Of a DNA stretch of 64,000 bases, positions 1 to 64,000 are shown in pieces. The notes under the pieces were generated by a model, which saw nothing but the letters and a program-made list of their open reading frames with translations, was not told where the DNA came from and searched no databases. The position numbers and the translations under genes were made by a program. The number at the start of each line of letters is the position of its first letter. Position 1 is the first letter of the stretch. The stretch covers positions 62,001-126,000 of the forward strand of contig DAIDAG010000080.1 of assembly GCA_027310725.1 (NCBI GenBank), written 5' to 3'. The stretch comes from Sideroxydans sp. GTDB lineage: Bacteria; Pseudomonadota; Gammaproteobacteria; Burkholderiales; Gallionellaceae.

Positions 1-1
1 G

Positions 2-601
2 GATTTCTGGACCCCGCTTCTGAGCATTCCATACCACTGTAAAACCGATTTCGATTCCATCCCGGCAAAGATTCCCTATCTGGCAGCGCCGCATGACCTG
101 GTCGAAAAGTGGGCCGCACTGTTACCAAAAAACGGGATCCGAGTCGGTTTGGTGTGGAAGGGAAACACCCAATTCGAAAATGATGCAGACAGGTCGCTTC
201 CATCGCTTGATGTGCTGGCCTCTTTGGGGTCGGTAGCCGATGTGAGCTTTATCAGCCTGCAGAAAGGCGCCGGCGAAGATGATGCGATTCAGCCGCCCGA
301 TGGATTGCATCTGATCCATATTGGCTCGCAGCTGACGGATTTTGCCGATACCGCAGCTGCCGTGATGAATCTCGATCTGGTCATCTGCGTCGACACTGCG
401 GTCGCTCATCTGGCAGGAGCGCTCGGGAAGCCTTGCTGGGTCTTGTTGCCGGATTACAAGACAGACTGGCGCTGGTTGACGGATCGCGAGGATACGCCGT
501 GGTACCCCGGCATCATGCGCCTCTTTCGCCAGCCCGCGATGGGCGACTGGGGCTCAGTCGTTGCCGAGGTGGTCGCCGCGTTGGAGCAATGGGAAAAGTA
601 A
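2..601 (+). CDS. Glycosyltransferase family 9-like protein, C-terminal part
   Basis: The gene runs in from outside the window; the frame is open from base 2 to the stop at 599-601, leaving about 199 residues. The part seen resembles the C-terminal half of heptosyltransferase-like (GT9) domains. It has a GLVWKGN segment where a GT-B C-terminal fold begins, a D-L-V-I-C-V-D-T-A-V-A-H-L-A-G motif typical of the nucleotide-sugar site, and a following GKPCWVLLP strand. In many betaproteobacteria this domain follows TPR repeats in large proteins thought to modify surface glycans, but the N-terminus is missing, so TPRs are only inferred. It converges on the ABC permease gene 10 bases downstream. Confidence 0.7.
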   Translation, partial: DFWTPLLSIPYHCKTDFDSIPAKIPYLAAPHDLVEKWAALLPKNGIRVGLVWKGNTQFENDADRSLPSLDVLASLGSVADVSFISLQKGAGEDDAIQPPDGLHLIHIGSQLTDFADTAAAVMNLDLVICVDTAVAHLAGALGKPCWVLLPDYKTDWRWLTDREDTPWYPGIMRLFRQPAMGDWGSVVAEVVAALEQWEK

Positions 602-611
602 AGGATGCGTA

Positions 612-1382
612 TCATTCGGCGAGGGTGGGGTATAACTTTACCGCGACGAATAACAGTGCGCAGAATACAGCAAGCAAAACCGAAAAATCCACAGCGTAAC
701 CATGAATGCTTTCCCCTCCCGTGATCATGAGCCCGCGCAGCGCGTCGATCAGGTAAGTCAGCGGGTTGATCTGTGCGATGAAACGCAACCAGCCCGGCAT
801 GATCTCCAGCGGATAGATCGCATTGCTCGCGAAGAACATGGGCATGGTCAGGAGCTGGCCTATTCCCATGAAACGTTCGCGCGTCTTGACGATGCAGGCG
901 ATGACGAGCGAGAACGTGGCAAAGATCCCCGAGCCCAGCATCACGCTGACCAGTACCGCGAAGATCGCGAACGGATCCAGCCTGAGCGAAACATGCATCA
1001 CGAATGCGATGAGATAAATGACCGTCGCCTGCAGAAGGCCGCGGAATCCGGCGGCAACCGCCTTGCCGAATACCAGGGAAATGCGCAGCGCGGGGCTGAC
1101 CAGTAGTTTATGCACCACGCCCAGGTCGCGCTCCCAGATGATCGCGATGCCGTAGAAGATCGCGCTGAACAGAACGCTCTGCGCGAGTATCCCCGGCGTG
1201 ATGAAAGCGAGGTAGCTCAACTGCCCGGTCTGTATGCCGCGAACCTGGGCGAGTACCTGCCCGAATACCACCAGCCACAGCAACGGCTGCACCGCGCGCG
1301 AGATGATCTCGGTCGGGTCGCGGATCAGCTTGATCAGCTCGACTTGCACGATGGCGGCGCTTTCACGGATGAATCGTTTCAT
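612..1382 (-). CDS. ABC-2 type transporter permease
   Basis: 256-residue integral membrane protein of the ABC-2 permease family (DrrB/NodJ-like). About six hydrophobic segments are visible, including LLWLVVFGQVLAQ near residue 35 and LLAVFCALLFVAV near the C-terminus. The family motif region FASNAIYPLEIMPGWL (about residues 185-200) precedes the NPLTYLIDALRG segment that is characteristic of ABC-2 permeases. It is encoded 12 bases downstream of its ATP-binding partner, so the two form one export operon. The family exports drugs, polysaccharides or lipids; the substrate cannot be told from sequence. ATG start at 1382. Confidence 0.85.
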   Translation of the reverse strand: MKRFIRESAAIVQVELIKLIRDPTEIISRAVQPLLWLVVFGQVLAQVRGIQTGQLSYLAFITPGILAQSVLFSAIFYGIAIIWERDLGVVHKLLVSPALRISLVFGKAVAAGFRGLLQATVIYLIAFVMHVSLRLDPFAIFAVLVSVMLGSGIFATFSLVIACIVKTRERFMGIGQLLTMPMFFASNAIYPLEIMPGWLRFIAQINPLTYLIDALRGLMITGGESIHGYAVDFSVLLAVFCALLFVAVKLYPTLAE

Positions 1383-1394
1383 TGGAATAACCTG

Positions 1395-2210
1395 TCAGCC
1401 GAGTCGATGGGCTGTTCTGCGGTTCTGCACGATCTCGCGGAAAGTGCCGCTCTCCTGGATGGAGCCGCCCGCGTAATGCACGAACACGTCGTCCATGTTG
1501 GCGCCTTCCCCGAGTCCGGCGCGCAACTCGGCAGGTTTGCCGACCACACTGATCTTCCCCCTGTGCAGTATCGCCAGATTGTCGCAAAGCGCTTCTGCCT
1601 CTTCCATGTCGTGCGTGGTGATGAGTACCGTCATGCCATGGTTGCGCCGGAGATCGATCAGACGATCCCACACTGTGTGGCGCGCAACGGGGTCAAGCCC
1701 GATCGTCGGCTCATCCAGGAACAGGATCGCTGGGCGATGCAGCATGGCCTGGGCCAGTTCAAGCCTGCGTATCATGCCGCCGGAGTAGGTGCGTACCAGC
1801 TTGTCTGCAGAGTCGACCAGGCTCATGAACTCCAGCGCATTTTCGATCCGCTCTTTTCTCTCTGTTGCGGGTATGTCATAGAGCTTGGCCGACAGACGCA
1901 GATTCTCATAGCCGGTCAGTGCGCCGTCGGCAGACAGGAGCTGCGATACATAGCCGATGCGCCGCCTGACGTCCGCCGGGGACCGGATGATATCGAAACC
2001 GCCAACGTCGGCCGTTCCGGAGGTGGGTGACAACAGGGTCGTGAGCATCTTGATGACGGTGCTCTTCCCGGCGCCATTCGCGCCGAGCAAGCCGAAAATC
2101 TCGCCATACGGAACGCGCAGTGCGATGTGATCCACCGCGGTCAGATTGCCGAACTGGCGTGTCAGCTCGGATGTATCGATCGCGAATCTGTCGGGCATAT
2201 CGGTGCTCAT
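1395..2210 (-). CDS. ABC transporter ATP-binding protein (DrrA-like)
   Basis: 271-residue nucleotide-binding subunit that should power the adjacent ABC-2 permease. The Walker A motif GANGAGKST lies near residue 42, the ABC signature YSGGMIRR near residue 142, Walker B ILFLDEPTIGLDP near residue 163, and the switch His in TTHDMEEA near residue 199. The arrangement matches the daunorubicin-resistance exporter family (DrrA). Start is ATG at 2210; a second Met four codons on is possible. The gene is divergent from the DUF2252 gene, with start codons only 11 to 44 bases apart depending on the DUF2252 start chosen, so promoters must reach into the opposite coding sequences. Confidence 0.88.
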   Translation of the reverse strand: MSTDMPDRFAIDTSELTRQFGNLTAVDHIALRVPYGEIFGLLGANGAGKSTVIKMLTTLLSPTSGTADVGGFDIIRSPADVRRRIGYVSQLLSADGALTGYENLRLSAKLYDIPATERKERIENALEFMSLVDSADKLVRTYSGGMIRRLELAQAMLHRPAILFLDEPTIGLDPVARHTVWDRLIDLRRNHGMTVLITTHDMEEAEALCDNLAILHRGKISVVGKPAELRAGLGEGANMDDVFVHYAGGSIQESGTFREIVQNRRTAHRLG

Positions 2211-2254
2211 ATATGTATATTATGCGCTCCTATATCCAAGCCAGGCAGCTCCCG

Positions 2255-3499
2255 ATGATCAAGCAGCCCCTGCCGGACCCTTCCGGTATCACCGACGCGA
2301 TATTCAGCAACAACGTGGGCCGCGACCCTGAGCGGCTTGCCATGAAATACGCCAAGATGGCGCAGAGCCCGTTCATCTTTTTACGCGGTGCTTGTCACCT
2401 GTTCTACGACTCCCTGCCGGATTCGTCCCTCTTTCGCAACGCACCTCTGGCCTGGTGTTGCGGGGATCTGCATTTCGAGAATTTCGGCAGTTACAAGGGC
2501 GACAACCGGCTGGTCTATTTTGACATCAACGACTACGACGAGGCCGCACTGGCACCGGCCACCTGGGACATGGCCAGGCTGCTGACCAGCATCCAGTGCG
2601 GCGCCGATACGCTCAACGCGACCAGGGCCCAAGCTTTGGAGGTCAGCCAAAGCTGTCTGGACGCCTATCGCAGCGCCCTCGCCAACGGCAAGCCGCTGTG
2701 GGTGGAACGGGAAACATCCGCCGGCCTCGTGAATGCGCTGCTGACGACTTTGCAGAGTCGCGAACGCACCACGTTTCTCGACAAGCGCACGACCCGCAAG
2801 GCCCACCGGCGCAGCCTGATACTGGACGGTGTGAAAGCGTTACCGGCTTCCGATGCCCAGAAGAAACTCGTTGCCGGATTCATGGCTGGTTTCGCCTCCA
2901 CACAGACCGATCCGAAGTTCTTCGAAGTACTCGACATCGGTCGCCGCATCGCAGGGACCGGCAGCCTCGGCGTGGAGCGATTCGTGGTGCTGGTGGAAGG
3001 CAAGGGTTCTCCCGACGGCAACTACCTGCTCGATATCAAGGAGGCCAAGCCGTCGGCGATGGCACCGCATCTTGCACGACTCGGAATCAAACAGCCGGAC
3101 TGGCCGGACGAAGCGAGCAGGGTGGTGACCGTACAGAACAGGATGCAGGCCGTCGATCACGCCTTCCTTCATCCGGTGAAACTGGACGGACTCCCGTGCA
3201 TCCTGAAAGGACTGCAACCTTCGGAGGATCGCGTATCCATCGGCGAGTGGGGCAAGAAACTGGATCGGCTCAAGGACGTGGTGGCGACCATGGGGCGCAT
3301 CCTGGCCTGGGACCAATTGCGTGCTTCGGGGCAATCCGGGGCGGCCACTGCCGATGAACTGATCGCGTTCGCGCAAAGAGGAGACTGGATCACCGAGATG
3401 CTGGATACGGCGACGCAAATGACGGAGACGACCCGGCAGCAGTGGCAAGCGTTCACTGAGGGGCTGAACAGCCTTCAGTCGCAGGAGCGGGCTCCGTGA
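2255..3499 (+). CDS. DUF2252 family protein
   Basis: About 414 residues. The family hallmark is seen near the N-terminus (KYAKMAQSPFIFLRG), followed by WCCGDLHFENFGSY, VYFDINDYDEA and the closing domain with ILAWDQLRASGQSG. The GDLHFENFG plus DINDYDEA pair recalls the catalytic loop and metal site of aminoglycoside phosphotransferase/kinase-like folds, which is why this uncharacterised family is often grouped with protein-kinase-like enzymes; the substrate is unknown. I chose ATG 2255; an in-frame ATG at 2222 is also possible and neither has a strong ribosome binding site. The gene ends 27 bases before the TPR-methyltransferase gene. Confidence 0.75.
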   Translation: MIKQPLPDPSGITDAIFSNNVGRDPERLAMKYAKMAQSPFIFLRGACHLFYDSLPDSSLFRNAPLAWCCGDLHFENFGSYKGDNRLVYFDINDYDEAALAPATWDMARLLTSIQCGADTLNATRAQALEVSQSCLDAYRSALANGKPLWVERETSAGLVNALLTTLQSRERTTFLDKRTTRKAHRRSLILDGVKALPASDAQKKLVAGFMAGFASTQTDPKFFEVLDIGRRIAGTGSLGVERFVVLVEGKGSPDGNYLLDIKEAKPSAMAPHLARLGIKQPDWPDEASRVVTVQNRMQAVDHAFLHPVKLDGLPCILKGLQPSEDRVSIGEWGKKLDRLKDVVATMGRILAWDQLRASGQSGAATADELIAFAQRGDWITEMLDTATQMTETTRQQWQAFTEGLNSLQSQERAP

Positions 3500-3526
3500 T
3501 CTCCGCTGATCTGCATAGAGGTATTG

Positions 3527-4834
3527 ATGGCTGAGCAAAATAATTCCAACCCGATGTTCCAGGCGGCGCTGCGCAAACATCTCGATAGCGATCTGCAGGC
3601 AGCCGAGCACATGTATCGCGAAATCATCCTGGCCGACCCAGCCGACGCCCAGGCCAGGCACTATCTGGGATATCTGCTGCAACAGTCCGACCGATTGCAG
3701 GAAGCGTTCGAGCAACTGACGGCAGCCATTGCCATCGACAACCGCCATGCAGAATGGCATTTCAATCTGGGCATCGTGTTTTCAAGACTGGGAAAGGTCA
3801 CTGCGGCGATAGATGCTTTTACCAGAGCCATCGCGATTGATCCGGATAAATATTTCTACTGGACCAACCTGGGGGCTGCGTTCGAATCGGATCAGGAATG
3901 GGTTCGTGCCGAGCAATGCTACCAGGCTGCGATAAACATCGATCCGAACTGCCCGGATGCTTTCTACTTGCTGTCGGCCTTGTATCTGAAGCAGGAACGG
4001 TTCGAGGAGGCGCGGCATTGCAACTACCGCGGCATCGTGGCCGAACCGGCGGGCAGCAAACCGAAAATGGTATTGGGTCAGGCGCTATATGAATTGGGGC
4101 GGGTGGACGAAGCGATCTCGTTGTTTGAGAGCTGGCTGGCAGAGGAACCGGACAACCCGGTAGCGACGCATTTGCTGGCCGCGTACAGGGGGCAGCAAGT
4201 GCCCGCGCGATGCAGCGATCGGTATGTCGAACAGACGTTCGACGCCTTCGCGAACAGTTTCGAGAACGTTCTGGGCAGACTGAAATACTGCGGCCCGCAA
4301 TTGGTGCAGGATCACCTTGCCGAACTTGATCTGCCGGCTTCCAGCCTGAGCATCCTTGACCTGGGTTGCGGTACCGGCATGGTGGGTGAAGTAATGAAGC
4401 CCTACGCACGCGAGCTGGTGGGTGTCGATCTCAGCCAAGCCATGCTGGACCGGTCCGCTGCAAAGCAGGTGTACCGGCAACTGCACAAATCCGATATCGC
4501 CGAGTTCCTGCTGACGACTGGCGAGCATTACGATCTCATTACCTGCATGGACACGTTCGTCTATCTGGGGCGGCTGGATGAAATCCTTGCGCTGATCTAT
4601 GGGAAGCTGACGATAGGCGGGATGTTGCTCTTCAGTACCGAAAAACTGCACGGGGCTACGGGGGCGGACTATCGACTGAACATCAGCGGCAGATACAGCC
4701 ATCACCCCGGCTATCTGACAACCTTGCTGGGCAATGCCGGATTCAGGCTGCTGCGCATGACCGATGTCCCGATCAGGAACGAATCCGGTTGCCAGATCGA
4801 AGGCCAGTTCGTTTGCGCGAGCCGCATGGAATAA
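3527..4834 (+). CDS. TPR-repeat class I SAM-dependent methyltransferase
   Basis: 435 residues. The N-terminal half (about residues 10-200) is built of five or six tetratricopeptide repeats, with the pattern W-x-x-L-G-x(7)-Y/F visible in HFNLGIVFSRLG and WTNLGAAFESDQ. The C-terminal half is a Rossmann methyltransferase with motif I ILDLGCGTGMVGE (near 285) and motif II VGVDLSQAMLD. ATG 3527 is preceded by AGAGGT. Proteins of this layout are common in proteobacterial surface-polysaccharide or flagellin-modification loci, but this copy sits alone between DUF2252 and the anti-sigma gene, so its substrate is not predictable. It converges on the anti-sigma gene with a 9-base gap. Confidence 0.82.
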   Translation: MAEQNNSNPMFQAALRKHLDSDLQAAEHMYREIILADPADAQARHYLGYLLQQSDRLQEAFEQLTAAIAIDNRHAEWHFNLGIVFSRLGKVTAAIDAFTRAIAIDPDKYFYWTNLGAAFESDQEWVRAEQCYQAAINIDPNCPDAFYLLSALYLKQERFEEARHCNYRGIVAEPAGSKPKMVLGQALYELGRVDEAISLFESWLAEEPDNPVATHLLAAYRGQQVPARCSDRYVEQTFDAFANSFENVLGRLKYCGPQLVQDHLAELDLPASSLSILDLGCGTGMVGEVMKPYARELVGVDLSQAMLDRSAAKQVYRQLHKSDIAEFLLTTGEHYDLITCMDTFVYLGRLDEILALIYGKLTIGGMLLFSTEKLHGATGADYRLNISGRYSHHPGYLTTLLGNAGFRLLRMTDVPIRNESGCQIEGQFVCASRME

Positions 4835-4843
4835 CTCGGGAAG

Positions 4844-5602
4844 CTATACCTGCGCGCGCAACGCTCCGACAAATGATTCCAGTTCGTTCGTTGCCAGATC
4901 GGACACTGCCCAATATTCCATGCCGTCCTTTGTCCAGCGAATCAGGTGATAGCCCTGGTGCTCTTGAAGCCGCAAATCAGTTGCACCGGTCTTGCCCGGC
5001 CAGACATAGACATTGATCGGGTGCTGATTGTGCCGGTAGACCAGCACGGCCACGGTGCGGCCGTTGAGATAATCCAGCCGCCCTCCCACCAAAGGAAACC
5101 CGCTGGATGAAAGATCGAATACAGGCGGCGAAAAATCCAGCTTGCCATTGAACCACGGCTTTACCGTGTGCCTGTCGGATGAGACTACATCAGACAGGTG
5201 ATCGACCTGCAAAGAACGAACATGGCTGGAGATCAGTTCCTCGACCAACCTGTCCTGGCTCGAAGGCTGGTTCAGATACACGGCGCCACTCCAGGCCAAT
5301 GCCAGCACTGCCACCAGTACTGCACCCGCGTTCATCCAGTTCAGGTTCCACCCTATGGGGCTTGGGGTATCCGTGCGATGGCGCGGAAGGCTCATCGTGA
5401 TGCGTTGAGCGAGGTGATCGGGAGCGAAAAAATAGGGGGCATGTTTTTTGAGCCTTTCCCTCGTGGTGTTCAGCGTCGAGAATTCGCTTTGGCATGCGGA
5501 GCAACTGTCCAGGTGCTGTTCCAGCGCAAGCAGATCGGCGACGCCAAGCTCCTGGTCGAGATAGGCAGGCAGCAGTTCCATGAATTTCTGATGGTCCATC
5601 AT
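4844..5602 (-). CDS. Membrane anti-sigma factor with zinc-finger domain
   Basis: About 252 residues. The N-terminus carries the anti-sigma zinc-finger signature H-x3-C-x2-C (HLDSCSAC, near residue 34) of the zf-HC2/RsiW type that binds the ECF sigma factor. One transmembrane helix follows (GAVLVAVLALAWSGAVYL, near 100), and the C-terminal 140 residues should lie in the periplasm as a sensor domain. I prefer the ATG at 5602 because it overlaps the sigma stop codon as ATGA, giving translational coupling; ATG 5611 is an alternative. The sigma factor should be held at the membrane and released when the periplasmic domain perceives a signal. The signal is unknown. Confidence 0.85.
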   Translation of the reverse strand: MMDHQKFMELLPAYLDQELGVADLLALEQHLDSCSACQSEFSTLNTTRERLKKHAPYFFAPDHLAQRITMSLPRHRTDTPSPIGWNLNWMNAGAVLVAVLALAWSGAVYLNQPSSQDRLVEELISSHVRSLQVDHLSDVVSSDRHTVKPWFNGKLDFSPPVFDLSSSGFPLVGGRLDYLNGRTVAVLVYRHNQHPINVYVWPGKTGATDLRLQEHQGYHLIRWTKDGMEYWAVSDLATNELESFVGALRAQV

Positions 5603-6153
5603 GTATTCCATTTCTGTGATGCAAGGATTTCAGCCAACTGCTTGCGTCCCCGCCCCAGACGCGACATCACTGTGCCTATCGGTATTCCGGTGATCCCGGC
5701 GATCTGCTTGTATGACATGTCTTCCAGTTCACGCAAGACCATCACTTCGCGAAACTCCACCGATAATGTTTCCAGGGCCAGTTGCATCTGTCGCTGGCAA
5801 TCTTTCTGCATGAGCAGGGTCTCGGGGTTGTCGTCGTCATGATCTGCATTGCTGGAGTCGGTGTTCCCGATGCTGTGCAATTCTTCCTCGAACTGGGTGG
5901 TCTGGCCTTCAGCCCTGTTCTGCCGATACCAGGTGTAAAAAGTATTGCGCACTATACTCAGCAGCCATGCGCGCCCATCCTCGCCATGGAAGCCGTCAAA
6001 GAATTTATATGCGCGCAAATAGGCCTCCTGCACGATCTCTTCCGCATCCTGGTTGTTGCGCGCAAGCCAGCGCGCCAGATTGAAAGCCGAATCCAGATGC
6101 GGCAATACCATCGCCTGAAAACGTTTTTCTTTTGTTTTTATCGGGGAGTCCAT
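5599..6153 (-). CDS. ECF-type RNA polymerase sigma factor
   Basis: 184 residues, normal for an ECF sigma factor. Region 2 is seen in DAEEIVQEAYLRAYKFF and WLLSIVRNTFYTWYR (residues 36-80), including the core-binding and -10 recognition helices. Region 4 with its helix-turn-helix is seen in YKQIAGITGIPIGTVMSRL (about 148-166). The linker is acidic (DDDN). It is co-transcribed with the anti-sigma gene through a 4-base ATGA overlap. A promoter-like site, GGGAATA-N16-GGTATT, lies 26 to 54 bases upstream of its start, and the same pattern precedes the divergent neighbours, which suggests autoregulation and a local regulon. Confidence 0.92.
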   Translation of the reverse strand: MDSPIKTKEKRFQAMVLPHLDSAFNLARWLARNNQDAEEIVQEAYLRAYKFFDGFHGEDGRAWLLSIVRNTFYTWYRQNRAEGQTTQFEEELHSIGNTDSSNADHDDDNPETLLMQKDCQRQMQLALETLSVEFREVMVLRELEDMSYKQIAGITGIPIGTVMSRLGRGRKQLAEILASQKWNT

Positions 6154-6178
6154 CCTGCGATTCCGTATTCTCTATCGT

Positions 6179-6207
6179 AATACCGGTTATGGAAGGGCTT
6201 TATTCCC
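6179..6207 (-). promoter_or_regulatory. Putative ECF promoter of the sigma gene
   Basis: Read on the minus strand: GGGAATA (6207-6201), a 16-base spacer, then GGTATT (6184-6179). Identical spacing and near-identical boxes occur at 8017-8045 and 8087-8115. Transcription would begin near 6172, about 20 bases before the sigma ATG. Assignment to this sigma factor is inferred from the recurrence of the motif next to its gene. Confidence 0.6.
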
Positions 6208-6284
6208 GCCCATTACAGCTTGGAGCGCGATAATTTGCAAATACGGCAGGATGTCAGATCATTGGCCTCCCCGGATCGGATTGA

Positions 6285-6299
6285 GCATCGGATCGATGC
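6285..6299. terminator. Short hairpin 3' of yceI
   Basis: GCATCG and CGATGC form a 6-base stem around a GAT loop, 44 bases beyond the yceI stop. There is no T-run, so a role as terminator or mRNA end is tentative. The rest of 6208-6342 shows nothing else I can name, apart from a distant 8-base inverted repeat (GATTGAGC/GCTCAATC). Confidence 0.25.
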
Positions 6300-6342
6300 G
6301 TCCTAAATCGGCGACGAAACAGCGCTGGTTGCTCAATCGCCG

Positions 6343-6936
6343 TCACTTTCGATAGGTGGACGGAGATACGGACGCATCGATGCGAGGGTTTTCCTGCAAG
6401 ATATGGAACCGGATCTGGACGGCGTCGTCCAGCGTCGAGGTGTCTGCCCACTCACCCTGTCCCACTTTGATCGATGTTCGCGAGACAGTGAATGAGCCAT
6501 CGAACCAGCGGCCTTGAGGAGTGGCAGTCGTGACGAAAGCGACCGGCACGGCGACGGTATGACCCTTGAGCGTAAAGGCGCCCTTGGCGATGTAGTGCCC
6601 CGCGTCCTTGACATGAAATTCGGAAGCCTCGAAGGTCGCTTGGGGGAAGGTATTGGCATCGAAGAAATCCGCGCTCCTGATCAAATCGTTCGCGGCTGGA
6701 GTGCCAGTGTTGACAGAGCGAACATCGACGCTGACCAGAACCATCCCGACGTCCGGTCGCGCGGGATCGAATTTCACGTTCGCCACAAAATCATTGAACG
6801 TGCCCTGCAGCGCGACTCCCTCTTGCGAGGCCAAGAATCTGATTTCACTCAGCGGTGCGGCAGCGCCGGCGCTAAGGGCCGCGGCGCCCAGCATGACGAC
6901 TGCTGCCTGGGACAGAATTCGCAGTGAACTCTTCAT
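6343..6936 (-). CDS. YceI family periplasmic lipid-binding-like protein
   Basis: 197 residues with a Sec signal peptide (MKSSLRILSQAAVVMLGAAALSAGAAA, cleavage near AAA-PLSE). The mature part shows the YceI lipocalin-like beta-barrel pattern: SVDVRSVNTG, DFFDANTFPQATFEA, and a KGAFTLKGHT segment (in E. coli YceI the equivalent is TGDLTIRGVT). The family binds polyprenoid or other lipids in the periplasm. The ATG at 6936 is fixed by an AAGGAGA ribosome binding site 7 bases upstream. It lies downstream of the metallophosphoesterase gene on the same strand (95-base gap), so both are probably read from the promoter at 8017-8045 and belong to the ECF regulon. Confidence 0.85.
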   Translation of the reverse strand: MKSSLRILSQAAVVMLGAAALSAGAAAPLSEIRFLASQEGVALQGTFNDFVANVKFDPARPDVGMVLVSVDVRSVNTGTPAANDLIRSADFFDANTFPQATFEASEFHVKDAGHYIAKGAFTLKGHTVAVPVAFVTTATPQGRWFDGSFTVSRTSIKVGQGEWADTSTLDDAVQIRFHILQENPRIDASVSPSTYRK

Positions 6937-7031
6937 GTTATCGATCTCCTTTTCTGAACTCTCTTGCCTGACGGGAAACGCGCACACATTTCCGCCGCAG
7001 TTCCTGTCAGCGTGACGGCAAAGCCGAATAC

Positions 7032-7937
7032 TCAGCCGACGGGGTGCTCGCGTTCCTCGATCGAACGTGCACTGCCCCTGGCTTCGATCTCGCGCCAGCC
7101 GAGTCCGCGATAAGGCTGTGCGGTGTCCCACGGCAAGGGAAGGTGGTCGGGCCCGGATCCGGGTGCCGGCAGGGGAAATATCAGCGATCTCGCCGCGTAA
7201 TGCGGGATGTGTCCCGTCATGTGCTGATTCTCCTGGTGGATATGCCCGTAAAAGACGGTGACGCGCGGATAGGCCTGCAATACTTCCAGTGCCTTCGCAC
7301 CGTCGCGGGTCGCCCACCCCCATTGCGGCTGCAGGTCGAACAACGGGCGATGAGTCAGCACCACGATGGGAACATCCTTTGATCGCGCATCCAGGTCCTT
7401 TTCCAGCCAGGAGATCTGTTCGTCTCCCAATGATCCTGTCGGGTCTGAGACGTTATCCAGCGCAACGAAATGGACGCCCTTGTGATCGAAGGAATAATGG
7501 GTCGCTCCGAAAAATTCCCGGAAAGCATCGCCGCGATCGGCTGACGCGTCGTGCTCACCCGGCAGGAAACGGATATTGCGGACACGGAGTGCGCCGACCT
7601 GTTCGCGGAATTCCGCCATGCGTTCGCGGCGTACCTTGGTGTCGAGTGTGAGTTGTGTCAGGTCTCCGGTGAAGACGATGAAATCCGGATCGACCGGCAG
7701 CGCATTCACCGCAGCGATCGCCTTGGGCAACGTGCCGCGCGCGTCGGGATTGGCCGGACCGCTGTAACCCCAATGCGTGTCGGACAACTGCACAAAGAAG
7801 AAATCCGATTCGGCAGACTTGCCCGCGCCCGTTGAGGAGCAGGCTGCCAACCCGATACCCGATGCATAGATGGCCCCGCCGTAACATGCCAGTTGAAGGA
7901 ACTTCCTTCTGTCCATATCTGTTTCATTCGTGTTCAT
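7032..7937 (-). CDS. Tat-exported calcineurin-like metallophosphoesterase
   Basis: 301 residues. A twin-arginine signal (DRRKFLQLACYGG) leads into a hydrophobic stretch ending at LAACSS, which also looks like a lipobox, so a Tat lipoprotein is possible. The calcineurin-like metal motifs are in order: SDTHWG, VFTGDLTQ, a GEHD in place of the usual GNHD, LTHRPLF and YGHIHQ. The change Asn to Glu in GEHD is notable because that Asn normally donates a metal ligand. Start ATG 7937 has a clear GGAGG 7 bases upstream. Such proteins hydrolyse phosphomono- or diesters or nucleotides; the substrate here is unknown. It is first in a likely operon with yceI. Confidence 0.85.
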   Translation of the reverse strand: MNTNETDMDRRKFLQLACYGGAIYASGIGLAACSSTGAGKSAESDFFFVQLSDTHWGYSGPANPDARGTLPKAIAAVNALPVDPDFIVFTGDLTQLTLDTKVRRERMAEFREQVGALRVRNIRFLPGEHDASADRGDAFREFFGATHYSFDHKGVHFVALDNVSDPTGSLGDEQISWLEKDLDARSKDVPIVVLTHRPLFDLQPQWGWATRDGAKALEVLQAYPRVTVFYGHIHQENQHMTGHIPHYAARSLIFPLPAPGSGPDHLPLPWDTAQPYRGLGWREIEARGSARSIEEREHPVG

Positions 7938-8016
7938 GGTTGCCTCCAATTGGAATTAATCGGCATATGCACTCCCGCTTGGACGATGTCGGCATCGCGC
8001 CATACGCCATACCTGC

Positions 8017-8045
8017 AATACCATTGCGGAGAATGAGTTATTCCC
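8017..8045 (-). promoter_or_regulatory. Putative ECF promoter of the phosphoesterase-yceI operon
   Basis: Minus-strand GGGAATA (8045-8039), 16-base spacer, GGTATT (8022-8017): both boxes and the spacing are identical to the site before the sigma gene. Transcription would start near 8010, leaving a leader of about 73 bases before the phosphoesterase ATG at 7937. Confidence 0.6.
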
Positions 8046-8086
8046 CAAAACGGTCAGCCCCTGCGGGAAATATTTTTCTCCGGAGC

Positions 8087-8115
8087 GGGAATATTCCCGA
8101 GCCTTCCGCGGTAAG
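8087..8115 (+). promoter_or_regulatory. Putative ECF promoter toward the HiPIP gene
   Basis: Plus-strand GGGAATA (8087-8093), 16-base spacer, GGTAAG (8110-8115). The -35-like box sits in a perfect 14-base palindrome, CGGGAATATTCCCG (8086-8099), so the box also reads on the minus strand. The -10-like box is a weaker match than in the two sister sites, and the leader to the HiPIP ATG would be about 215 bases. Together with 8017-8045 this accounts for the main content of the gene-free stretch 7938-8337; no small gene is evident there. Confidence 0.45.
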
Positions 8116-8337
8116 CAGTCCGGATTGGCGGATATGGAAAGCCTGGTATCCGAGCAGGGTCATCAAGAGATGGCGAAAGCGGATGCCCGTCCCGCATTGT
8201 GAAATGCCCGTATTGTCAGAGTTACTTTCGAGGCGAGTCGATATTGGTGCAAAATGGCAAGCGTCAATTTCAGCGAAGAAGTCATGAAATGTCAGCCAGG
8301 CCAAATCACGCGGCGCAACCAACCGACTGGAAACAAC

Positions 8338-8619
8338 ATGGACACTAACCTGACGCGCCGAAAATTCCTGAAGTCAGCCGGCCTGACTTTTGTTCTGGTG
8401 CCGCTTGTTGTTTTCAATCGTCAAGCTGCCGCGAACACCAATTCCAATGTGCGCGCCCAATTGAAATACCAGAATTTCCCCAAAGACAACATGAACTGCA
8501 CGACTTGCCTGGAATTCATCCCGGGAAAGACAGACAAGGATATGGGCCGGTGCAAGGTGATTCCGGAAGACGATGAAATATCACCCGATGGCTACTGCAC
8601 GAAATGGAACACCATGTGA
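8338..8619 (+). CDS. High-potential iron-sulfur protein (HiPIP), Tat-exported
   Basis: 93 residues. A twin-arginine signal (TRRKFLKSAGLTF) precedes a small mature domain of about 63 residues with the HiPIP cysteine pattern C-x2-C-x14-C-x13-C (CTTC, GRC, GYC) and a final aromatic-rich CTKWNTM. HiPIPs carry one [4Fe-4S] cluster at high potential and shuttle electrons in the periplasm; relatives are proposed electron carriers in iron oxidation and photosynthesis. ATG 8338 follows GGAAAC; an in-frame ATG at 8284 is possible but would put extra residues before the Tat motif. Its divergent placement next to the ECF regulon suggests stress-responsive expression. Confidence 0.85.
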   Translation: MDTNLTRRKFLKSAGLTFVLVPLVVFNRQAAANTNSNVRAQLKYQNFPKDNMNCTTCLEFIPGKTDKDMGRCKVIPEDDEISPDGYCTKWNTM

Positions 8620-8829
8620 ATGGGCGTTCGCTTGGCGGCATGCTCAAGTCAATATAAAACGCAATTTCCCTCCAGAGTGACCGAACATTTGCAGCGATTA
8701 CTTTGGCAGGGGTACTTCCTGACTTTCACGGCGGCTATGGAAGGGCCGAACTTGAATTTGCCGTGACCTGATGTCCGCAATGGACTGAACAAGTTGAACC
8801 ACGCAGCTCAAATAACAAGAGGAGATATC

Positions 8830-9861
8830 ATGATCACACGACGCACGTTCCTGACCGCAACGACTGCAGTTACCGCCGGAGTTGCAATGGGAATCACCGG
8901 GCAAGCCGATGCCGGGCAAGAATCGCACATGAAGAAATTTTCCGGGCCGCACGAGATGCCGAAAGGCCTCACTTTGTTGTCGATCGCCAATGCCGACGGT
9001 ACCGAGACGCTGGGCATCAAGACCGCCAGCGCCGTTATCGATGTACGGAAGGCATCTCATCTGCTCGGCATTCCGGCGCCGATGACGATGGAGGAACTGC
9101 TGCGAGAAGGGAATGCCGCAGGCCTCACCAGGATCGCTGCCGGCAGCGGCAATGCCAAGATCAAGCCGGCCCTGCTCGACGAGGCCAATATCACCCATGG
9201 ACGACTTTTCAGCAACCCCGGAAAGATCGTTTGCGTCGGCCTCAATTACAAACGCCATGCGAAGGAGATCGGCATGCAGGAGCCACGGGTGCCCCCGCTG
9301 TTCAACAAGTTCAACAATGCACTGGCCGCCCACAATTGCACCATCGACTTGCCCCCCAGGGACATTTCCTACAAATTCGATTATGAGACGGAGATGCTGA
9401 TCGTTATCGGCAAGTCGGCTCGCAATGTTCCGGAAGCCGACGCCTTGAACTACGTCGCCGGGTATTGCACCGCAAACGATTTTTCCGCACGCGATCTGCA
9501 GTTGGAGCTGCCGAGCAGCCAATGGATGATAGGCAAGACGCTCGACAAGTTTGCACCGATAGGACCCTATTTCGTTTCGGCCGATCTGGTGGGGGACCCG
9601 AACAACCTGAAGCTGGAAACGCGCGTCAACGGCGAGGTGCGCCAATCGTGGAACACCAATGACTTCATCTTCAATACCCAACAGATGATCGCCTACATTT
9701 CCAAACATTGGACGCTGGAACCGGGTGACATCATCTTTACCGGCACACCGCATGGCGTGATCCTGGGTTATCCAAAGGACAAGCAGGTCTGGCTCAAGGC
9801 CGGCGACGAGATCGTCAGCTCGATCGAGAAGCTGGGTGAACTGAAGTTCAAGCTTGCATAA
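8830..9861 (+). CDS. Fumarylacetoacetate hydrolase (FAH) family protein with Tat signal
   Basis: 343 residues. The C-terminal two thirds is a clear FAH-fold domain: KIVCVGLNYKRHAKEIG, the metal-binding acidic pair in FDYETEM, NDFSARDLQ, and GDIIFTGTPHGV. These enzymes cleave or isomerise beta-diketo acids with a divalent metal. The unusual part is the N-terminus: TRRTFLTATTAVTAGVAMG is a twin-arginine signal, so this enzyme should act in the periplasm, whereas most FAH proteins are cytoplasmic. ATG 8830 is preceded by GAGGAGA. A hairpin follows the stop. It may be co-transcribed with the HiPIP gene (210-base gap), which shares the Tat route. Confidence 0.85.
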   Translation: MITRRTFLTATTAVTAGVAMGITGQADAGQESHMKKFSGPHEMPKGLTLLSIANADGTETLGIKTASAVIDVRKASHLLGIPAPMTMEELLREGNAAGLTRIAAGSGNAKIKPALLDEANITHGRLFSNPGKIVCVGLNYKRHAKEIGMQEPRVPPLFNKFNNALAAHNCTIDLPPRDISYKFDYETEMLIVIGKSARNVPEADALNYVAGYCTANDFSARDLQLELPSSQWMIGKTLDKFAPIGPYFVSADLVGDPNNLKLETRVNGEVRQSWNTNDFIFNTQQMIAYISKHWTLEPGDIIFTGTPHGVILGYPKDKQVWLKAGDEIVSSIEKLGELKFKLA

Positions 9862-9869
9862 AGCCGGCG

Positions 9870-9890
9870 GGGACTGGCAGCGCCAGTCCC
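9870..9890 (+). terminator. Hairpin after the FAH gene
   Basis: A perfect 9-base stem, GGGACTGGC / GCCAGTCCC, with an AGC loop starts 9 bases after the FAH stop. It lacks a T-run, so it is a probable 3' end structure and only a possible intrinsic terminator. Confidence 0.5.
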
Positions 9891-10288
9891 TCATGACGGT
9901 CTGACAGAGAGAGCAGGGTCCTATTCAGGGCTGCTGCCAGCCACAGTGGTTCAAGCCTCTTCTTCAAAGTGGTTAAACGGATCCGGCGAACCGCATGGAC
10001 GAGGCGGGTTAAATATCTGGCCGTTTCCTTTTGCCCTTCTTCGGTATCGGGGACTAAACCTCTCTAAAATTGCGGTTGAATAAATCGCTGCAATACAAAT
10101 CAGGTTACGCGGGTTTGGCAATCATTTTCCAGTGGGGTCTCAAGCTTCCGAAATAAATGCCGAAATGATTTCACAATCCAGGATTGTGGTGTGGCGTGCA
10201 GCGGCGGATAAAGCTGCCGGACCGAATATATCAATAAATAATATGACCGCAGCCGGGCCTTTGCCCGGTCGGTAGAAAGTTATCAGTC
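9891..10288. other. Gene-free stretch before the chemoreceptor
   Basis: No convincing reading frame. The only clear element is a hairpin at 10253-10268 (CCGGGC / GCCCGG, CTTT loop) directly before the probable ribosome binding region of the chemoreceptor gene. No sigma-28 consensus promoter was found. Confidence 0.4.
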
Positions 10289-12334
10289 ATGCAATTCCTG
10301 TTTTCCCCGGCCACGTACCTGATGAGCCGATTGCGCTTTCCATCGAAGTTCGCACTGACCGGCGCTATTTTCTCGGTTGTCCTTGGCTATTTTGCCTGGC
10401 ATTCACTTGCCGCCCTCAATGCGCGGGTGCAGCAAATCAAGGCCGAACAAGCCGGGAGTGCTTTCATCGGCGACCTGGTGAGCTGGAACAAGGCATTGAT
10501 AGATTACCGCCGTGTTGCCATTACTGCGATGCCCGGGGATGAAAGCTTGAAAGATCGCCTCAAGCAGCAGGCAATGGTGACCGAGGAATTCATGCGCAAA
10601 CTGGAGGCAGATGCCCTGCAGTACGCACCATTGTTCGATTCGACGAAAGGAGTTGCCGGGATGCGCGATGGCTGGAACGAACTGCAGTCTAAAGTGACAG
10701 CTCTTCCTGTGGACAAAGATTTCGCGCAAAAATCATTTTCCGCCCACGGCAAGGAATTCGATCGCCTTTATGCGTTTATGCATGATCTCGGCGACAGCGC
10801 AGGGTTGTCATTCGAGCCTGATATCGATCTTTTCTATCTCGGTTTCCCGCTCGCCAACAACACCCCCAAAGTGGCCGGGGTCACGGTACGCATATATGCC
10901 TATCAGACTTTGAACATAGCTCGCGGTACCCTGACACCGCAGGACAAGGTGTTCTACGAAGTGACTGAAGCCCGCCTCAAAGATGTGATGGGCGGAGTGG
11001 AAGCCATGCTGGCTTCATCGATGAAGTCCGATCCGGTCATCAAGGAGCGACTCGACAAGGCACTGGAAAATGTAAAGAGCACCAGCGGACCGCTGCTTGC
11101 ATACATGAGGCAAAACTTCATTGGAGCCGATACGATCGCCGTAAATCAACAGCAAATAACCGAAGCTTCGAAAATGGCGATCGAGTCCGCATGGACCCTG
11201 GTCGACGAGAACCGCAAGATATTTGAAGACAGACTGGCCGAGCGCGGCAATAAGGTACGCATGCAGTTCTGGGGAATGGCCGCTCTTGTCCTGGCTGGCG
11301 TACTTGCCAGCATTTATCTCTTCATAGGGATGTACCTGTCCATTGCGAATGCGGTGACCCGGCTTAACGACGGGACTTCACGTTTGGCGGCGGGAGACTT
11401 CACTGCTCGAGTAAGGCTCGACACGCGCGACGAATTGTCTTTGGTCGCGCAACACTTTAACGAGATGGCCGCTTCCCTGTCGAGCCTGATAACCGGAGTC
11501 AAATCTTCGGCGCGGCAGGTGCTGATTGCGTCAGGCGAATTGTCCGGTTCCGCAGAACAGATATCGAAGGGCTCCCGGGAACAGGTGTCGGCGGCGCAGT
11601 CTACGGCCGCTGCCGTTGAAGAAGTTTCAGTCAGTGTCAGCCACGTTTCCGAGAATGTGTCCGAGGCCGTGGCGATTTCCGAAGCGGCGGCAGAGTCGGC
11701 CAATCAGGGGCAGGAGCGAATCCTGGAAGCGGTAGAAGGGATTCGTTCGGTCTCCGGCGCGGTGGAAAAAGTCGTGCTGGATGTAACCAGTCTCGGTGAT
11801 CGTGCCAATGAGATCGGTCTCATCGTCAGCACGATCAAGGATATCGCCGATCAGACCAACCTCCTTGCACTCAACGCCGCCATCGAAGCCGCGCGCGCAG
11901 GGGAACAGGGGCGGGGATTTGCCGTTGTCGCCGATGAAGTACGCAAGCTTGCCGAAAATACGCGCCATGCTACTGAAAATATCGCCAGCATGATCGGCAA
12001 GGTTCAGGATGGCGTGCAGGTATCCATCAAACAGACTGTTGAAAGTCGCGAGCGCATGCTTGATGCCGTGAGAATTACCGAATCTGCCGCCGGGGTGCTG
12101 GATCAGATAAAGAGCGGAACGCGAGCTACTCTGGAACGAATTCGCGAAATCTCCAGCGCCTCAAACGAGCAAGCGGCAGCCAGTCAGGATATTGCCCGGC
12201 ACATCGAGAATATCGCGCAGATGGCGGAAAAGAACGAAACGTCGATAGGTGGAGTGACGGCGTCTGCACAACAATTGAAATCGCTGTCTGAGACTCTCAA
12301 CAAAAGCGTGGCATCCTTCAAGCTCGATACCTGA
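10289..12334 (+). CDS. Methyl-accepting chemotaxis protein
   Basis: 681 residues. A first membrane helix (about 15-36, [19 protein letters not shown]) is followed by a roughly 295-residue periplasmic sensor domain, a second helix (about 332-355, [20 protein letters not shown]), a HAMP linker, and the signalling domain. The highly conserved hairpin tip reads [39 protein letters not shown] (given here only as landmark D-I-A-D-Q-T to K-L-A-E, about residues 520-560). It should send ligand information to CheA/CheW and the flagellar motor whose genes lie from 18.8 kb. The ligand is unknown. No CheA/CheW gene is present in the window. Confidence 0.93.
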
Positions 12335-12353
12335 GCCGCTTCGCATTTCAATT

Positions 12354-12394
12354 GATACGACCGGCCGGTTTGTTCAAACGGGTACGGCCGTATC
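12354..12394. terminator. Inverted repeat between convergent genes
   Basis: GATACG and CGTATC form the outer arms, with inner complementary parts including TTTG/CAAA. It lies between the ends of the chemoreceptor and hemerythrin genes, where a bidirectional terminator would be expected. No T-run is present. Confidence 0.35.
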
Positions 12395-12495
12395 GGGATA
12401 AACGGCAAGGATGGCGCGTTGATCAACCGCAAAAAGGATGGACAACCCTTACTCGTTCTTTGAAGCAGGAGTAGATGAAGCGGTAATTGAATGGC

Positions 12496-12924
12496 TCAGC
12501 CGATGTGTACCAATGGTTCGCGGACCGACCTGACAACCTGTGCCCCGGAAAAGATGTGTTTCGCATAACCTCTGTCGCTTCCGAGTATGTGCATCGTCAG
12601 CCAGCTTCGCAGAAACTGGACCATCTCGACTTCGGCGGATTTTTTCAGAGAATGTCTTTCTATGCTGGCCATTCTGGAAAAGAATTGCTGATGTTCATTT
12701 TGATGCGCTTCCGTCTCCGGATAGCCGAACATATGCATGATCGCTTCCTCGAAAGTGAAATGCATTCTTGCCAGCTGGTTCAAATCGAGTATGGCGTAGT
12801 GCGTATTGGACCAGCCTTGATCCAGTCTTATTGATTCTTCTATGGCGGTAAAACTGCGCAGCAGAAGTTTGTGCTGGTCGTCTATCTCGAGTATCCCGAC
12901 CGAATACTCATCTTTCCATTCCAT
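12496..12924 (-). CDS. Bacteriohemerythrin
   Basis: 142 residues, the normal size for a single-domain bacteriohemerythrin. The diiron ligands are all seen in order: H in DDQHK (near 18), H and E in ARMHFTFEEA (near 54 and 58), the H-x3-H pair in EAHQNEH, and H-x4-D in HILGSDRGY. The family binds oxygen at a non-heme diiron site and serves in oxygen sensing, storage or delivery in microaerophiles. The gene faces the chemoreceptor gene tail to tail, which may hint at a shared role in aerotaxis, though this is only context. ATG at 12924. Confidence 0.92.
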   Translation of the reverse strand: MEWKDEYSVGILEIDDQHKLLLRSFTAIEESIRLDQGWSNTHYAILDLNQLARMHFTFEEAIMHMFGYPETEAHQNEHQQFFSRMASIERHSLKKSAEVEMVQFLRSWLTMHILGSDRGYAKHIFSGAQVVRSVREPLVHIG

Positions 12925-13253
12925 GATGTATGAACTCCATTTCCCGGAAATACAATTGGTCTGGGTTTCTAAACAGGTTGAGTCTCAGGCAAGCATTCAG
13001 CCTGTTCCAGGGAAAGCGTGCGATCGGTAAGATCGCTATTCATTTTCCGGCGAAACCAGATCGATGGCCGATTTTACTGGTGAGGCAGAAAAAGAACTGC
13101 AGATGAAAATAATTTAATAAAGCGGAAATGTACAGGCAACGAATCGAGCGTGGGCGGACCTGTACGATTGCGGAGCGTTTTGTGATTTGGCGTGCAACAC
13201 TGTTTCTGCAATCAGGCTGTGAAGAAAATTTGGCGATATTGACCGGACCGCGG
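12925..13253. other. Gene-free stretch upstream of the hemerythrin gene
   Basis: About 330 bases between the hemerythrin start and the ubiT stop. It must hold the hemerythrin promoter, but no box is convincing. A 6-base hairpin (GCGATC, GGTAA loop, GATCGC) lies at 13020-13036. At the ubiT end there is a second hairpin, listed separately. No small gene is supported. Confidence 0.4.
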
Positions 13254-13256
13254 TCA
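13240..13256 (-). terminator. Hairpin at the end of ubiT
   Basis: On the minus strand TGACC-GCGGTCC-GGTCA forms a small hairpin whose first TGA is the ubiT stop codon. It may end the ubiUVT transcript; there is no strong T-run. Confidence 0.35.
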
Positions 13257-13706
13257 GTTGCTGAAAACAGGCAGCTTCGGTAACTGTGGCCATTCGACCG
13301 CATCGAGCATGTTCTTGACGATCAGGCCGAGTTCGGTATCGCCCTCGATCGACAGTTCACGATTGAAGAAGAGCGTATCGGGATCTTCCTGGCGGGCCAG
13401 CATCTGCATGAAAGCGGAGAGGTTGGCGCGGAACGAAAGATCAGGCGCTTGCGGCACGGAGAATAAAGGACGGAAAAGGCCCGCCCGATAGGTAAAGCAG
13501 GCGCGTCCACCTGTATCCAGGACTTCGACAAAGAAGCTGCGGCCTTCCAGCAACTCCAGGCTATCCATAGGCAGCAGTTTCATCCTTGCTGCGGCATTCA
13601 GCCCGGCCGTCAGCGACATTGCATGCGGCCATTGCGGCAGATGAACGCCGATGCGCGCCACCAGCGCAGGCAACTTGAATTTTGGAATGCTGAAGTGCGG
13701 ACTCAT
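13254..13706 (-). CDS. ubiT: UbiT, SCP2-domain accessory factor of ubiquinone biosynthesis
   Basis: 150 residues with the SCP2 lipid-binding domain pattern. ELLEGRSFFVEVLDTGG and FRANLSAFMQMLARQEDPDTLFFNRELSIEGDTELG match the part of E. coli UbiT (YhbT) that binds lipid intermediates; the segment DTLFFNR-LSIEGDTELGL is especially typical. In E. coli UbiT, UbiU and UbiV are required for ubiquinone synthesis without oxygen. The gene starts 2 bases after the ubiV stop, so the three genes form a tight ubiU-ubiV-ubiT operon. The assignment is strengthened by this order. ATG at 13706. Confidence 0.9.
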   Translation of the reverse strand: MSPHFSIPKFKLPALVARIGVHLPQWPHAMSLTAGLNAAARMKLLPMDSLELLEGRSFFVEVLDTGGRACFTYRAGLFRPLFSVPQAPDLSFRANLSAFMQMLARQEDPDTLFFNRELSIEGDTELGLIVKNMLDAVEWPQLPKLPVFSN

Positions 13707-13708
13707 CC

Positions 13709-14614
13709 TTATGCTCCTTGAAGTTCGTCGATTTCACTCTGGTACCTGCTCACGATGCCGGCATCGCCAAACCAGTAACCGTCAACCAGGCCGTTGGTGT
13801 TCCACTCGCGCGTATCCGGATTGACCGTCTTTCCATGCCGTGCCGCGTCGAAGGCCGCGACGATGGCCGGGGTATATTGCGGCTGCGGGCTGATGCGAAC
13901 GATATCGATCCCCGTCTTCAGCATGTCCGGCATCTGGCCGAGTAAGTTGTAACTCTGCGCCGACATGGTCTGGATACCGTTGATGGCCAGGAACGGCTGG
14001 CCTTCGCGCGTTTTCAGCGTTATCCCTTCCGGGTGCTCCATGCATTTGAATTGGCAGTCGTCCTTGTTCAGGTCGTAATGGCGGGCAGTGAAACAGCGGG
14101 CCGAAAATGCCAGCGCCAGTTTGCCGAAGGCGAAGACCTCGGTCTCGATCCCGGCTGGGCGACTGGCGTGCAGCATTTCGATCAGCTTGCGGTCTGCCTC
14201 CAGCGGCGGTACCCAGCGCTGCATGCCGTAGCGCGCATAGGTTGCCAGCGTACTCTCGTTGTAGATGTTCAGGTGCGGGCCCGCGACGAAGGGGCGCCCG
14301 GCGGCAATGTTCACCGCGCCCAGATCGTTGGCCTCGACCTTGCAGTTGGCTTCGTCCATCAGCCGGCGCAATGCCTTCAGGTCACTTTCCGATTCGAGCA
14401 GGGCCTGTGCCGAGACGACGACCTCCTTGCCTGCGTCGGAGAGTTCGCGTGCCAGTGCGATCCAGTCGGCAACGCGCAATTGCTGGCGGCGCGAGCAGAC
14501 CACCTCCCCGATGTAGATGATGTCTATGGCCGGGTTCTGCGCCATCTCGGCGTAGAAATCGAGTACGGCCTGTTTCGGCCAGAAGTAGAGCAGGGGACCC
14601 AGGGCAAGTCTCAT
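13709..14614 (-). CDS. ubiV: UbiV, U32-family oxygen-independent hydroxylase subunit
   Basis: 301 residues of the U32 peptidase-like family. The four cysteines that hold the [4Fe-4S] cluster in E. coli UbiV are present with the same spacing: C40 in GEVVC, C174 in ARCFT, C187 and C191 in DDCQFKC. UbiU and UbiV form a heterodimer that hydroxylates the ubiquinone ring without oxygen, using prephenate as the oxygen donor in E. coli. It lies between ubiU (4-base gap) and ubiT (2-base gap). ATG at 14614. Confidence 0.93.
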
Positions 14615-14618
14615 CGAA

Positions 14619-15632
14619 TTACCTCCAAGGGCGGCTGTATGCGCCGAGGGTGGCCTGGCTGCCTTCGGAGACTTTGGCCAGTTCGGCCTGCCAGGCTTGC
14701 TTTACCTGGTAGCGTTCGCCTTCGCTGGCAAGCGTATCAAGCGCTGCGCGCATGTTTTTGGTGACTTGCGCGACATAGGTTGGACTGCGCTGGCGCCCTT
14801 CGACTTTGATCGCCGTGACGCCGATCCGGGCGATCTCCGGCAAGATCTCCAGCACGTTGAGGCTGGTCGGTTCTTCCAACGCGTAGTAGGTCGCGCCGTT
14901 CACCTCGAAGCGTCCTTTGCACAGCGTGGGGTAGCCTGCCGGTTCGTCGTCGCCGAAACGGTCGATCAGAATGCCGTTCAATCGCGTCGACATCATGCCC
15001 GGCGATTTTTCCCATTTGACATATTTGGCCGGTGAACATGCGCCGACCGTGTTCGGCGATTCGCCGGTGGCGTAGGAAGAGAGCCAGCAGCGTCCTTCGT
15101 TCATCACGCACAGGCTGCCGAAACCGAAGACCTCGATCTCGACCGTGGTGTTCCTGATCACGTTCCCGACCTGGGCCAGCGTCAGCACACGCGGCAGCAC
15201 TGCGCGACGCACACCGAATTCACGCTGCGCAAAATTCACAGCTTCGTAACTGGTTGCCGAACCCTGTACCGAGAGATGAAGACGCAGACCGGGATGGCGT
15301 TTGGCGGCGTAGTCGAGCAGTCCGACGTCGGCAAGAATCACCGCATTGACGCCGAGTTCGGCGGCACCGTCGACGGCGCGCTGCCAATCGGCGTCGCGCC
15401 CCGGCTGGGCGAAGGTATTGATGGCCAGAAGCACCTCGCGGCCGCGCGACTGCGCATAGCGGATGCCCTCGCGCATGGCCTTGTCGTCGAAATTGAGGCC
15501 TGCGAAGTTGCGCGCGTTGGTGTCGTTCTTGTAACCGAAGTAGACGGCATCGGCACCGTGATCGACCGCCGCTTTCAGGGCAGGCAAACTGCCGGCGGGG
15601 CAAATGAGCTGAGGGATCTTGTCGCGCAACAT
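14619..15632 (-). CDS. ubiU: UbiU, U32-family oxygen-independent hydroxylase subunit
   Basis: 337 residues. The cluster cysteines C175, C182, C199 and C238 (SLC, EGRC, GAC, TLC) keep exactly the spacing of E. coli UbiU. The N-terminal [22 protein letters not shown] is the family start motif. It is the first gene of the ubiUVT operon. ATG 15632 is preceded by AAGAGAG; an upstream TTG is less likely. A near-consensus FNR box and a -10 box lie 27 to 67 bases upstream, in keeping with use of this pathway when oxygen is low. Confidence 0.94.
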
Positions 15633-15658
15633 GTGGACTCTCTTGTGCAAGGGGATTC

Positions 15659-15664
15659 AGTATA
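15659..15664 (-). promoter_or_regulatory. -10 box of ubiU
   Basis: Minus-strand TATACT, 21 bases downstream of the FNR box. This spacing is that of class II FNR-activated promoters, where the box overlaps the -35 position. Predicted transcription start is near 15652. Confidence 0.5.
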
Positions 15665-15685
15665 GCCATGACCCAACCCGGCCTA

Positions 15686-15699
15686 TTGATCATTGTCAA
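15686..15699 (-). promoter_or_regulatory. FNR/Anr-type box upstream of ubiUVT
   Basis: On the minus strand TTGAC-AATG-ATCAA, matching the FNR consensus TTGAT-N4-ATCAA at 9 of 10 positions. It is centred near -41 of the predicted ubiU start site. E. coli ubiUV is known to be activated by FNR, so function and site agree. Confidence 0.7.
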
Positions 15700-15813
15700 T
15701 TTTCCGGGAGTCTAAAGACGACTGGTGGCAAAGGTTATAGCTTGCCTGATCGAAAATAATATCGCCCTTGCTCCGGCGTGACAGGAGACATGCGGTGCCA
15801 TCAATTCCTTTGG

Positions 15814-16710
15814 TCAGTAGAAATGCACCGCATAAACATGATAGAGCGCGCTGAAAACCATTAAATAGACCAGGGGGACGTGGAAAATATGCCACCACGA
15901 GAACAATCGTTCGTAGGTACTGAATTGCGATGCATCCCTTACCGCGTTGAGATAGGAAACGATCATTTTCTGATAGTCCGGAACCCGTTGTTCCATGTTG
16001 GCGCGTTGCTCCGGACTGAAATTGTTTCCCACTGCCTCGTCGTGCATGACGAGGCTGATTTCCCGGGGCAGGGACCGGGACAGCTTCATCGTCTGAAAAC
16101 CCACGGTAAAAAAATTCATGAACCCTGAGCCCGATTGTCGGGCACAGGCGTCGACGCGCGTATGAAAATCCTCAAGTGCTTTCCCGATGCCCGGAGCGGC
16201 GTTTAACACAGCTTTCAAATCTTCCGAATTTTCCAGGTCCGAACGCAATTCGCTGAGTGTGGACATGCGGCCATACAAGCCGTGGTGGATTTTTGTGTAA
16301 AAGAACCGCCCGAAAATGCCGCTACCGGCGACAAGCAGCATGCTGAACATGGCTACCGCTGCATTCGGTGAGCCGATAGGGTGAATGTAGGGAATGTAAA
16401 CATGGTAAGTGGAATGGAAAATGATCGTGAGCGGCCCCAGGATCCCCAGCAACATGTGCCACCTGAACCATTTCGGCAGCGCCCCCAATTTGCCGGCGAA
16501 CCTGAGCCGTTTGCGCAGCGGGTAAAGCAAGAGTACCAGCATCATCAGGCCGCCGGCCAAGCCCAGGTTGTAACCCAGATCGAACAGCTTTGCACCGGGT
16601 TTGAAGAGCGTCTGGGGGTAAAGCACAAAATAACCCCCGACAATGACTATCCCCACAATACTGATGAACGCTAACCAGCGTGTCTGCTCCGATTGTGTAT
16701 TGGTCTTCAT
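15814..16710 (-). CDS. b-type cytochrome-like membrane protein
   Basis: 298 residues, family not named with certainty. Five hydrophobic helices are visible: about 12-30, 46-64, 84-104, 117-136 and 273-296. Histidines suited to heme binding lie in helix 3 (H85, H99, H103) and in the last helix (H274, H277, H291, H296), a pattern of transmembrane b-type cytochromes or ferric-reductase-like proteins. A soluble, partly charged segment of about 130 residues separates helices 4 and 5. I chose ATG 16710, which has GGGGAAA upstream; the open frame extends further but without a credible start. It may take part in quinone or iron redox chemistry, which is an inference. Confidence 0.55.
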   Translation of the reverse strand: MKTNTQSEQTRWLAFISIVGIVIVGGYFVLYPQTLFKPGAKLFDLGYNLGLAGGLMMLVLLLYPLRKRLRFAGKLGALPKWFRWHMLLGILGPLTIIFHSTYHVYIPYIHPIGSPNAAVAMFSMLLVAGSGIFGRFFYTKIHHGLYGRMSTLSELRSDLENSEDLKAVLNAAPGIGKALEDFHTRVDACARQSGSGFMNFFTVGFQTMKLSRSLPREISLVMHDEAVGNNFSPEQRANMEQRVPDYQKMIVSYLNAVRDASQFSTYERLFSWWHIFHVPLVYLMVFSALYHVYAVHFY

Positions 16711-16911
16711 CAATTTCCCCGGAAACTCAAGGAAGGTCTGAGAAATACCTGAAAGCCTTTCAGTGTTGATGCGCGAGGAAATCAACGACACCCATGCCGT
16801 TCCAGCTTTCAAATATGGCAATCGTATCGAATGTCCATATTGCAAATGAAGTCCCGATGGTCAAACGCGGCACATTCGCAAGCGTTCGGTCTCGATGCCG
16901 CAACCTGAAAA

Positions 16912-18543
16912 TCAATGCTTTGTTGTGTCGTGATGCATCACCCAATTGTTTTTGCCGCGCTGCTTTGCTTCATACATGGCGCGGTCGGCCAGTTGCAGCA
17001 AGACCTGGAGCGTTATCGCATCGTGAGGGAATCGCGCGACCCCCAGACTGCATCCGACCTTCGCGGTCGTGCCATTGAAATCGAACGTGAGGGAATGAAC
17101 GGTTTGCACGATACGTTCTGCCAGTAACGCGATCTCGTCATTGCTCGCATTGACCAGCAATAATGCGAATTCGTCGCCTCCGATCCGATACAGCACTTCG
17201 TTACGGCGCAACTGCAGAGTCAGCGTTTCGGCGATTTTCTTGAGTACGATATCGCCTGCCGCATGACCATGCAGATCGTTGACCGGTTTGAAATTATCCA
17301 GGTCGAACAGCAACAGGGCGAGTCGCGACCCGTCACGTTCGGCCTGGGCGATGAGGCGAGGCAGATCCTGATCGTAGCGTTGACGGTTATAAAGCAAAGT
17401 CAGTGCGTCATGTTCGGCACGCAGTTCCGCCATGTGCAGCGTCTTTCGTTCTTCCGTCACATCCTCAAATAGCCAGAAACGCCCCAGGTAACCGCTGCTC
17501 TCGGGTGCAATCACGATGTTTGAAATCAGGCGCAGGTGGCGACCGTCTTTCAGCGCGATATATTTCGGCTCGATCAGCTTGCGAGTCTCAAGGATCTCGG
17601 CGAGGGTTTTCAGGAATGAATCCGCCTCTGCGGCGATCTGACCCAGGCGCAGCAGCATGGTATCGTTCTTCATGCCAACCAGATCTTCATCCGGGCCAAG
17701 CAGGCACAGCTGCCGGAATGCGTTGTTGCAATACCGGATATGGCTGCGATCGGCAAATATCACCCCGACCGGCATGGTGGCGAGCAACGCGTCCAGCGTC
17801 GACTTTTCGTTGTTAAGCGCGGCCAGGCTGGCGGCTTGCGCATTCCTGTTGCTTACCAGTGCCTGTGCCATTCCCTGGAAACTGGTGATCAGTCTCGAGA
17901 TCTCGTCGTTTCCGCGCACGGGTTCGGGAGTGGGGTAGTCGAGGTTGCCATTGGCGATCTCCTGGGCGGCTTTGGACAAATCCCCCAAAGGGTGGACCAG
18001 GCGGCGGATCTGCACAAAGAAAGGCAACATGAAGATCGCGAACCAGAACAAGGCGAAGAAAGCGCTATGCTGGATCAGGCTTTCACGCGCTTGCGCAATG
18101 TCGTCGGTCCGCACGCCCATGCGCACCGTGCCCAACAGCCGGTTCTCGTGAACCACCGGGATGATCGTGTTGTAGCACCCGTCAAGACTGTTTGGATCGA
18201 ATTCCGTATCGCTGCGCGCACGCACTTCTCCGACCTTGTAAACAACCGTCCCGATATCGTCCTTTAACTGAAAATTGCACAGCGGCAGTTTGGTTTGTAC
18301 TTCCTGTAACCTCGCCTGCAACAGCGACAAATCCTTTTCGAAAAGAGGATCGGCCAACACACGGCTCAACAGGTAATTGCTGCTGCGCAAATTGGCTTCG
18401 GCCTGGCGCACGAAATAGTCCTGAACCAGATAGACCTGGCTGGCCAAAATGGCCGAGAGGCTGAGCGCAACGATGGCAGTCAAAGACAGGAACAGTTTTA
18501 ACTGTATTGAGCTACGGGATGCATGCAGGAGATTTGAAAACAT
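16912..18543 (-). CDS. Membrane sensor diguanylate cyclase (HAMP-PAS-GGDEF)
   Basis: 543 residues. A first helix (about 16-38) and a second (about 160-180) bracket a periplasmic sensor of about 120 residues. HAMP follows, then a PAS-like domain (LDALLATMPVGVIFADRSHIRY onward), then GGDEF with the intact active site YRIGGDEFALLL. The inhibitory I-site, normally R-x-x-D five residues before GGDEF, reads RRNE, so product inhibition may be weakened. The enzyme should make cyclic di-GMP, which YcgR (37.6 kb) can read at the flagellar motor. It lies just downstream of the fli cluster on the same strand, 231 bases away. Confidence 0.9.
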   Translation of the reverse strand: MFSNLLHASRSSIQLKLFLSLTAIVALSLSAILASQVYLVQDYFVRQAEANLRSSNYLLSRVLADPLFEKDLSLLQARLQEVQTKLPLCNFQLKDDIGTVVYKVGEVRARSDTEFDPNSLDGCYNTIIPVVHENRLLGTVRMGVRTDDIAQARESLIQHSAFFALFWFAIFMLPFFVQIRRLVHPLGDLSKAAQEIANGNLDYPTPEPVRGNDEISRLITSFQGMAQALVSNRNAQAASLAALNNEKSTLDALLATMPVGVIFADRSHIRYCNNAFRQLCLLGPDEDLVGMKNDTMLLRLGQIAAEADSFLKTLAEILETRKLIEPKYIALKDGRHLRLISNIVIAPESSGYLGRFWLFEDVTEERKTLHMAELRAEHDALTLLYNRQRYDQDLPRLIAQAERDGSRLALLLFDLDNFKPVNDLHGHAAGDIVLKKIAETLTLQLRRNEVLYRIGGDEFALLLVNASNDEIALLAERIVQTVHSLTFDFNGTTAKVGCSLGVARFPHDAITLQVLLQLADRAMYEAKQRGKNNWVMHHDTTKH

Positions 18544-18739
18544 ATCAGCCCTTTTCGGTTGCAGATTTCAATTATTCTTTTGCGTCAATTTCTGGAATGT
18601 TCACGTATCCGGACATGCAATCCCCAATACGGACAAAGAAGCGTAAACACTCTTTTTTCAACTCTACGCCTGTCGTATTGAGATTGATATACGCCGAAAT
18701 ATGTAGGAAACACCTATTCCGTGTTATCAAAGTGGGTAT

Positions 18740-18755
18740 AGGGCCGCATGGCCCT
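18740..18755. terminator. Hairpin after fliR
   Basis: AGGGCC / GGCCCT stem with a GCAT loop, 19 bases beyond the fliR stop. No T-run; a possible end of the long fli transcript. Nothing else stands out in 18544-18774. Confidence 0.35.
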
Positions 18756-18774
18756 GATTGTCGCGGTCTTTTAC

Positions 18775-19566
18775 TCAGTGCGCGCCAAGTTGCAGCATGA
18801 TGCGCGATATCGTGTCCAACCCGGAGCGGGTGAAATATTCCATCAGCGGCGCCAGGTAAGGGATCGTTAACATCAGTGTGGCGAATCCGACCGCAAGGGT
18901 AATAGGAAAGCCTACCGCGAAGATGTTGAGCTGCGGCGCACTGCGGGTGAGGATGCCAAGCGCAAGGTTGGCGATAAGCAGTGCACCGATCAGGGGCAGT
19001 GCGAATTGCAGCGCAAGACTGAACAGGGATCCACCCCATTCGGCCATCGTGCGGAAAGCCTTGGCTGAAGGCGGAATGCCGGCACCTATCGGAAAATCCC
19101 GGAAGCTGTCGGCCAGCGCGGAAAGCATGTAGAGGTGCCCATCCGCGGCGAGAAAGACCAGTGCGGCGATGATGCCGAGGAATTGGGCGACCACGGGTGT
19201 AAAGGATGCGTTCTGCGGGTCGTAAAAGCTGGCGAAACCCAGGCCCATCTGCATTCCGGCGAGATCTCCCGCCATCTCCACCGCGGCGAAAATGATCTGG
19301 ATGGAGAAACCCATGATGACTCCGGCCACAATCTGCTCCACCAGCACGAGCAATCCCTGTGCCGAAACGGGATCCAGATCGGCAGGGATAACGAGTGTCG
19401 GCGCGATGACAAAAGTGATCGCCAATGCAAGCCCGACCTTGATGCGTGCAGGGATCTCCTTGTTGCCGAAGATCGGGGAGCTGGCGATGAGCGCGAGGAT
19501 GCGGGCAAGCGGGAATATGAATGTCGCGAGCCAGGCAGTGAGCTGGGCACTGGTGAAGCTGATCAC
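18775..19566 (-). CDS. fliR: Flagellar export apparatus protein FliR
   Basis: 263 residues, six or more membrane helices, with family landmarks ARILALIASSPIFGNKEIPARIKVGLALAI near the N-terminus (landmark positions 22-50) and LQFALPLIGALLIANLALGIL near 180. FliR, FliP and FliQ build the export gate of the flagellar type III secretion system. The start is GTG at 19566, only 1 base beyond the fliQ stop, so the two are translated in series. It is the last gene of the fliF-to-fliR cluster here; flhB and flhA are not in the window. Confidence 0.94.
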   Translation of the reverse strand: MISFTSAQLTAWLATFIFPLARILALIASSPIFGNKEIPARIKVGLALAITFVIAPTLVIPADLDPVSAQGLLVLVEQIVAGVIMGFSIQIIFAAVEMAGDLAGMQMGLGFASFYDPQNASFTPVVAQFLGIIAALVFLAADGHLYMLSALADSFRDFPIGAGIPPSAKAFRTMAEWGGSLFSLALQFALPLIGALLIANLALGILTRSAPQLNIFAVGFPITLAVGFATLMLTIPYLAPLMEYFTRSGLDTISRIMLQLGAH

Positions 19567-19567
19567 G

Positions 19568-19837
19568 TCAGCCCACCATGTAGGGAATGCTGCTGAACAA
19601 TCGGGTCATGTAATCGAGCAGAAGGCCGATCATCCACGGGCCGGACAGGATGAGCACCGCAAACATGCCGATCAACTTTGGAATGAAAGACAATGTCATC
19701 TCGTTGATCTGAGTTGCGGCCTGAAAGATGCTGACGATCAGGCCGATGATGAGCGCAGTGAGCAGTAGCGGCGCTGAAACCATCAGCGTCAGTTCCATCG
19801 CCTGTTGTGCGATGGTCATTACCGATTCGGGTGTCAT
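19568..19837 (-). CDS. fliQ: Flagellar export apparatus protein FliQ
   Basis: 89 residues with two long hydrophobic helices (LTLMVSAPLLLTALIIGLIVSIF and MFAVLILSGPWMIGLLLDYM, as landmarks near 17-38 and 54-73) separated by the conserved QAATQINEMTLSF. This is the normal size and layout of FliQ, a membrane subunit of the export gate. It sits between fliP (10-base gap) and fliR. Confidence 0.95.
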   Translation of the reverse strand: MTPESVMTIAQQAMELTLMVSAPLLLTALIIGLIVSIFQAATQINEMTLSFIPKLIGMFAVLILSGPWMIGLLLDYMTRLFSSIPYMVG

Positions 19838-19847
19838 GGTTCTTTCC

Positions 19848-20594
19848 TCACGTGTAGAAGCTCTGCACGAGCGAGCCGACCAGCAGGTTCCAGCCGTCCG
19901 CCAGCACGAACAGCATGATCTTGAACGGCAGTGAGATCACGGCGGGCGATACCATCATCATACCCATCGACATCAGCACGCTGGCCACCACCATGTCGAT
20001 GATGAGGAAAGGGATGAACACCACGAAACCGATCTGGAAGGCGGTCTTCAATTCGCTGATGACGTAGGCCGGTACCAGGATCTTGAGCGGCACATCCTCG
20101 GCGCTTTCAAGCGCTTCGCTGTTCGAGATGCGTACGAACAGCGCAAGGTCGGATTCGCGCGTCTGGCGCAGCATGAAGGCCTTGAGCGGAGCGCTGCCTT
20201 TTTCATAGGCTTGCTGCAGCGTGATCTTGTTCTCGCTGAACGGCTGGTAGGCATCGGCGTAGATCTTGTCGAATACCGGCGACATCACGAAAAAAGTGAG
20301 GAACAGGGCCAGGCCCACCAATACCTGATTCGGCGGCGATGAAGGTGTGCCGAGGGCGGAGCGCAACAGCGACAATACGATGATGATGCGCGTGAAGCCG
20401 GTCATCATGAGCAGGATGGCAGGCAGGAAAGTGAGCGACGAGATCAGGATCAGCGTTTGCAGGCTGAGCGTGTAAGTCTGGCCGCCGCCTGCCGCGGGCG
20501 TGCTGGTCAGTGCCAGCATGCCGGTCTCGGCGGCGAACGCGGAAGCGCTCGTTGCAAACAGCAAGGCAGCGACGGCTATCCTTTTAACGGACAT
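19848..20594 (-). CDS. fliP: Flagellar export apparatus protein FliP
   Basis: 248 residues. A cleavable signal peptide ([10 protein letters not shown]) is followed by the FliP core with [26 protein letters not shown] (landmark near 53-78), [17 protein letters not shown], and the C-terminal [25 protein letters not shown]-type segment. It forms the pentameric ring of the export gate. Its start overlaps the end of fliO by 11 bases, suggesting coupled translation. Confidence 0.95.
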
Positions 20595-21039
20595 TGCGCT
20601 TCTCCATCATCTGCTTCAGCCAGACCTGGAACTTGTTGTCGTCTCCCGCCGGGGTGCCCGGTGCGGCGGACAAGGAACCCTTGGGCATCGTGTGCAGCGC
20701 GTTGACCTGGCCGGGAGCGACGCCGACTACCAGCCAGGTGTCGTTCACCTCAACCAGCACGATGCGCTCGCGCTGGCCGACCGCAACGCCGCTGATGACC
20801 CTGAGCGCATTGCCTGCGCCCTGTTGGGGCAGGTTGATGCGTTTCAGTATCCAGCCGACCAGCACAACAGCTGCCAGCACCAGCAACAGACTCAGGATGA
20901 CTTGCAGCACGCTGCCGGAAGACATCGCGGCGGCGGGCGGCGGCACATAGGCAGGACGCACCGGGTCGGCGGCAAGGGCGAGCGGGGAGAAAACTGCCGA
21001 AGTCAAGGCAGCAAGAATGCGAGTTTGCATGATGGACAT
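20584..21039 (-). CDS. fliO: Flagellar biosynthesis protein FliO
   Basis: 151 residues. An N-terminal signal-like stretch is followed by one membrane helix ([22 protein letters not shown], near 44-66) and a soluble domain with the FliO pattern [37 protein letters not shown] (landmark near 82-118). FliO helps assemble the FliP ring. ATG 21039 or 21030 may be used. It overlaps fliP and lies 3 bases from fliN. Confidence 0.9.
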
Positions 21040-21042
21040 CCG

Positions 21043-21447
21043 TTACTTGTTGATGCGGCGCAGACGCTCCGACGGGGTGATGATGTCGGTGAGGCGGATA
21101 CCCAGCTTGTCGTTCACCACCACCACTTCGCCCTGCGCGATGAGGAAGCCGTTGATCAGCACATCCAGCGGTTCGCCCGCCATGCCGGCCAGTTCCACGA
21201 CCGAGCCCTGAGCCAGCTGCAGCAGGTTCTTGATCGGCATTTTGGTGTGACCCAGCTCTACGGTAAGCTGCACCGGGATGTCCAGTATCATGTCCAGGTC
21301 GTTGTGTGCGGTCGCACCGCCGGCACCGCCGAATTGCTCGAATACATGCGGTTGAACCGCAGGTGCAACGGGATCGACTGCGGCTTGTTCCGCCATTGCG
21401 GCACCCCAGTCGTCCGCGCTGATCTGTTCTGTGGATTCTTCAGCCAT
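21043..21447 (-). CDS. fliN: Flagellar motor switch protein FliN
   Basis: 134 residues. The SpoA/SurfaceP domain fills the C-terminal half: LDMILDIPVQLTVELG, IKNLLQLAQGSVVELAG, PLDVLINGFLIAQGEVVVVNDKLGIRLTDI (landmarks). The N-terminal 50 residues are acidic and low in complexity. FliN joins FliM and FliG in the C-ring that sets rotation direction. Its ATG lies inside the fliM end (8-base overlap), and its ribosome binding site GGAGG is read as fliM codons. Confidence 0.95.
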   Translation of the reverse strand: MAEESTEQISADDWGAAMAEQAAVDPVAPAVQPHVFEQFGGAGGATAHNDLDMILDIPVQLTVELGHTKMPIKNLLQLAQGSVVELAGMAGEPLDVLINGFLIAQGEVVVVNDKLGIRLTDIITPSERLRRINK

Positions 21448-22441
21448 TTTTTCCTCCGTTCAATGATTCCGCCGGCTCCGTCGCCAGCATCTTCTCTACT
21501 TTCAGTGCATATTGCCCGTTGGATGCGCCGTACTTGCATTCCATCACCGGCACATTGTCGACCATGACCTGGATATGGTCTCCCACTTCCAGCGGAATGA
21601 TGTCCCCGACGCGCATTTTCAAAACGTGCTCCACATTGGTCATGGCATGCCCGAGCACGGCGGTGAGATCGATCTCTGCCGACTGGATCTGCTTGGACAG
21701 CATGTGCAGCCAGCGCTTGTCGGCGATGACGTGGTCGCCCTGCATGGTGCTGTAGAGCAGCTCGCGGATCGGCTCGATCATCGCGTAGGGCATGCAGATA
21801 TGGATGGAGCCGCCGACGCCGGTGAACTCCACCTCGAAGGTCGTCACCACCACCACTTCGTTCGGCGTGGCGATATTGGCGAATTGCGGGTTCACTTCAG
21901 AGCGGACGAATTCGAAATCCAGCTTTTGCACGGTTTCCCAGGATTTGCCATAGGTCTGGAAGACCACCTCCAGCAACTTCTGGATGATGCGGTGCTCGGT
22001 CTGGGTGAACTCGCGGCCTTCGACACGCGTGTGGAAACGTCCGTCGCCGCCGAACAGACTGTCCACCACCATGAACACCAGATTCGGATCGAAGATGAAC
22101 AGCGCGTTGCCGCGCAGCGGTTTGACCTGTACCAGGTTCAGGTTGGCGGGAACGGGCAGGTTGCGGATGAACTCGGAGAATTTCATCACCCTCACCGGTC
22201 CGACCGAGATCTCGGAGCTGCGGTGGATAAAGTTATACAGAGAGATACGGAACAGGCGTGCGAAGCGCTCGTTGATGATCTCCATCGTGGGCATACGTCC
22301 GCGCACGATGCGTTCCTGCGTTGCCATGTTGTAAGGGCGTACACCTCCCGCCGGCGCATCCGATTTGGTTTCTTCGGCTTCGCCAGTGACGCCCCGCAGC
22401 AGCGAGTCGACTTCGTCCTGGGAGAGGAATTCCTTGCTCAT
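21440..22441 (-). CDS. fliM: Flagellar motor switch protein FliM
   Basis: 333 residues. The N-terminus MSKEFLSQDEVDSLL is the conserved CheY-P-binding helix. The central CheC-like domain includes ERFARLFRISLYNFIHRSSEI and GGDGRFHTRVEGREFTQTE, and the C-terminus is a SpoA domain with LEVGDHIQVMVDNVPVMECKYG. It is the CheY receptor of the switch complex. It lies 15 bases after fliL. Confidence 0.95.
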   Translation of the reverse strand: MSKEFLSQDEVDSLLRGVTGEAEETKSDAPAGGVRPYNMATQERIVRGRMPTMEIINERFARLFRISLYNFIHRSSEISVGPVRVMKFSEFIRNLPVPANLNLVQVKPLRGNALFIFDPNLVFMVVDSLFGGDGRFHTRVEGREFTQTEHRIIQKLLEVVFQTYGKSWETVQKLDFEFVRSEVNPQFANIATPNEVVVVTTFEVEFTGVGGSIHICMPYAMIEPIRELLYSTMQGDHVIADKRWLHMLSKQIQSAEIDLTAVLGHAMTNVEHVLKMRVGDIIPLEVGDHIQVMVDNVPVMECKYGASNGQYALKVEKMLATEPAESLNGGKNG

Positions 22442-22456
22442 GGCATCAACCCGTCG

Positions 22457-23065
22457 TCACTGGATAATGAACGAGGTGAACAACACGTCCACCACGCCTT
22501 TGGTTTTTGGCTCGGCAACCGGAGGCGCGACAACAGGAGCAGAAGCGGCACCCGAGGCTGCGATCTCATGCGAAGGAGCAGTTGCGGCGGGCGGGGCACT
22601 CAGGCCGAGCACGCCATCGGTTTCGGCGATGATCTCGGAGATCAATTTCTTTTTGCCTTCTATCGTCTGGAGTTCGGAAGGCTTTTTGCTGGAAAGCAGG
22701 AACAACAACTTGCTGCGGATCTCAGGCATCATGATTTTGATCTTTTCTTCCAGTTCCGGTTGCAGGATCTTCAGGGTAATGCCGGCTTGCAGATACTGGT
22801 CGCCTTCCTCGCGCTGCAGATTGACGGTGAAGTTTTCGCCCAGCGGAACGAACTTCGCTTCATGCGCGGGTTCCACCTTGGGTACTTCCGCATGTGCATC
22901 CGGGGCATGGCCTCTGGTGAAGTACCAGCCCGCTCCTCCAGCGACGATCACCAGCAATGAGACGATGCCGATGATCAGCATTTTCTTGCTTTTGGGTGGG
23001 GCTGCGGCCGGTGCTTCTTCTTTGGCGGCTGGAGCAGCGGGTTTGGCTGGGGGTTTCGTCGCCAT
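22457..23065 (-). CDS. fliL: Flagellar basal body-associated protein FliL
   Basis: 202 residues. An Ala/Pro/Lys-rich cytoplasmic start is followed by one membrane helix (MLIIGIVSLLVIVAGGAGWYF, landmark near 29-49) and a periplasmic domain with FVPLGENFTVNL and the PEIRSKLLFLLSSKKPSEL segment typical of FliL. The C-terminal part contains an unusually long Ala/Pro-rich insertion (about 150-185) before VVDVLFTSFIIQ. FliL stabilises stator units at the motor. A 92-base gap separates it from fliK. Confidence 0.9.
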   Translation of the reverse strand: MATKPPAKPAAPAAKEEAPAAAPPKSKKMLIIGIVSLLVIVAGGAGWYFTRGHAPDAHAEVPKVEPAHEAKFVPLGENFTVNLQREEGDQYLQAGITLKILQPELEEKIKIMMPEIRSKLLFLLSSKKPSELQTIEGKKKLISEIIAETDGVLGLSAPPAATAPSHEIAASGAASAPVVAPPVAEPKTKGVVDVLFTSFIIQ

Positions 23066-23157
23066 TTAGCGATTCCTTTTAGTTGGTTGGCATTATGTTG
23101 TCGATCTGTCGCCTGCCATCGGGGGAATAAGACGGGAAACCTACCTTATTTCAAGGG

Positions 23158-24273
23158 TCAGGCGAATGTGTCCACTATACCGTTATGGCGCGAGATTGGG
23201 GATACCCGGACGGTAGTATTGCCGGTGCCTGCCGGAATGTTTCGGATATCGTTGACGGGGGAAACGGATGAGCGTTGTGTGCCGGATTGGCCCTGGTCGC
23301 GCGGCGTCTGGTCGCTGACCGTGGCATTGCCCAGCATGATGCCGTTGTCGGCCATCATTTCTCGCAACTTCGGCATTGCCTGCTCTATCGCATCGCGCAC
23401 CGCCGCGTGGGGCGAGGTGAAGAGTGCTGTTGCCTGGTCGCCGCTGACCTTGATCACGACATCCAGCGGGCCCAGTTGCGGCGGGTTGAGGTGCAGTTCG
23501 GCGGTTTGATCCTTGTTGGAAGAAGCCAGCCAGGTGATCTTCTGGCTGAATTCATCCCCCCATTTGTCCTGTGTCACCGGCGCATTGATCGTCACTTGCA
23601 CGGGCTGGATGGCTGGTGCGGCGATGCTGGCGGCAGTGTTCTGCAATGAAGCGATCGCACCGGCATCGGATTTCGGTGCGGCAGACGCGGCAATCGCTGC
23701 CTGCGTGGCGGCGTTCAATTCGATGCCGCCCGGAGTGCGGCTGGCCGACTCGTCGAGAGCAGCGGCAAACGATTGTTCCTTGACCTGGGCGCTGCGGTTC
23801 GTCACTGCCGTCGTATCGGCTGTGCCCGCTTGGGCAGTGGCGGCAATATTGGCCTTGAGGGTTGCAATGCCGAGCTTATCCTGCGCCGTGCTTGCGGAGT
23901 TCTCGGGTTTGGCACTCGAGGTTGCAGCAGTATTCAAGACTTGCGGCATCAGCGCTGCCAGCATATCGGTCGGCAACGCAGCCGTGTTATCAGGCGCAAC
24001 AGGGTTTGTCTTCCTGGTGTCGGGGGCATCATTCCTGATTTCGGCAATATCTTTCTTGCTGATGACCGAGTCAGTGACCTGATGCAAGAGCACTTCGGTA
24101 CCGGGTTTGTCGTTCGCCTTCGCATCTTTCGCGGCCGGATCCTTGATCTGGCGCGCCAGGACTGCGCCGAAAGGCTGGCTGTTCTGAGCGTCGCCGGTTT
24201 CGGAAGTGTTGGAAGTCTGGCTGGGGGAGGCAGCGGTTTGGGCCGTGCTGGTCGTGATGGGAAGATTGGTCAT
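23158..24273 (-). CDS. fliK: Flagellar hook-length control protein FliK
   Basis: 371 residues. The N-terminal 250 are low-complexity and Ala/Ser/Thr/Asp-rich, as expected for the molecular ruler part. The C-terminal domain carries the FliK signature: AELHLNPPQLGPLDVVIKV, ALFTSPHAAVRDAIEQAMPKLREMM, GIMLGNATVSDQ (about residues 255-335). It measures the hook and switches export specificity. ATG 24273 has CAGGAG upstream. A second FliK-like gene lies at 38790-39794. Confidence 0.88.
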   Translation of the reverse strand: MTNLPITTSTAQTAASPSQTSNTSETGDAQNSQPFGAVLARQIKDPAAKDAKANDKPGTEVLLHQVTDSVISKKDIAEIRNDAPDTRKTNPVAPDNTAALPTDMLAALMPQVLNTAATSSAKPENSASTAQDKLGIATLKANIAATAQAGTADTTAVTNRSAQVKEQSFAAALDESASRTPGGIELNAATQAAIAASAAPKSDAGAIASLQNTAASIAAPAIQPVQVTINAPVTQDKWGDEFSQKITWLASSNKDQTAELHLNPPQLGPLDVVIKVSGDQATALFTSPHAAVRDAIEQAMPKLREMMADNGIMLGNATVSDQTPRDQGQSGTQRSSVSPVNDIRNIPAGTGNTTVRVSPISRHNGIVDTFA

Positions 24274-24290
24274 GGCATTCGCTCCTGAGA

Positions 24291-24752
24291 TTATTGTTCG
24301 CCGTTCTTTTCTGCTGTGCGGTAAGCGGCGAAACGTCCCGTGTGCTCATCCTGGATACGCTGCTCGCTCTTTGTTTCCTGTTTCTTTTCTGCATCGGCAT
24401 GACGCTGCGCCAGGGTGTCGAAGGATTTCATCTTGCGGGTTGCATCCATCAGTTCACTGCGTCCGGTTTGCACGCCCGCTTTGGTCTTTTCGATCACTGA
24501 GGTCTGTTGCTGGATGGCCTGATCCAGGCGCCCGATGAAATCCTGGAAATTCCTCATGTCGGCAGGTGCCATGCCGTTTTTTGCTTCTTCCTGGAACTTG
24601 ACCTGATAGTCCCTGCGATATTGCTGCAGGGCATCCAGTTTTTGCTGCGCAGTCTGGTGCTGCTGGTTGAGCTGGCCGAGTTTTTTGGTGGCGGCATCGT
24701 TCTTCTGTTGCGCCAGGTGAACCAGGGGTTGCAGTGAAAACGGTTTGATCAT
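24291..24752 (-). CDS. fliJ: Flagellar export chaperone FliJ
   Basis: 153 residues, almost entirely alpha-helical coiled coil rich in Gln, Lys and Ala (LGQLNQQHQTAQQKLDALQQY). This is the usual look of FliJ, the stalk-like partner of the FliI ATPase. I take ATG 24752 as the start, 5 bases after the fliI stop; an upstream TTG overlapping fliI is less likely. Confidence 0.88.
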   Translation of the reverse strand: MIKPFSLQPLVHLAQQKNDAATKKLGQLNQQHQTAQQKLDALQQYRRDYQVKFQEEAKNGMAPADMRNFQDFIGRLDQAIQQQTSVIEKTKAGVQTGRSELMDATRKMKSFDTLAQRHADAEKKQETKSEQRIQDEHTGRFAAYRTAEKNGEQ

Positions 24753-24757
24753 GCCGG

Positions 24758-26269
24758 TCAACTTTCATTCGGGAACAATTCGGAGAACTTTTCCATGCTC
24801 GAAACATACCGTTCCGACTCATACATGCCTTGCTTGAGGAAATGCTCCATATGAGGATACAGCTGGATCGCACTGTCCAGCAATGGATCGCTACCCTTTA
24901 CGTAAGCGCCCACACTGATCAGGTCGTGGTTGCGCTGGTAATGCGCGTACATGTGCTTGAAGCGCTGCACCTGCTGAAAGTGTTGCGGGCTGACCAGGTG
25001 GTTCATTGCCCGGCTGATCGAGGCTTCGATGTCGATTGCGGGATAGTGCCCGGATTCCGCAAGGCGGCGGGAAAGCACGATGTGACCGTCAAGGATGGCG
25101 CGCGCGCTGTCGGCGATGGGATCCTGTTGGTCGTCGCCTTCGGTCAGTACCGTGTAGAACGCGGTGATCGAGCCGCCGCCTTCCGCACCGTTACCCGCGC
25201 GTTCCACCAATTGAGGCAGCTTGGCGAACACCGAGGGCGGATAGCCTTTGGTCGCGGGGGGCTCGCCGATGGCCAGCGCGATCTCGCGTTGCGCCATGGC
25301 GTAGCGGGTGAGCGAGTCCATGATGAGCAATACGTTCTTGCCCTGGTCGCGAAAATATTCGGCGATGGTGGTGGCGTAGGCGGCACCCTGCAAGCGCATC
25401 AACGGACTGGTGTCGGCCGGGGCGGCAACCACGACCGAGCGCGCCAATCCCTCCTTGCCCAGAATGTCGGTGATGAATTCCTTCACTTCGCGACCGCGTT
25501 CGCCGATCAGGCCGACCACGATCACATCGGCGCTGGTGTAGCGTGCCATCATGCCGAGCAGCACGCTCTTGCCGACGCCCGAACCCGAGAACAGTCCCAT
25601 GCGTTGTCCGCGTCCGACGGTGAGCAGGCTGTTGATGGCGCGTACCCCGACATCCAGTGCATCCTTGATGGCGGCCCGTTCCAGCGGGTTGATGGGGCGG
25701 CTTTGAAGAGGGGCGCTCTTGCTTTCCGATAAAGGACCGAACTGGTCGAGCGGCCTTCCGGCGCCATCCAGTACCCGTCCCAGCAAGTGTTCGCCGACCG
25801 GAAGATGGCGTGCCAGGTCGGCGCTGCGGCGGCGCGGCGGTTGACGCTGCCCGATGGCAATGGGCGTACGCACCGGTTCGGAAGGGATCACGCGAGCACC
25901 CGGAACCAGGCCTTGCACATCGTTTTCCGGCATCAGGAAAAGTTTGTCGCCGGCAAAGCCGACCACTTCCGCTTCGATCCGGTTGTTCGGCAGTTCTATC
26001 CAGCAGGTACTTCCCACCGCCATGCGCAAACCGACGGCTTCCATCACCAGCCCGGTGACTTTGGTCAGGCGGCCGCTCACTAGCAAGGGCGCACTCTGCG
26101 CGACCAGGTCGCGGTTCACATGCAGCAGGTCTTGCCAACGTTCCTGGTGGAGGTTGCGACTCGTTACCGCTTCGCGGCCGTTTGCGGGAGCAGCCTCCTG
26201 CAGCCCGAAACCAGACGGGAAGCTTGAAGTAATCATGTCAGGGCTGCTGTTCATTCCGGTATCAACCAT
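24758..26269 (-). CDS. fliI: Flagellum-specific ATPase FliI
   Basis: 503 residues, with an N-terminal extension of about 50 over many FliI proteins. Walker A GSGVGKS (near 229) and Walker [18 protein letters not shown] are clear, as is the family [11 protein letters not shown]. FliI is the F1-like hexameric ATPase that feeds substrates to the export gate with FliH and FliJ. The start overlaps fliH by 19 bases; Met codons at 26254 and 26236 are alternatives. Confidence 0.95.
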
Positions 26270-26913
26270 GAGGCTTCCTGTCCCAATGCCGCCACGATGC
26301 GCTTCCAGCGCGTCTCCGGCGAAGCGTCGATCTGGCTGTTTGCCGTTTCGAGACGCGCACCACCGCGCTCGATTCTGGCGTCCTCGAATATCTTCCAGCC
26401 TGAGTGGGACAGCTGTTCACCCATGCGTTCGCGCACAAGGGTTGCATCGTCCGGATGCAATACCAGGTGAGCTCCCTGATTGTAGTGCGGCAGCGTGGCG
26501 ATAGCTTCGCGGACTACCCCAAGCAACAGTTCTGGATTCACTTTGAGTGCCTGATGCAGCATCTGGCGTGCGACGTCGAGGGAGAGTTCGAGCAGTTCGC
26601 GCGCGACTTTCTCGTCTATCTGCGTCTCCAGTGCACCGATCAGGTCGGACAAACGCCGGTTTTCCTGCAAGGCCCTTTGCAAACCTTCGGCATGGCCGCT
26701 CCGAAAACCTTCCTCGCGCGCCTGCCGCTGTATCTCCTCGATCTGGGCGGCAGTAGGCAGTGCTACCTCGCCTGCGCGTAATCCGTTTGTCTGCAGGTTC
26801 GGCGCTTCCCAGCGTTGCCAGGCGGTAAGTTTTTCGGGAGCTGCGGAAGGGTCGCCGTGAAACGGCTGAGTACCCACCGGCGTACCCCTTGCGGGTACTG
26901 AGAATTCAGACAT
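26251..26913 (-). CDS. fliH: Flagellar assembly protein FliH
   Basis: 220 residues. The middle has [23 protein letters not shown], the glycine-spaced helix (G-x3-G-x3-G) typical of FliH, and the C-terminal half carries [34 protein letters not shown]. It binds FliI and the C-ring to deliver export cargo. It overlaps fliG by 8 bases and fliI by 19. Confidence 0.92.
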
Positions 26914-27895
26914 AGGCTTCCTCTCCCTTGCCGCCGATCACTACCTGGCCTTCGTCGGCCAGACGGCGCACGACTTTGAGAATCTCTTTCTGCTCGGATT
27001 CGACTTCGCTGAGCTTGACCGGTCCCTTGGCTTCGAGGTCCTCGCGCAGCATCTCGGCAGCGCGTTGCGACATGTTCTTGAAGACTTTCTCGCGCAGTTC
27101 CTCGCTTGCGCCCTTGAGCGCGACGATGAGCGATTCGGACTGTACTTCGCGCAGCACCAGCTGGATGCCGCGATCGTCCACTTCCAGCAGGTCTTCGAAC
27201 ACGAACATCTCGTCCATCATCTTCTGAGCGAGTTCGGAATCGTGACTGCGCACCGATTCCAGCACGGCATCCTGGTTGCCCATGTAATTGAGGATCTCTG
27301 CAGCGGTCTTGATGCCGCCCTTGATGCTCTTCTTGCCCACCACGTTGCCTGTAAGCAACTTGGTCAGGACGTCGTTCAATTCATGCAGTGCGGTAGGCTG
27401 GACGCTGTCCAGCGTGGCGATGCGCAACATGACGTCGTTGCGGGTGCGCTCGGTCATCAGCGCCATCACGCTGGCCGCCTGGTCGGGCTCCAGATGTACC
27501 ATGATGGTGGCAATGATCTGCGGGTGTTCGTTGGCGATCAGGTCTGCGACCGAAGAGGGATCCATCCATTTCAGGCTTTCGATGCCGCTGGTGTCGCTGT
27601 TGTGCAGGATACGGTCGAGCAGGCCGGCGGCCTTGTCGTCGCCCAGCGCTTTGGTCAGCATGTCGCGGATATATTCGTCGGAGTCCATGCCGAAGGTGGT
27701 TTTTTCGGCCGCGATGACGTGGAATTCCTCGAACACGTTGGTGATCTGCTCGCGCGACAGGTTCTTCAGCGCGACCATGGCGGAACTGATCTTCTGCACC
27801 TCTTTCGGTTCCAGATATTTCATCACGTCGGCCGCTTCGCTTGCGCCCAGTGTCATGAGCAGGATGGCGCTCTTGTTGATGCCCGCATCACTCAT
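26906..27895 (-). CDS. fliG: Flagellar motor switch protein FliG
   Basis: 329 residues, the usual length. Armadillo-like repeats contain LMTLGASEAADVMKYL at the N-terminus and the EHPQIIATIMVHLEPDQAA motif in the middle domain. The torque helix region reads LVLREVQSESLIVALKGASEELREKVFKNMSQRAAEMLREDLEA (landmark only, about 250-292), with the charged residues that meet the stator. It overlaps both fliF and fliH by 8 bases. Confidence 0.96.
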   Translation of the reverse strand: MSDAGINKSAILLMTLGASEAADVMKYLEPKEVQKISSAMVALKNLSREQITNVFEEFHVIAAEKTTFGMDSDEYIRDMLTKALGDDKAAGLLDRILHNSDTSGIESLKWMDPSSVADLIANEHPQIIATIMVHLEPDQAASVMALMTERTRNDVMLRIATLDSVQPTALHELNDVLTKLLTGNVVGKKSIKGGIKTAAEILNYMGNQDAVLESVRSHDSELAQKMMDEMFVFEDLLEVDDRGIQLVLREVQSESLIVALKGASEELREKVFKNMSQRAAEMLREDLEAKGPVKLSEVESEQKEILKVVRRLADEGQVVIGGKGEEAYV

Positions 27896-29519
27896 CTTTG
27901 TTCACCCATTCCTTGACCACCGTCGCGACGATCTTGGGGTCGTCCTTCGCAAGTTGCTTGGCGAGCTGCAGGTTGTCTTCGTAAGAGTTTGCCGACTGTT
28001 GGGCCGCATATTGTCCTGTCGCGCCACCTGCACTATGTGAGACCTGCCCGTACGTTGCCTGAGCCGCTTCCTGAGCCGCACTCTGCTGGGTGATGGTTTT
28101 GAAGGCGGGCTTGATGATGCCGAACAACAGGAAACCGATACCGCCCGCGATCAGCAGATACTTGAAGATATCCTTTGCCATTGCGATGGTGTCGGGTTGC
28201 TTCCACATGGGGGTTTCCGGGATCACTTCCTGCTGTTCATTGAAGGCGCTGTTGAGCAGGTTAAGGCTGTCGCCGCGCTTTGCATCGAAGCCTACCGTCT
28301 CCTTGACCAGTGCGGTGATCTGGGCCTTTTCGGCTTCGGTGTAGGGGCGGGAAGTGGTCTTGCCATCCTTGTCGGTCGTGCTCGGGTTATTCACCACCAC
28401 CGCGATGGACAAGCGCTTGATGCTGCCCACCGGCAGCTTGGTGTGCTGGATGGTGCGGTCGACCTCGTAGTTGGTGGTGAGTTCCTTGTGCGTGTTGGTT
28501 GCAGCGGCTGCGGCAGCTGCAACCGCGCTGGCCGGTGCGACGATGGGTGCGGTGGCGGGCACGGGCGGCTGGTTGGACAGCGCGCCGGGAACGCCGCCTG
28601 TGCTGGGTGTGCCGTTCATCGTCTCCAGCGTTTGCAGGCTGCGCACTGCCGCCTGGTTGGGCGGCTGATTGGGTTTAAAGGTTTCCGCAGTCTGCTCCGA
28701 TTGCGCAAAATCCAGATTGGCGGTGACCTGCGCGCGCACATTTTGCACGCCGGTGATCGGGATCAGAATATCCTCGATGCGTTTGACGTAATCCTGCTCG
28801 ATCTGGCGCACGTATTTGAGCTGCGTCGCATCCATCAGTTGTTCGGCACTGCTGTCGCGTGCGGAGCTTAGCAGGGTGCCGCTCTGGTCCACCACGGTGA
28901 CGCCCTGCGACGGCATATTGGGTACGCTGCTCGAGATCAGATGCACGATCGCACTGACCTGTCCCGCATCCAGGGAGCTGCCCGCATGCAGCGCGAGCAC
29001 CACCGAGGCGCTCGGCTTTTGCTGTTCTTTGACAAAAACGGATTGTTTGGGGATGGCCAGATGGACGCGCGCACTGGCGACCGATGCCATGGTTTCCACC
29101 GAGCGGGCCAGCTCGCCCTCCAGGGCGCGCTGATAGTTGACCTGTTCGAGGAACTGGCTGGTGCCGAATTTCTGGTTCTCCATCAGCTCGAAGCCGACCG
29201 TGCCTCCCTTGGGCAGGCCCTTTGCGGCCATCTGCAGGCGCACTTCATGCACTTTGTCGGCGGGAACCATCAGCGTGCCAGCTTCTGAGAACTTATAGGG
29301 GATGTTTTGCTGTTGCAGGGCTTCGATGACCGATCCGCCGTCGCGCTCGGACATGTTTGCATAGAGTACGCGGTAATCCGGCGTCTGTCCCCACATGAAC
29401 AACCCCGCCAGCAGTGCCACCGTGGCGGCGACTGCCACGATCAAACCCAGTTTCTGCTGACTGGGCATGCCGAGCAGCAGCCTGGTCAAAGACGGGTTCG
29501 CGGTATCTGTATCAGCCAT
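27888..29519 (-). CDS. fliF: Flagellar MS-ring protein FliF
   Basis: 543 residues. Two membrane helices (about 22-44, LGLIVAVAATVALLAGLFMW, and about 440-460, FKYLLIAGGIGFLLFGII) bracket the periplasmic ring-building motifs: ANMSERDGGSVIEALQQQNIPYK and RALEGELARSVETMASVASARVHLAIPK (landmarks). An Ala-rich linker lies near 340-360. The C-terminal tail binds FliG. ATG 29519 has GGAAGAAAAG upstream. It is the first gene of the minus-strand cluster, divergent from fliE by 186 bases. Confidence 0.95.
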   Translation of the reverse strand: MADTDTANPSLTRLLLGMPSQQKLGLIVAVAATVALLAGLFMWGQTPDYRVLYANMSERDGGSVIEALQQQNIPYKFSEAGTLMVPADKVHEVRLQMAAKGLPKGGTVGFELMENQKFGTSQFLEQVNYQRALEGELARSVETMASVASARVHLAIPKQSVFVKEQQKPSASVVLALHAGSSLDAGQVSAIVHLISSSVPNMPSQGVTVVDQSGTLLSSARDSSAEQLMDATQLKYVRQIEQDYVKRIEDILIPITGVQNVRAQVTANLDFAQSEQTAETFKPNQPPNQAAVRSLQTLETMNGTPSTGGVPGALSNQPPVPATAPIVAPASAVAAAAAAATNTHKELTTNYEVDRTIQHTKLPVGSIKRLSIAVVVNNPSTTDKDGKTTSRPYTEAEKAQITALVKETVGFDAKRGDSLNLLNSAFNEQQEVIPETPMWKQPDTIAMAKDIFKYLLIAGGIGFLLFGIIKPAFKTITQQSAAQEAAQATYGQVSHSAGGATGQYAAQQSANSYEDNLQLAKQLAKDDPKIVATVVKEWVNKDE

Positions 29520-29705
29520 GCTTTTCTTCCAAATCGAACAAGGGGCACCCCTCACGCTGCGCATTATCTGCCTGGGAAACAAGATCAGTATGCCGAAAAG
29601 CAGGGGAAATCGGGTGCTTTTCCGCTGCTAGCCATACTGGCATGGGGGATACAGTACCGTCATGAAAACGAGCGCTACGCGCTTCGCCAAAGAAGGAGGT
29701 GGGTC

Positions 29706-30032
29706 ATGAGTATGGACGTTACCAACGTGGATAGTCTGTTAAGCCAGATGCGGGCGGCGGTGGCCGCCGCCCAAGGGCAGCCCGCCCAGGCGCCCGCCGC
29801 GGCAGGCGGCCTGGATTTCGCCAATGTGTTGAAGTCTTCCCTGGACAGTGTCAATCAGGCGCAACATCAGGCGACGGACATGCAACAGGCCTTTGCCATG
29901 GGCGATGACAAAGTGAGTCTGAGCGACACGATGATTGCCATGCAGAAGGCCAATATCTCGTTCCAGACGGCTATACAGGTGCGCAACAAGGTGGTGGCGG
30001 CCTATAACGACATCATGAATATGCAGGTATGA
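29706..30032 (+). CDS. fliE: Flagellar hook-basal body protein FliE
   Basis: 108 residues. The C-terminal half matches FliE: DFANVLKSSLDSVNQAQHQATDM and VSLSDTMIAMQKANISFQTAIQVRNKVVAAYNDIMNM (landmarks). FliE links the MS ring to the rod. The start ATG 29706 is fixed by AAGGAGGTG. It is divergent from fliF, an arrangement usual in proteobacteria. The 186-base gap must hold both promoters; no sigma-54 or sigma-28 consensus was convincing. Confidence 0.94.
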   Translation: MSMDVTNVDSLLSQMRAAVAAAQGQPAQAPAAAGGLDFANVLKSSLDSVNQAQHQATDMQQAFAMGDDKVSLSDTMIAMQKANISFQTAIQVRNKVVAAYNDIMNMQV

Positions 30033-30110
30033 TCTTAGGAGCGGGCTTCGCTCTCGAACTTGCATTGCCGTATACAGAAAGGTTGATTTGGACTAAATGG
30101 TGCCTGGAAA

Positions 30111-31244
30111 ATGACTATTGAGAATGAGAATTCTTTAGATGAAGCCCAATTGCAAGTCATAGGACAGGCATTGCTCAAGGCTCTCGAACATCATCAGGCA
30201 GGCGAGCTACAAGTTGCCGAAAAACTCTACAAAGCCATCTTGCAAATCCAATCCCGTCATCAAAATGCAAACTACAACTTGGGAGTACTGTACCTACAAG
30301 TGAAACAACCCGCGGTAGCGTTGCCATTTTTTACGGCTGCACTTGATGCTGATCCGACGCGTGGTCAATACTGGTTGAGCTACATTGATGTTTTGCATCA
30401 GGCTGGCCAGATTGAAGTTGCGCGTGAGATTCTCGCGTTGGCCCGACAACATGGGCTAGGGGGCGACGATGTGGATGCCTTGGAATCAAGTTTGAGCGGC
30501 GAGCAGGCTGGAGCGAACTGGCAGTCACCATACTACTGTCCTGTTTGCGGAAGCGATCAAATCTCATTTTTGCCGCTTCCGGCGTTTTATCTAGAAAATG
30601 CGCGTTTACACGGATTTCCGCATATGGAGAACGGAGAGATGCTTTCACTGGAGAAATACACGTGCAACCGCTGTGGAGCTTCAGATCGAGAACGTATCTA
30701 TGCGTTGTGGGTGGATCAACAGCTGGAAAAAAAAACATTAAGTCGTTTCGGAAAGGTGATGCATTTCGCTCCCGAGGCCGCGCTCTCGATTAAACTCAAG
30801 CAGCTATTTATCGACTACATGACTGCAGACTTTGCCATGAATACAGTAGATTACAAGGTTGACCTTCAGAACCTGCCTTTTGCCGATGAGAGTTATGATT
30901 TTTTCATTTGCAGTCATGTGCTGGAGCATGTAGATAGCGATGATCGGGCGATCAAAGAGCTATACAGAATTACCAGTACAGGCGGGTGTGGCATTCTTGT
31001 AGCCCCGATCGTAGTTGGGCTGGAGAAGACTGTAGAAGATTCGAGCGTAAAAGATGTGGTCGGCCGATGGAGGCTTTACGGGCAAGATGACCATGTCAGG
31101 CTCTACGCACATGACGATTATGTGAACAAAATCCGCAGTTGCGGATTTAGTGTGGCCGAGCTCGGCGAAGAGTATTTTGGGGAAAATGTATTCCGTTCGC
31201 TAGGCTTGACGCGCACAAGCATCCTGTATGTGGTAAGCAAATGA
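30111..31244 (+). CDS. TPR protein with zinc-ribbon and methyltransferase domains
   Basis: 377 residues. Residues 10-125 form about three TPRs (ANYNLGVLYLQVKQPAVALPFF). Two Cys pairs follow, YYCPVCGSD and YTCNRCGASDRER, a zinc-ribbon-like insertion known from sugar- or lipid-modifying methyltransferases. The C-terminal part is a SAM methyltransferase of the type-11 class, with LPFADESYDFFICSHVLEHV as its best motif; motif I is degenerate (MHFAPEAALS). Its stop overlaps the next gene's ATG as ATGA. It opens the modification island after fliE. Confidence 0.8.
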   Translation: MTIENENSLDEAQLQVIGQALLKALEHHQAGELQVAEKLYKAILQIQSRHQNANYNLGVLYLQVKQPAVALPFFTAALDADPTRGQYWLSYIDVLHQAGQIEVAREILALARQHGLGGDDVDALESSLSGEQAGANWQSPYYCPVCGSDQISFLPLPAFYLENARLHGFPHMENGEMLSLEKYTCNRCGASDRERIYALWVDQQLEKKTLSRFGKVMHFAPEAALSIKLKQLFIDYMTADFAMNTVDYKVDLQNLPFADESYDFFICSHVLEHVDSDDRAIKELYRITSTGGCGILVAPIVVGLEKTVEDSSVKDVVGRWRLYGQDDHVRLYAHDDYVNKIRSCGFSVAELGEEYFGENVFRSLGLTRTSILYVVSK

Positions 31245-31263
31245 CAGGTGGTAAGCAAATGAC
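31230..31263 (+). repeat. 18-base-period tandem duplication at a gene junction
   Basis: The 16 bases GTGGTAAGCAAATGAC occur at 31230-31245 and again at 31248-31263. The duplication repeats the end of the methyltransferase gene and the ATG of the aminotransferase gene in frame, giving the latter two possible start codons, 31241 and 31259. Confidence 0.85.
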
Positions 31264-32371
31264 GAATTCGAACGAGCCGATTTACGTAACCAAGCCGGTC
31301 TTGCCGCCGCTGGAAGAATTCCTTCCCTATCTGCAACAGATATGGGACAGTAAGATTCTCACAAATGGAGGTCCTTTTCATCAGCAATTGGAACAAGCGC
31401 TATGTGATTATCTGGGTGTAAAGCACATCTCCCTTTTTACCAATGGAACAATAGGTCTGGTTACCGCACTGCAAGCGCTACGCATTAATGGCGAAGTGAT
31501 CACAACCCCTTACTCTTTTGCTGCTACAGCCCACTCTCTACTGTGGAATGGGATTAAGCCGGTATTCGTCGATATTGATCCGGATACCTTGAACCTTGAT
31601 CCGGCGAGGATAGAAGCAGCCATCACTCCATCGACAACGGCTATCCTAGCGGTGCATGTGTACGGTCATCCCTGCGATGTCGATGCCATCCAGAAGATCG
31701 CCGACAACTACAACCTCAAAGTCATCTACGATGCTGCACATGCATTCGGTGTTCAATATCACTCTGGAAGCGTGCTGAACCATGGTGATCTGTCAGTGTT
31801 GAGTTTTCATGCTACAAAGGTATTCAATACATTTGAGGGTGGTGCTATTGTTTCTCCGGACGCCAAGACCAAGCTGAGAATCGACCACTTGAAGAACTTC
31901 GGTTTTGTCGATGAAGTGACGGTAGTCGCCCCTGGCATTAACGGCAAGATGAGCGAATTCAATGCCGCATTGGGTATGTTACAACTTAAGGGCATTGATC
32001 ATGCCTTGCAGCAGCGTAAGATCATTGATGCACGCTATCGCCAGGCTTTTGCTGGAGTGGAAGGGATACGCTGTTTTTCGGCAGTCAATGAGGATGTTGC
32101 CAATTTCGCTTATTTCCCCATCTTGGTGCAACCCGGCTACATGCAGAGTCGTGATGAGCTGTACCACAAACTACGCGAGCACAACGTCATTGCGCGGCGC
32201 TATTTTTATCCGTTAATCAGCGACTTCCCCATGTACCGAACATTGCCTTCAGCGGCCCATACCAATTTGCCGGTGGCGAAAAGAGTGGCGGAGCAGGTGA
32301 TTTGTTTGCCAATTTATCCAGATCTCACTTTTTCATTAGTTGATTTCATAGTTAGCTTGATAGCACGCTAA
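31241..32371 (+). CDS. DegT/DnrJ/EryC1/StrS-family aminotransferase
   Basis: 376 residues from ATG 31241, or 370 from ATG 31259; a duplication made both. PLP-enzyme landmarks are SLFTNGTIGLVTALQAL, TPYSFAATAHSLLW, VDIDPDTLNLDP, AILAVHVYGHPCDVDAI, YDAAHAFG and the catalytic Lys in SFHATKVFN, followed by EGGAI. Such enzymes transaminate keto-sugar nucleotides to amino sugars (as in FdtB or related deoxysugar pathways). In this setting the product is probably used for glycan or flagellin decoration. The overlap with the preceding gene implies co-translation. Confidence 0.88.
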   Translation: MTGGKQMTNSNEPIYVTKPVLPPLEEFLPYLQQIWDSKILTNGGPFHQQLEQALCDYLGVKHISLFTNGTIGLVTALQALRINGEVITTPYSFAATAHSLLWNGIKPVFVDIDPDTLNLDPARIEAAITPSTTAILAVHVYGHPCDVDAIQKIADNYNLKVIYDAAHAFGVQYHSGSVLNHGDLSVLSFHATKVFNTFEGGAIVSPDAKTKLRIDHLKNFGFVDEVTVVAPGINGKMSEFNAALGMLQLKGIDHALQQRKIIDARYRQAFAGVEGIRCFSAVNEDVANFAYFPILVQPGYMQSRDELYHKLREHNVIARRYFYPLISDFPMYRTLPSAAHTNLPVAKRVAEQVICLPIYPDLTFSLVDFIVSLIAR

Positions 32372-32423
32372 ATGGGAAGGCGGATTCTAGGATGAAGCAT
32401 AATAAATCAAGGAGGGTAAATTT

Positions 32424-33176
32424 ATGACCAGCTATAACCATGATCAGGTGCTCAGTCATTGGGAAAATAACGAAGTTGAGTCAATGTACGACAAGACTTT
32501 GCTTAGTGCGGAAATAGAGTTAATTCGGAATCGAATACTCGAAAGCAGCAAGATATTGGACGCGGGTTGCGGAGAGGGGGAAGGTACTTTGGCATACGCG
32601 GCGATACCACATGTTCAAATTCATGCTGCTGACTTTTCAGAAACCAGATTGCAAAAAGCAAAAGATCGACTGCGTGGACACGATAATGTTCTGTTCAAGA
32701 AAGTTGATTTCGTGAATGACTATAAATTAGACCATGATTACGACTTCGTTGTTTGTCAGAGGTTTCTTATAAACATAACCGACTGGGAAATACAAAAAAA
32801 AATTCTGCTAAATTTGATGAGCCTACTTAAGCAAGGCGGCAAGCTCATAATGCTCGAAGGATATGTGCAGGGTGTTGATGCCCTGAATGAGATTAGGGCA
32901 GAGTGGGGATTGCCCGATATTCCAGTTCAATGGCACAACTTATTTTTTGACGATAATAAACTTCTCCCATTTATGAAACAGCAGGGGTTTTCCCTAATTG
33001 AAGAGGATGGGTTGGGTACATATTTTCTCTTAACACGTGGAATTAGACCAACGCTGCAAGATAACCTTAATTGGGATTCCCCATTTAACAAAGCTGCGGC
33101 GACAAATGCTGTTAAAGATATGCTTGGTTTTAGAGATAAATTTTCACGCCTTAAGCTTTGGCTTTTTGAGAAGTAA
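32424..33176 (+). CDS. Class I SAM-dependent methyltransferase
   Basis: 250 residues. Motif I is ILDAGCGEGEGTLAY (near 41-55), motif II IHAADFSETRLQKAKDRL, motif IV DYDFVVCQRFLINITDW. A strong AAGGAGG precedes ATG 32424. Codon and base use are clearly more AT-rich than in the flanking flagellar genes, which suggests horizontal acquisition. The target is unknown; the company of aminotransferase and glycosyltransferase genes suggests a sugar or lipid intermediate. Confidence 0.82.
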   Translation: MTSYNHDQVLSHWENNEVESMYDKTLLSAEIELIRNRILESSKILDAGCGEGEGTLAYAAIPHVQIHAADFSETRLQKAKDRLRGHDNVLFKKVDFVNDYKLDHDYDFVVCQRFLINITDWEIQKKILLNLMSLLKQGGKLIMLEGYVQGVDALNEIRAEWGLPDIPVQWHNLFFDDNKLLPFMKQQGFSLIEEDGLGTYFLLTRGIRPTLQDNLNWDSPFNKAAATNAVKDMLGFRDKFSRLKLWLFEK

Positions 33177-33259
33177 CTTAGTTATTGAGTTGTATCTTAA
33201 TAAGGAAAATGAGATGAAGACTCCGTTAATAATAATGTATTTGTTATCTCCCTAATACG

Positions 33260-34411
33260 ATGAAGAAAGCTTCCCCCAAAGTTTCAGTCATACTTACTTC
33301 ATATAATCACGCGAAATATGTTCGCGAAGCGATTGATAGTGTAATCAATCAGACTTTTAATGACTTTGAGCTAATTATTATAGATGATACTTCTTCAGAT
33401 AATTCGTGGGAGTTGATTAGCGAGTATGTTGATCCACGGATAAGAGCGTTCCGCAATGAAACAAACATGGGACCTGTATTTTGCGTAAACAAAGCCATCT
33501 CTGAATTAGCTTCAGGTAACTACATTGCCATTCATCATTCTGACGATGTTTGGGAATTGAATAAACTTCAAAAACAGCTTGATTTCTTGGCGGCCAACCC
33601 GAATATAGGAGCCGTATTTTCCAATACGCATCTGATCGACGAGAGGGGCCAGCCACTGGCTGATCGATCGAATGCTTATTACAGCATATTCAATCAGTCC
33701 AATCGCTCGCGCCAAGAATGGCTTCGCCATTTCTTCTTCCGCGGCAATGCACTGTGTCACCCAAGCATCCTGATTCGTAAGCAGTGCTATGAGGATTGCG
33801 GACTTTATCTTGATTATTTGGCACAACTGCCAGACTTTGATATGTGGATACGGCTGTGCTTCAAATACGATATCCATGTACTTCCGGAAAGACTGGTTAG
33901 ATTTCGTGTATTGGATAATGAGGCAAATTCGAGCGGGAATCGTCCGGAAGTACGTATCCGATACAGATCGGAAGCACATTATATTTCCCAATACTATTTT
34001 AATATCAGCTCGTTTGATGAGTTGGTAACCATTTTTCCAGAGGCAAAAGAATACTATCGCTCCAATGGATGCGAGCTGAAATTTATAATGGCCATCATTG
34101 CAGTGGGCGAAAAATCCCCACCTTGGGCAAAACTTTTCGGAATAGAAACGCTATTCGAGTTACTTTCAGACGCTGGCACGCGCGAGATAATCAGATCGCT
34201 GTACCAATTCGAATCACGTGAGTTGATCGCGCTTACTGGAAAGTTCGACCTGTTCTTTCTGGAAAGTGTCGCCTATCTGAATCATGAGGTTGCTAAATGC
34301 AATGCTCTCATATCTAAGCAGGCAGAATTAATTGAACAACTTACGCGTCTTGCTCAGATTGATGGCGCTATGGAATCTAACCGGCAAATCCCTAAGCCAT
34401 CCCACAGCTAA
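33260..34411 (+). CDS. Family 2 glycosyltransferase
   Basis: 383 residues. The N-terminal GT-A domain reads VSVILTSYNHAKYVREAI, FELIIIDDTSSDNS, and the metal-binding HHSDDVWELNK; RGNALCHPSILIRK and LAQLPDFDMWIRL complete the domain by residue 200. The C-terminal 180 residues have no named domain and end in a short coiled coil. It transfers an activated sugar to an unknown acceptor. The gene is AT-rich like its upstream neighbour. It is followed by a 142-base convergent gap in which I see no element. Confidence 0.87.
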   Translation: MKKASPKVSVILTSYNHAKYVREAIDSVINQTFNDFELIIIDDTSSDNSWELISEYVDPRIRAFRNETNMGPVFCVNKAISELASGNYIAIHHSDDVWELNKLQKQLDFLAANPNIGAVFSNTHLIDERGQPLADRSNAYYSIFNQSNRSRQEWLRHFFFRGNALCHPSILIRKQCYEDCGLYLDYLAQLPDFDMWIRLCFKYDIHVLPERLVRFRVLDNEANSSGNRPEVRIRYRSEAHYISQYYFNISSFDELVTIFPEAKEYYRSNGCELKFIMAIIAVGEKSPPWAKLFGIETLFELLSDAGTREIIRSLYQFESRELIALTGKFDLFFLESVAYLNHEVAKCNALISKQAELIEQLTRLAQIDGAMESNRQIPKPSHS

Positions 34412-34553
34412 CGGGACTTGGTGCGGGTGCGTGCTCTAATTTCGATAAGATCAACAAGAGTGGGTTGAGGATAGATAGAGGAAGCAATGAGGAAGCTGGG
34501 CGACCGTTTGGGGTGGCACAGTGAATGAGTGGCACCTTCTGCAGATTCTCTGA

Positions 34554-35228
34554 TTATGACCGCCACTTTTCTAGATAAAGAGCATATTTTTCGTTCCACT
34601 TTGAACTCCCAAATGCGCCGCCGCTTTGGTGAGTGAGACAAACCGGCCACGTTCCAAGGCGCAACCCGTTTTTTCTCGCGGTTCGGCAAAAATCCATGTC
34701 GTAGAAATGGAAGTCAAAGTTTGGGTCAAATTGAACTTTGGTTGCATTTAATCTGGATTTTTTGGCAGCTAGAAAAACTCCATCCAATAGCTCACATTGA
34801 GTAGGGGCTACGCCAAAAATAGAAATTGCGCCAAACGGTTGGTTGCCGTGAGCCACGCTGCCGCTCAGATTTGAACGAGCATCCCATGTGAATTTGTTGT
34901 CTATAAATGCCCAAGCTGGCTGGTTATGTACTCTGCGGCGATTGCCTGCAACGCCCAGAACATCGTATGTCTTAAGACCATGAATTATGCGATCGGCAAA
35001 GAAAAAATCGTCTATCCAGACATCGTCATGTATGAATGCAAGAATTGGTTTCCCTTCGGGGGCATTGATGCGTGCGTTGTATACAACTGGAAGGCCCAGC
35101 TGGTTTTCGAACACAATGTGTGCAACGAGTCGAGTATCTTGTGCAAGACGGCGCAGCGAAATTCCCAGCGCTGACTTGTTCCAGAATTCATCCTCAGACA
35201 TCCGTGTGGCACTAATAATTTCAATCAT
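34554..35228 (-). CDS. Glycosyltransferase-like protein (GT-A, PF13712 type)
   Basis: 224 residues. FIHDDVWIDDFFFADRI carries the D-D metal motif, and the end HFYDMDFCRTARKNGLRLG with LTHQSGGAF matches small GT-A proteins of the Glyco_tranf_2_5 type. The N-terminus MIEIISATRMSEDEFWNKSALG is also typical. It probably adds a sugar in the same modification system as its neighbours. It is transcribed toward the GT2 gene. The 90-base gap before the OGT-like gene is AT-rich, with no named site. Confidence 0.75.
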   Translation of the reverse strand: MIEIISATRMSEDEFWNKSALGISLRRLAQDTRLVAHIVFENQLGLPVVYNARINAPEGKPILAFIHDDVWIDDFFFADRIIHGLKTYDVLGVAGNRRRVHNQPAWAFIDNKFTWDARSNLSGSVAHGNQPFGAISIFGVAPTQCELLDGVFLAAKKSRLNATKVQFDPNFDFHFYDMDFCRTARKNGLRLGTWPVCLTHQSGGAFGSSKWNEKYALYLEKWRS

Positions 35229-35318
35229 ATAAGTTGAAGTCGTATTGAGATTGTATTACGCATATTTTTATATTAAGTCTTTAATGCTATCTAGAAGGAA
35301 TTCCACAAAGAGGCCAAC

Positions 35319-37583
35319 TTAGAATGAATGCGTTATGTGATTTTCCCACATGCCCCAAAGAGCATCCTCAAAATTTCGGGCGAAACTTCTCGTATCGAAT
35401 ATTGGTGATGCCGATACCTGCTGCCGCAAACTTGCCCTCAGCGCTATTAGTTTTGGCAGATCGGTAGAAAAGGTAATAGCCTTGGCAACGTAATCTTCTA
35501 TATTCTCGGTCACCCATTCGCCAAGGCCTGCCGCTTTAAGCAGGCTGGCGCCTTGCCTTGCAAGCAATCGATCACCAGCAAGGGTTAGTGTTGGTACCCC
35601 CATCCACAGGGCCTCGCAGGTGGTGGTGCCGCCAGGATAGGGAAAAGTATCAAGAATTATGTCAACTTCGGCATGTGCAGACAGGTAATCATTTCTGGAT
35701 ACTGAGCCATGAAGTTCCACGCGCGAAGGGGCGATGCCGTGAAGCTGTAACCGTAGGCGCATTTGTTCTGCCAACGCAGGTTCCCCAAGTTGCTTGCACT
35801 GCATGCGCAGCCTTGAATTCGGCAGCGAAGCAAGAATCTTCCCCCATGCCGCCAGAACATCATCACCCACTTTGGCTAAGTTTTGGAAACATCCAAAGGT
35901 GATCTTGCCGTTTGAGGAAGCCGGCAACGGTGCAACAGGCACTGCAAGGCTGGGCGAGGTGAAACAAAGTCGTGTGTCAGTTAGATACCGGATGGATTCA
36001 GTGAATTGATTCCGCTGATCCACAGGAATGCTCTCTTCATCAGCGATGAAATAATCCATTTCGGCTATTCCAGTGGTGGCGAAATAGCCCAGCCAGCTTG
36101 CCTGCACAGGAGCAGGTTTCCATGCGAATACGGGGAGGCGGTTGTGTTCTGTATGGCCGGAAAGATCAAGCAGAACATGCACGCCGTCGTCGTGTATCTG
36201 ACGAGCAGCGGCGGCATCGTTTTTTCCAACTAGTTGCTTCCATGAAGAAAAATATGGTCGGATACGCGCAGTGAGTTCATCTTCCTTGTGGTTTGTCGAG
36301 TATGCGATCAGTTCAATGCGAGAAGGACTAATTTGGGACAATACTCCTTCCAGAAAATAACCAACTGGGTGATTTAATAAATCTCCTGATACTAGCCCGA
36401 CACGCAGACGTTCTGGGCGACTCGTACATTTCCAGGTGGAAAAACGCTCGCTTGCCTTACTAGCAGCAACCCTGCCAAATTGGCGTGCTTGCTCAAGGTG
36501 AAGTGAAGATATACGGTCAGGATAATAGTTCAGGACAAGCAAGAGATTGCTATGCGCATCGAAGTAATCTGGTTTTATCTCTAACGCTCGGCGCAAACAT
36601 GCTACTGCGTTATCGAGTTGCCCGAGGTCTTTCAAGGTGTACCCCAGGTTATTGTGCGCCTCGACCAGATTGGGTTTGATCGCGAGTGCTTGTTGGTAAC
36701 ACGCCACCGCGTTGTCAAGTTGCCCGAAGTATTTAAAGGTATTGCCTAGATTGACATGTACTTCGGCGTAATTCGGGTTTATTTCTAGCGCTTGGCGGAA
36801 ACATGCCACTGCATTATCGAGTTGTCCGAGATTCTTCAGGGTGTTGCCAAGATTATTTTGCGCTTCTACAAAACCGGGGTTGATCTCTAGCGCACGCCGG
36901 TAGCATGCCGCCGCGTTGTCAAGTTGTCCGAGACATGTCAGAGCGTTGCCAAAGTTGGCATGCGCTTCGGCGTACCTGGGGCGGCTCTCCAGCGCTCGGT
37001 GGTAGCATGCAACTGCACTATCGAGTTGGCCGAGGTCCTGTAGAGCATTGCCCAGATTGTTGTGTGCTTCTGCGAAATCGGGTTGGAGCTCCAGTGCTCG
37101 TCGGTAACATGCTACTGCTTTATCGAATTGCCCGAGGTCTCTTAGAGCATTACCCAAGTTATTGTAAACCTCGGCGTCATTTGGCAGAAATTCCGTTGCC
37201 TTGTACAGAGCTGGCAGCGCCTCTTTACCTTGTACCCAAAGAGAAGTTCCTAACACCTTCCAGGCAAACCCAGAATTTGCGTATTGTTCCACCAACAAGC
37301 GAGCTTGGCTTTCTAGTTCTACGTAGTGCCCCTCATTGTAGAGGGCGACAATCTGGTTCATTTCTGCGAGAGAGGGTATTGCTTTCTTCGGAGCAATACT
37401 TGACAAATCTAAATGCCCTTCTAATTTGTCATGGCAACACTTTTTGAATTTTTTGCCACTGCCGCAAGGGCAGGGATCGTTTCTTCCAGGTTTCACATTT
37501 AATCTCGTATTGGCCACTAAGCGCTCATTCTTAATACTGAGCTCAATAGTGTCGATATATTTAGCTGGATTGTCGTTCGGCAT
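35319..37583 (-). CDS. SEC-C/TPR/O-GlcNAc-transferase-like protein (GT41)
   Basis: 754 residues in three parts. Residues 30-50 are an SEC-C zinc motif, GRNDPCPCGSGKKFKKCC. About residues 105-350 contain at least seven 34-residue TPRs that are nearly identical (A-x-N-N-L-G-N-A-L-x-x-L-G-Q-L-D-N-A-V-A-C, in parts). The C-terminal 370 residues are a SPINDLY/OGT-like GT41 domain with GLVSGDLLNHPVGYFLEG, VLLDLSGHTEHNRL, QASWLGYFATTG, ITFGCFQNLAKV, and DIILDTFPYPGGTTTCEALWMGVPTL (landmarks). GT41 enzymes add a sugar to Ser/Thr of proteins, so flagellin is a plausible target. It overlaps ycgR by 23 bases. Confidence 0.88.
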   Translation of the reverse strand: MPNDNPAKYIDTIELSIKNERLVANTRLNVKPGRNDPCPCGSGKKFKKCCHDKLEGHLDLSSIAPKKAIPSLAEMNQIVALYNEGHYVELESQARLLVEQYANSGFAWKVLGTSLWVQGKEALPALYKATEFLPNDAEVYNNLGNALRDLGQFDKAVACYRRALELQPDFAEAHNNLGNALQDLGQLDSAVACYHRALESRPRYAEAHANFGNALTCLGQLDNAAACYRRALEINPGFVEAQNNLGNTLKNLGQLDNAVACFRQALEINPNYAEVHVNLGNTFKYFGQLDNAVACYQQALAIKPNLVEAHNNLGYTLKDLGQLDNAVACLRRALEIKPDYFDAHSNLLLVLNYYPDRISSLHLEQARQFGRVAASKASERFSTWKCTSRPERLRVGLVSGDLLNHPVGYFLEGVLSQISPSRIELIAYSTNHKEDELTARIRPYFSSWKQLVGKNDAAAARQIHDDGVHVLLDLSGHTEHNRLPVFAWKPAPVQASWLGYFATTGIAEMDYFIADEESIPVDQRNQFTESIRYLTDTRLCFTSPSLAVPVAPLPASSNGKITFGCFQNLAKVGDDVLAAWGKILASLPNSRLRMQCKQLGEPALAEQMRLRLQLHGIAPSRVELHGSVSRNDYLSAHAEVDIILDTFPYPGGTTTCEALWMGVPTLTLAGDRLLARQGASLLKAAGLGEWVTENIEDYVAKAITFSTDLPKLIALRASLRQQVSASPIFDTRSFARNFEDALWGMWENHITHSF

Positions 37584-38337
37584 TCATGCTGGCGATTTTC
37601 GTCTGCATCTGCGACACAAAGCGTTGTAACTGCGTGATGGTCCTGTTATCCGGTTTTACGAACACACAGCCAGCTCGACGCTTCACTTTGCCGTTGCGAT
37701 CGGTGATTTCGAAGGTATTTTTTACTTCGATGGATGCTTCTAGCCTGCCGATTTCCGGCAGTTCGATCTGGCAGTGTTTGTACACCATGCCCGGTTGCAG
37801 TTCGATCCCGCTTGCTTCGCAGACCAATGCAACGCCACCTATGCTGATATCCATCACGGTGACCTCGTGCTGGATATGGGTCTGGCCGGGAACGGGGCGG
37901 ATGATGCATTTGAGAGCGTCAATTTCTGGAGTGACCAGCCGGTAATAGTCGCGCCGTTGCAGGCGCAGCAGTTTTCTTGGCAAGGCCATGCTGAATGCGG
38001 GGCCATCTTCATACATTCCAAGCACGACATCGCCCGCAACGAACTGTACCTTGGCCTGATTGTGTGTCGTGACGAAGATGACACGCTTGCTGCGTTCGAT
38101 GTGCCTGTTGTCGAGCGGATTGGATGCCGCGTCTATCCAGACGCCGTTTTCATCAACTGCAAGGATCATTGTCAGCACCATGCTGTTGCCCTCGTTGTAA
38201 TACAGGGCGACCCGCGATTTGCGCTGGACGATGGTTTGGAGGATGGAGAGAATCTCTTTGGGATTGCTGACGAGGTAGTCGTTTTCCTCGTCGTTGGAGA
38301 ACAGTTCTATCTTCAGCGGAATCTCTTTGGTGCGCAT
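37561..38337 (-). CDS. ycgR: YcgR-type flagellar brake protein (PilZ domain)
   Basis: 258 residues. The N-terminal YcgR domain (about 10-125) is followed by PilZ. The cyclic di-GMP-binding residues are visible in LRLQRRDYYRL (R-x3-R type) and DISIGGVAL (D/N-x-S-x-x-G), near 128 and 165. YcgR slows or biases the motor when cyclic di-GMP is high. Two diguanylate cyclases are encoded in the same window. It is 7 bases downstream of the FlhB-like gene. Confidence 0.88.
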   Translation of the reverse strand: MRTKEIPLKIELFSNDEENDYLVSNPKEILSILQTIVQRKSRVALYYNEGNSMVLTMILAVDENGVWIDAASNPLDNRHIERSKRVIFVTTHNQAKVQFVAGDVVLGMYEDGPAFSMALPRKLLRLQRRDYYRLVTPEIDALKCIIRPVPGQTHIQHEVTVMDISIGGVALVCEASGIELQPGMVYKHCQIELPEIGRLEASIEVKNTFEITDRNGKVKRRAGCVFVKPDNRTITQLQRFVSQMQTKIASMNAERQSS

Positions 38338-38344
38338 GGGGCTG

Positions 38345-38689
38345 TCATCGACGTGGTTTTACTTGTGACGATTGTAGCGGGTTTGCAATTGGCGCAGTAT
38401 GGGGAATTGAGGTGGTTTCTCCCCTTTCCAGACGATATAGCCAGGCCAACAGTTCGGCCACGGCCAGATAGAGCTGCGGCGGGATATGTTGATCAAGCTC
38501 CACCTGCATCAACATGCTGACCAGCTCTTCCGACTCATGCACGAAGACGCCGTTCTCCCTGGCGCGCTCAATGATGGCCTGTGCAATCAGGCCGCGCCCG
38601 CTGGCGACCACTTTGGGCGCAGCATCGCCGTTGCGGTAGGCGAGGGCGACCGCCATCTGCCTGGACGGCGGTTTATCCGGCGTGCTCAT
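38345..38689 (-). CDS. FlhB C-terminus-like (FlhX/EscU-type) protein
   Basis: 114 residues. AVALAYRNGDAAPKVVASGRGLIAQAIIERARENGVFVHES matches (landmark) the cytoplasmic C-terminal domain of FlhB after its N-P-T-H autocleavage site; the N-P-T-H itself and the membrane part are absent. Such FlhX proteins can replace the cleaved FlhB fragment in some bacteria. ATG 38689 was chosen because the longer frame only reads through a repeat-like GC-rich stretch. Confidence 0.8.
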   Translation of the reverse strand: MSTPDKPPSRQMAVALAYRNGDAAPKVVASGRGLIAQAIIERARENGVFVHESEELVSMLMQVELDQHIPPQLYLAVAELLAWLYRLERGETTSIPHTAPIANPLQSSQVKPRR

Positions 38690-38789
38690 ATAACGAGAAT
38701 CTTGCGTAGCATCCGGCCGTACCCCTCGCCCTGTGGAAGAGGAGGGACGGGGGAGAGGCAAAACGATCATGGCGCATGCGATTCATTTT
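38690..38789. repeat. GC-rich inverted-repeat-like spacer
   Basis: Between the FlhB-like gene and the second fliK-like gene, bases about 38719-38760 (CCCCTCGCCCTGTGGAAGAG then GAGGGACGGGGGAGAGG) look like the dispersed C-rich/G-rich repeat family seen in hisH and after hisF. The match is loose. Confidence 0.35.
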
Positions 38790-39794
38790 TCAGTTGTCCT
38801 GCGCGATGATCGTTTGGGTGATCTGCGTATGAACCACGGGAATGCCGCGTTCGGACAATGCTGCAATCAGTTGCGAACTGGCATTGCCCATTCTTTCGCG
38901 GGTCTGCGCATCGCCTACGTCCAGGGAGAGATTCAGTGCGTTGCCGTTGAAGCTCAGACGTGCGGAGACGCCACCCAGATTGGGCAAGTCCAGATTGATT
39001 TGGGTGATCCACTGTCCTTCCTCAACTCCTTGCGCGTTGCGGTGTGGCGAGTCCTCGCTCACTTCCCAGCGCATCTCCTGGCCCTGCCATACTTGTCCTT
39101 GCCACAGCACCTGGTGCGTTTCCAGCGTGCTCATCTGTTGCTGTACCAGCGTCTGCAGATGCTCGGGGATGTTGGTTGTTGTGGCATGCAGCTCGTTTCC
39201 CGTTTGGGCAGTCCTTGCATTTGTACCTTGCGACAACTGGTTCTGCGGCTCCAGTAACAGTTGCGCGGTGGGGCGGGCACCGGCGATCCATTGCGCCTGA
39301 TGCGACTCGTAGAACAGGCCGCTCTGGCTGAGCGCTTCATGCAGCTTTCCGGCAAGCTGTGTCGTGTCGGGTTGCACTTTCTCGCCGGTCCATAGCGGAG
39401 AACTCTGGATGGGACGCACATAACTTCTTTCCAGTGGCTGTTGCGAGAGCGAGGAAAGCAGGCGCGAAGCGGCACTGAGCGATTCGGGTGTGGAGACGGG
39501 GTTGGAAGAAGCTGCCAGTGTGAACGTCAGGCGCGGTTGCAGTGAAACGACTTGCAGGGTGATGGTGTCGCCGGAGTGGACAAACGCGGGAAGTTGCATT
39601 TGCAGCAACTGGGTGGCAACGCGGACATTGAATACGTTGGGGGCGACTTGCGCCTGCACCATGCCCTGAACTTTCTGCCCCGGCTCGAATTGCTTGCCGA
39701 CATCGGTAGAGCCTTTGTCCGGTGTCGCCGTGATCAGCGGTTTATCGGTGACCGATAGCGCTTTCAACGTCGAGATAAGGTTGGCGGGAAGCAT
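38790..39794 (-). CDS. Second FliK-like hook-length control protein
   Basis: 334 residues. The C-terminal 110 have the FliK-domain layout: WITQINLDLPNLGGVSARLSF, LNLSLDVGDAQTRERMGN, LIAALSERGIPVVHTQI. Residues 1-100 form a beta-rich domain (VQAQVAPNVFNVRV, LQVVSLQPRLTFTLA) not found in the first FliK at 23158. In betaproteobacteria this gene often sits with flhX as here. Its exact role beside the main fliK is unclear. Confidence 0.75.
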   Translation of the reverse strand: MLPANLISTLKALSVTDKPLITATPDKGSTDVGKQFEPGQKVQGMVQAQVAPNVFNVRVATQLLQMQLPAFVHSGDTITLQVVSLQPRLTFTLAASSNPVSTPESLSAASRLLSSLSQQPLERSYVRPIQSSPLWTGEKVQPDTTQLAGKLHEALSQSGLFYESHQAQWIAGARPTAQLLLEPQNQLSQGTNARTAQTGNELHATTTNIPEHLQTLVQQQMSTLETHQVLWQGQVWQGQEMRWEVSEDSPHRNAQGVEEGQWITQINLDLPNLGGVSARLSFNGNALNLSLDVGDAQTRERMGNASSQLIAALSERGIPVVHTQITQTIIAQDN

Positions 39795-39809
39795 GCATCG
39801 CAGAAACGG

Positions 39810-40130
39810 CTAGTAATTGGCCAGATAAGTCTGCTGCAGGCGTTGCTCGCTGCGGTTGCTTTGCATGATGCGCTGTATCTGTTCCATCCAGCCCTCGGTC
39901 CGGTTGCGTATGGCGGCATCGTCGGCGAGGATCTTCTTGAGCAGCGCCAGCTTCTGGGCGCGTTCCTCCGCGCTGGAAGGGATAACGTCACGCGGTTTGA
40001 TCTCTTCAAATTTGCGTTTGCATTCCTGCTCCAGCGAGACCAGGCGATCCCACTCTCCGACGGTTGCGGCTTCGCGCATCTGCCCCGTGATGCCGGAGAG
40101 ACGCTGGAAATCTTCGAGGACCAATGACAT
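39810..40130 (-). CDS. fliT: Flagellar protein FliT (FliD chaperone)
   Basis: 106 residues, all helical, with WDRLVSLEQECKRKFEEIKP near 27-46 and IRNRTEGWMEQIQRIM near the C-terminus, the regular FliT pattern. FliT escorts the cap protein FliD to export and can restrain FlhDC in enterics. It follows fliS by 3 bases. Confidence 0.8.
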   Translation of the reverse strand: MSLVLEDFQRLSGITGQMREAATVGEWDRLVSLEQECKRKFEEIKPRDVIPSSAEERAQKLALLKKILADDAAIRNRTEGWMEQIQRIMQSNRSEQRLQQTYLANY

Positions 40131-40133
40131 CGT

Positions 40134-40601
40134 TCAACCCCTTCCGTAAACGAGCGCAGCTTGTTTGTGCACAGGTGCAGGCTGTTGCGGTACGACAGCT
40201 GCCGGCGGAATACTATTCGCCGGACGGATAATGTCCCAGGCGCCTTTTATTTCATTTAACAGGCCCGACACTTCGTCCAGCATTGCGGTATCGTTTTTCG
40301 AGCTGGCTTCAACCAGACGCACAGTCATGTAGTCATACAGCGCATTCAGATCCTGTGCCAGCTTGCCGCCAACTTCCTTGTCCAGGCTGGCTTGCAGACC
40401 TTCGCCGATGATGCGGATGGCATGGGTGATGGACTTGCCTTTTACCGGCATGTCTTTGCGCAACATCGCATTTCTGGCATTCGCGATCGCCAGCAGGGCC
40501 CCCTGGTACAACATCGAAATCAGTTTGTGAGAATCGGCGGTGGTGACACCCGATTCAATACCAACGTGGGAATAGGCCTTAAGTGCGTTTTTGACAGACA
40601 T
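40134..40601 (-). CDS. fliS: Flagellin chaperone FliS
   Basis: 155 residues. AYSHVGIESGVTTADSHKLISMLYQGALLAI, GLQASLDKEVGGKLAQDLNALYDYM and MLDEVSGLLNEIKGAWDII (landmarks) are textbook FliS. The last 30 residues are Pro/Ala-rich and longer than in E. coli. It binds the C-terminus of flagellin before export. It lies 10 bases after fliD. Confidence 0.93.
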   Translation of the reverse strand: MSVKNALKAYSHVGIESGVTTADSHKLISMLYQGALLAIANARNAMLRKDMPVKGKSITHAIRIIGEGLQASLDKEVGGKLAQDLNALYDYMTVRLVEASSKNDTAMLDEVSGLLNEIKGAWDIIRPANSIPPAAVVPQQPAPVHKQAALVYGRG

Positions 40602-40611
40602 GTTGTTACTC

Positions 40612-42621
40612 CTAGAGTCGGGCCAGTTGTTGAGTAAGGTAACTGCTGAGGGAGTTCATCGATCCAAGCATGGCATCCAGTTGTGCGTACTGGTTGGTCA
40701 GGTTGGTTTGATCGACGAGGATTTTTGCATTCAGCGCATCAATCTGTTTTTGGGCATCGCTGATGTTGCTATTGAACTGTGTGGTTTCACTCGCCAGCGA
40801 TCCATGAGTCCCCAGCATTGTGGATATCTGGCTGTTGAAAAGGCTGGACAGGCCTTGTGTATAGTTGATAGAACCACGACTACCTGTGGCGCCGCCTTGT
40901 ATTGCGACGGACAGCCCTTGGCTGTCACCCAAGGACGAGGTCAAAAGCTGACCGCTGCCTGTTGCCGCCAAGCCATTGATGGTACCGGCCACATCCAGGC
41001 CAGTTGTTTGCGTTGGTGTGCCAAACAGATTGCTGGCGCCATTTCCGCCGACCGCAATGCTTGAAGAAGAACCATAACTGCTGGAAATCAGGGTGAGTAC
41101 GCCTGCATTTTGCGAGACCGTGACCGATTTGCCGGCACCGGAGATCGGGGCGGAACCATTGATCAAGGTTTGCAATTGAGTAGCCAGCGCGGCCGCGGTA
41201 TAGGTGCCGGCAGGTATCGTCACTGAGGTGCTGGTTCCATCAATTGTCAGGCTCAGACTGTCATTGCTGCCGCTGGTAATGGTTAGTCCCGCTGCGGTGC
41301 TTCCCACTGCGGTGCCCTGTGTAGACAACTGGGTGATGTTGACGCCATAGGTTCCGGCTTTTGTGCTGCTGCTGGCCGAGGTGTAACTCACCAAGCTGTC
41401 GGTTGCGCTACCGGCAGCAATGAATAGATTGGCTACACTTTGATAATTGCTGCTTAGCGCGGCGTTCAATTTGGCCGTATCCACGGCAAGTGTGCCGTCT
41501 TTCTGGAAACCTATGCCGATCTGGGTCAGGTTCGAAAAGCCGTTTGGATTGCTGCCCATCGTTGTGGTCAGCATCGCCGCCATCTGGGACTGGATGATGC
41601 TCAGCGAAACATCGCCTTGTAACGTGCCTGCCGTCTTGGTGGTTGGGTCGTAGCTGGTCTGGTTTTGAATAGCTGTGGCTGCGGCGTTGAATGCAGTCAC
41701 AAATCCGTTGATGGCTGTACCGACGGCGGATGTATTGGGCGCGACGCTCAGCGTGACCGGCGTGGTACTGGTCCCGGCCAGATTCAAGGTAACGCCGGGT
41801 ACAACATCGCCAACGTTATTGGATGCCTTGCTGATGGCGATGCCATTGACCGTGAAATTGGCGTTTTGCGCGGCACTGGTCTGCGACAGATTCTGTGTGC
41901 CGGCCGGGTCTTCCGACAACAGGCTGCTCAGTGTCGCATCCCCGGAAACAGAGATTTTCATGCTGTTGGCGACGCCGGTGGTGTTTGAGGTCAGTACCAG
42001 ACGGTAAGGTGAGGTGCTGCCGTCATTGATGATACTGGCGGTCACGCCGACATTGGCGGCGTTGATCGCATCGCGTATGCCGGAAAGCGTGTTGTTGCTT
42101 GAATCGATAGTGACGCTCTTGGTGGCGCTGCCATTGGAAGTGTAACTGGCCCCGGTGTAAGTGCCATTGGCCAGTGTGCCGCCGGAGATCGTGCCGAAAT
42201 CAAAGGTCAGCGTGGTGGAAGCTCCGCTGCCGATGGCGGTCGTGGCACTGGCTTGTCCCGCCACAACCAGATTCTGCGCTTGTGCCAGTTGGCCAATCGT
42301 CAGGGAATAGTTGCCCGGCTTGGCAATGCTGGACGCCGTTGCGGAAACCGCGGCAGCGTTCGACGAAGTGGCCGAAAACGAATTGAACGTCAGATTGTTG
42401 AGGCCCTGCGCGGCAGTTTGAAACGACGCCAGAGCCGACTGGACAGAGCCGATGGCCGAGATCTTTGCGTTGTAACTGCTGATCTGCCTATTCAGTGTGG
42501 TAATTGGTTGCTGCTCGACCGCCATCAACGAACTGACGATTCCCGCCACGTCTATCGTCGGGGTAGTTATCCCCGCGGAGGAAGTGGCTGCATTATTGCC
42601 TGATACGGAGGAAGTCGTCAT
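40612..42621 (-). CDS. fliD: Flagellar filament capping protein FliD
   Basis: 669 residues, on the long side for FliD. The N-terminal domain has VAGIVSSLMAVEQQPITTLNRQI, and the C-terminal helix INDALNAKILVDQTNLTNQYAQLDAMLGSMNSLSSYLTQQL-like segment (landmark) is the conserved cap-binding end. The middle is Ser/Thr/Gly-rich with little Cys or Trp, like filament proteins. FliD caps the growing filament and folds flagellin. Confidence 0.93.
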   Translation of the reverse strand: MTTSSVSGNNAATSSAGITTPTIDVAGIVSSLMAVEQQPITTLNRQISSYNAKISAIGSVQSALASFQTAAQGLNNLTFNSFSATSSNAAAVSATASSIAKPGNYSLTIGQLAQAQNLVVAGQASATTAIGSGASTTLTFDFGTISGGTLANGTYTGASYTSNGSATKSVTIDSSNNTLSGIRDAINAANVGVTASIINDGSTSPYRLVLTSNTTGVANSMKISVSGDATLSSLLSEDPAGTQNLSQTSAAQNANFTVNGIAISKASNNVGDVVPGVTLNLAGTSTTPVTLSVAPNTSAVGTAINGFVTAFNAAATAIQNQTSYDPTTKTAGTLQGDVSLSIIQSQMAAMLTTTMGSNPNGFSNLTQIGIGFQKDGTLAVDTAKLNAALSSNYQSVANLFIAAGSATDSLVSYTSASSSTKAGTYGVNITQLSTQGTAVGSTAAGLTITSGSNDSLSLTIDGTSTSVTIPAGTYTAAALATQLQTLINGSAPISGAGKSVTVSQNAGVLTLISSSYGSSSSIAVGGNGASNLFGTPTQTTGLDVAGTINGLAATGSGQLLTSSLGDSQGLSVAIQGGATGSRGSINYTQGLSSLFNSQISTMLGTHGSLASETTQFNSNISDAQKQIDALNAKILVDQTNLTNQYAQLDAMLGSMNSLSSYLTQQLARL

Positions 42622-42633
42622 GTTTGGTCTCGC

Positions 42634-43086
42634 TTATGCCTTCTGCTTTAACAGCAAACCTTTTTGAAACTGGTCAATTGACTGGCTGATGGCAATCATC
42701 TCTTTGGACGGGAATTGCTTGATCGTATCCCCAGTCTTGGTATCGACCACTTTGACCAGTGTTTTGTTGGAATCCTGATCGATGCTGAACTCCACGCCCG
42801 TATTGGCCTGAAGCATGGCCTGGTTGACCTTATCCAAGGCACTCTGTAACTGGGCATTGGTCGGCTGCGAGGCTTGTTGTGCGGCCTGCGCGCTCGATGT
42901 TTGCATACCTGCGGTTTGCGTATTCGCACCCTGCGTGCCGGTGGCTTGTGGAACTGCCACCTGCGGTAATTCGACCGTTGTGCTGCCCGTGGTTGGCGCA
43001 GAAACGGAAACAACCGGCGTACCCGCGTTGCCATAACTGGCAGGCGTCGTCGGAACAGTATTGCCTGATAAATTCTGGATAAGCAT
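42634..43086 (-). CDS. flaG: FlaG family protein
   Basis: 150 residues. The C-terminal 70 are the FlaG domain: LQSALDKVNQAMLQANTGVEFSIDQDSNKTLVKVVDTKTGDTIKQFPSKEMI (landmark, about 82-133). The first 80 residues are low-complexity Gln/Ala/Thr. FlaG limits filament length in several species. ATG 43086 has AAGGAGAGG upstream; a TTG further upstream is rejected. It lies between fliD and the fliC terminator. Confidence 0.88.
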   Translation of the reverse strand: MLIQNLSGNTVPTTPASYGNAGTPVVSVSAPTTGSTTVELPQVAVPQATGTQGANTQTAGMQTSSAQAAQQASQPTNAQLQSALDKVNQAMLQANTGVEFSIDQDSNKTLVKVVDTKTGDTIKQFPSKEMIAISQSIDQFQKGLLLKQKA

Positions 43087-43110
43087 TTTGCCTCTCCTTG
43101 TGTTCAAAAT

Positions 43111-43134
43111 CCTGGCCGGATCGCTCCGGCCAGG
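43111..43134 (-). terminator. Intrinsic terminator of fliC
   Basis: A perfect 10-base stem, CCTGGCCGGA / TCCGGCCAGG with a 4-base loop, 20 bases beyond the fliC stop, followed on the minus strand by ATTTTG. It is the strongest terminator in the window and should separate fliC from flaG-fliD-fliS-fliT. Confidence 0.85.
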
Positions 43135-43154
43135 CTATTGGTCATACTAAGCCC

Positions 43155-44669
43155 TTACTTCAACAGTGTCAGCACGCTGTTGGGCAAAGCATTTGCCTGT
43201 GCCAACATCGCAGTACCGGCTTGCTGCAGAATCTGATTGTGAGTCAGGTTCGCAGTTTCAGCGGCGAAGTCAGTGTCCTGAATCCGGCTGCGGGCTTGTT
43301 GCATGTTGGTGCTGGTGGTGGTCAACGAACTTTGTGCATTGCTGAAGCGATTTTGCAATGCGCCCAAGTTTGCACGTAATCCATTGATGGTGTTGATTGC
43401 TGCATCAACAACAGCCAACGCATTGTTTGCCCCAATTGGGACGCCGGCGGTTGAAAGCTTGGTGACATCAACTGTGCTGACCGCGGACAATGCGCTGGCA
43501 GTAGTTGTCGCGGTAGCTGCGACTATATTAGTGCCAGAGTCGGTTACCGTGAACGAGCCGGGGGAGTTGTATGAAACCTGCCCACCCACGGTAGCAGCGT
43601 CCCCTGCAGTTGCATACGCCGCCAAGGTCTTGGGACCAGCTCCATTGCCGCCTGTAAGCGTGGTTGTGGCTGTCGCATTATTATTCAGTACGCCAATATC
43701 GTAGCCTTGGGCTTGGGATAGTTGGATTGTTCCATTTGCTCCAGCGATCGCAGTGATGCCAGTGGAAGTAGAGGCCGCATTGATTTGTGCTGTTAATGAT
43801 GTCACATCTGATGAGCTGGTGGGGGTAGCACTAATCGTTACTTTGGCATTATTTGCACCTACCAAGGTCAGGCTAACTGAATTTCCTGAGGTCCCGATGC
43901 CTGAGATATTCAGCGTCGCGGTGGTCGTTGCGGTGGCGGTTACGCCAGTAATATTGCTGGCGCCATTGACCGCAGTAGCAATGGCGAAAGCTGTTTCACC
44001 GGCAGTAATGGTAAGAGCAGAACTTGCAGCGGCTCCGTTGCCTGCAACTGTTAATGTGCCACTGGTAACATTATTTACTGGAATATCGGCAATTGTGCCA
44101 GCTGTCCCTGTGCCCGAAACGGCGTTGTCAATTTTTCCAACCGTGAGGACTTGGTTGTTGCCAATCGAGTTAGCACTTGAAGTGCCAATTGAGGCATTGA
44201 TGGTCTGATTTGCATTGGCACCAACCTGGAATTGCACGTTGGTGAGGGTACCATCCAGCAGGTTCAGGCCGTTATATTGAGTGTTGCTGGAAATCTGGTT
44301 GATATCGGCTTGCAATTGCGTAATGCTGGCTTGAATTGAACTGCGGTCGGATGCGGAGTTGGTGCCGTTGGCTGCTTGCACAGCCAAGTTGCGCATCGTT
44401 TGCAGATCGTTGGTTACCTGCGCCAGCGCGCCTTCGGCCGTTTGCGCCAGCGAAATGCCGTCATTGGCATTCTGCGCGGCTTGGGTCATGCCGCCGATCT
44501 GCGAAGTCATGCGCGCGGCGATCGCCATGCCTGCCGCATCGTCCTTGGCGCTATTGATGCGCAGGCCGGAAGACAGGCGCTGAATCGACGTGGCCAATGC
44601 GGTTTGCGAATTGGCAACGTTGTTCTGCGCGTAGAGCGAGGCGATATTGGTGTTGATGAATAGGGACAT
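43155..44669 (-). CDS. fliC: Flagellin FliC
   Basis: 504 residues. The conserved N-terminal D0/D1 (MSLFINTNIASLYAQNNV, SIQRLSSGLRINSAKDDAAG) and C-terminal D1/D0 (LGALQNRFSNAQSSLTT, ARSRIQDTDFAAETANLTHNQIL, ending SVLTLLK) are intact. The roughly 230-residue middle is rich in Ser, Thr, Ala and Gly and has no Cys, Trp or Tyr-rich cores, a good substrate for O-glycosylation by the island at 30-37 kb (inference). AAGGAG lies 7 bases before the ATG. A sigma-28 promoter is 87 bases upstream. Confidence 0.97.
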   Translation of the reverse strand: MSLFINTNIASLYAQNNVANSQTALATSIQRLSSGLRINSAKDDAAGMAIAARMTSQIGGMTQAAQNANDGISLAQTAEGALAQVTNDLQTMRNLAVQAANGTNSASDRSSIQASITQLQADINQISSNTQYNGLNLLDGTLTNVQFQVGANANQTINASIGTSSANSIGNNQVLTVGKIDNAVSGTGTAGTIADIPVNNVTSGTLTVAGNGAAASSALTITAGETAFAIATAVNGASNITGVTATATTTATLNISGIGTSGNSVSLTLVGANNAKVTISATPTSSSDVTSLTAQINAASTSTGITAIAGANGTIQLSQAQGYDIGVLNNNATATTTLTGGNGAGPKTLAAYATAGDAATVGGQVSYNSPGSFTVTDSGTNIVAATATTTASALSAVSTVDVTKLSTAGVPIGANNALAVVDAAINTINGLRANLGALQNRFSNAQSSLTTTSTNMQQARSRIQDTDFAAETANLTHNQILQQAGTAMLAQANALPNSVLTLLK

Positions 44670-44755
44670 TTTAATTCTCCTTAGTGTGGCACTTTGATCC
44701 GGCTTTTTGCCGTTTACCTTGGTTGGTGATGCACATCAACCGCGGTATGAACCAG

Positions 44756-44782
44756 TTATCGGAGATTTATCGGAAAACTTTA
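44756..44782 (-). promoter_or_regulatory. Sigma-28 (FliA) promoter of fliC
   Basis: Minus strand: TAAAGTTT (44782-44775), 11-base spacer, TCCGATAA (44763-44756). The consensus is TAAAGTTT-N11-GCCGATAA, so 15 of 16 positions match with ideal spacing. The leader would be about 80 bases and contains a small CGGC/GCCG hairpin. Confidence 0.88.
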
Positions 44783-44803
44783 GGGTGCTGCTGGCTAAGT
44801 CTG

Positions 44804-44895
44804 CTCGCCCTGTGTTTGTCGAAGGGGCGGTTAGATAGCACATTGAACGTTAATCGGCCTCTGTTCATGGTTCGACAAGCTCACCACGAACGGAG
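44804..44895. repeat. Dispersed inverted repeat (TCGACAAGCTCACC type)
   Basis: Bases 44804-44830 (CGCCCTG...TTTGTCGAAGGGG) and 44863-44893 (GTTCATGGTTCGACAAGCTC, then ACCACGAACGG) are the two arms of a widespread bacterial intergenic repeat. It lies behind the fliC promoter and before the end of the diguanylate cyclase gene, and could fold into a large imperfect hairpin. Confidence 0.65.
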
Positions 44896-44925
44896 AAATT
44901 AGAGTTAATAGGTGCTTGATTAAAT

Positions 44926-46584
44926 TCATTCGGCAGCCACCACACGATTCTTCCCGGTCTGCTTGGCCTTGTACATGGCCTTGTCGGCGCGGCCGACCAG
45001 ATCCTCGTTGTCTTCATTCTCACGGCGCAGCGCGACGCCGGCGCTGAACGTGACCAGAATCCGCTCATTGTTGTGCAGGAAGAATTTCTTGGTCAGGTCG
45101 CGCTGCAGGCGCTGCATGGCCTCGATTCCCGCTGCCAGATCGGTATCGGGCAGGACGATGAGGAACTCCTCGCCCCCGTAGCGCCCTATACTATCGGCAG
45201 GGCGCAGCGTTTCTTTAATGACCTGGGTCAAATGTTTCAGTGCGCGGTCACCGGCCTGGTGTCCGAGCGAGTCGTTCAGTTGCTTGAAGTTGTCGATGTC
45301 GAGCAGGGCAACGCTGACGGCCGACTTGCCGCGTTCTGCGCGCTTGATCTCGCGCTCTATGGTTTCGTCCAGGCCGCGGCGGTTGAGCGCACCGGTCAGC
45401 TGGTCTTCCCTGACCAGTTCGCTGACTTGTTCCAGTTCCAGTTCCAGTTCCTTGATGCGGGCATCGGCCTCGTCGGCCTGCTTCTTGTGGGCGAGCAATT
45501 CTTCGTGCGAGCGCATGGTGCTGGTCTGGATGATGCGCGTGTCATGCATCACGTCTTTCAGGATATGGCTGAGTTCGGTCAGGTTATCGGCCTGACCGAT
45601 CTTCTGACTGTAGCCTTCTATCTTTTTGTGGTATTCACCCGTACTGGCCGTCAGGTCACCCAGGCGGTCGATGAAAGTGGTCATCAGGCTCTTCAGGGTT
45701 GCCTTGGCATCAGTCAGGCTTTGTTTTAGCGTGCTCTGTTTGATAATGACATCGCGCAAATTGCGCTCGGCATCGGCGATGGAGCGCTTGTCCATCGGTT
45801 CATTGATGATCAGCTGAAGTGCGGTGATCTGCCCGCGCAGCCACTTGTCGTCTTCCACCATTTCGCTGACATTTTCCACCAGCAGGCGCAACAGGCGCAG
45901 CAGGCCTTCCTGTATCTTGATCTTGTCGCTCCCGCGCAACTCCAGTTTGAACCAGAACTGGCGCAGTTGTTTGGCAAGGTCGTTAAGACGGCTCTTGTTG
46001 TCAGTGGCCCGTATTTGTTCAACCAGTGCCTGTATTTCGCTGGCCAGCTCGGGTTGGGTAGAGAGGGTGTTTTCCAGGCTTTGCGCCAATAGCTCGCGCA
46101 GTTGAACGATCAGGTCGTTGTTATCGCCGTGTATGGAAGCGGCAGAAGTTGCGGCTGGTTGAGGCGGGACAACAACGGAGGCGGTGCCCGGCATGACGGA
46201 CGGAGCCAGTTCGCCGGCACTGGGGCCGGTCGGTGCGGTAGACCAGGAGCGCAACAGGCTCTGCAATTTGCCGAACAATACTTCCGGGTCCTTGGAGAAT
46301 TTTGTCAGAACGGTATCCACGCCATCCTTCTTGCGGGTGATGGTGATGCCTTTGTGCGGTGTTTCAAGCTGGCGCAACAAGTCGCGGATCAATTCCGACC
46401 AGGCGGGAACGAGCCGGCCTTTGCTGGTTGTCGCGCCAATGTCGGCGGAAGGGGATTTTGCGGTTTCGCCGCTGATTTCCTGGTACATCTGCGCATAATT
46501 CTCCGGCGTCGGCGCGAGTTTGCGCGAGGCGAGCGCAGTCAGTGTTTCGCGGGCGATTTCAGAAGGATTTTTGGGTTTGGTCAT
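44926..46584 (-). CDS. Cytoplasmic diguanylate cyclase with coiled-coil region
   Basis: 552 residues, no membrane helix. A long helical region (about 150-390) leads through a coiled coil (ARIKELELELEQVSELV) into GGDEF. The active site is GRYGGEEFLIVL, and the inhibitory site R-P-A-D lies exactly five residues before GGEEF, so product feedback is likely. The N-terminal 130 residues have the motif SEIARETLTALASRKLAPTPENYAQMYQEI, known from a group of betaproteobacterial GGDEF proteins. It lies downstream of a NarL-type regulator and next to fliC, and probably tunes motility. Confidence 0.88.
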   Translation of the reverse strand: MTKPKNPSEIARETLTALASRKLAPTPENYAQMYQEISGETAKSPSADIGATTSKGRLVPAWSELIRDLLRQLETPHKGITITRKKDGVDTVLTKFSKDPEVLFGKLQSLLRSWSTAPTGPSAGELAPSVMPGTASVVVPPQPAATSAASIHGDNNDLIVQLRELLAQSLENTLSTQPELASEIQALVEQIRATDNKSRLNDLAKQLRQFWFKLELRGSDKIKIQEGLLRLLRLLVENVSEMVEDDKWLRGQITALQLIINEPMDKRSIADAERNLRDVIIKQSTLKQSLTDAKATLKSLMTTFIDRLGDLTASTGEYHKKIEGYSQKIGQADNLTELSHILKDVMHDTRIIQTSTMRSHEELLAHKKQADEADARIKELELELEQVSELVREDQLTGALNRRGLDETIEREIKRAERGKSAVSVALLDIDNFKQLNDSLGHQAGDRALKHLTQVIKETLRPADSIGRYGGEEFLIVLPDTDLAAGIEAMQRLQRDLTKKFFLHNNERILVTFSAGVALRRENEDNEDLVGRADKAMYKAKQTGKNRVVAAE

Positions 46585-46683
46585 GGGCAGATATACGGTG
46601 TGGGTCCATGCGGGGCATTATCCGGTTGTGCGGCAGTTGCGAAACAGGGAATAGCGGCTGTTTATCGCTCCAATTTGGGCGGG

Positions 46684-47316
46684 TCATTCGATCAGGTGAT
46701 TGCTGATTGCGTAATGGATCGCCTCGGCGTTGTTCTTGAGTTTCATCTTTTCAAGCAAGCGCGAGCGATATACGCTGACGGTCTTGGGGCTGAGCGACAT
46801 GATATCCGCCATCTCGCTCAGTTTTTTGCCCGAGGCCATCAGGCATAGTGTCTGGTATTCGCGGTTGGACAGGGTCTGGTGCAGCAACTCCTGATAGCCT
46901 TGCGACAGTCCGTTGGCCAGTTGTTCGGCCAATTCCGTGCTGATGTATTTCTTGCCGCTGGCGACCTGGCGGATGGCAGTGACCAGTTGCAGCGGTGCGC
47001 TTTGTTTGTTCAGGTAGCCGGCCGCTCCGGCCTTCATGGAGCGCAGGGCGTATTGTTCTTCCGGATGCATGCTGAGCATCAGCACCGGCAATTGGGGTTG
47101 GTTGGCCTTGAGTTGTTTGAGGACTTCGACGCCGTGCTTGTCCGGCATGCTGATGTCGAGCAAGACCACGTCGTAATCCGTTTCTTCCACCATGCGGATG
47201 GCTTGCATGCCGTTCTCGGCCTCGCCGATCACACGCATGTCATCGGTGTCGTCCAGCAATTGCTTCAGGCCCTTGCGGATGAGTGCGTGATCATCTGCTA
47301 TCAGCACTTTTATCAT
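46684..47316 (-). CDS. NarL/UvrY-type response regulator
   Basis: 210 residues. The receiver has DDHALIRKGL and the phosphoacceptor Asp in DVVLLDISMPDKHG (near residue 54). The LuxR-type helix-turn-helix reads LSNREYQTLCLMASGKKLSEMADIMSLSPKTVSVYRSRLLEKM (landmark, about 146-188). ATG 47316 was chosen as it begins IKVLIADDH directly. It lies 13 bases after the kinase gene; the two form one operon. Targets are unknown, although the next gene on the strand is a diguanylate cyclase. Confidence 0.92.
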   Translation of the reverse strand: MIKVLIADDHALIRKGLKQLLDDTDDMRVIGEAENGMQAIRMVEETDYDVVLLDISMPDKHGVEVLKQLKANQPQLPVLMLSMHPEEQYALRSMKAGAAGYLNKQSAPLQLVTAIRQVASGKKYISTELAEQLANGLSQGYQELLHQTLSNREYQTLCLMASGKKLSEMADIMSLSPKTVSVYRSRLLEKMKLKNNAEAIHYAISNHLIE

Positions 47317-47329
47317 ACGGTATCGCTTC

Positions 47330-48841
47330 TCAAAATAAATTCTGTTGTGACAGCGGGTCATCCGTCGTTGTGAGTCCGGCCTCGCGCGGGATATACACGC
47401 CGATCTGCGTTCCCTGACCGAGGGCGCTTTCGATTTCCACCCTGCCGCCGAAATATTCTACCCTTTCGCGGATGCCGCGTAAGCCGAATGAACGGGGTTT
47501 GGCGCGGTCGGCATCGGTGAAACCGCGCCCGTTGTCCAGTACTTTCAGTTCGATGATGCCGTCGCGGTCGTGCATGAGCACCACCACTTCGCTGGCCTGG
47601 GCATGCTTGGTGATATTGGCCAGGGCCTCCTGAAAGATGCGGAACAATGCGATTGAAATGTCGGGCGAAGGGTCTTCGATCGAGGGGGCATGCTCGAACA
47701 CGCAGGAGATGCCGGTACGCTGCTCGAACTCACCCGCTTCCATCTCGATCGCGGCGACGATGCCGAACGTGTCCAGTATGCTGGGACGGAGGCTGCGCGA
47801 GATGTTGCCTGCCGCCGCGATGCATCTGTCCACCAGAACTTCAATGTTCTTCGCCTTTTCGGCAAGCGCGGGCTTGTCGGCCAGACGGCCGCCCAGCCAT
47901 GCGATATCCAGCTTGATGGCAGTGAGGGTGCTGCCCATATCGTCATGCACCTCGCGGGCGATGGCGATGCGTTCCTGCTCGCGCACATCCTGTATATGCG
48001 AAGACAGTTCGCGCAACTGGGACTTGGAGCGCAGGATTTCCAGCTCGGCCAGTTTGCTATGGGTGATGTTGAAGATGATGCCTTCCCACTGCGTGCCTTG
48101 CTCGGTCTTGCGCGGGCTGCAACGCAGATTGATCCATTTGACCTCGTTGTCCGGCATGGTGAGGATGCGGCCTTCCCAGTTCCAGAAGGACAGATTTTCT
48201 GCCGAGACGTGCATGCTTTGATGGTAGGACTTGAAATCATCGGGATACAACAAGGATTCGAACGCCGACGAGTTATCGGTCAAATTTTGCGGCGTGATGC
48301 CCAGCAGGGCCTGGCATCCTTCACTGACGTAAGGAAAGGTGATTTGCCCGTCATCCTGCAGCAGCATTTGGTAAGCCATGCCCGGCAAGGCGGCAATGAA
48401 GGCATGCAGGCGGGTCTGGTTCTCCAGCAATGCCAGCTGCGCATCGCGGTGCTCCTGCCGGATGCGCGCTGCGCGGAGATTGTGCTCAATGGCGGACGCA
48501 AGACGATTCAGGCTGCCCTTGAAGATGTAATCGTCCGCGCCGCGCCGCATGGTGTAGATGATGGTCTCTTCGCGCAAGTCATGGGAGAGGAACAGGAAGG
48601 GAAGGTCAACGCCGCTGTTCTGCATCAATTCGAGCGCGGCCAGGCCGCCGAAACCGGGGGGATCATAGCTGCACAACACGACATCGAACTGCTCCCCCGA
48701 CAGGGCTGTTTTCATATCCGTTGCGTTATCCACATGCCGGTAATCGAGCAGATAGCCCGCACGTGACAATTTATTCATGGTTTGCTGGGCATCGGTGTGC
48801 GAGGATTCGACCAGCAATATGCGGAGTTTCTTGGATGTCAT
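47330..48841 (-). CDS. Hybrid-like histidine kinase with degenerate receiver and PAS domain
   Basis: 503 residues. Residues 5-125 form a receiver-like domain, but at the phosphoacceptor position the sequence is DVVLCSYDPPGFGG, with Ser where Asp is expected, so it is probably a pseudo-receiver. A PAS domain follows (about 140-270, LHAFIAALPGMAYQML). The kinase core is of the NarX/HisKA_3 type: IAREVHDDMGSTLTAIKLDIAWL with the phospho-His, and the ATPase box LKVLDNGRGFTDADRA. No membrane helix, so the signal is sensed in the cytoplasm. Divergent from hisC by 102 bases. Confidence 0.88.
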   Translation of the reverse strand: MTSKKLRILLVESSHTDAQQTMNKLSRAGYLLDYRHVDNATDMKTALSGEQFDVVLCSYDPPGFGGLAALELMQNSGVDLPFLFLSHDLREETIIYTMRRGADDYIFKGSLNRLASAIEHNLRAARIRQEHRDAQLALLENQTRLHAFIAALPGMAYQMLLQDDGQITFPYVSEGCQALLGITPQNLTDNSSAFESLLYPDDFKSYHQSMHVSAENLSFWNWEGRILTMPDNEVKWINLRCSPRKTEQGTQWEGIIFNITHSKLAELEILRSKSQLRELSSHIQDVREQERIAIAREVHDDMGSTLTAIKLDIAWLGGRLADKPALAEKAKNIEVLVDRCIAAAGNISRSLRPSILDTFGIVAAIEMEAGEFEQRTGISCVFEHAPSIEDPSPDISIALFRIFQEALANITKHAQASEVVVLMHDRDGIIELKVLDNGRGFTDADRAKPRSFGLRGIRERVEYFGGRVEIESALGQGTQIGVYIPREAGLTTTDDPLSQQNLF

Positions 48842-48943
48842 TCTGTTATCCCGTACAGGTGCTCCGATTATAAGCGGCGTCCGCGCTGCGCACTAGGCTG
48901 GATATTACGATAGAATGCCGCTGGTTAACGAACTCGCCACATC

Positions 48944-50038
48944 ATGTCTTCCGTCCGATCCGTTGTTACTCCTGAGAATCTGCTGCGCCCGGAAGTGCTG
49001 GCGTTGCATGCCTATCACGTTCCGCCAGCCGGCGGAATGATCAAGCTGGATGCGATGGAAAATCCTTATTTGTTGCCCCAAACGCTGCGCGATGAGATCG
49101 CGCGGCTGGTGGCGGACGCCGAGATCAACCGGTATCCGGATGCCGCTGCGCGGGAACTCAAGGCTGCTATCTGCAAAGTGACAAATTTGTTGCCCGGCAT
49201 GGATATCCTGCTAGGCAACGGTTCCGACGAGATCATTCAATTGCTGGCGCTGGCCGTCGCCAGGCCTGGCGCGGTGCTGCTAAGCGTAGAGCCGTCTTTC
49301 GTCATGTACAAGATGATCTCCATCTTCGCCGGCATGAGATACGTCGGCGTGCCGCTGACCGAAGATTTTTCGCTTGATCTGCAAGCAACGCTGGATGCCG
49401 TCAAGCGGGAACAGCCTGCCCTGGTGTTCCTGGCCTATCCCAACAATCCCACCGGCAACCTGTTCGACGCAGACGCGGTTCGGCAGATCATTCAGGCCGC
49501 GCCGGGCCTGGTGGTGATGGACGAGGCCTATTACGCCTTTGCCAGCGACAGCTTTATCCCGCATCTGCCAGACTACGACAACCTGCTGGTCATGCGCACC
49601 TTTTCCAAACTCGGCATGGCCGGACTGCGTCTGGGATTTTTGGCGGGCTCAGCAGCCTGGTTGAGCCAGTTGGAAAAACTGCGCTTACCGTATAATGTGG
49701 GCGTTCTGCCGCAACTGGTTGCGACAAGGTTGCTTGAACATCACGATGTGTTGCTGACACAGGCAGAGGACATCAAGCTGGAGCGGGCCAGGTTGCTGGC
49801 TGCCCTGGATGCCATCAGCGGTGTGCGGGCTTATCCCAGTGCAGCCAATTTCATCCTGTTCCGCGTGGAAAAAGCCACGCAGATATTTGAAGGGCTGAAG
49901 CGACACGGTGTGCTTATCAAGAACCTGAATGGCGGACATCCGGCCTTGATCGATTGTTTGAGAGTGACAGTCGGAACGCCGGTCGAGAACCGGAAATTTA
50001 TTGCAGCATTGCAGGACGTCATTAACCAACTCGCATAA
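48944..50038 (+). CDS. hisC: Histidinol-phosphate aminotransferase HisC
   Basis: 364 residues. PLP-enzyme landmarks are [11 protein letters not shown], the [14 protein letters not shown] substrate loop, [22 protein letters not shown], and the catalytic Lys in [14 protein letters not shown]. It converts imidazole-acetol phosphate to histidinol phosphate. It is the first his gene here; hisG and hisD, which usually precede it in betaproteobacteria, are absent from this locus. Start ATG 48944; hisB follows by 8 bases. Confidence 0.95.
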
Positions 50039-50046
50039 GGCGAATC

Positions 50047-50634
50047 ATGCGTAGCGCAAAAGTCAGTCGCAACACCCTGGAAACGAAGATCGGCGTAGAA
50101 CTGAATCTCGACGGCAGCGGCAAGGTCAAGCTGGATACCGGATTGCCTTTCCTCGAACACATGCTGGATCAGATCGCGCGTCATGGTCTCATCGACCTGG
50201 AAATCAACGCGAAGGGCGATCTGCACATAGACGCGCACCACACGGTTGAAGACATCGGCATCACGCTGGGCCAGGCATTCAATCAGGCGGTTGGCGACAA
50301 GAAAGGTTTGCGTCGTTACGGACATGCTTATGTGCCGCTCGATGAGGCGCTGTCGCGTGTGGTGCTGGATATTTCCGGCCGCCCCGGGCTTGTTTTCAAT
50401 GTCGAATTCGTGCGTTCAAATGTGGGCGAATTCGACGTCGATCTGATCCGTGAATTCTTCCAGGGTTTCGTCAATCACGCCTTGGTCACACTGCATATCG
50501 ACAATCTTGCGGGCGGGAACGCCCACCATCAAGCCGAGACTGTCTTCAAGGCTTTCGGACGCGCACTGCGTATCGCGGCGGAGCTGGATCCGCGCATGGC
50601 CGGCGTCATGCCTTCCACAAAGGGAACTCTGTAA
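50047..50634 (+). CDS. hisB: Imidazoleglycerol-phosphate dehydratase HisB
   Basis: 195 residues, the monofunctional size. Metal-binding repeats are plain: [18 protein letters not shown] and [21 protein letters not shown], and [16 protein letters not shown] near the start. It dehydrates imidazoleglycerol phosphate in histidine synthesis. The gap to hisH is 7 bases. Confidence 0.97.
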
Positions 50635-50641
50635 GCACACC

Positions 50642-51355
50642 ATGGTTGATATCGCAGTCGTTGATTACGGTATGGGCAACCTGCGCTCGGTGCAGCAGGC
50701 TGTGCGCAAAGTTGCGCCAGATGCGGACATCGCCGTGACCGGCGAGGCCGCTGTGATTGCCTCTGCCGGACGGGTCATTTTCCCGGGGCAGGGCGCCGCA
50801 CCGGACTGTATGCGCGAAATTCGTTCTCGCGGCCTCGATCGCGTGATTTCGGATGTGATCAGGGAGGGAAAGCCGTTTCTCGGCATTTGCATGGGCCTCC
50901 AGGTGCTTTTCGAGCACAGCGAAGAGGGTGATACACCTTGTCTCGGGGTGTTCTCCGGACAGGTCAGGCGATTTGCGTCAGGCCTGCACGATGCGCAAGG
51001 CAGCAAGCTGAAAGTCCCGCACATGGGCTGGAACCAGGTACACCAATTGACACATCCTCCGCTCCCAGAGGGAGTGAAGGCGGTTGCCCTTTCTCCCTCT
51101 GGGGGAAAGTTGGATAGGGGGGGCGACCACGTCTTGTGGAACGGCATCGAGCAGGATGCACGATTTTATTTCGTGCACAGTTACTATGTCGATCCGCGTG
51201 ATCCGGGCCTGGGGCAAGCCACCAGCGACTATCCGCGCCCTTTTGTTTGCGCGGTGGCTAAAGAAAATTTGTTTGCGGTGCAATTTCACCCGGAAAAGAG
51301 TGCTGCCGCAGGATTGAAACTGCTGCAGAATTTTATCAACTGGAATCCTGCTTAA
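50642..51355 (+). CDS. hisH: Imidazole glycerol phosphate synthase subunit HisH with repeat-derived insertion
   Basis: 237 residues, about 25 longer than usual. The glutaminase triad is intact: Cys in [11 protein letters not shown], and His-Glu in [19 protein letters not shown] and FYFVHSYYV are conserved. Between them, residues about 138-162 ([19 protein letters not shown] and RGGD) are encoded by a dispersed DNA repeat, bases about 51056-51126, inserted in frame. HisH supplies ammonia to HisF. The extra loop is near but not in the active site, so function is probably kept. Start ATG 50642. Confidence 0.92.
51056..51126 (-). repeat. Dispersed repeat inserted in hisH
   Basis: C-rich/G-rich segment within hisH. 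Its reverse complement at 51117-51078 matches 52900-52939 at 36 of 40 positions (core CTATCCAACTTTCCCCCA). The outer limits are approximate and set by where HisH homology resumes. Confidence 0.8.
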
Positions 51356-51365
51356 TCTGCTAATC

Positions 51366-52124
51366 ATGGATACTAAAACGCTGATCATCCCCGCTATCGA
51401 CCTGAAAGACGGTCATTGTGTACGCCTCAAACAAGGTGTGATGGAGGACGCAACCGTCTTTTCCGAAGATCCCGCTGCCACCGCCAAACATTGGCTGGCA
51501 CAAGGCGCGCGACGCCTGCATCTGGTGGACTTGAACGGTGCGTTCGCCGGAAAGCCCAAGAACGAAGCTCCCGTGCGCAGCATCATCGAAGCGGTGGGGG
51601 GCGATATCCCGGTGCAGCTGGGCGGCGGCATCCGCGATCTGGAAACCATAGAGCGCTACCTCGATATCGGGGTGACCTACGTCATCATCGGCACCGCCGC
51701 GGTCAAGGTGCCTGGCTTCCTGCATGAAGCCTGCGATGCATTCCCCGGGCACATCATGGTCGGTCTCGATGCAAAAGGAGGCAAGGTCGCGGTGGATGGT
51801 TGGTCGAAACTCACCGGGCACGATGTGGCCGATCTGGCGAAGCGCTTTGAGGACTATGGCGTGGAAGCCATCATCTACACCGATATCGGTCGCGACGGCA
51901 TGATGACCGGCGTGAACATCGAAGCGACGGTGGAGCTGGCGCGGCCCCTGCATGTGCCGGTCATCGCCAGCGGCGGCATCACCAATCTGGACGATGTGCG
52001 CGCCTTGTGCGCAGTGCGTTCGGAAGGTATCACCGGCGCGATCACGGGCCGCGCCATCTATGAAGGTACGCTGGATTTCAAGGCGGCCCAGGCCTTGGCC
52101 GACGAACTGTCGCCGAAGCTCTGA
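51366..52124 (+). CDS. hisA: Phosphoribosyl-formimino-AICAR-phosphate isomerase HisA
   Basis: 252 residues, a TIM barrel. [17 protein letters not shown] holds the first catalytic Asp, and [39 protein letters not shown] and [11 protein letters not shown] follow in order. It opens the ribose ring of the fourth histidine intermediate. Its stop overlaps the hisF ATG as TGATG. Confidence 0.97.
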
Positions 52125-52882
52125 TGCTTGCCAAACGCATCATTCCCTGCCTTGACGTGACCGCCGGCCGCGTGGTCAAGGGCGTCAGTTTCGTCGAACT
52201 GCGCGACGCCGGAGATCCGGTGGAGATCGCGCGGCGCTACGACGAGCAGGGTGCGGACGAGCTGACTTTTCTCGATATCACAGCGAGTTCGGACGACCGG
52301 GGTATCATCTTCCGCATCATCGAGCAGGTGGCAGAGCAGGTTTTCATTCCGCTGACCGTCGGCGGCGGGGTGCGCGAAGTGCAGGATGTGCGCAATCTGC
52401 TCAATGCAGGTGCAGATAAAGTCAGTATCAATACTTCTGCTGTGGTCAATCCGCAGCTGGTGGCCGATGCTTCGGCGCGTTACGGTTCACAATGCATCGT
52501 GGTTGCCATCGATGCAAAGCAGACTGCACCAAACAAGTGGGAAGTGTTTACCCATGGCGGCCGCAAGGCTACCGGTCTGGATGCGGTGGAATGGGCGAAG
52601 AAGATGCAAAGTCTGGGCGCAGGGGAGATACTGCTGACCAGCATGGACAAGGACGGACAGAAGAGCGGCTTCGATCTGGCGCTGACCCGCGCCGTGACCG
52701 ATGCGCTGGAGATCCCGGTGATCGCCAGCGGCGGCGTGGGCAATCTGCAACATCTCGCCGACGGCGTGAAGCTGGGCGGCGCGGATGCGGTGCTGGCTGC
52801 CAGCATCTTTCACTTCGGCGAATACACCGTGCAGCAAGCGAAAGAATATATGGCCAAGCAAGGCATTGAGGTGCGGTTATGA
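52124..52882 (+). CDS. hisF: Imidazole glycerol phosphate synthase subunit HisF
   Basis: 252 residues, TIM barrel. [20 protein letters not shown] with catalytic Asp, [41 protein letters not shown] and [12 protein letters not shown] are clear. Together with HisH it closes the imidazole ring. The last 15 bases of the gene, GAGGTGCGGTTATGA, recur at 53215-53229, marking an insertion between hisF and hisI. Confidence 0.97.
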
Positions 52883-53229
52883 CACGGTGCGCCAGCCCTC
52901 TATCCAACTTTCCCCCAAAGGGGGAAAGAGCAATCGCCTCCTCTCCCGCAAGCGGGAGAGGATTGAGGAGAGGGTTTGCGACGGGTGCGGGACAACGCAG
53001 TTTCGGTGCAGGCTCATGCGCGCAGCGCGTGATGCCGAAGCCAATAACCGCATCGCACCTCCTCCCGCAAACGGCTGGTTGCGCCATAACCAGCGACTTG
53101 GTGAGCGTTGTTTGCTCACCTAGTCGAATGGCTAGTAGTTACATCAGTAACGTACCCGCAGGGGGTAGGCCGATGGGTTCCCCGCTGCTACGCAGCGACC
53201 CATTCGCTCTGTCGGAGGTGCGGTTATGA
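52868..53229 (+). repeat. 332-base insertion bounded by 15-base direct repeats
   Basis: GAGGTGCGGTTATGA occurs at 52868-52882 (the end of hisF) and at 53215-53229. Between them lie 332 bases with no gene. They hold the hisH-type repeat (52900-52939), a CTCTCCCGC/GCGGGAGAG hairpin (52942-52959), GGTGAGC/GCTCACC (53100-53120), and CGCTGC/GCAGCG inside ATGGGT/ACCCAT (about 53172-53204). No terminal inverted repeats or transposase were found. It looks like a non-autonomous insert. Confidence 0.7.
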
Positions 53230-53338
53230 ATGAGAAAAATAATTTGCCACAGAGCACACAGAGAAAACCCGCTGCACTCGAAGGATTGGCTGAACTCTCT
53301 GTGAACTATGTGTTCTCTGTGGCTAGATTGGGGTTTAA
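53230..53338 (+). repeat. CCACAGAG-type inverted repeat before hisI
   Basis: TTGCCACAGAGCACACAGAG (53244-53263) and GTGTTCTCTGTGGC (about 53309-53323) are the arms of an imperfect hairpin of a type common in bacterial intergenic regions. This and the preceding insert explain the whole 456-base gap between hisF and hisI. No promoter for hisI was recognised. Confidence 0.6.
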
Positions 53339-53728
53339 ATGACCGAAAGCTGGCTAAATAAAGTGAACTGGTCCGAAGACGGCCTGGTTCCGGCCATCGC
53401 GCAGGATGCGGCGACCGGGCGCGTGCTGATGGTGGCGTGGATGGATCGCGACGCCCTCAAGCGCACAGTAGAGACCGGCGAGGCGATATACTGGTCGCGT
53501 TCGCGCAAGAAACTCTGGCACAAGGGTGAAGAATCCGGCCACATCCAGAAGGTCAAAGAGATACGCCTGGATTGCGATAGCGATGTGGTTTTGCTGCAAG
53601 TGGAACAAAAAGGCGGCATCGCTTGCCATACCGGGCGCGAGAGTTGCTTCTACAGCAAACTGGAGCAGGACCGCTGGGTAGAAACGGACGCGGTTCTGAA
53701 GTCACCCGACGAGATCTATAAAAAATGA
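53339..53728 (+). CDS. hisI: Phosphoribosyl-AMP cyclohydrolase HisI
   Basis: 129 residues, cyclohydrolase only (hisE is separate). [37 protein letters not shown], the metal ligands in [13 protein letters not shown] and [11 protein letters not shown] are all present. It opens the adenine ring in step three of the pathway. Its stop overlaps hisE as ATGA. It is cut off from hisF by the repeat-filled gap. Confidence 0.96.
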
Positions 53729-54042
53729 GCAACGAGATTCTGCAACGACTGACCGGGACGATTGAGGCGCGCAAACAGGCTGCAGCCGATTCTTCTTATG
53801 TCGCAAAATTGTTCAGCAAGGGCGAGGACGCCATTCTGAAAAAAGTGATCGAAGAAGCGGGCGAGGTTTTGCTGGCAAGCAAAGAGGCAGACAGGCAACA
53901 TTTGGTATACGAAGTTGCCGATCTGTGGTTTCACTGCATGGTGTTGCTGGCGCAAAAAGGCTTGAGCGCGGACGATGTGCTGAAAGAACTGGCGCGTCGC
54001 GAAGGCGTGTCGGGGATTGAAGAAAAAGCGAGCCGGAAATGA
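53725..54042 (+). CDS. hisE: Phosphoribosyl-ATP pyrophosphatase HisE
   Basis: 105 residues of the all-alpha MazG-like fold: [29 protein letters not shown] (landmark) with the E-x-x-E metal site and [14 protein letters not shown]. It removes pyrophosphate from phosphoribosyl-ATP. It overlaps both hisI and the HIT gene by 4 bases (ATGA), so all three are co-translated. Confidence 0.95.
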
Positions 54043-54389
54043 GCGACAACTGTATCTTTTGCAAGATCGTGCGCGGCGAGCTTCCGAGCCGCAAAGTGTA
54101 CGAGGATGACGAGGTATTCGCCTTTCACGACATCAATCCGGTCGCACCGATACACTTCATGCTGGTTCCCAAGCTGCATCTCGTATCGCTGCTGGATGCT
54201 GAAGAAGCCCATGCAGCCTTGCTTGGCAGGATGCTGTTACTGGCGCCGAAGCTGGCGCTGGAACAGGGTTTGAAAAACGGTTTCCGCACCGTCATCAATA
54301 GCGGCAAGGGCGGTGGGCAGGAGGTGTTTCACCTGCACATCCACGTCATCGGCGGCGGCAATATTCCGCCCATGGTTAAACGAGATTAA
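54039..54389 (+). CDS. Histidine triad (HIT) nucleotide-binding protein, HinT-like
   Basis: 116 residues. [13 protein letters not shown] at the start and the triad H-L-H-I-H-V with its GGG follow-up near the C-terminus mark the HinT group, purine nucleoside phosphoramidases. Its place behind hisE is usual in betaproteobacteria. It precedes tatA by 14 bases. Confidence 0.93.
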
Positions 54390-54403
54390 ACAAGGAGAGT
54401 GAA

Positions 54404-54622
54404 ATGGGCTCGATGAGCATATGGCATTGGTTGATCGTATTGTTGGTCGTGGTGCTGATATTCGGTACAAAGAAACTGCGCAACATCGGCGAAGATCTGG
54501 GCGGTGCGGTGAAAGGCTTCAAGGACGGCATGAAGGGTGAAGAAGAGTCGCACAAGCAGGTCGCACATGACGGCAAGACCATCGAAGGCGAAGCGAAAGA
54601 GAAGACTCAAACCAAGGTTTGA
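54404..54622 (+). CDS. tatA: Sec-independent translocase subunit TatA
   Basis: 72 residues. One membrane helix ([20 protein letters not shown], landmark near 6-25) is followed by the amphipathic helix [19 protein letters not shown], then a charged tail. TatA forms the pore for folded twin-arginine proteins. AAGGAG precedes the ATG. A perfect hairpin covers its stop codon. Confidence 0.95.
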
Positions 54623-54625
54623 GTC
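54604..54625 (+). promoter_or_regulatory. Hairpin spanning the tatA stop codon
   Basis: GACTCAAACC and GGTTTGAGTC form a perfect 10-base stem with a two-base AA loop; the TGA of tatA (54620-54622) is inside it. It sits 12 bases before tatB and may protect the tatA message or lower read-through into tatB. Confidence 0.6.
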
Positions 54626-54637
54626 TGAAAATTACTT

Positions 54638-55021
54638 ATGTTCGATATCGGTTTTTCCGAGCTGGTGGTGATCATGGTGGTGGCGCTGATCGTCATCGGT
54701 CCCGAGCGCCTGCCCAAAGTGGCCCGCACCATGGGGTTGTTGTGGGGCAGGGCGCAGCGCTATATCAACGGCGTGCGCGCCGATATCGAGCGCGACATGC
54801 AGATGGACGAACTGAAACAGATCAAGCAGAAAGTGGAACAGGAAGCCGCTGCGGCGATGCAGGCTGCAAGCCAGGCCGGCCAGGCGGTGGATAACCATTT
54901 GAAATCGCTTGAGCAGGAAGCTGCATCGGTCGAACAAGCCAGGCCGCGCAGTGTTCCCGCGGCCGGCAACACCCCAAAAGAACAGCCTGCTCCCGAACAG
55001 AGGCAGTTTCCGATTGACTAA
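54638..55021 (+). CDS. tatB: Sec-independent translocase subunit TatB
   Basis: 127 residues. MFDIGFSELVVIMVVALIVIGPERLPKVART is the classic TatB start (landmark; G-P-E-R-L-P diagnostic), followed by amphipathic helices and a Pro/Gln-rich tail. TatB with TatC recognises twin-arginine signals such as those of the phosphoesterase, HiPIP and FAH proteins in this window. tatC follows by 15 bases. Confidence 0.95.
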   Translation: MFDIGFSELVVIMVVALIVIGPERLPKVARTMGLLWGRAQRYINGVRADIERDMQMDELKQIKQKVEQEAAAAMQAASQAGQAVDNHLKSLEQEAASVEQARPRSVPAAGNTPKEQPAPEQRQFPID

Positions 55022-55036
55022 TTTCCCCCCTTTATC

Positions 55037-55756
55037 GTGAGTACAAGCGAAAACCTGATCTCACACCTGATTGAGTTGCGCACGCGTCTGCTCAATTCCG
55101 CCGTCGCCCTGTTATTGGTATTCATCTGCCTGTTTCCCTGGGCGGCTGATCTCTACAGTTTATTGGCCAGGCCGCTGCTGGCAAAATTGCCGAAGGGCGG
55201 GCAGATGATCGCGACGGATGTGACGACGCCGTTCTTTGTGCCGCTCAAGGTCGCGATGATGGCGGCTTTTCTGATCGCGCTCCCCTATATTCTGTATCAG
55301 ATATGGCGCTTTATCGCGCCCGGCCTGTATCTGAACGAAAAGCGATGGATATTGCCGTTGCTGGTTTCCAGCGTGGTTCTTTTTTTCTGCGGCATGGCCT
55401 TCGCCTACTTTGCGGTTTTCCCGGTGGTGTTCGGCTTTATTACCGCCGCCGCGCCCAAAGGTGTGGCTGTCATGACCGACATCGACAAATACCTCAGCTT
55501 CGTATTGAGCATGTTCGTGGCGTTCGGATTGGCATTCCAGGTGCCCATCGCCGTGGTGTTGCTGGTGAAGACCGGCATGGTGACGACGGCAAAATTGCGC
55601 GAGGTTCGTCCCTATGTCATCGTCGGTGCGTTTGTCGTCGGGGCGATCTTTACTCCGCCGGACGTGGTTTCCCAGTTCATGCTGGCGATGCCGCTGTGGC
55701 TGCTTTACGAAGCGGGCATCGTGGTGGCGGGATGGACGGGAGGGAAACCTGCTTGA
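55037..55756 (+). CDS. tatC: Sec-independent translocase subunit TatC
   Basis: 239 residues with six membrane helices. LISHLIELRTRLLNS at the start and the conserved FVPLKVAMMAAFLIALPYILYQIWRFIAPGLY (landmark) identify TatC, the signal-peptide receptor. The start is GTG at 55037. It converges on the protease gene with a 16-base gap. Confidence 0.95.
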   Translation: MSTSENLISHLIELRTRLLNSAVALLLVFICLFPWAADLYSLLARPLLAKLPKGGQMIATDVTTPFFVPLKVAMMAAFLIALPYILYQIWRFIAPGLYLNEKRWILPLLVSSVVLFFCGMAFAYFAVFPVVFGFITAAAPKGVAVMTDIDKYLSFVLSMFVAFGLAFQVPIAVVLLVKTGMVTTAKLREVRPYVIVGAFVVGAIFTPPDVVSQFMLAMPLWLLYEAGIVVAGWTGGKPA

Positions 55757-55772
55757 TCCCCGCCCTTCCGGT

Positions 55773-56930
55773 TTATTCCTGAGCCTTGGGTTTTGGTCGT
55801 TTGCCGACCTTGACCTGAACTTCCACTTCAGCCTGGTTGCGCAGCAACTTGAGCGAGGTGACCTTTCCCGGCGGCAATGATGAGATGGTTTCCAGCATGA
55901 TGGTGGAATCCGTCAGCGGTTTGTCCGCGATGCTGAGCAGGATGTCTCCCGGTTTGACGCCGGACTTGTCTGCGGGGCTGCCCCGAACCACTTCGGCGAT
56001 CAGCACTCCCTGCACATCTCCGAGCTTGAAAGATTCCAGCAATTCGGGGGTGAGATCCTGCACCGCCACGCCGATCCAGCCGCGCGTGACAGCGCCGTTT
56101 TGGATGATCTGCTCCATGATCTTCTTGGCTGTGCTCACCGGGATGGCAAAGCCGATCCCAAGCGACCCGCCGTTGGGTGAATAGATCGCGCTGTTGATGC
56201 CGACCAGATTGCCTTCCACGTCCACCAGCGCGCCGCCCGAATTGCCGGGGTTGATGGCCGCATCGGTCTGGATGAAGTTCTCGAAGGTGCTGAGCCCGAG
56301 GTGGTTGCGCTTCAGTGCGCTGACAATGCCCATGGTCACGGTCTGTCCCACGCCAAACGGATTGCCGACAGCGAGAACGATGTCCCCGACATGCGCCTGA
56401 TCGGACTGGGCGAACGTGATCGCGGGCAGGTTGTTGCCGATATCGACCTTGATGACCGCGAGGTCGGTGTCCGGATCGGAACCGACGATGTGCCCCTTGG
56501 CGGTGCGGCCGTCAGAGAGGGCGACTTCGATCTGGTCGGCACTCTCGATGACATGATGGTTGGTCAGGATGTAGCCATCGTGGCTGACGATGACGCCCGA
56601 ACCCAGGCTGGAGGTCTGTTGCGGAACGTTATCCTCGAACTGGTCGCCGAAGAAGAAACGGAAGCGCGGATCGTCCATGAACGGATGGGTCTGCGGCTTC
56701 ACCTCGCTGCTGGTGAAGACGTTGACCACAGCCGGCATCACTTTCTGGGCTGCCTTGCTGAAGCCCACTGCCGGCAGGTCGCCGCCGTCCTTGACATTGT
56801 TTTCGTACAAGGTCACCACGCCGCTGCGGGCTGCATTGGGCAGCAGCGACGGCCTGAGCGTGTGGATCACGAACAGCATCGCGAGGCCGACGGTGGTAGC
56901 TTGGGCGAACAGGAGCCAGAATTTACGCAT
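55773..56930 (-). CDS. DegS/HtrA-type serine protease with one PDZ domain
   Basis: 385 residues. An N-terminal anchor helix (about 4-22) is followed by the trypsin-like domain with catalytic triad His126 (LTNHHVIE), Asp156 (DPDTDLAV) and Ser231 (NPGNSGGALV). A single PDZ domain lies near 280-370 (GVLIAEVVRGSPADKSGVKPGD). One anchor plus one PDZ is the layout of DegS, the protease that begins anti-sigma cleavage in enterics, rather than two-PDZ DegP. It might act on the anti-sigma factor at 4.8 kb, but that is speculation. ATG 56930. Confidence 0.9.
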   Translation of the reverse strand: MRKFWLLFAQATTVGLAMLFVIHTLRPSLLPNAARSGVVTLYENNVKDGGDLPAVGFSKAAQKVMPAVVNVFTSSEVKPQTHPFMDDPRFRFFFGDQFEDNVPQQTSSLGSGVIVSHDGYILTNHHVIESADQIEVALSDGRTAKGHIVGSDPDTDLAVIKVDIGNNLPAITFAQSDQAHVGDIVLAVGNPFGVGQTVTMGIVSALKRNHLGLSTFENFIQTDAAINPGNSGGALVDVEGNLVGINSAIYSPNGGSLGIGFAIPVSTAKKIMEQIIQNGAVTRGWIGVAVQDLTPELLESFKLGDVQGVLIAEVVRGSPADKSGVKPGDILLSIADKPLTDSTIMLETISSLPPGKVTSLKLLRNQAEVEVQVKVGKRPKPKAQE

Positions 56931-56954
56931 GATATGATTTGAGCCGCTAAATTT

Positions 56955-57716
56955 ATGGGGACGAACCCGATGCGATTGAACGAATTGCGCGATTATATCG
57001 GAAGCGAGCTTGCAGTCAGCCGTTTTCGTGACTACTGTCCGAACGGTGTGCAAGTGGAAGGGCGGCCCCAAGTGAGGCGCATCGCAACCGGCGTGACCGC
57101 CTCGCAAGCCGTGCTGGAAGCTGCCACGGCATGGGGTGCGGATGCCATCCTCGTTCATCACGGCTATTTCTGGCGCAGCGAAGATGCCGCGATCGCCGGC
57201 ATCAAGAAGCGCCGCATCGCCCATCTGCTGCAGCACGATATCAGTCTGCTGGCCTATCATCTGCCGCTGGATGCCCACCCCGAATTCGGCAACAACGCAC
57301 AGCTCGGCGGAGTACTTGGCTTCGTCGAACAGGGGCGTTTCGGCGAGCAGGATATCGCCATGCATGGTGCACTGGATCACCCGCAGACCCTGCAACAACT
57401 CACCCAACATATTCAGCATACTTTGCAGCGTGTACCGCAGGTCATCGCTCATGCCAACCCCAACATTACCCGCATCGCGTGGTGCAGCGGCGGGGCGCAA
57501 GGTTACTTCGAACAGGCCGTGGCACTGGGCGTGGATGCATTCCTGACGGGCGAGATCTCAGAACAAAACGTGCATGTCGCACAAGAGACGGGAGTGGCCT
57601 TCATCGCCGCCGGACACCATGCCACAGAGCGTTACGGCGTGCAGGCTTTGGGCGAACACCTGGCGGCGCGCTTCGACCTGGAACATCGTTTCTTCGATCA
57701 GGACAATCCGGTCTAG
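56955..57716 (+). CDS. NIF3-family (GTP cyclohydrolase I type 2-like) protein
   Basis: 253 residues from ATG 56955; ATG 56970 (MRLNELRDYI) is equally possible. Dinuclear-metal landmarks are DAILVHHGYFWR, LLAYHLPLDAHPEFGNNAQL, VDAFLTGEISEQNVH and AAGHHATERYGVQ. The family (YbgI in E. coli) is widespread and its role is unsettled; binding of two metals is known. It is divergent from the protease gene (24-base gap). Confidence 0.9.
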   Translation: MGTNPMRLNELRDYIGSELAVSRFRDYCPNGVQVEGRPQVRRIATGVTASQAVLEAATAWGADAILVHHGYFWRSEDAAIAGIKKRRIAHLLQHDISLLAYHLPLDAHPEFGNNAQLGGVLGFVEQGRFGEQDIAMHGALDHPQTLQQLTQHIQHTLQRVPQVIAHANPNITRIAWCSGGAQGYFEQAVALGVDAFLTGEISEQNVHVAQETGVAFIAAGHHATERYGVQALGEHLAARFDLEHRFFDQDNPV

Positions 57717-57772
57717 TGGACAGCAGTTGCAGGGAAGTCAGTCTCTGAAAAGACTGGTGGCATGCCGGATAT

Positions 57773-58204
57773 TTACTTTTTGTTCCGCATCTCGATGTTT
57801 CCGGTGGCCAGATATATTTCGCGCAGGAAACACAATAAACCGGAAATCAGCGCCAGCATCGCTGAAATGAAAAATAGCGAAACGGCACGCGCCGGATCCA
57901 CGCCTATCTCGGAGCCCACAAAAAGGGCGGCGATCACGATGCAGATGAAGAGCGCGGACAGCGTACAGAGGCTCACGGCCCAATGCACCCAGCGCACTCT
58001 GCGCCTGAGCATCTCCATTTCTTCCAACTGGGCGGGCAGCCTTGGATTGCTTGAGTTGCTCAATGCCCTGGAACGATCCACGATGCGGGCGATGCGGGTG
58101 GTGATCACATTGAGAATCGCACCGATGCCGGTCAGCAGAAAGACGGGCGCGACCGCTTGTTGAATGGCGTGGGTGACAGTCGTGATTTCGGCAGCGCTCG
58201 GCAT
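57773..58204 (-). CDS. DUF2721 family membrane protein
   Basis: 143 residues with three hydrophobic helices: APVFLLTGIGAILNVIT (near 18-35), VSLCTLSALFICIVIAALFVG (near 77-97, landmark) and AVSLFFISAMLALISGLLCFL (near 106-126). The RIARIVDRSRAL segment after the first helix is typical of DUF2721. Function unknown. It follows mgtC on the same strand by 32 bases and is probably co-transcribed. Confidence 0.75.
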   Translation of the reverse strand: MPSAAEITTVTHAIQQAVAPVFLLTGIGAILNVITTRIARIVDRSRALSNSSNPRLPAQLEEMEMLRRRVRWVHWAVSLCTLSALFICIVIAALFVGSEIGVDPARAVSLFFISAMLALISGLLCFLREIYLATGNIEMRNKK

Positions 58205-58236
58205 GGAAAACCCTCAAATGAAAATCATTGTGTCGA

Positions 58237-58986
58237 TCAGTTTCTCGCGTGGGTAAGAGAAAAATCCTCAACGCCCTGCAACGTGCTCAGTCCGCTCGCC
58301 AGCTCGTTCATGGATACGCCGCTGTTCTTGCTGAGGGCGATGGCGACGAAGTGCCATTCAAGTTTTTCGTTGCTGGAGCGGATGGCGAAGGAACCCGAAG
58401 CGACTTCATAACCGTTGGAGTAAACGACTTCGCGCAGGGTGTGTTCCAGCGGCACAAAATTCTTCTGGAATTCAAGGGTGACCGCGATGGCGGGGCGCGA
58501 GGGCAGCCAACTTTCCAGTTTGGAAATCCACATCATGCACAGCGCGGAAAGAATGGTGAGCATGATCGCCGATGCATAGAAGCCGACGCCGACCATGATG
58601 CCGATGGCCGAACAGGTCCAGATGGAGGCGGCGGTGGTGAGGCCGCTGATGTTGAGCCCGTCGCGCATGATGACACCCGCGCCGAGAAAACCGATGCCGG
58701 TGAGGATGCCCTGAATGACGCGAGTGGGGTCGCCGGCGAGATAAGTGTTCACATGCCCGCCGTACCAGAAGGAGGGGTAACCGGCGATGACAGTGACGGC
58801 GGCGGCAGCCATGCAGACCAGTCCGTAGGTGCGCATGCCGGCCGCGCGTCCGTGGTAGGAGCGTTCATATCCCACGACCAGGCCCAGTACGAGTGCACCA
58901 AGCATGTTGAAAAAAACAACGATGTTGGTCGCCACTTCCTGATCAGACCAATAAGCCGACAGATTGGCAAGCGATAGCGCGTCCAT
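58237..58986 (-). CDS. MgtC family protein
   Basis: 249 residues. The membrane domain carries MgtC landmarks VVGYERSYHGRAAGMRTYGLVCMAAA, GILTGIGFLGAGVIMRDG and GLTTAASIWTCSAIGIMVGVG (landmarks). The C-terminal 80 residues form an ACT-like soluble domain. In pathogens MgtC aids growth at low magnesium and modulates membrane ATPases; the role in environmental bacteria is less clear. ATG 58986. Confidence 0.9.
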   Translation of the reverse strand: MDALSLANLSAYWSDQEVATNIVVFFNMLGALVLGLVVGYERSYHGRAAGMRTYGLVCMAAAAVTVIAGYPSFWYGGHVNTYLAGDPTRVIQGILTGIGFLGAGVIMRDGLNISGLTTAASIWTCSAIGIMVGVGFYASAIMLTILSALCMMWISKLESWLPSRPAIAVTLEFQKNFVPLEHTLREVVYSNGYEVASGSFAIRSSNEKLEWHFVAIALSKNSGVSMNELASGLSTLQGVEDFSLTHARN

Positions 58987-59099
58987 ATCCGTTCTCCATT
59001 TTCTATTTGTTCGGGAGTGTACAAGAATCGGCCCCGGATTACTGCTGTGCCGTCATGTGCTATCCATGGCGGCTGCCGTATCTCCGGCCGCGGTACGGA

Positions 59100-59735
59100 C
59101 TAACCGGCAGATTTGCTGCGCAACCGATCGAGCGAGATCGTCGCGCTGCGCGGCGCTTCGTTCAGTTCGAGATTGGCAAGGCGCAGCGGTTCGCCAAGCT
59201 CATCCAGCATCGCATGCCAGGGCCGCATCGCATCTTTCAGCAATCCGTCTGGCTGTGCCGAGAATCGGAGCAGGAAATCCTTGCGACGCGGATACCAGGA
59301 AGACCATTGCCATCCAAGGAAACTGTCGCTGTGCTTGAATCCGGCCGCACCCAAATGCGCGCGCAGCGTTTCCACGGCGGGCAAATTCTTCTGTGCAGGC
59401 TCGGGTGCAGTGTTCCACATCAGTCCGTAATAGATGCGATAGCTCTCGCCCAGCAGCTGCTGCTCCATGAACGGGCGCAGGAAAGTGCGCTGATTGAAGC
59501 GTGGTTCAAGCCGCAAGCCGACGAGGCAGTCTTCGGTGTTGCGATCTTCGGTGAGCTCGCTTTGCCAAGGCAGCTCGCTTTGCACGAGCAGAACATCGAG
59601 TTGCTCGCTCAGCGCTTTCCAGAACCGATTGTTGTATTGCAACCGGATCTCGTCCAGATGTTCGGCAGCGATCAATGCGAGCGGGAAGTTTTCTTCCTGT
59701 GAGAAAAAATCGAGTACGGAATGTTCTTCGTTCAT
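59100..59735 (-). CDS. Hypothetical protein
   Basis: 211 residues, soluble, no recognised domain. It begins MNEEHSVLDFFSQEENFPLA and is fairly rich in Leu, Trp and Arg; FLGWQWSSWYPRRKDFLLRF near 150-170 is a distinctive aromatic stretch, and there is only one Cys. I set the start at ATG 59735; an upstream TTG is unlikely. It is divergent from the act operon by 435 bases, so it may share its control region. Function unknown. Confidence 0.65.
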   Translation of the reverse strand: MNEEHSVLDFFSQEENFPLALIAAEHLDEIRLQYNNRFWKALSEQLDVLLVQSELPWQSELTEDRNTEDCLVGLRLEPRFNQRTFLRPFMEQQLLGESYRIYYGLMWNTAPEPAQKNLPAVETLRAHLGAAGFKHSDSFLGWQWSSWYPRRKDFLLRFSAQPDGLLKDAMRPWHAMLDELGEPLRLANLELNEAPRSATISLDRLRSKSAG

Positions 59736-59829
59736 TTTTGAAAGCTTCGAGTAATTGAAATTACGGCCGGAGTTTACAGCCAAAAACCGGGAATCGGATG
59801 GATGAAAATTTTTGTCCGCGAATTTGCAT

Positions 59830-59881
59830 CTTGACGCGCCCTTTACTTTGAAAGCCGCGTCTTAACGCGTCCTTAACTTTG
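59830..59881. repeat. Paired 21-base direct repeats upstream of the act operon
   Basis: 59830-59850 and 59861-59881 match at 18 of 21 positions (CTT-ACGCG-CCTT-ACTTTG, variable at three sites). The period is 31 bases, about three helical turns, which would place two bound proteins on one DNA face. They lie between the divergent hypothetical gene and actA. Confidence 0.6.
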
Positions 59882-59973
59882 TAAAAATTGCCGCGTGAAT
59901 ATAAGCAAATACTTCAATACCTTGTCTGCTCTAGCTTGGAGAATAGGTGATGCGGAAATGTTGAGCGTGATGG

Positions 59974-60002
59974 TTGACATTATTTTTTAACATCGACATT
60001 AT
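59974..60002 (+). promoter_or_regulatory. Sigma-70-like promoter of the act operon
   Basis: TTGACA (59974-59979), 17-base spacer, CATTAT (59997-60002). The -35 box is perfect, the -10 box matches at 4 of 6. The leader to actA would be about 160 bases, and the direct repeats lie 90 to 145 bases upstream. With these repeats it accounts for the gene-free stretch 59736-60170. Confidence 0.5.
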
Positions 60003-60170
60003 TCATCGCGTGTAGTCGCAACAGCCGGCAATTAAGGCTGATTGAAATCACAACTAAATCACAAGAACGGCGACTGCATGCTTTTTGATAAATCCGTTTT
60101 TTCCCGTATTTTTTTCCGGCCGAAATATCGCCGGCGTCTGAATATTGTTTTGTTGGGGGAGCCACATACG

Positions 60171-60776
60171 ATGAAGTGTTTTTTACGTTCACTTACGCTG
60201 CTCGTTGGTCTGTTTTTTTATGCGAGCAGTCATGCAACCGATGCGCTTCCGACTCTCACGACACCTGACGACGTAGGTCCGGTAGTCGAGCAGCCTATCG
60301 AGTTTCCGCATTTTCGCCATGCCGGCGATGCCAAGGATGGCGGTATGCAGATCAACTGCATGTATTGCCACACCTACGCACGCCGCAGCATGGTGGCCGG
60401 TATTCCGCCGATACAGAAATGTATCGGATGTCACCAGAGCATCGAATCGGTGCGGGACAAACCGCGCATCCAGAAGCTGTTCGAATACTGGGACGCCAAG
60501 AAACCGATCCCCTGGAAGAAGGTGCATGATCTTCCCGATTTCGTGCGGTTCAACCACGAGCGCCATATCCAGCGTTTCTATTTTCAGCAGGATCGTCCCT
60601 ATCAGGAGGTTTGCGGTTACTGCCACGGCAATGTGAAGGCCATGACGGTTGCGCAGCGCCAGAAACCTATCACCATGGGCTGGTGCGCCAGTTGCCATCA
60701 GAAGGATCACCCGGTCAGCGCCAATTCGAGCGAGACAGGGCATGGTCCCAACGATTGCTTCACGTGCCATAAGTAA
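60171..60776 (+). CDS. actA: Pentaheme c-type cytochrome ActA of alternative complex III
   Basis: 201 residues. A signal peptide (LLVGLFFYASSHA, cleavage near residue 22) is followed by five heme motifs C-x2-C-H: CMYCH (63), CIGCH (84), CGYCH (148), CASCH (172) and CFTCH (196). This is the ActA pattern of alternative complex III, a quinol:electron acceptor oxidoreductase that replaces the bc1 complex. The first hydrophobic stretch may also serve as an anchor. ATG 60171 has GGGGGAG upstream and fits the signal peptide better than ATG 60078. Gene order actA-actB1-actB2-actC supports the call. Confidence 0.9.
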   Translation: MKCFLRSLTLLVGLFFYASSHATDALPTLTTPDDVGPVVEQPIEFPHFRHAGDAKDGGMQINCMYCHTYARRSMVAGIPPIQKCIGCHQSIESVRDKPRIQKLFEYWDAKKPIPWKKVHDLPDFVRFNHERHIQRFYFQQDRPYQEVCGYCHGNVKAMTVAQRQKPITMGWCASCHQKDHPVSANSSETGHGPNDCFTCHK

Positions 60777-60820
60777 GCGCCGTGACGTTTACTACAAGCA
60801 AGATATCAGGGGATTTAGCG

Positions 60821-63064
60821 ATGACAGAAAACGATTTTAGTCGGCGTGATTTTTTGAAGGTGCTGGGTTGGGGCGGTACGGCCGTCGCCTTGAGCGGCTG
60901 CGGCAATACCTCGATCCAGGATGGCCAGGAGACCGTCACTTCCTATGTGACACTGCCTTCCTATGTCACTCCCAGTATTTCCAACTATTTCAATTCGACC
61001 TGCGCGCAATGCGACGCCGGGTGCAACATCATGGGCCGCGTGCGCGAAGGACGCGTGCTCAAGGCGGAAGGCAATCCGAATTCACCGATCAACCGCGGAA
61101 GGATGTGCGGCCTCGGGCTGTCGGGCGTTCAGGCGCACTACAACCCGGATCGTGTGCGCGAGCCTTTGCTGCGCACCGGTGACAAGGGTGAAACCATCAC
61201 CTGGGACAAGGCACTCGGGCTGATCAACGAAAAATTGAACGGTACCAAGGGGACGGAGATCGCCTTCGTCACCGGCGGCATGAGCGGCCATGTACAGGCG
61301 CTGCTGGGCAATTACATGGACGAACTGGGAAGCAAGAACCATTTCTCCTATGAGGCGATCTCTCCAGCCGTGCTGCGCGCCGCCAACAAGAAAGCCTATG
61401 GTGAGTCGATGCCGCGCTACCGTATCGACAAGGCCAGAGTGGTGGTGTCGTTCGGTGCCGACTTCCTCGGTGCATGGGTCTCTCCGGTGCATTTTTCGCA
61501 GCAGTACGCGCAGTTCCGCAAGGGCAGCCGTCCGGAAGGTCGCGGTGTGCTGGTGCAGATCGAGCCGAAGATGACGCTGACCGGCGCGAATGCGGATCGC
61601 TGGATCGCGGTTCGGCCGGGTACCGAAGGTGTGCTGGCGCTGGGTATCATCAATGCGCTGGGTAAGGCCGGCCTGTCGATTCCCGCAGATATCGCCGCGG
61701 TAAGCCATGAATATACGACAGAGCGCACGAGCAAGGAGACAGATGTCTCTGCCGAGCAGATCGAAAAATTGGCGGCCCTGTTGAAGGAGCGCACACCGAG
61801 CCTGGTGCTGGCGGGCGGTGCGGCAGAAGGTTACGCGCACGGTTCGCAGAATGCGGCGGCCATCGCGCTGCTCAACCGTGTGCTGGGCAACGTCGGCAAG
61901 ACCCTTGAGGCGTCTGCCAGCGTGCCGTTCCCGCAGATCGCGCCTACCGTGGGCAGCCGCTCATCGCTGATCGCGCTCAACGACGGCCTGGCCGCCGGCA
62001 AGTACAAAGTGGTGTTCAGCTACGGCGTCAATCCGGTGTTCAGTGCGCCGGCTTCGATGAAGTTCAAGGACAACTTCGCAAAGGCCGACTTCAAGGTGGC
62101 GTTCGCGCAATACATGGACGAAACCGCGCTGGCGGCCGACCTGATCTTGCCGCTCGATTCCGCGATGGAAGACTGGGCGACCGTGGTGCCGGAATACATG
62201 GCTGCGCCGGAAGGGGCAGGCTCGAATGCATATGCGCAGATGAGCTTCCGTCAGCCCATGATGGAGAAGGTATTCCCGGATACGCGCGGGGTGGGCGACA
62301 TCCTGCTGGCTCTGCTCAAGCAGCGCACGGCAGACAAATACAAGGAGTTCGAAGACTTCTATTCCTACCTGCGCAGCGCCGTGCTGAAGAACAAGGTCGC
62401 GCTTGGCGGCAAGGCCGGTGACGACGATGAAGTGTTCTGGAACGAAACGCTGAGCAAGGGGATCGTGCCGCTTAAGGGCATCGCCGGCTCGGTGTCGGCC
62501 AAGGCGTCTGCGGCAGGCTTGAAATTGCCGGTGCCGACCGATGCCGATCCGTCCTATCCGTTGCGCCTGATTCCGGCCGTGTCGGCCAGCATGCGCGACG
62601 GGCGCAATGCCAACGAGCCGTGGCTGCAGGAATCGCCCGATCCCTTGACCACCATCGTGTGGGATTCCTGGGTCGAGATCAATCCCAAGACGGCCGCGAA
62701 ACTGGGGATCGTGGAAGGCGATATCGTCGAAGTGACCTCCAAGAGCGGTTCCATCAAGACGCAGGCTTACCTGTTCCCCGGCATCCACCCGGATGCAGTT
62801 TCCGTGCCGGTTGGCTACGGTCACGAAGCGATGGGGCGCTATGCCAGGGGTGTCGGCGCCAACGTGTTCGGCATGCTGGATTCGGTGTTCGACAAGGAAA
62901 CCGGAGAACTGGCACTCAACGAAACCAGCGTGAAGATCAGCAAGACCGGTCAGCGCGTCATCATCGTCAAGGAAGAGGGTCCTGTCGGCGGCAGCCAGGC
63001 GGGCAAACCGAAGATTGCAGTCCAGGTATCGGCCGACAAGGTCGACCTTTCGAAGGAGGTCTAA
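60821..63064 (+). CDS. actB1: ActB1, molybdopterin-oxidoreductase-like subunit of alternative complex III
   Basis: 747 residues. A Tat signal (SRRDFLKVLGWGG) ends in LSGCG, a possible lipobox. The large domain is of the complex-iron-sulfur-molybdoenzyme family. Near its start it keeps four cysteines, C61, C64, C68 and C96 (TCAQCDAGC and GRMCGLG), that could hold an N-terminal [4Fe-4S] cluster. I see no evident Mo ligand residue at the usual place (near SYEAISPAVLRAANKKAYG). In many bacteria ActB1 and ActB2 are one fused protein; here they are separate genes 3 bases apart. ATG 60821. Confidence 0.88.
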   Translation: MTENDFSRRDFLKVLGWGGTAVALSGCGNTSIQDGQETVTSYVTLPSYVTPSISNYFNSTCAQCDAGCNIMGRVREGRVLKAEGNPNSPINRGRMCGLGLSGVQAHYNPDRVREPLLRTGDKGETITWDKALGLINEKLNGTKGTEIAFVTGGMSGHVQALLGNYMDELGSKNHFSYEAISPAVLRAANKKAYGESMPRYRIDKARVVVSFGADFLGAWVSPVHFSQQYAQFRKGSRPEGRGVLVQIEPKMTLTGANADRWIAVRPGTEGVLALGIINALGKAGLSIPADIAAVSHEYTTERTSKETDVSAEQIEKLAALLKERTPSLVLAGGAAEGYAHGSQNAAAIALLNRVLGNVGKTLEASASVPFPQIAPTVGSRSSLIALNDGLAAGKYKVVFSYGVNPVFSAPASMKFKDNFAKADFKVAFAQYMDETALAADLILPLDSAMEDWATVVPEYMAAPEGAGSNAYAQMSFRQPMMEKVFPDTRGVGDILLALLKQRTADKYKEFEDFYSYLRSAVLKNKVALGGKAGDDDEVFWNETLSKGIVPLKGIAGSVSAKASAAGLKLPVPTDADPSYPLRLIPAVSASMRDGRNANEPWLQESPDPLTTIVWDSWVEINPKTAAKLGIVEGDIVEVTSKSGSIKTQAYLFPGIHPDAVSVPVGYGHEAMGRYARGVGANVFGMLDSVFDKETGELALNETSVKISKTGQRVIIVKEEGPVGGSQAGKPKIAVQVSADKVDLSKEV

Positions 63065-63067
63065 AGC

Positions 63068-63943
63068 ATGTCAGTTTCCAATCTGTTAGAAAACTGGTCG
63101 AAGTTTCGCCATACCCATCCGGTCGATGACAAGGGGATCCCCGACTGGGAGGCCTATCCATCCGACATCAAATGGGCGATGAGCATAGACCTCGATGCAT
63201 GTACCGGTTGCAATGCCTGCAGCGTGGCTTGCTACGCCGAGAACAACCTGCCGGTCGTTGGCAAGGATAAATATTCACACGGTCAGGCCATGCACTGGAT
63301 GCGCGTCGAGCGTTATTGGGACGAGGGCGACAACGGCTTCCAGGCCGAGCAGGGTGCGCGTTTCCTGCCGATGATGTGCCAGCAATGCGAGGCGGCACCG
63401 TGCGAAACGGTGTGTCCGGTCGGCGCCACCAACCATACAGAAGACGGTCTGAACTCGCAGATCTACAACCGCTGCATCGGTTCCCGCTACTGTTCGGCGA
63501 ACTGTCCGTACAAGGTCCGTTACTTCAACTGGTACAACTATCCGGAGCAGGAGAACGCCTGGCCCGCGCCGTTGAACCAGCAGCTCAATCCGGATCTGAC
63601 CGTGCGCACCAAGGGTGTCATGGAAAAATGCACGTTCTGCAAGCAGCGCACTTACACCGCTCGCAACAACGCGAAGACCGAGGGGCGTCCGGTGCAAGAC
63701 AGCGACGTGCAGACCGCATGCCAGGAGGCGTGCCCGGCCGGTGCGATCACGTTTGGAAATCTGCACAACCCGGAATCGCAGGTCGCCAAGCAGTGGCAGA
63801 GCCAGCAGGTCGACTTGATTAAGGACATTCAGGAAAAGGATGAGAAGGAAGGCAACCGTTTGCGCGGCTATCGCGTTCTGGAAGAGCTGCGTCCCTATCC
63901 TTCGGTGATGTATCTGGAGCGGGTGCGCGAAAGCGCTGTGTAA
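63068..63943 (+). CDS. actB2: ActB2, iron-sulfur subunit of alternative complex III
   Basis: 291 residues with 15 cluster cysteines: C45/48/51/55 (CTGCNACSVAC), C104/107/112/116 (CQQCEAAPCETVC), C136/142/146 (CIGSRYCSANC) and C188/191/218/222 (CTFC, CQEAC). Three groups of four and one of three agree with three [4Fe-4S] and one [3Fe-4S] cluster, as reported for ActB. It passes electrons between the quinol site and ActA hemes. AAGGAGG at the end of actB1 serves as its ribosome binding site. Confidence 0.93.
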   Translation: MSVSNLLENWSKFRHTHPVDDKGIPDWEAYPSDIKWAMSIDLDACTGCNACSVACYAENNLPVVGKDKYSHGQAMHWMRVERYWDEGDNGFQAEQGARFLPMMCQQCEAAPCETVCPVGATNHTEDGLNSQIYNRCIGSRYCSANCPYKVRYFNWYNYPEQENAWPAPLNQQLNPDLTVRTKGVMEKCTFCKQRTYTARNNAKTEGRPVQDSDVQTACQEACPAGAITFGNLHNPESQVAKQWQSQQVDLIKDIQEKDEKEGNRLRGYRVLEELRPYPSVMYLERVRESAV

Positions 63944-63965
63944 GGCACAAGGGGGAAATAAGAAA

Positions 63966-64000
63966 ATGGGAAAAGATATCCGCGAAGACATCGCCTGGGC
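63966..64000 (+). CDS. actC: ActC (NrfD-like quinol-binding subunit), N-terminal fragment
   Basis: Only the first 11 codons (MGKDIREDIAW) are in the window. The identity rests mainly on order, as actC follows actB in alternative complex III operons, and encodes a ten-helix NrfD-type membrane protein. GGGGGAAA lies upstream of the ATG. Confidence 0.6.
   Translation, partial: MGKDIREDIAW

Follow-up and report, generated by a model that had tools for sequence, protein, structure and literature searches.

Phosphoesterases of the metallophosphoesterase (MPE) fold are taken as hydrolases that do not need electron donors, and HiPIPs occur elsewhere in settings of photosynthesis or iron oxidation. 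Among described regulatory systems, the ECF26 sigma factors of S. meliloti are among the closest to the locus analysed here. Two of them, RpoE1 and RpoE4, respond to sulfite. S. meliloti ECF26 promoters have -35 GGAATA and -10 GT (PMC6180224), with CGTC as the -10 element in another account (PMC6527743), and the ECF26 sigma factor RpoE4, with a GGAATA -35 element, drives a sulfite dehydrogenase, a cytochrome c, and a pseudoazurin (PMC3511301, PMC6180224).

An ECF sigma locus with three matching predicted promoter sites

The window is the whole stretch of DNA analysed, 64,000 nucleotides from Sideroxydans sp. The locus comprises six genes and three promoters predicted by pattern match:

4844..5611, minus strand: anti-sigma factor gene, 255 aa; Pfam zf-HC2; start overlaps the sigma stop
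5599..6153, minus strand: ECF sigma factor gene, 184 aa; Pfam Sigma70_r2 and r4_2
6179..6207, minus strand: predicted sigma promoter (autoregulation); -35 GGGAATA, -10 GGTATT
6343..6936, minus strand: YceI-family protein; Pfam YceI; 95 bp downstream of the phosphoesterase; ribosome-binding site judged good by eye
7032..7937, minus strand: predicted Tat-exported MPE, GEHD subfamily, 301 aa; by eye, a lipobox-like LAAC closes the signal
8017..8045, minus strand: predicted promoter of the phosphoesterase-yceI unit; -35 GGGAATA, -10 GGTATT
8087..8115, plus strand: predicted promoter of the HiPIP gene; -35 GGGAATA, -10 GGTAAG
8338..8619, plus strand: HiPIP-like protein with Tat-like signal, carrier of the locus; Pfam HIPIP 24.7 bits (cut-off 22)
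8830..9861, plus strand: FAH-fold protein with Tat-like signal; Pfam FAA_hydrolase; 210 bp after HiPIP

The gene identities in the original prediction (ECF sigma, zf-HC2 anti-sigma, YceI, metallophosphoesterase, HiPIP, and FAA_hydrolase) all reach the Pfam cut-offs. The anti-sigma factor has a zinc-finger N-terminus and, as judged by eye, a single membrane-spanning segment with a domain on the outer side. The best NCBIfam model for the sigma factor is PRK12533 (NF009185), with a score of 234.8 bits across residues 7-180, short of the curated 248-bit cut-off. Three sigma orthologues tested also have PRK12533 as their best model, all below 248 bits. On these model scores, the window sigma factor is a near relative of the PRK12533 family, not a filed member. 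The available part of the PRK12533 entry names no target genes. The window sigma factor shares 32% identity with RpoE6, the only ECF26 sigma factor compared, which was identified by published promoter fragments beside it. The best NCBIfam model for RpoE6 is PRK12511, and PRK12533 gives it only 102 bits. Against the A1 profile, RpoE6 reaches 84 bits; the two pSymB matches have scores of 99 and 72. By its promoters, the window sigma factor is a candidate ECF26 member; this filing was considered and not adopted.

The pattern GGGAATA-N(14-18)-GGTA has exactly three matches in the window, at 6181-6207 (-), 8019-8045 (-), and 8087-8113 (+), each with a spacer of 16; in 100 shuffles of the window, matches average 0.04 and never exceed 1. 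The three sites with a common 16-base spacing, as originally reported, are real, and the earlier coordinates differ only in including two more bases. When the organism's own genome assembly (3.03 Mb, about 65% complete) is searched, the strict N16 motif is found at these three window sites only (mirrored control, 1), and spacers of 15-17 give five sites (mirrored control, 2). The mirrored control also gives matches, so one stray match in a genome can be put down to chance; chance would not be expected to place three within 2 kb, all of them facing gene starts. A wider regulon in the same genome was considered and set aside: the two further matches (L004 and L005) have spacers of 15 and 17, and L004 lies, by eye, inside a transporter coding sequence. 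Searches for sigma-70 promoters and terminators gave no more than in shuffles.

To follow the motif across orthologues, 96 sigma loci were used, namely the best 80 of 570 confirmed from named genomes plus 16 from genomes of the order, with possible overlap between the two sets. GGGAATA-N16-nGT occurs upstream of the sigma gene at 51 of these 96 loci (mirror pattern, 0/96) and upstream of the phosphoesterase at 29/54 loci drawn from the same 80 plus 16, window included (mirror, 0/54). A looser form of the motif raises these counts to 68/96 and 39/54, with the mirror still at 0 and 0. The strict motif is absent 5' of about half of the orthologues in this set. In 10 whole genomes, 12 of the 14 strict sites fall at this locus, and the mirror control gives 3 across all. 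Conservation at orthologous loci was a check set beforehand, and these counts bear it out; nor is the motif equally common at random genome positions. The proposed sigma regulon with common promoters is supported across orthologues. The three window sites and the orthologous sites fit the ECF26 consensus of -35 GGAATA and -10 GT at the observed spacing (PMC6180224). The anti-sigma factor is matched at 92 of the 96 loci. There is good support for an ECF sigma/anti-sigma pair, predicted to be autoregulated, whose regulon is mostly confined to one locus.

The conserved phosphoesterase and its carrier

The MPE is present at 53 of the 96 sigma loci (best 80 of 570 plus 16), as found by tblastn and again by profile. 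Within 150 genomes of the order, sigma matches occur in 17, own genome included, and MPE matches at E < 1e-100 occur in 12, all of them within these 17. There is no MPE match at the other 43 of the 96 loci or in 5 of the 17 sigma-bearing genomes.

The MPE has a calcineurin-like fold in the predicted structure. Of the listed PDB matches, the phosphodiesterases GpdQ and Rv0805 and the purple acid phosphatases come closest in fold. The asparagine of the GNHD/E motif that marks the class III GpdQ-Rv0805 enzymes is replaced: residue N97 of Rv0805 aligns with the glutamate of GEHD, and the other metal-ligand positions are retained. In a sample collected on the MPE, 35/35 proteins have GEHD where relatives have GNHD/E. 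The 54 MPE rows from the 80 plus 16 loci, window included, give GEHD in 50 and GEND in three, and one row ends before the motif; two of the rows are short, at a contig end (L030) and in a gene with an in-frame stop (L115). In control phosphoesterases, the motif is readable in 9/31, with seven GNHD, one GNHE, one GTHI, and no GEHD.

At 50 of the 53 MPE loci (among the best 80 of 570 plus 16), a same-strand gene for a cupredoxin, a cytochrome c, or a HiPIP lies within 600 bp, as measured between tblastn match edges. In the MPE-based sample, own genome included, a carrier counted on either strand within about 1.5 kb is found in the flanks at 34 of 35 loci, compared with 0 of 31 for other phosphoesterases, which were largely drawn from the genus and order of the window and from genomes other than the 35. 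The carrier was missed at L030 (contig end), L031, L069 (only a CxxCH protein by eye), L182 (a TPR protein), and the B. vietnamiensis plasmid L189. The carrier seeds were drawn from these loci; seeds find themselves at L148, L155, L158, and L163, the first three of which are found by other seeds too. Eleven of the 35 MPE loci have no such sigma gene in their flanks, a count that would miss a more distant one, and a carrier is present at 11/11, indicating that the pairing is more than a side effect of the regulon. For the six sigma-less genomes that belong to the order, the whole genome gives no sigma match at E < 1e-25. Conversely, a cupredoxin lies near a sigma gene without MPE at 5 of the 43 MPE-less loci of the 80 plus 16 (L044, L052, L064, L076, and L082).

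Carrier type tracks the MPE tree, with 9 changes compared with 34.6 in shuffles (0/200 as low), on a rapidly built tree that brings long branches together. The tree has 73 rows, two of them without a carrier label, and leaves out short MPEs and several redundant loci. HiPIP as carrier needs two changes on it. Records with the MPE-carrier pair are titled Proteobacteria, Acidobacteria, Verrucomicrobia, Gemmatimonadetes, Planctomycetes, and Actinomycetes. On annotated plasmids, the MPE is paired with a cupredoxin in Streptomyces and Mycobacteroides and with a cytochrome c peroxidase in Methylocystis.

In the window, the HiPIP takes the role of carrier. The protein has, by eye in the translation, four cysteines and RRKF, and the start used (8338) comes some 215 bases after the transcription start predicted for the gene. 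The only other HiPIP at the 96 sigma loci (best 80 of 570 plus 16) is a homologue in Methylotenera (L063), directly after the phosphoesterase; in the window, the HiPIP gene is divergent from the MPE gene, and YceI sits in the usual carrier place. HiPIP as a general partner was rejected, with matches at E < 1e-8 in only 3 of 274 sampled genomes of the class, own included. Two loci from the HiPIP search (L120 and L121) have no match to the other window or seed proteins.

YceI is probably in the phosphoesterase operon and is plausibly a local addition. Of 274 genomes sampled from the class, its own among them, 11 have a YceI match at E < 1e-20, with identity reaching 36% when its own copy is set aside. 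Membership of the FAH-fold protein in the regulon is doubtful. Its gene has no site of its own, no terminator-like site was found before it, and matches at E < 1e-90 come from one of the 274 genomes, its own. Both were rejected as conserved regulon members: neither has a homologue at the 96 other sigma loci (best 80 of 570 plus 16; tblastn E < 1e-4). A defence system was set aside as well, as PADLOC models have no match to the phosphoesterase, HiPIP, FAH, or YceI.

Of the original prediction, the sigma-phosphoesterase link and a phosphoesterase-carrier link, with HiPIP here, are conserved, and the four-family set is not. As judged from gene neighbourhoods, the conserved core is narrower: sigma factor, anti-sigma factor, predicted Tat-exported MPE, and predicted exported one-electron carrier. 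The phosphoesterase-carrier pair, which had been missed, is the general rule in the sampled sequences.

Proposed mechanism and alternatives

The locus appears to be a small stress-type switch that turns on an exported metal enzyme and an electron carrier. An envelope signal would release the sigma factor from its membrane-bound anti-sigma factor, and the free sigma factor would read GGGAATA-N16-nGT promoters, raising its own operon, the Tat-exported metallophosphoesterase (with YceI here), and the exported HiPIP. The conserved working unit would be the phosphoesterase with a one-electron carrier, usually a cupredoxin, sometimes a cytochrome c, and here a HiPIP. Enzyme and carrier would act on each other outside the cytoplasm, where the carrier may move electrons to or from the two-metal site or keep the site in its active redox state. 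The most probable reading, which we consider rather likely, is a redox response of the envelope: the MPE would either exchange electrons with its carrier or depend on it to stay active.

Gene pairing by itself is no proof of electron exchange, and the MPE fold is that of hydrolases. The MPE may instead be a plain phosphodiesterase or phosphatase of the periplasm whose two-metal site is sensitive to redox state, the carrier serving only to keep the metal reduced so that the hydrolase can be repaired under oxidant stress; this is possible though somewhat unlikely. The nearest solved folds and the retained metal-ligand positions are as expected for such an enzyme, but it gives no reason for the change from asparagine to glutamate in all 35 sampled proteins. 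The idea, as originally proposed, that one sigma factor merely gathers four unconnected proteins of the envelope-stress response (phosphoesterase, carrier, YceI, and FAH) is improbable. All the proteins look exported, the carrier type is exchangeable, and YceI relatives are found elsewhere; however, such mere co-regulation is at odds with the pairing at all 11 MPE loci whose flanks lack such a sigma gene and with a carrier type that follows the MPE phylogeny.

A sulfur-oxidation module is also unlikely. Here, the MPE, like SoxB, would act on reduced sulfur compounds (sulfite, thiosulfate, or an organic thiosulfonate) and pass electrons to the carrier, and the sigma factor would answer sulfite. 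The sigma-less MPE clade has a cytochrome as its partner; in S. meliloti, this cytochrome matches SoxA/TsdA and is encoded about 2 kb away from soxYZ, and an Oxidored_molyb enzyme of Mycobacteroides is in the same gene run as the MPE. However, none of the six genes of the window locus is a sulfur gene by Pfam, and the best NCBIfam model of the window sigma factor differs from that of the ECF26 RpoE6. SoxB is in the same fold class as the MPE; its absence from the listed PDB fold matches excludes nothing. The targets of RpoE4 also favour the module (PMC3511301, PMC6180224). Sulfur chemistry is a lead for the substrate or signal.

Extending the envelope redox response, the GEHD proteins may, tentatively, be widespread exported redox enzymes with two metals and a calcineurin-like fold rather than ordinary phosphoesterases, each served by a dedicated cupredoxin, cytochrome c, or HiPIP. 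Replacing the conserved asparagine with glutamate would adjust the metal site to electron transfer, and in the two larger clades an ECF sigma factor would switch on the pair. Recurrence of the MPE-carrier pair in many distant bacteria hints at electron-transfer chemistry not yet described for this enzyme family. An MPE subfamily with a carrier in many phyla, swapped carrier types, and a changed metal-motif residue would point to unrecognised redox chemistry. In addition, the ECF sigma group gains a testable target set; its neighbours in the annotated records examined are named only metallophosphoesterase, cupredoxin, cytochrome, or hypothetical.

Comparison with known systems

Literature searches on ECF sigma factors and on metallophosphoesterases with cupredoxins listed no paper on the MPE-carrier pairing, as judged by titles and the beginnings of abstracts; the 2021 ECF reclassification may list such neighbours. 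The GpdQ/Rv0805 class has GNHD, whereas the MPE has GEHD, a predicted Tat signal, and an adjoining carrier gene. The HiPIP-like protein resembles its family (PF01355) in a Pfam match above the cut-off and, by eye, in a Tat-like signal and four cysteines, but its gene is under a predicted ECF-type promoter and adjoins a phosphoesterase gene rather than photosynthesis or iron oxidation genes. The RpoE1/RpoE4 regulon of S. meliloti (sorT, cytochrome c, and azu2) is similar in its -35 GGAATA and -10 GT (PMC6180224), a sigma gene adjoining that of a membrane anti-sigma factor, its small size, and an exported enzyme with a cytochrome c and a blue copper protein (PMC3511301). The enzyme there is a sulfite dehydrogenase, however, and the -10 element is CGTC (PMC6527743), compared with GGTA in the window.

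Promoter sites and their conservation

A pattern search of the window finds three GGGAATA-N16-GGTA sites, compared with 0.04 expected from shuffles:

6181-6207, minus strand, GGGAATA-N16-GGTA site
8019-8045, minus strand, GGGAATA-N16-GGTA site
8087-8113, plus strand, GGGAATA-N16-GGTA site

No other copy with a 16-base spacer occurs in the window's own genome (3.03 Mb searched, 80 contigs, about 65% complete), in which the mirrored control pattern occurs once and spacers of 15 and 17 bases add two motif matches. One of these two, at retrieved locus L004, lies inside an apparent transporter gene (by eye). By hand count, the predicted 5' leaders are about 19 bases for the sigma gene, 73 for the phosphoesterase gene, and about 216 for the HiPIP gene (start at 8338). 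The -35 element of the HiPIP site is located within a 12-base palindrome, GGGAATATTCCC (8087-8098), unlike the sites at 6181-6207 and 8019-8045.

The gene identities in the original prediction (ECF sigma, zf-HC2 anti-sigma, YceI, metallophosphoesterase, HiPIP, and FAA_hydrolase) all score above the Pfam cut-offs. A plus-strand gene (3524-4834) ending just short of the anti-sigma gene encodes a protein that by eye combines a TPR repeat with a methyltransferase-like part; its residues 270-379 weakly match mads_2 in PADLOC (2.5e-11).

Of 150 genomes of the order, 17 have a sigma match, the own genome among them; the three listed genomes of the own genus or family have none. We compare 96 sigma loci, the best 80 of 570 from named genomes and 16 from other genomes of the order. 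The original prediction proposed looking for the motif upstream of orthologues, and it is present there: of these 96 loci, 51 have GGGAATA-N16-nGT in the 350 bases preceding sigma, and 29 of 54 (window counted) have it in the same interval before the phosphoesterase, against 0/96 and 0/54 for the mirrored pattern. A looser form gives 68/96 and 39/54, with no mirrored matches for either gene. The two genes are divergent at 36 of the 54 loci, where the intervening sites frequently stand back to back, and on the same strand at 16, including the window.

Ten whole genomes, drawn from the 12 having both genes, contain 14 strict sites (mirror patterns, 3), with one away from the locus in each of G099 and G023 and none at all in G103. 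Since the other 12 sites are at the sigma/phosphoesterase locus, the strict regulon, as read from site positions, is confined to one locus in most of the 10 genomes.

Pairing of the phosphoesterase with an electron carrier

The phosphoesterase, YceI, HiPIP, and FAH had been predicted to form a four-family regulon. Of these, mainly the phosphoesterase recurs beside sigma: among the 96 sigma loci (including the best 80 of 570), tblastn matches it at 53, the same 53 that its family profile recovers, YceI and FAH homologues are at 0 each, and a HiPIP homologue is at one (L063, Methylotenera). The 150 order genomes hold 12 strong phosphoesterase matches (E < 1e-100), all within sigma-bearing genomes; the gene in G131 has an in-frame stop, and sigma-bearing G010, G048, G092, G132, and G144 have no strong match.

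At 50 of the 53 loci, a small gene for a carrier, an exported one-electron protein, is present on the same strand at a distance of at most 600 bases. The carriers are of two cupredoxin kinds, cytochrome c, and HiPIP; one representative per kind (two for cytochrome c) hits Cupredoxin_1/COX2, Copper-bind, Cytochrom_C, and HIPIP in Pfam. The remaining three loci score no carrier: L030 runs into a contig end, L031 shows nothing recognisable, and L069 has a CxxCH protein by eye. A cupredoxin is near sigma in 5 of the 43 loci without a phosphoesterase match (among the best 80 of 570 plus 16). These five are L044, L052, L064, L076, and L082, where the cupredoxin is of the same kind and no more than about 1.2 kb from sigma.

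Searching with the phosphoesterase family alignment (A2) yields hits in 18/150 genomes of the order and 20/398 of the phylum, giving 35 distinct loci, one of them in the own genome. A carrier matches in the flanks of 34 of the 35 and, by the same test, of 0 of 31 other PF00149 loci from the own genome and relatives, a difference to which genome content may contribute because the controls come mostly from other genomes. At the sole carrier-less locus, L182, a TPR protein comes after the enzyme instead (by eye). Sigma is in the flank at 24 of the 35 loci, and the carrier is present in 11/11 without it. Nine phosphoesterase rows form a separate tree clade partnered by one cytochrome family, whose S. 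meliloti member matches SoxA/TsdA. In G145, a CCP_MauG gene is followed by the phosphoesterase and then the cytochrome. In L165 (2636-6560) and L167 (3357-7148), from genomes without sigma, a GEHD phosphoesterase is near a multi-haem protein resembling the photosynthetic reaction-centre cytochrome subunit (by eye), the two being separated in L165 by a HiPIP gene (51.6 bits to Pfam HIPIP). L121 (1026-1761, genome G296) carries a tandem pair of HiPIP-like genes, both with Tat-like signals (by eye); the other window proteins have no match in this stretch.

The pattern is repeated around the enzyme in four of five annotated plasmid records examined:

Streptomyces plasmid: cupredoxin, then phosphoesterase (annotation)
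Mycobacteroides plasmid: molybdopterin oxidoreductase, epimerase, ECF sigma, Rieske, cupredoxin, phosphoesterase (annotation)
Methylocystis plasmid: cytochrome c peroxidase, then phosphoesterase (annotation)
S. meliloti pSymA: phosphoesterase, then cytochrome annotated hypothetical, with soxZ and soxY about 2 kb further along

On the B. vietnamiensis plasmid, neither the annotation nor the seed search places a carrier next to the enzyme. In the Mycobacteroides abscessus plasmid (L190, 512-5906), the Oxidored_molyb enzyme through the phosphoesterase form a single run; the ECF sigma is of a different family from that of the window, and the Rieske-domain protein has an anti-sigma-like start (by eye).

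Proposed mechanism

The sites, their conservation, the gene pairing, and the GEHD signature are observed; sequence signals support export of phosphoesterase and carrier, and the phosphoesterase fold is predicted. An envelope signal would release sigma from the membrane-bound anti-sigma, and the freed sigma would raise expression of its own operon, of the phosphoesterase operon, and of the HiPIP gene. Outside the cytoplasm, the enzyme and its carrier would exchange electrons. The window differs from other loci in that the carrier gene, for HiPIP, is divergent and has a site to itself, and in that YceI, of a lipid-binding family, occupies the position that the carrier has elsewhere. FAH may be transcribed by read-through from HiPIP, across a 210-base gap in which no terminator-like site is found, and is otherwise untied to the regulon. 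A lipobox-like cysteine (e.g. LAAC, LAGC) follows the Tat signal, by eye, in the phosphoesterases of the window (7032-7937), L034, L055, L093, L115, and L118; some may be Tat-exported lipoproteins.

Relation to known systems

Analogy provides a lead to sulfur chemistry. According to PMC3511301 and PMC6180224, the S. meliloti ECF26 sigma RpoE4, which has a GGAATA -35 element, controls sulfite dehydrogenase together with cytochrome c and pseudoazurin; PMC6527743 places ECF genes close to genes for sulfite-oxidising enzymes in other alpha- and beta-Proteobacteria.

Among the papers listed by literature searches, none describes the phosphoesterase-carrier pair in the title or the opening of the abstract; the main ECF reclassification may list the neighbourhood. 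A bolder reading would be a redox enzyme family on the phosphoesterase fold. The kind of regulator is already known. The window sigma protein is nearest to model PRK12533, at a score under the model cut-off, is only 32% identical to RpoE6, and is like ECF26 by its promoter.
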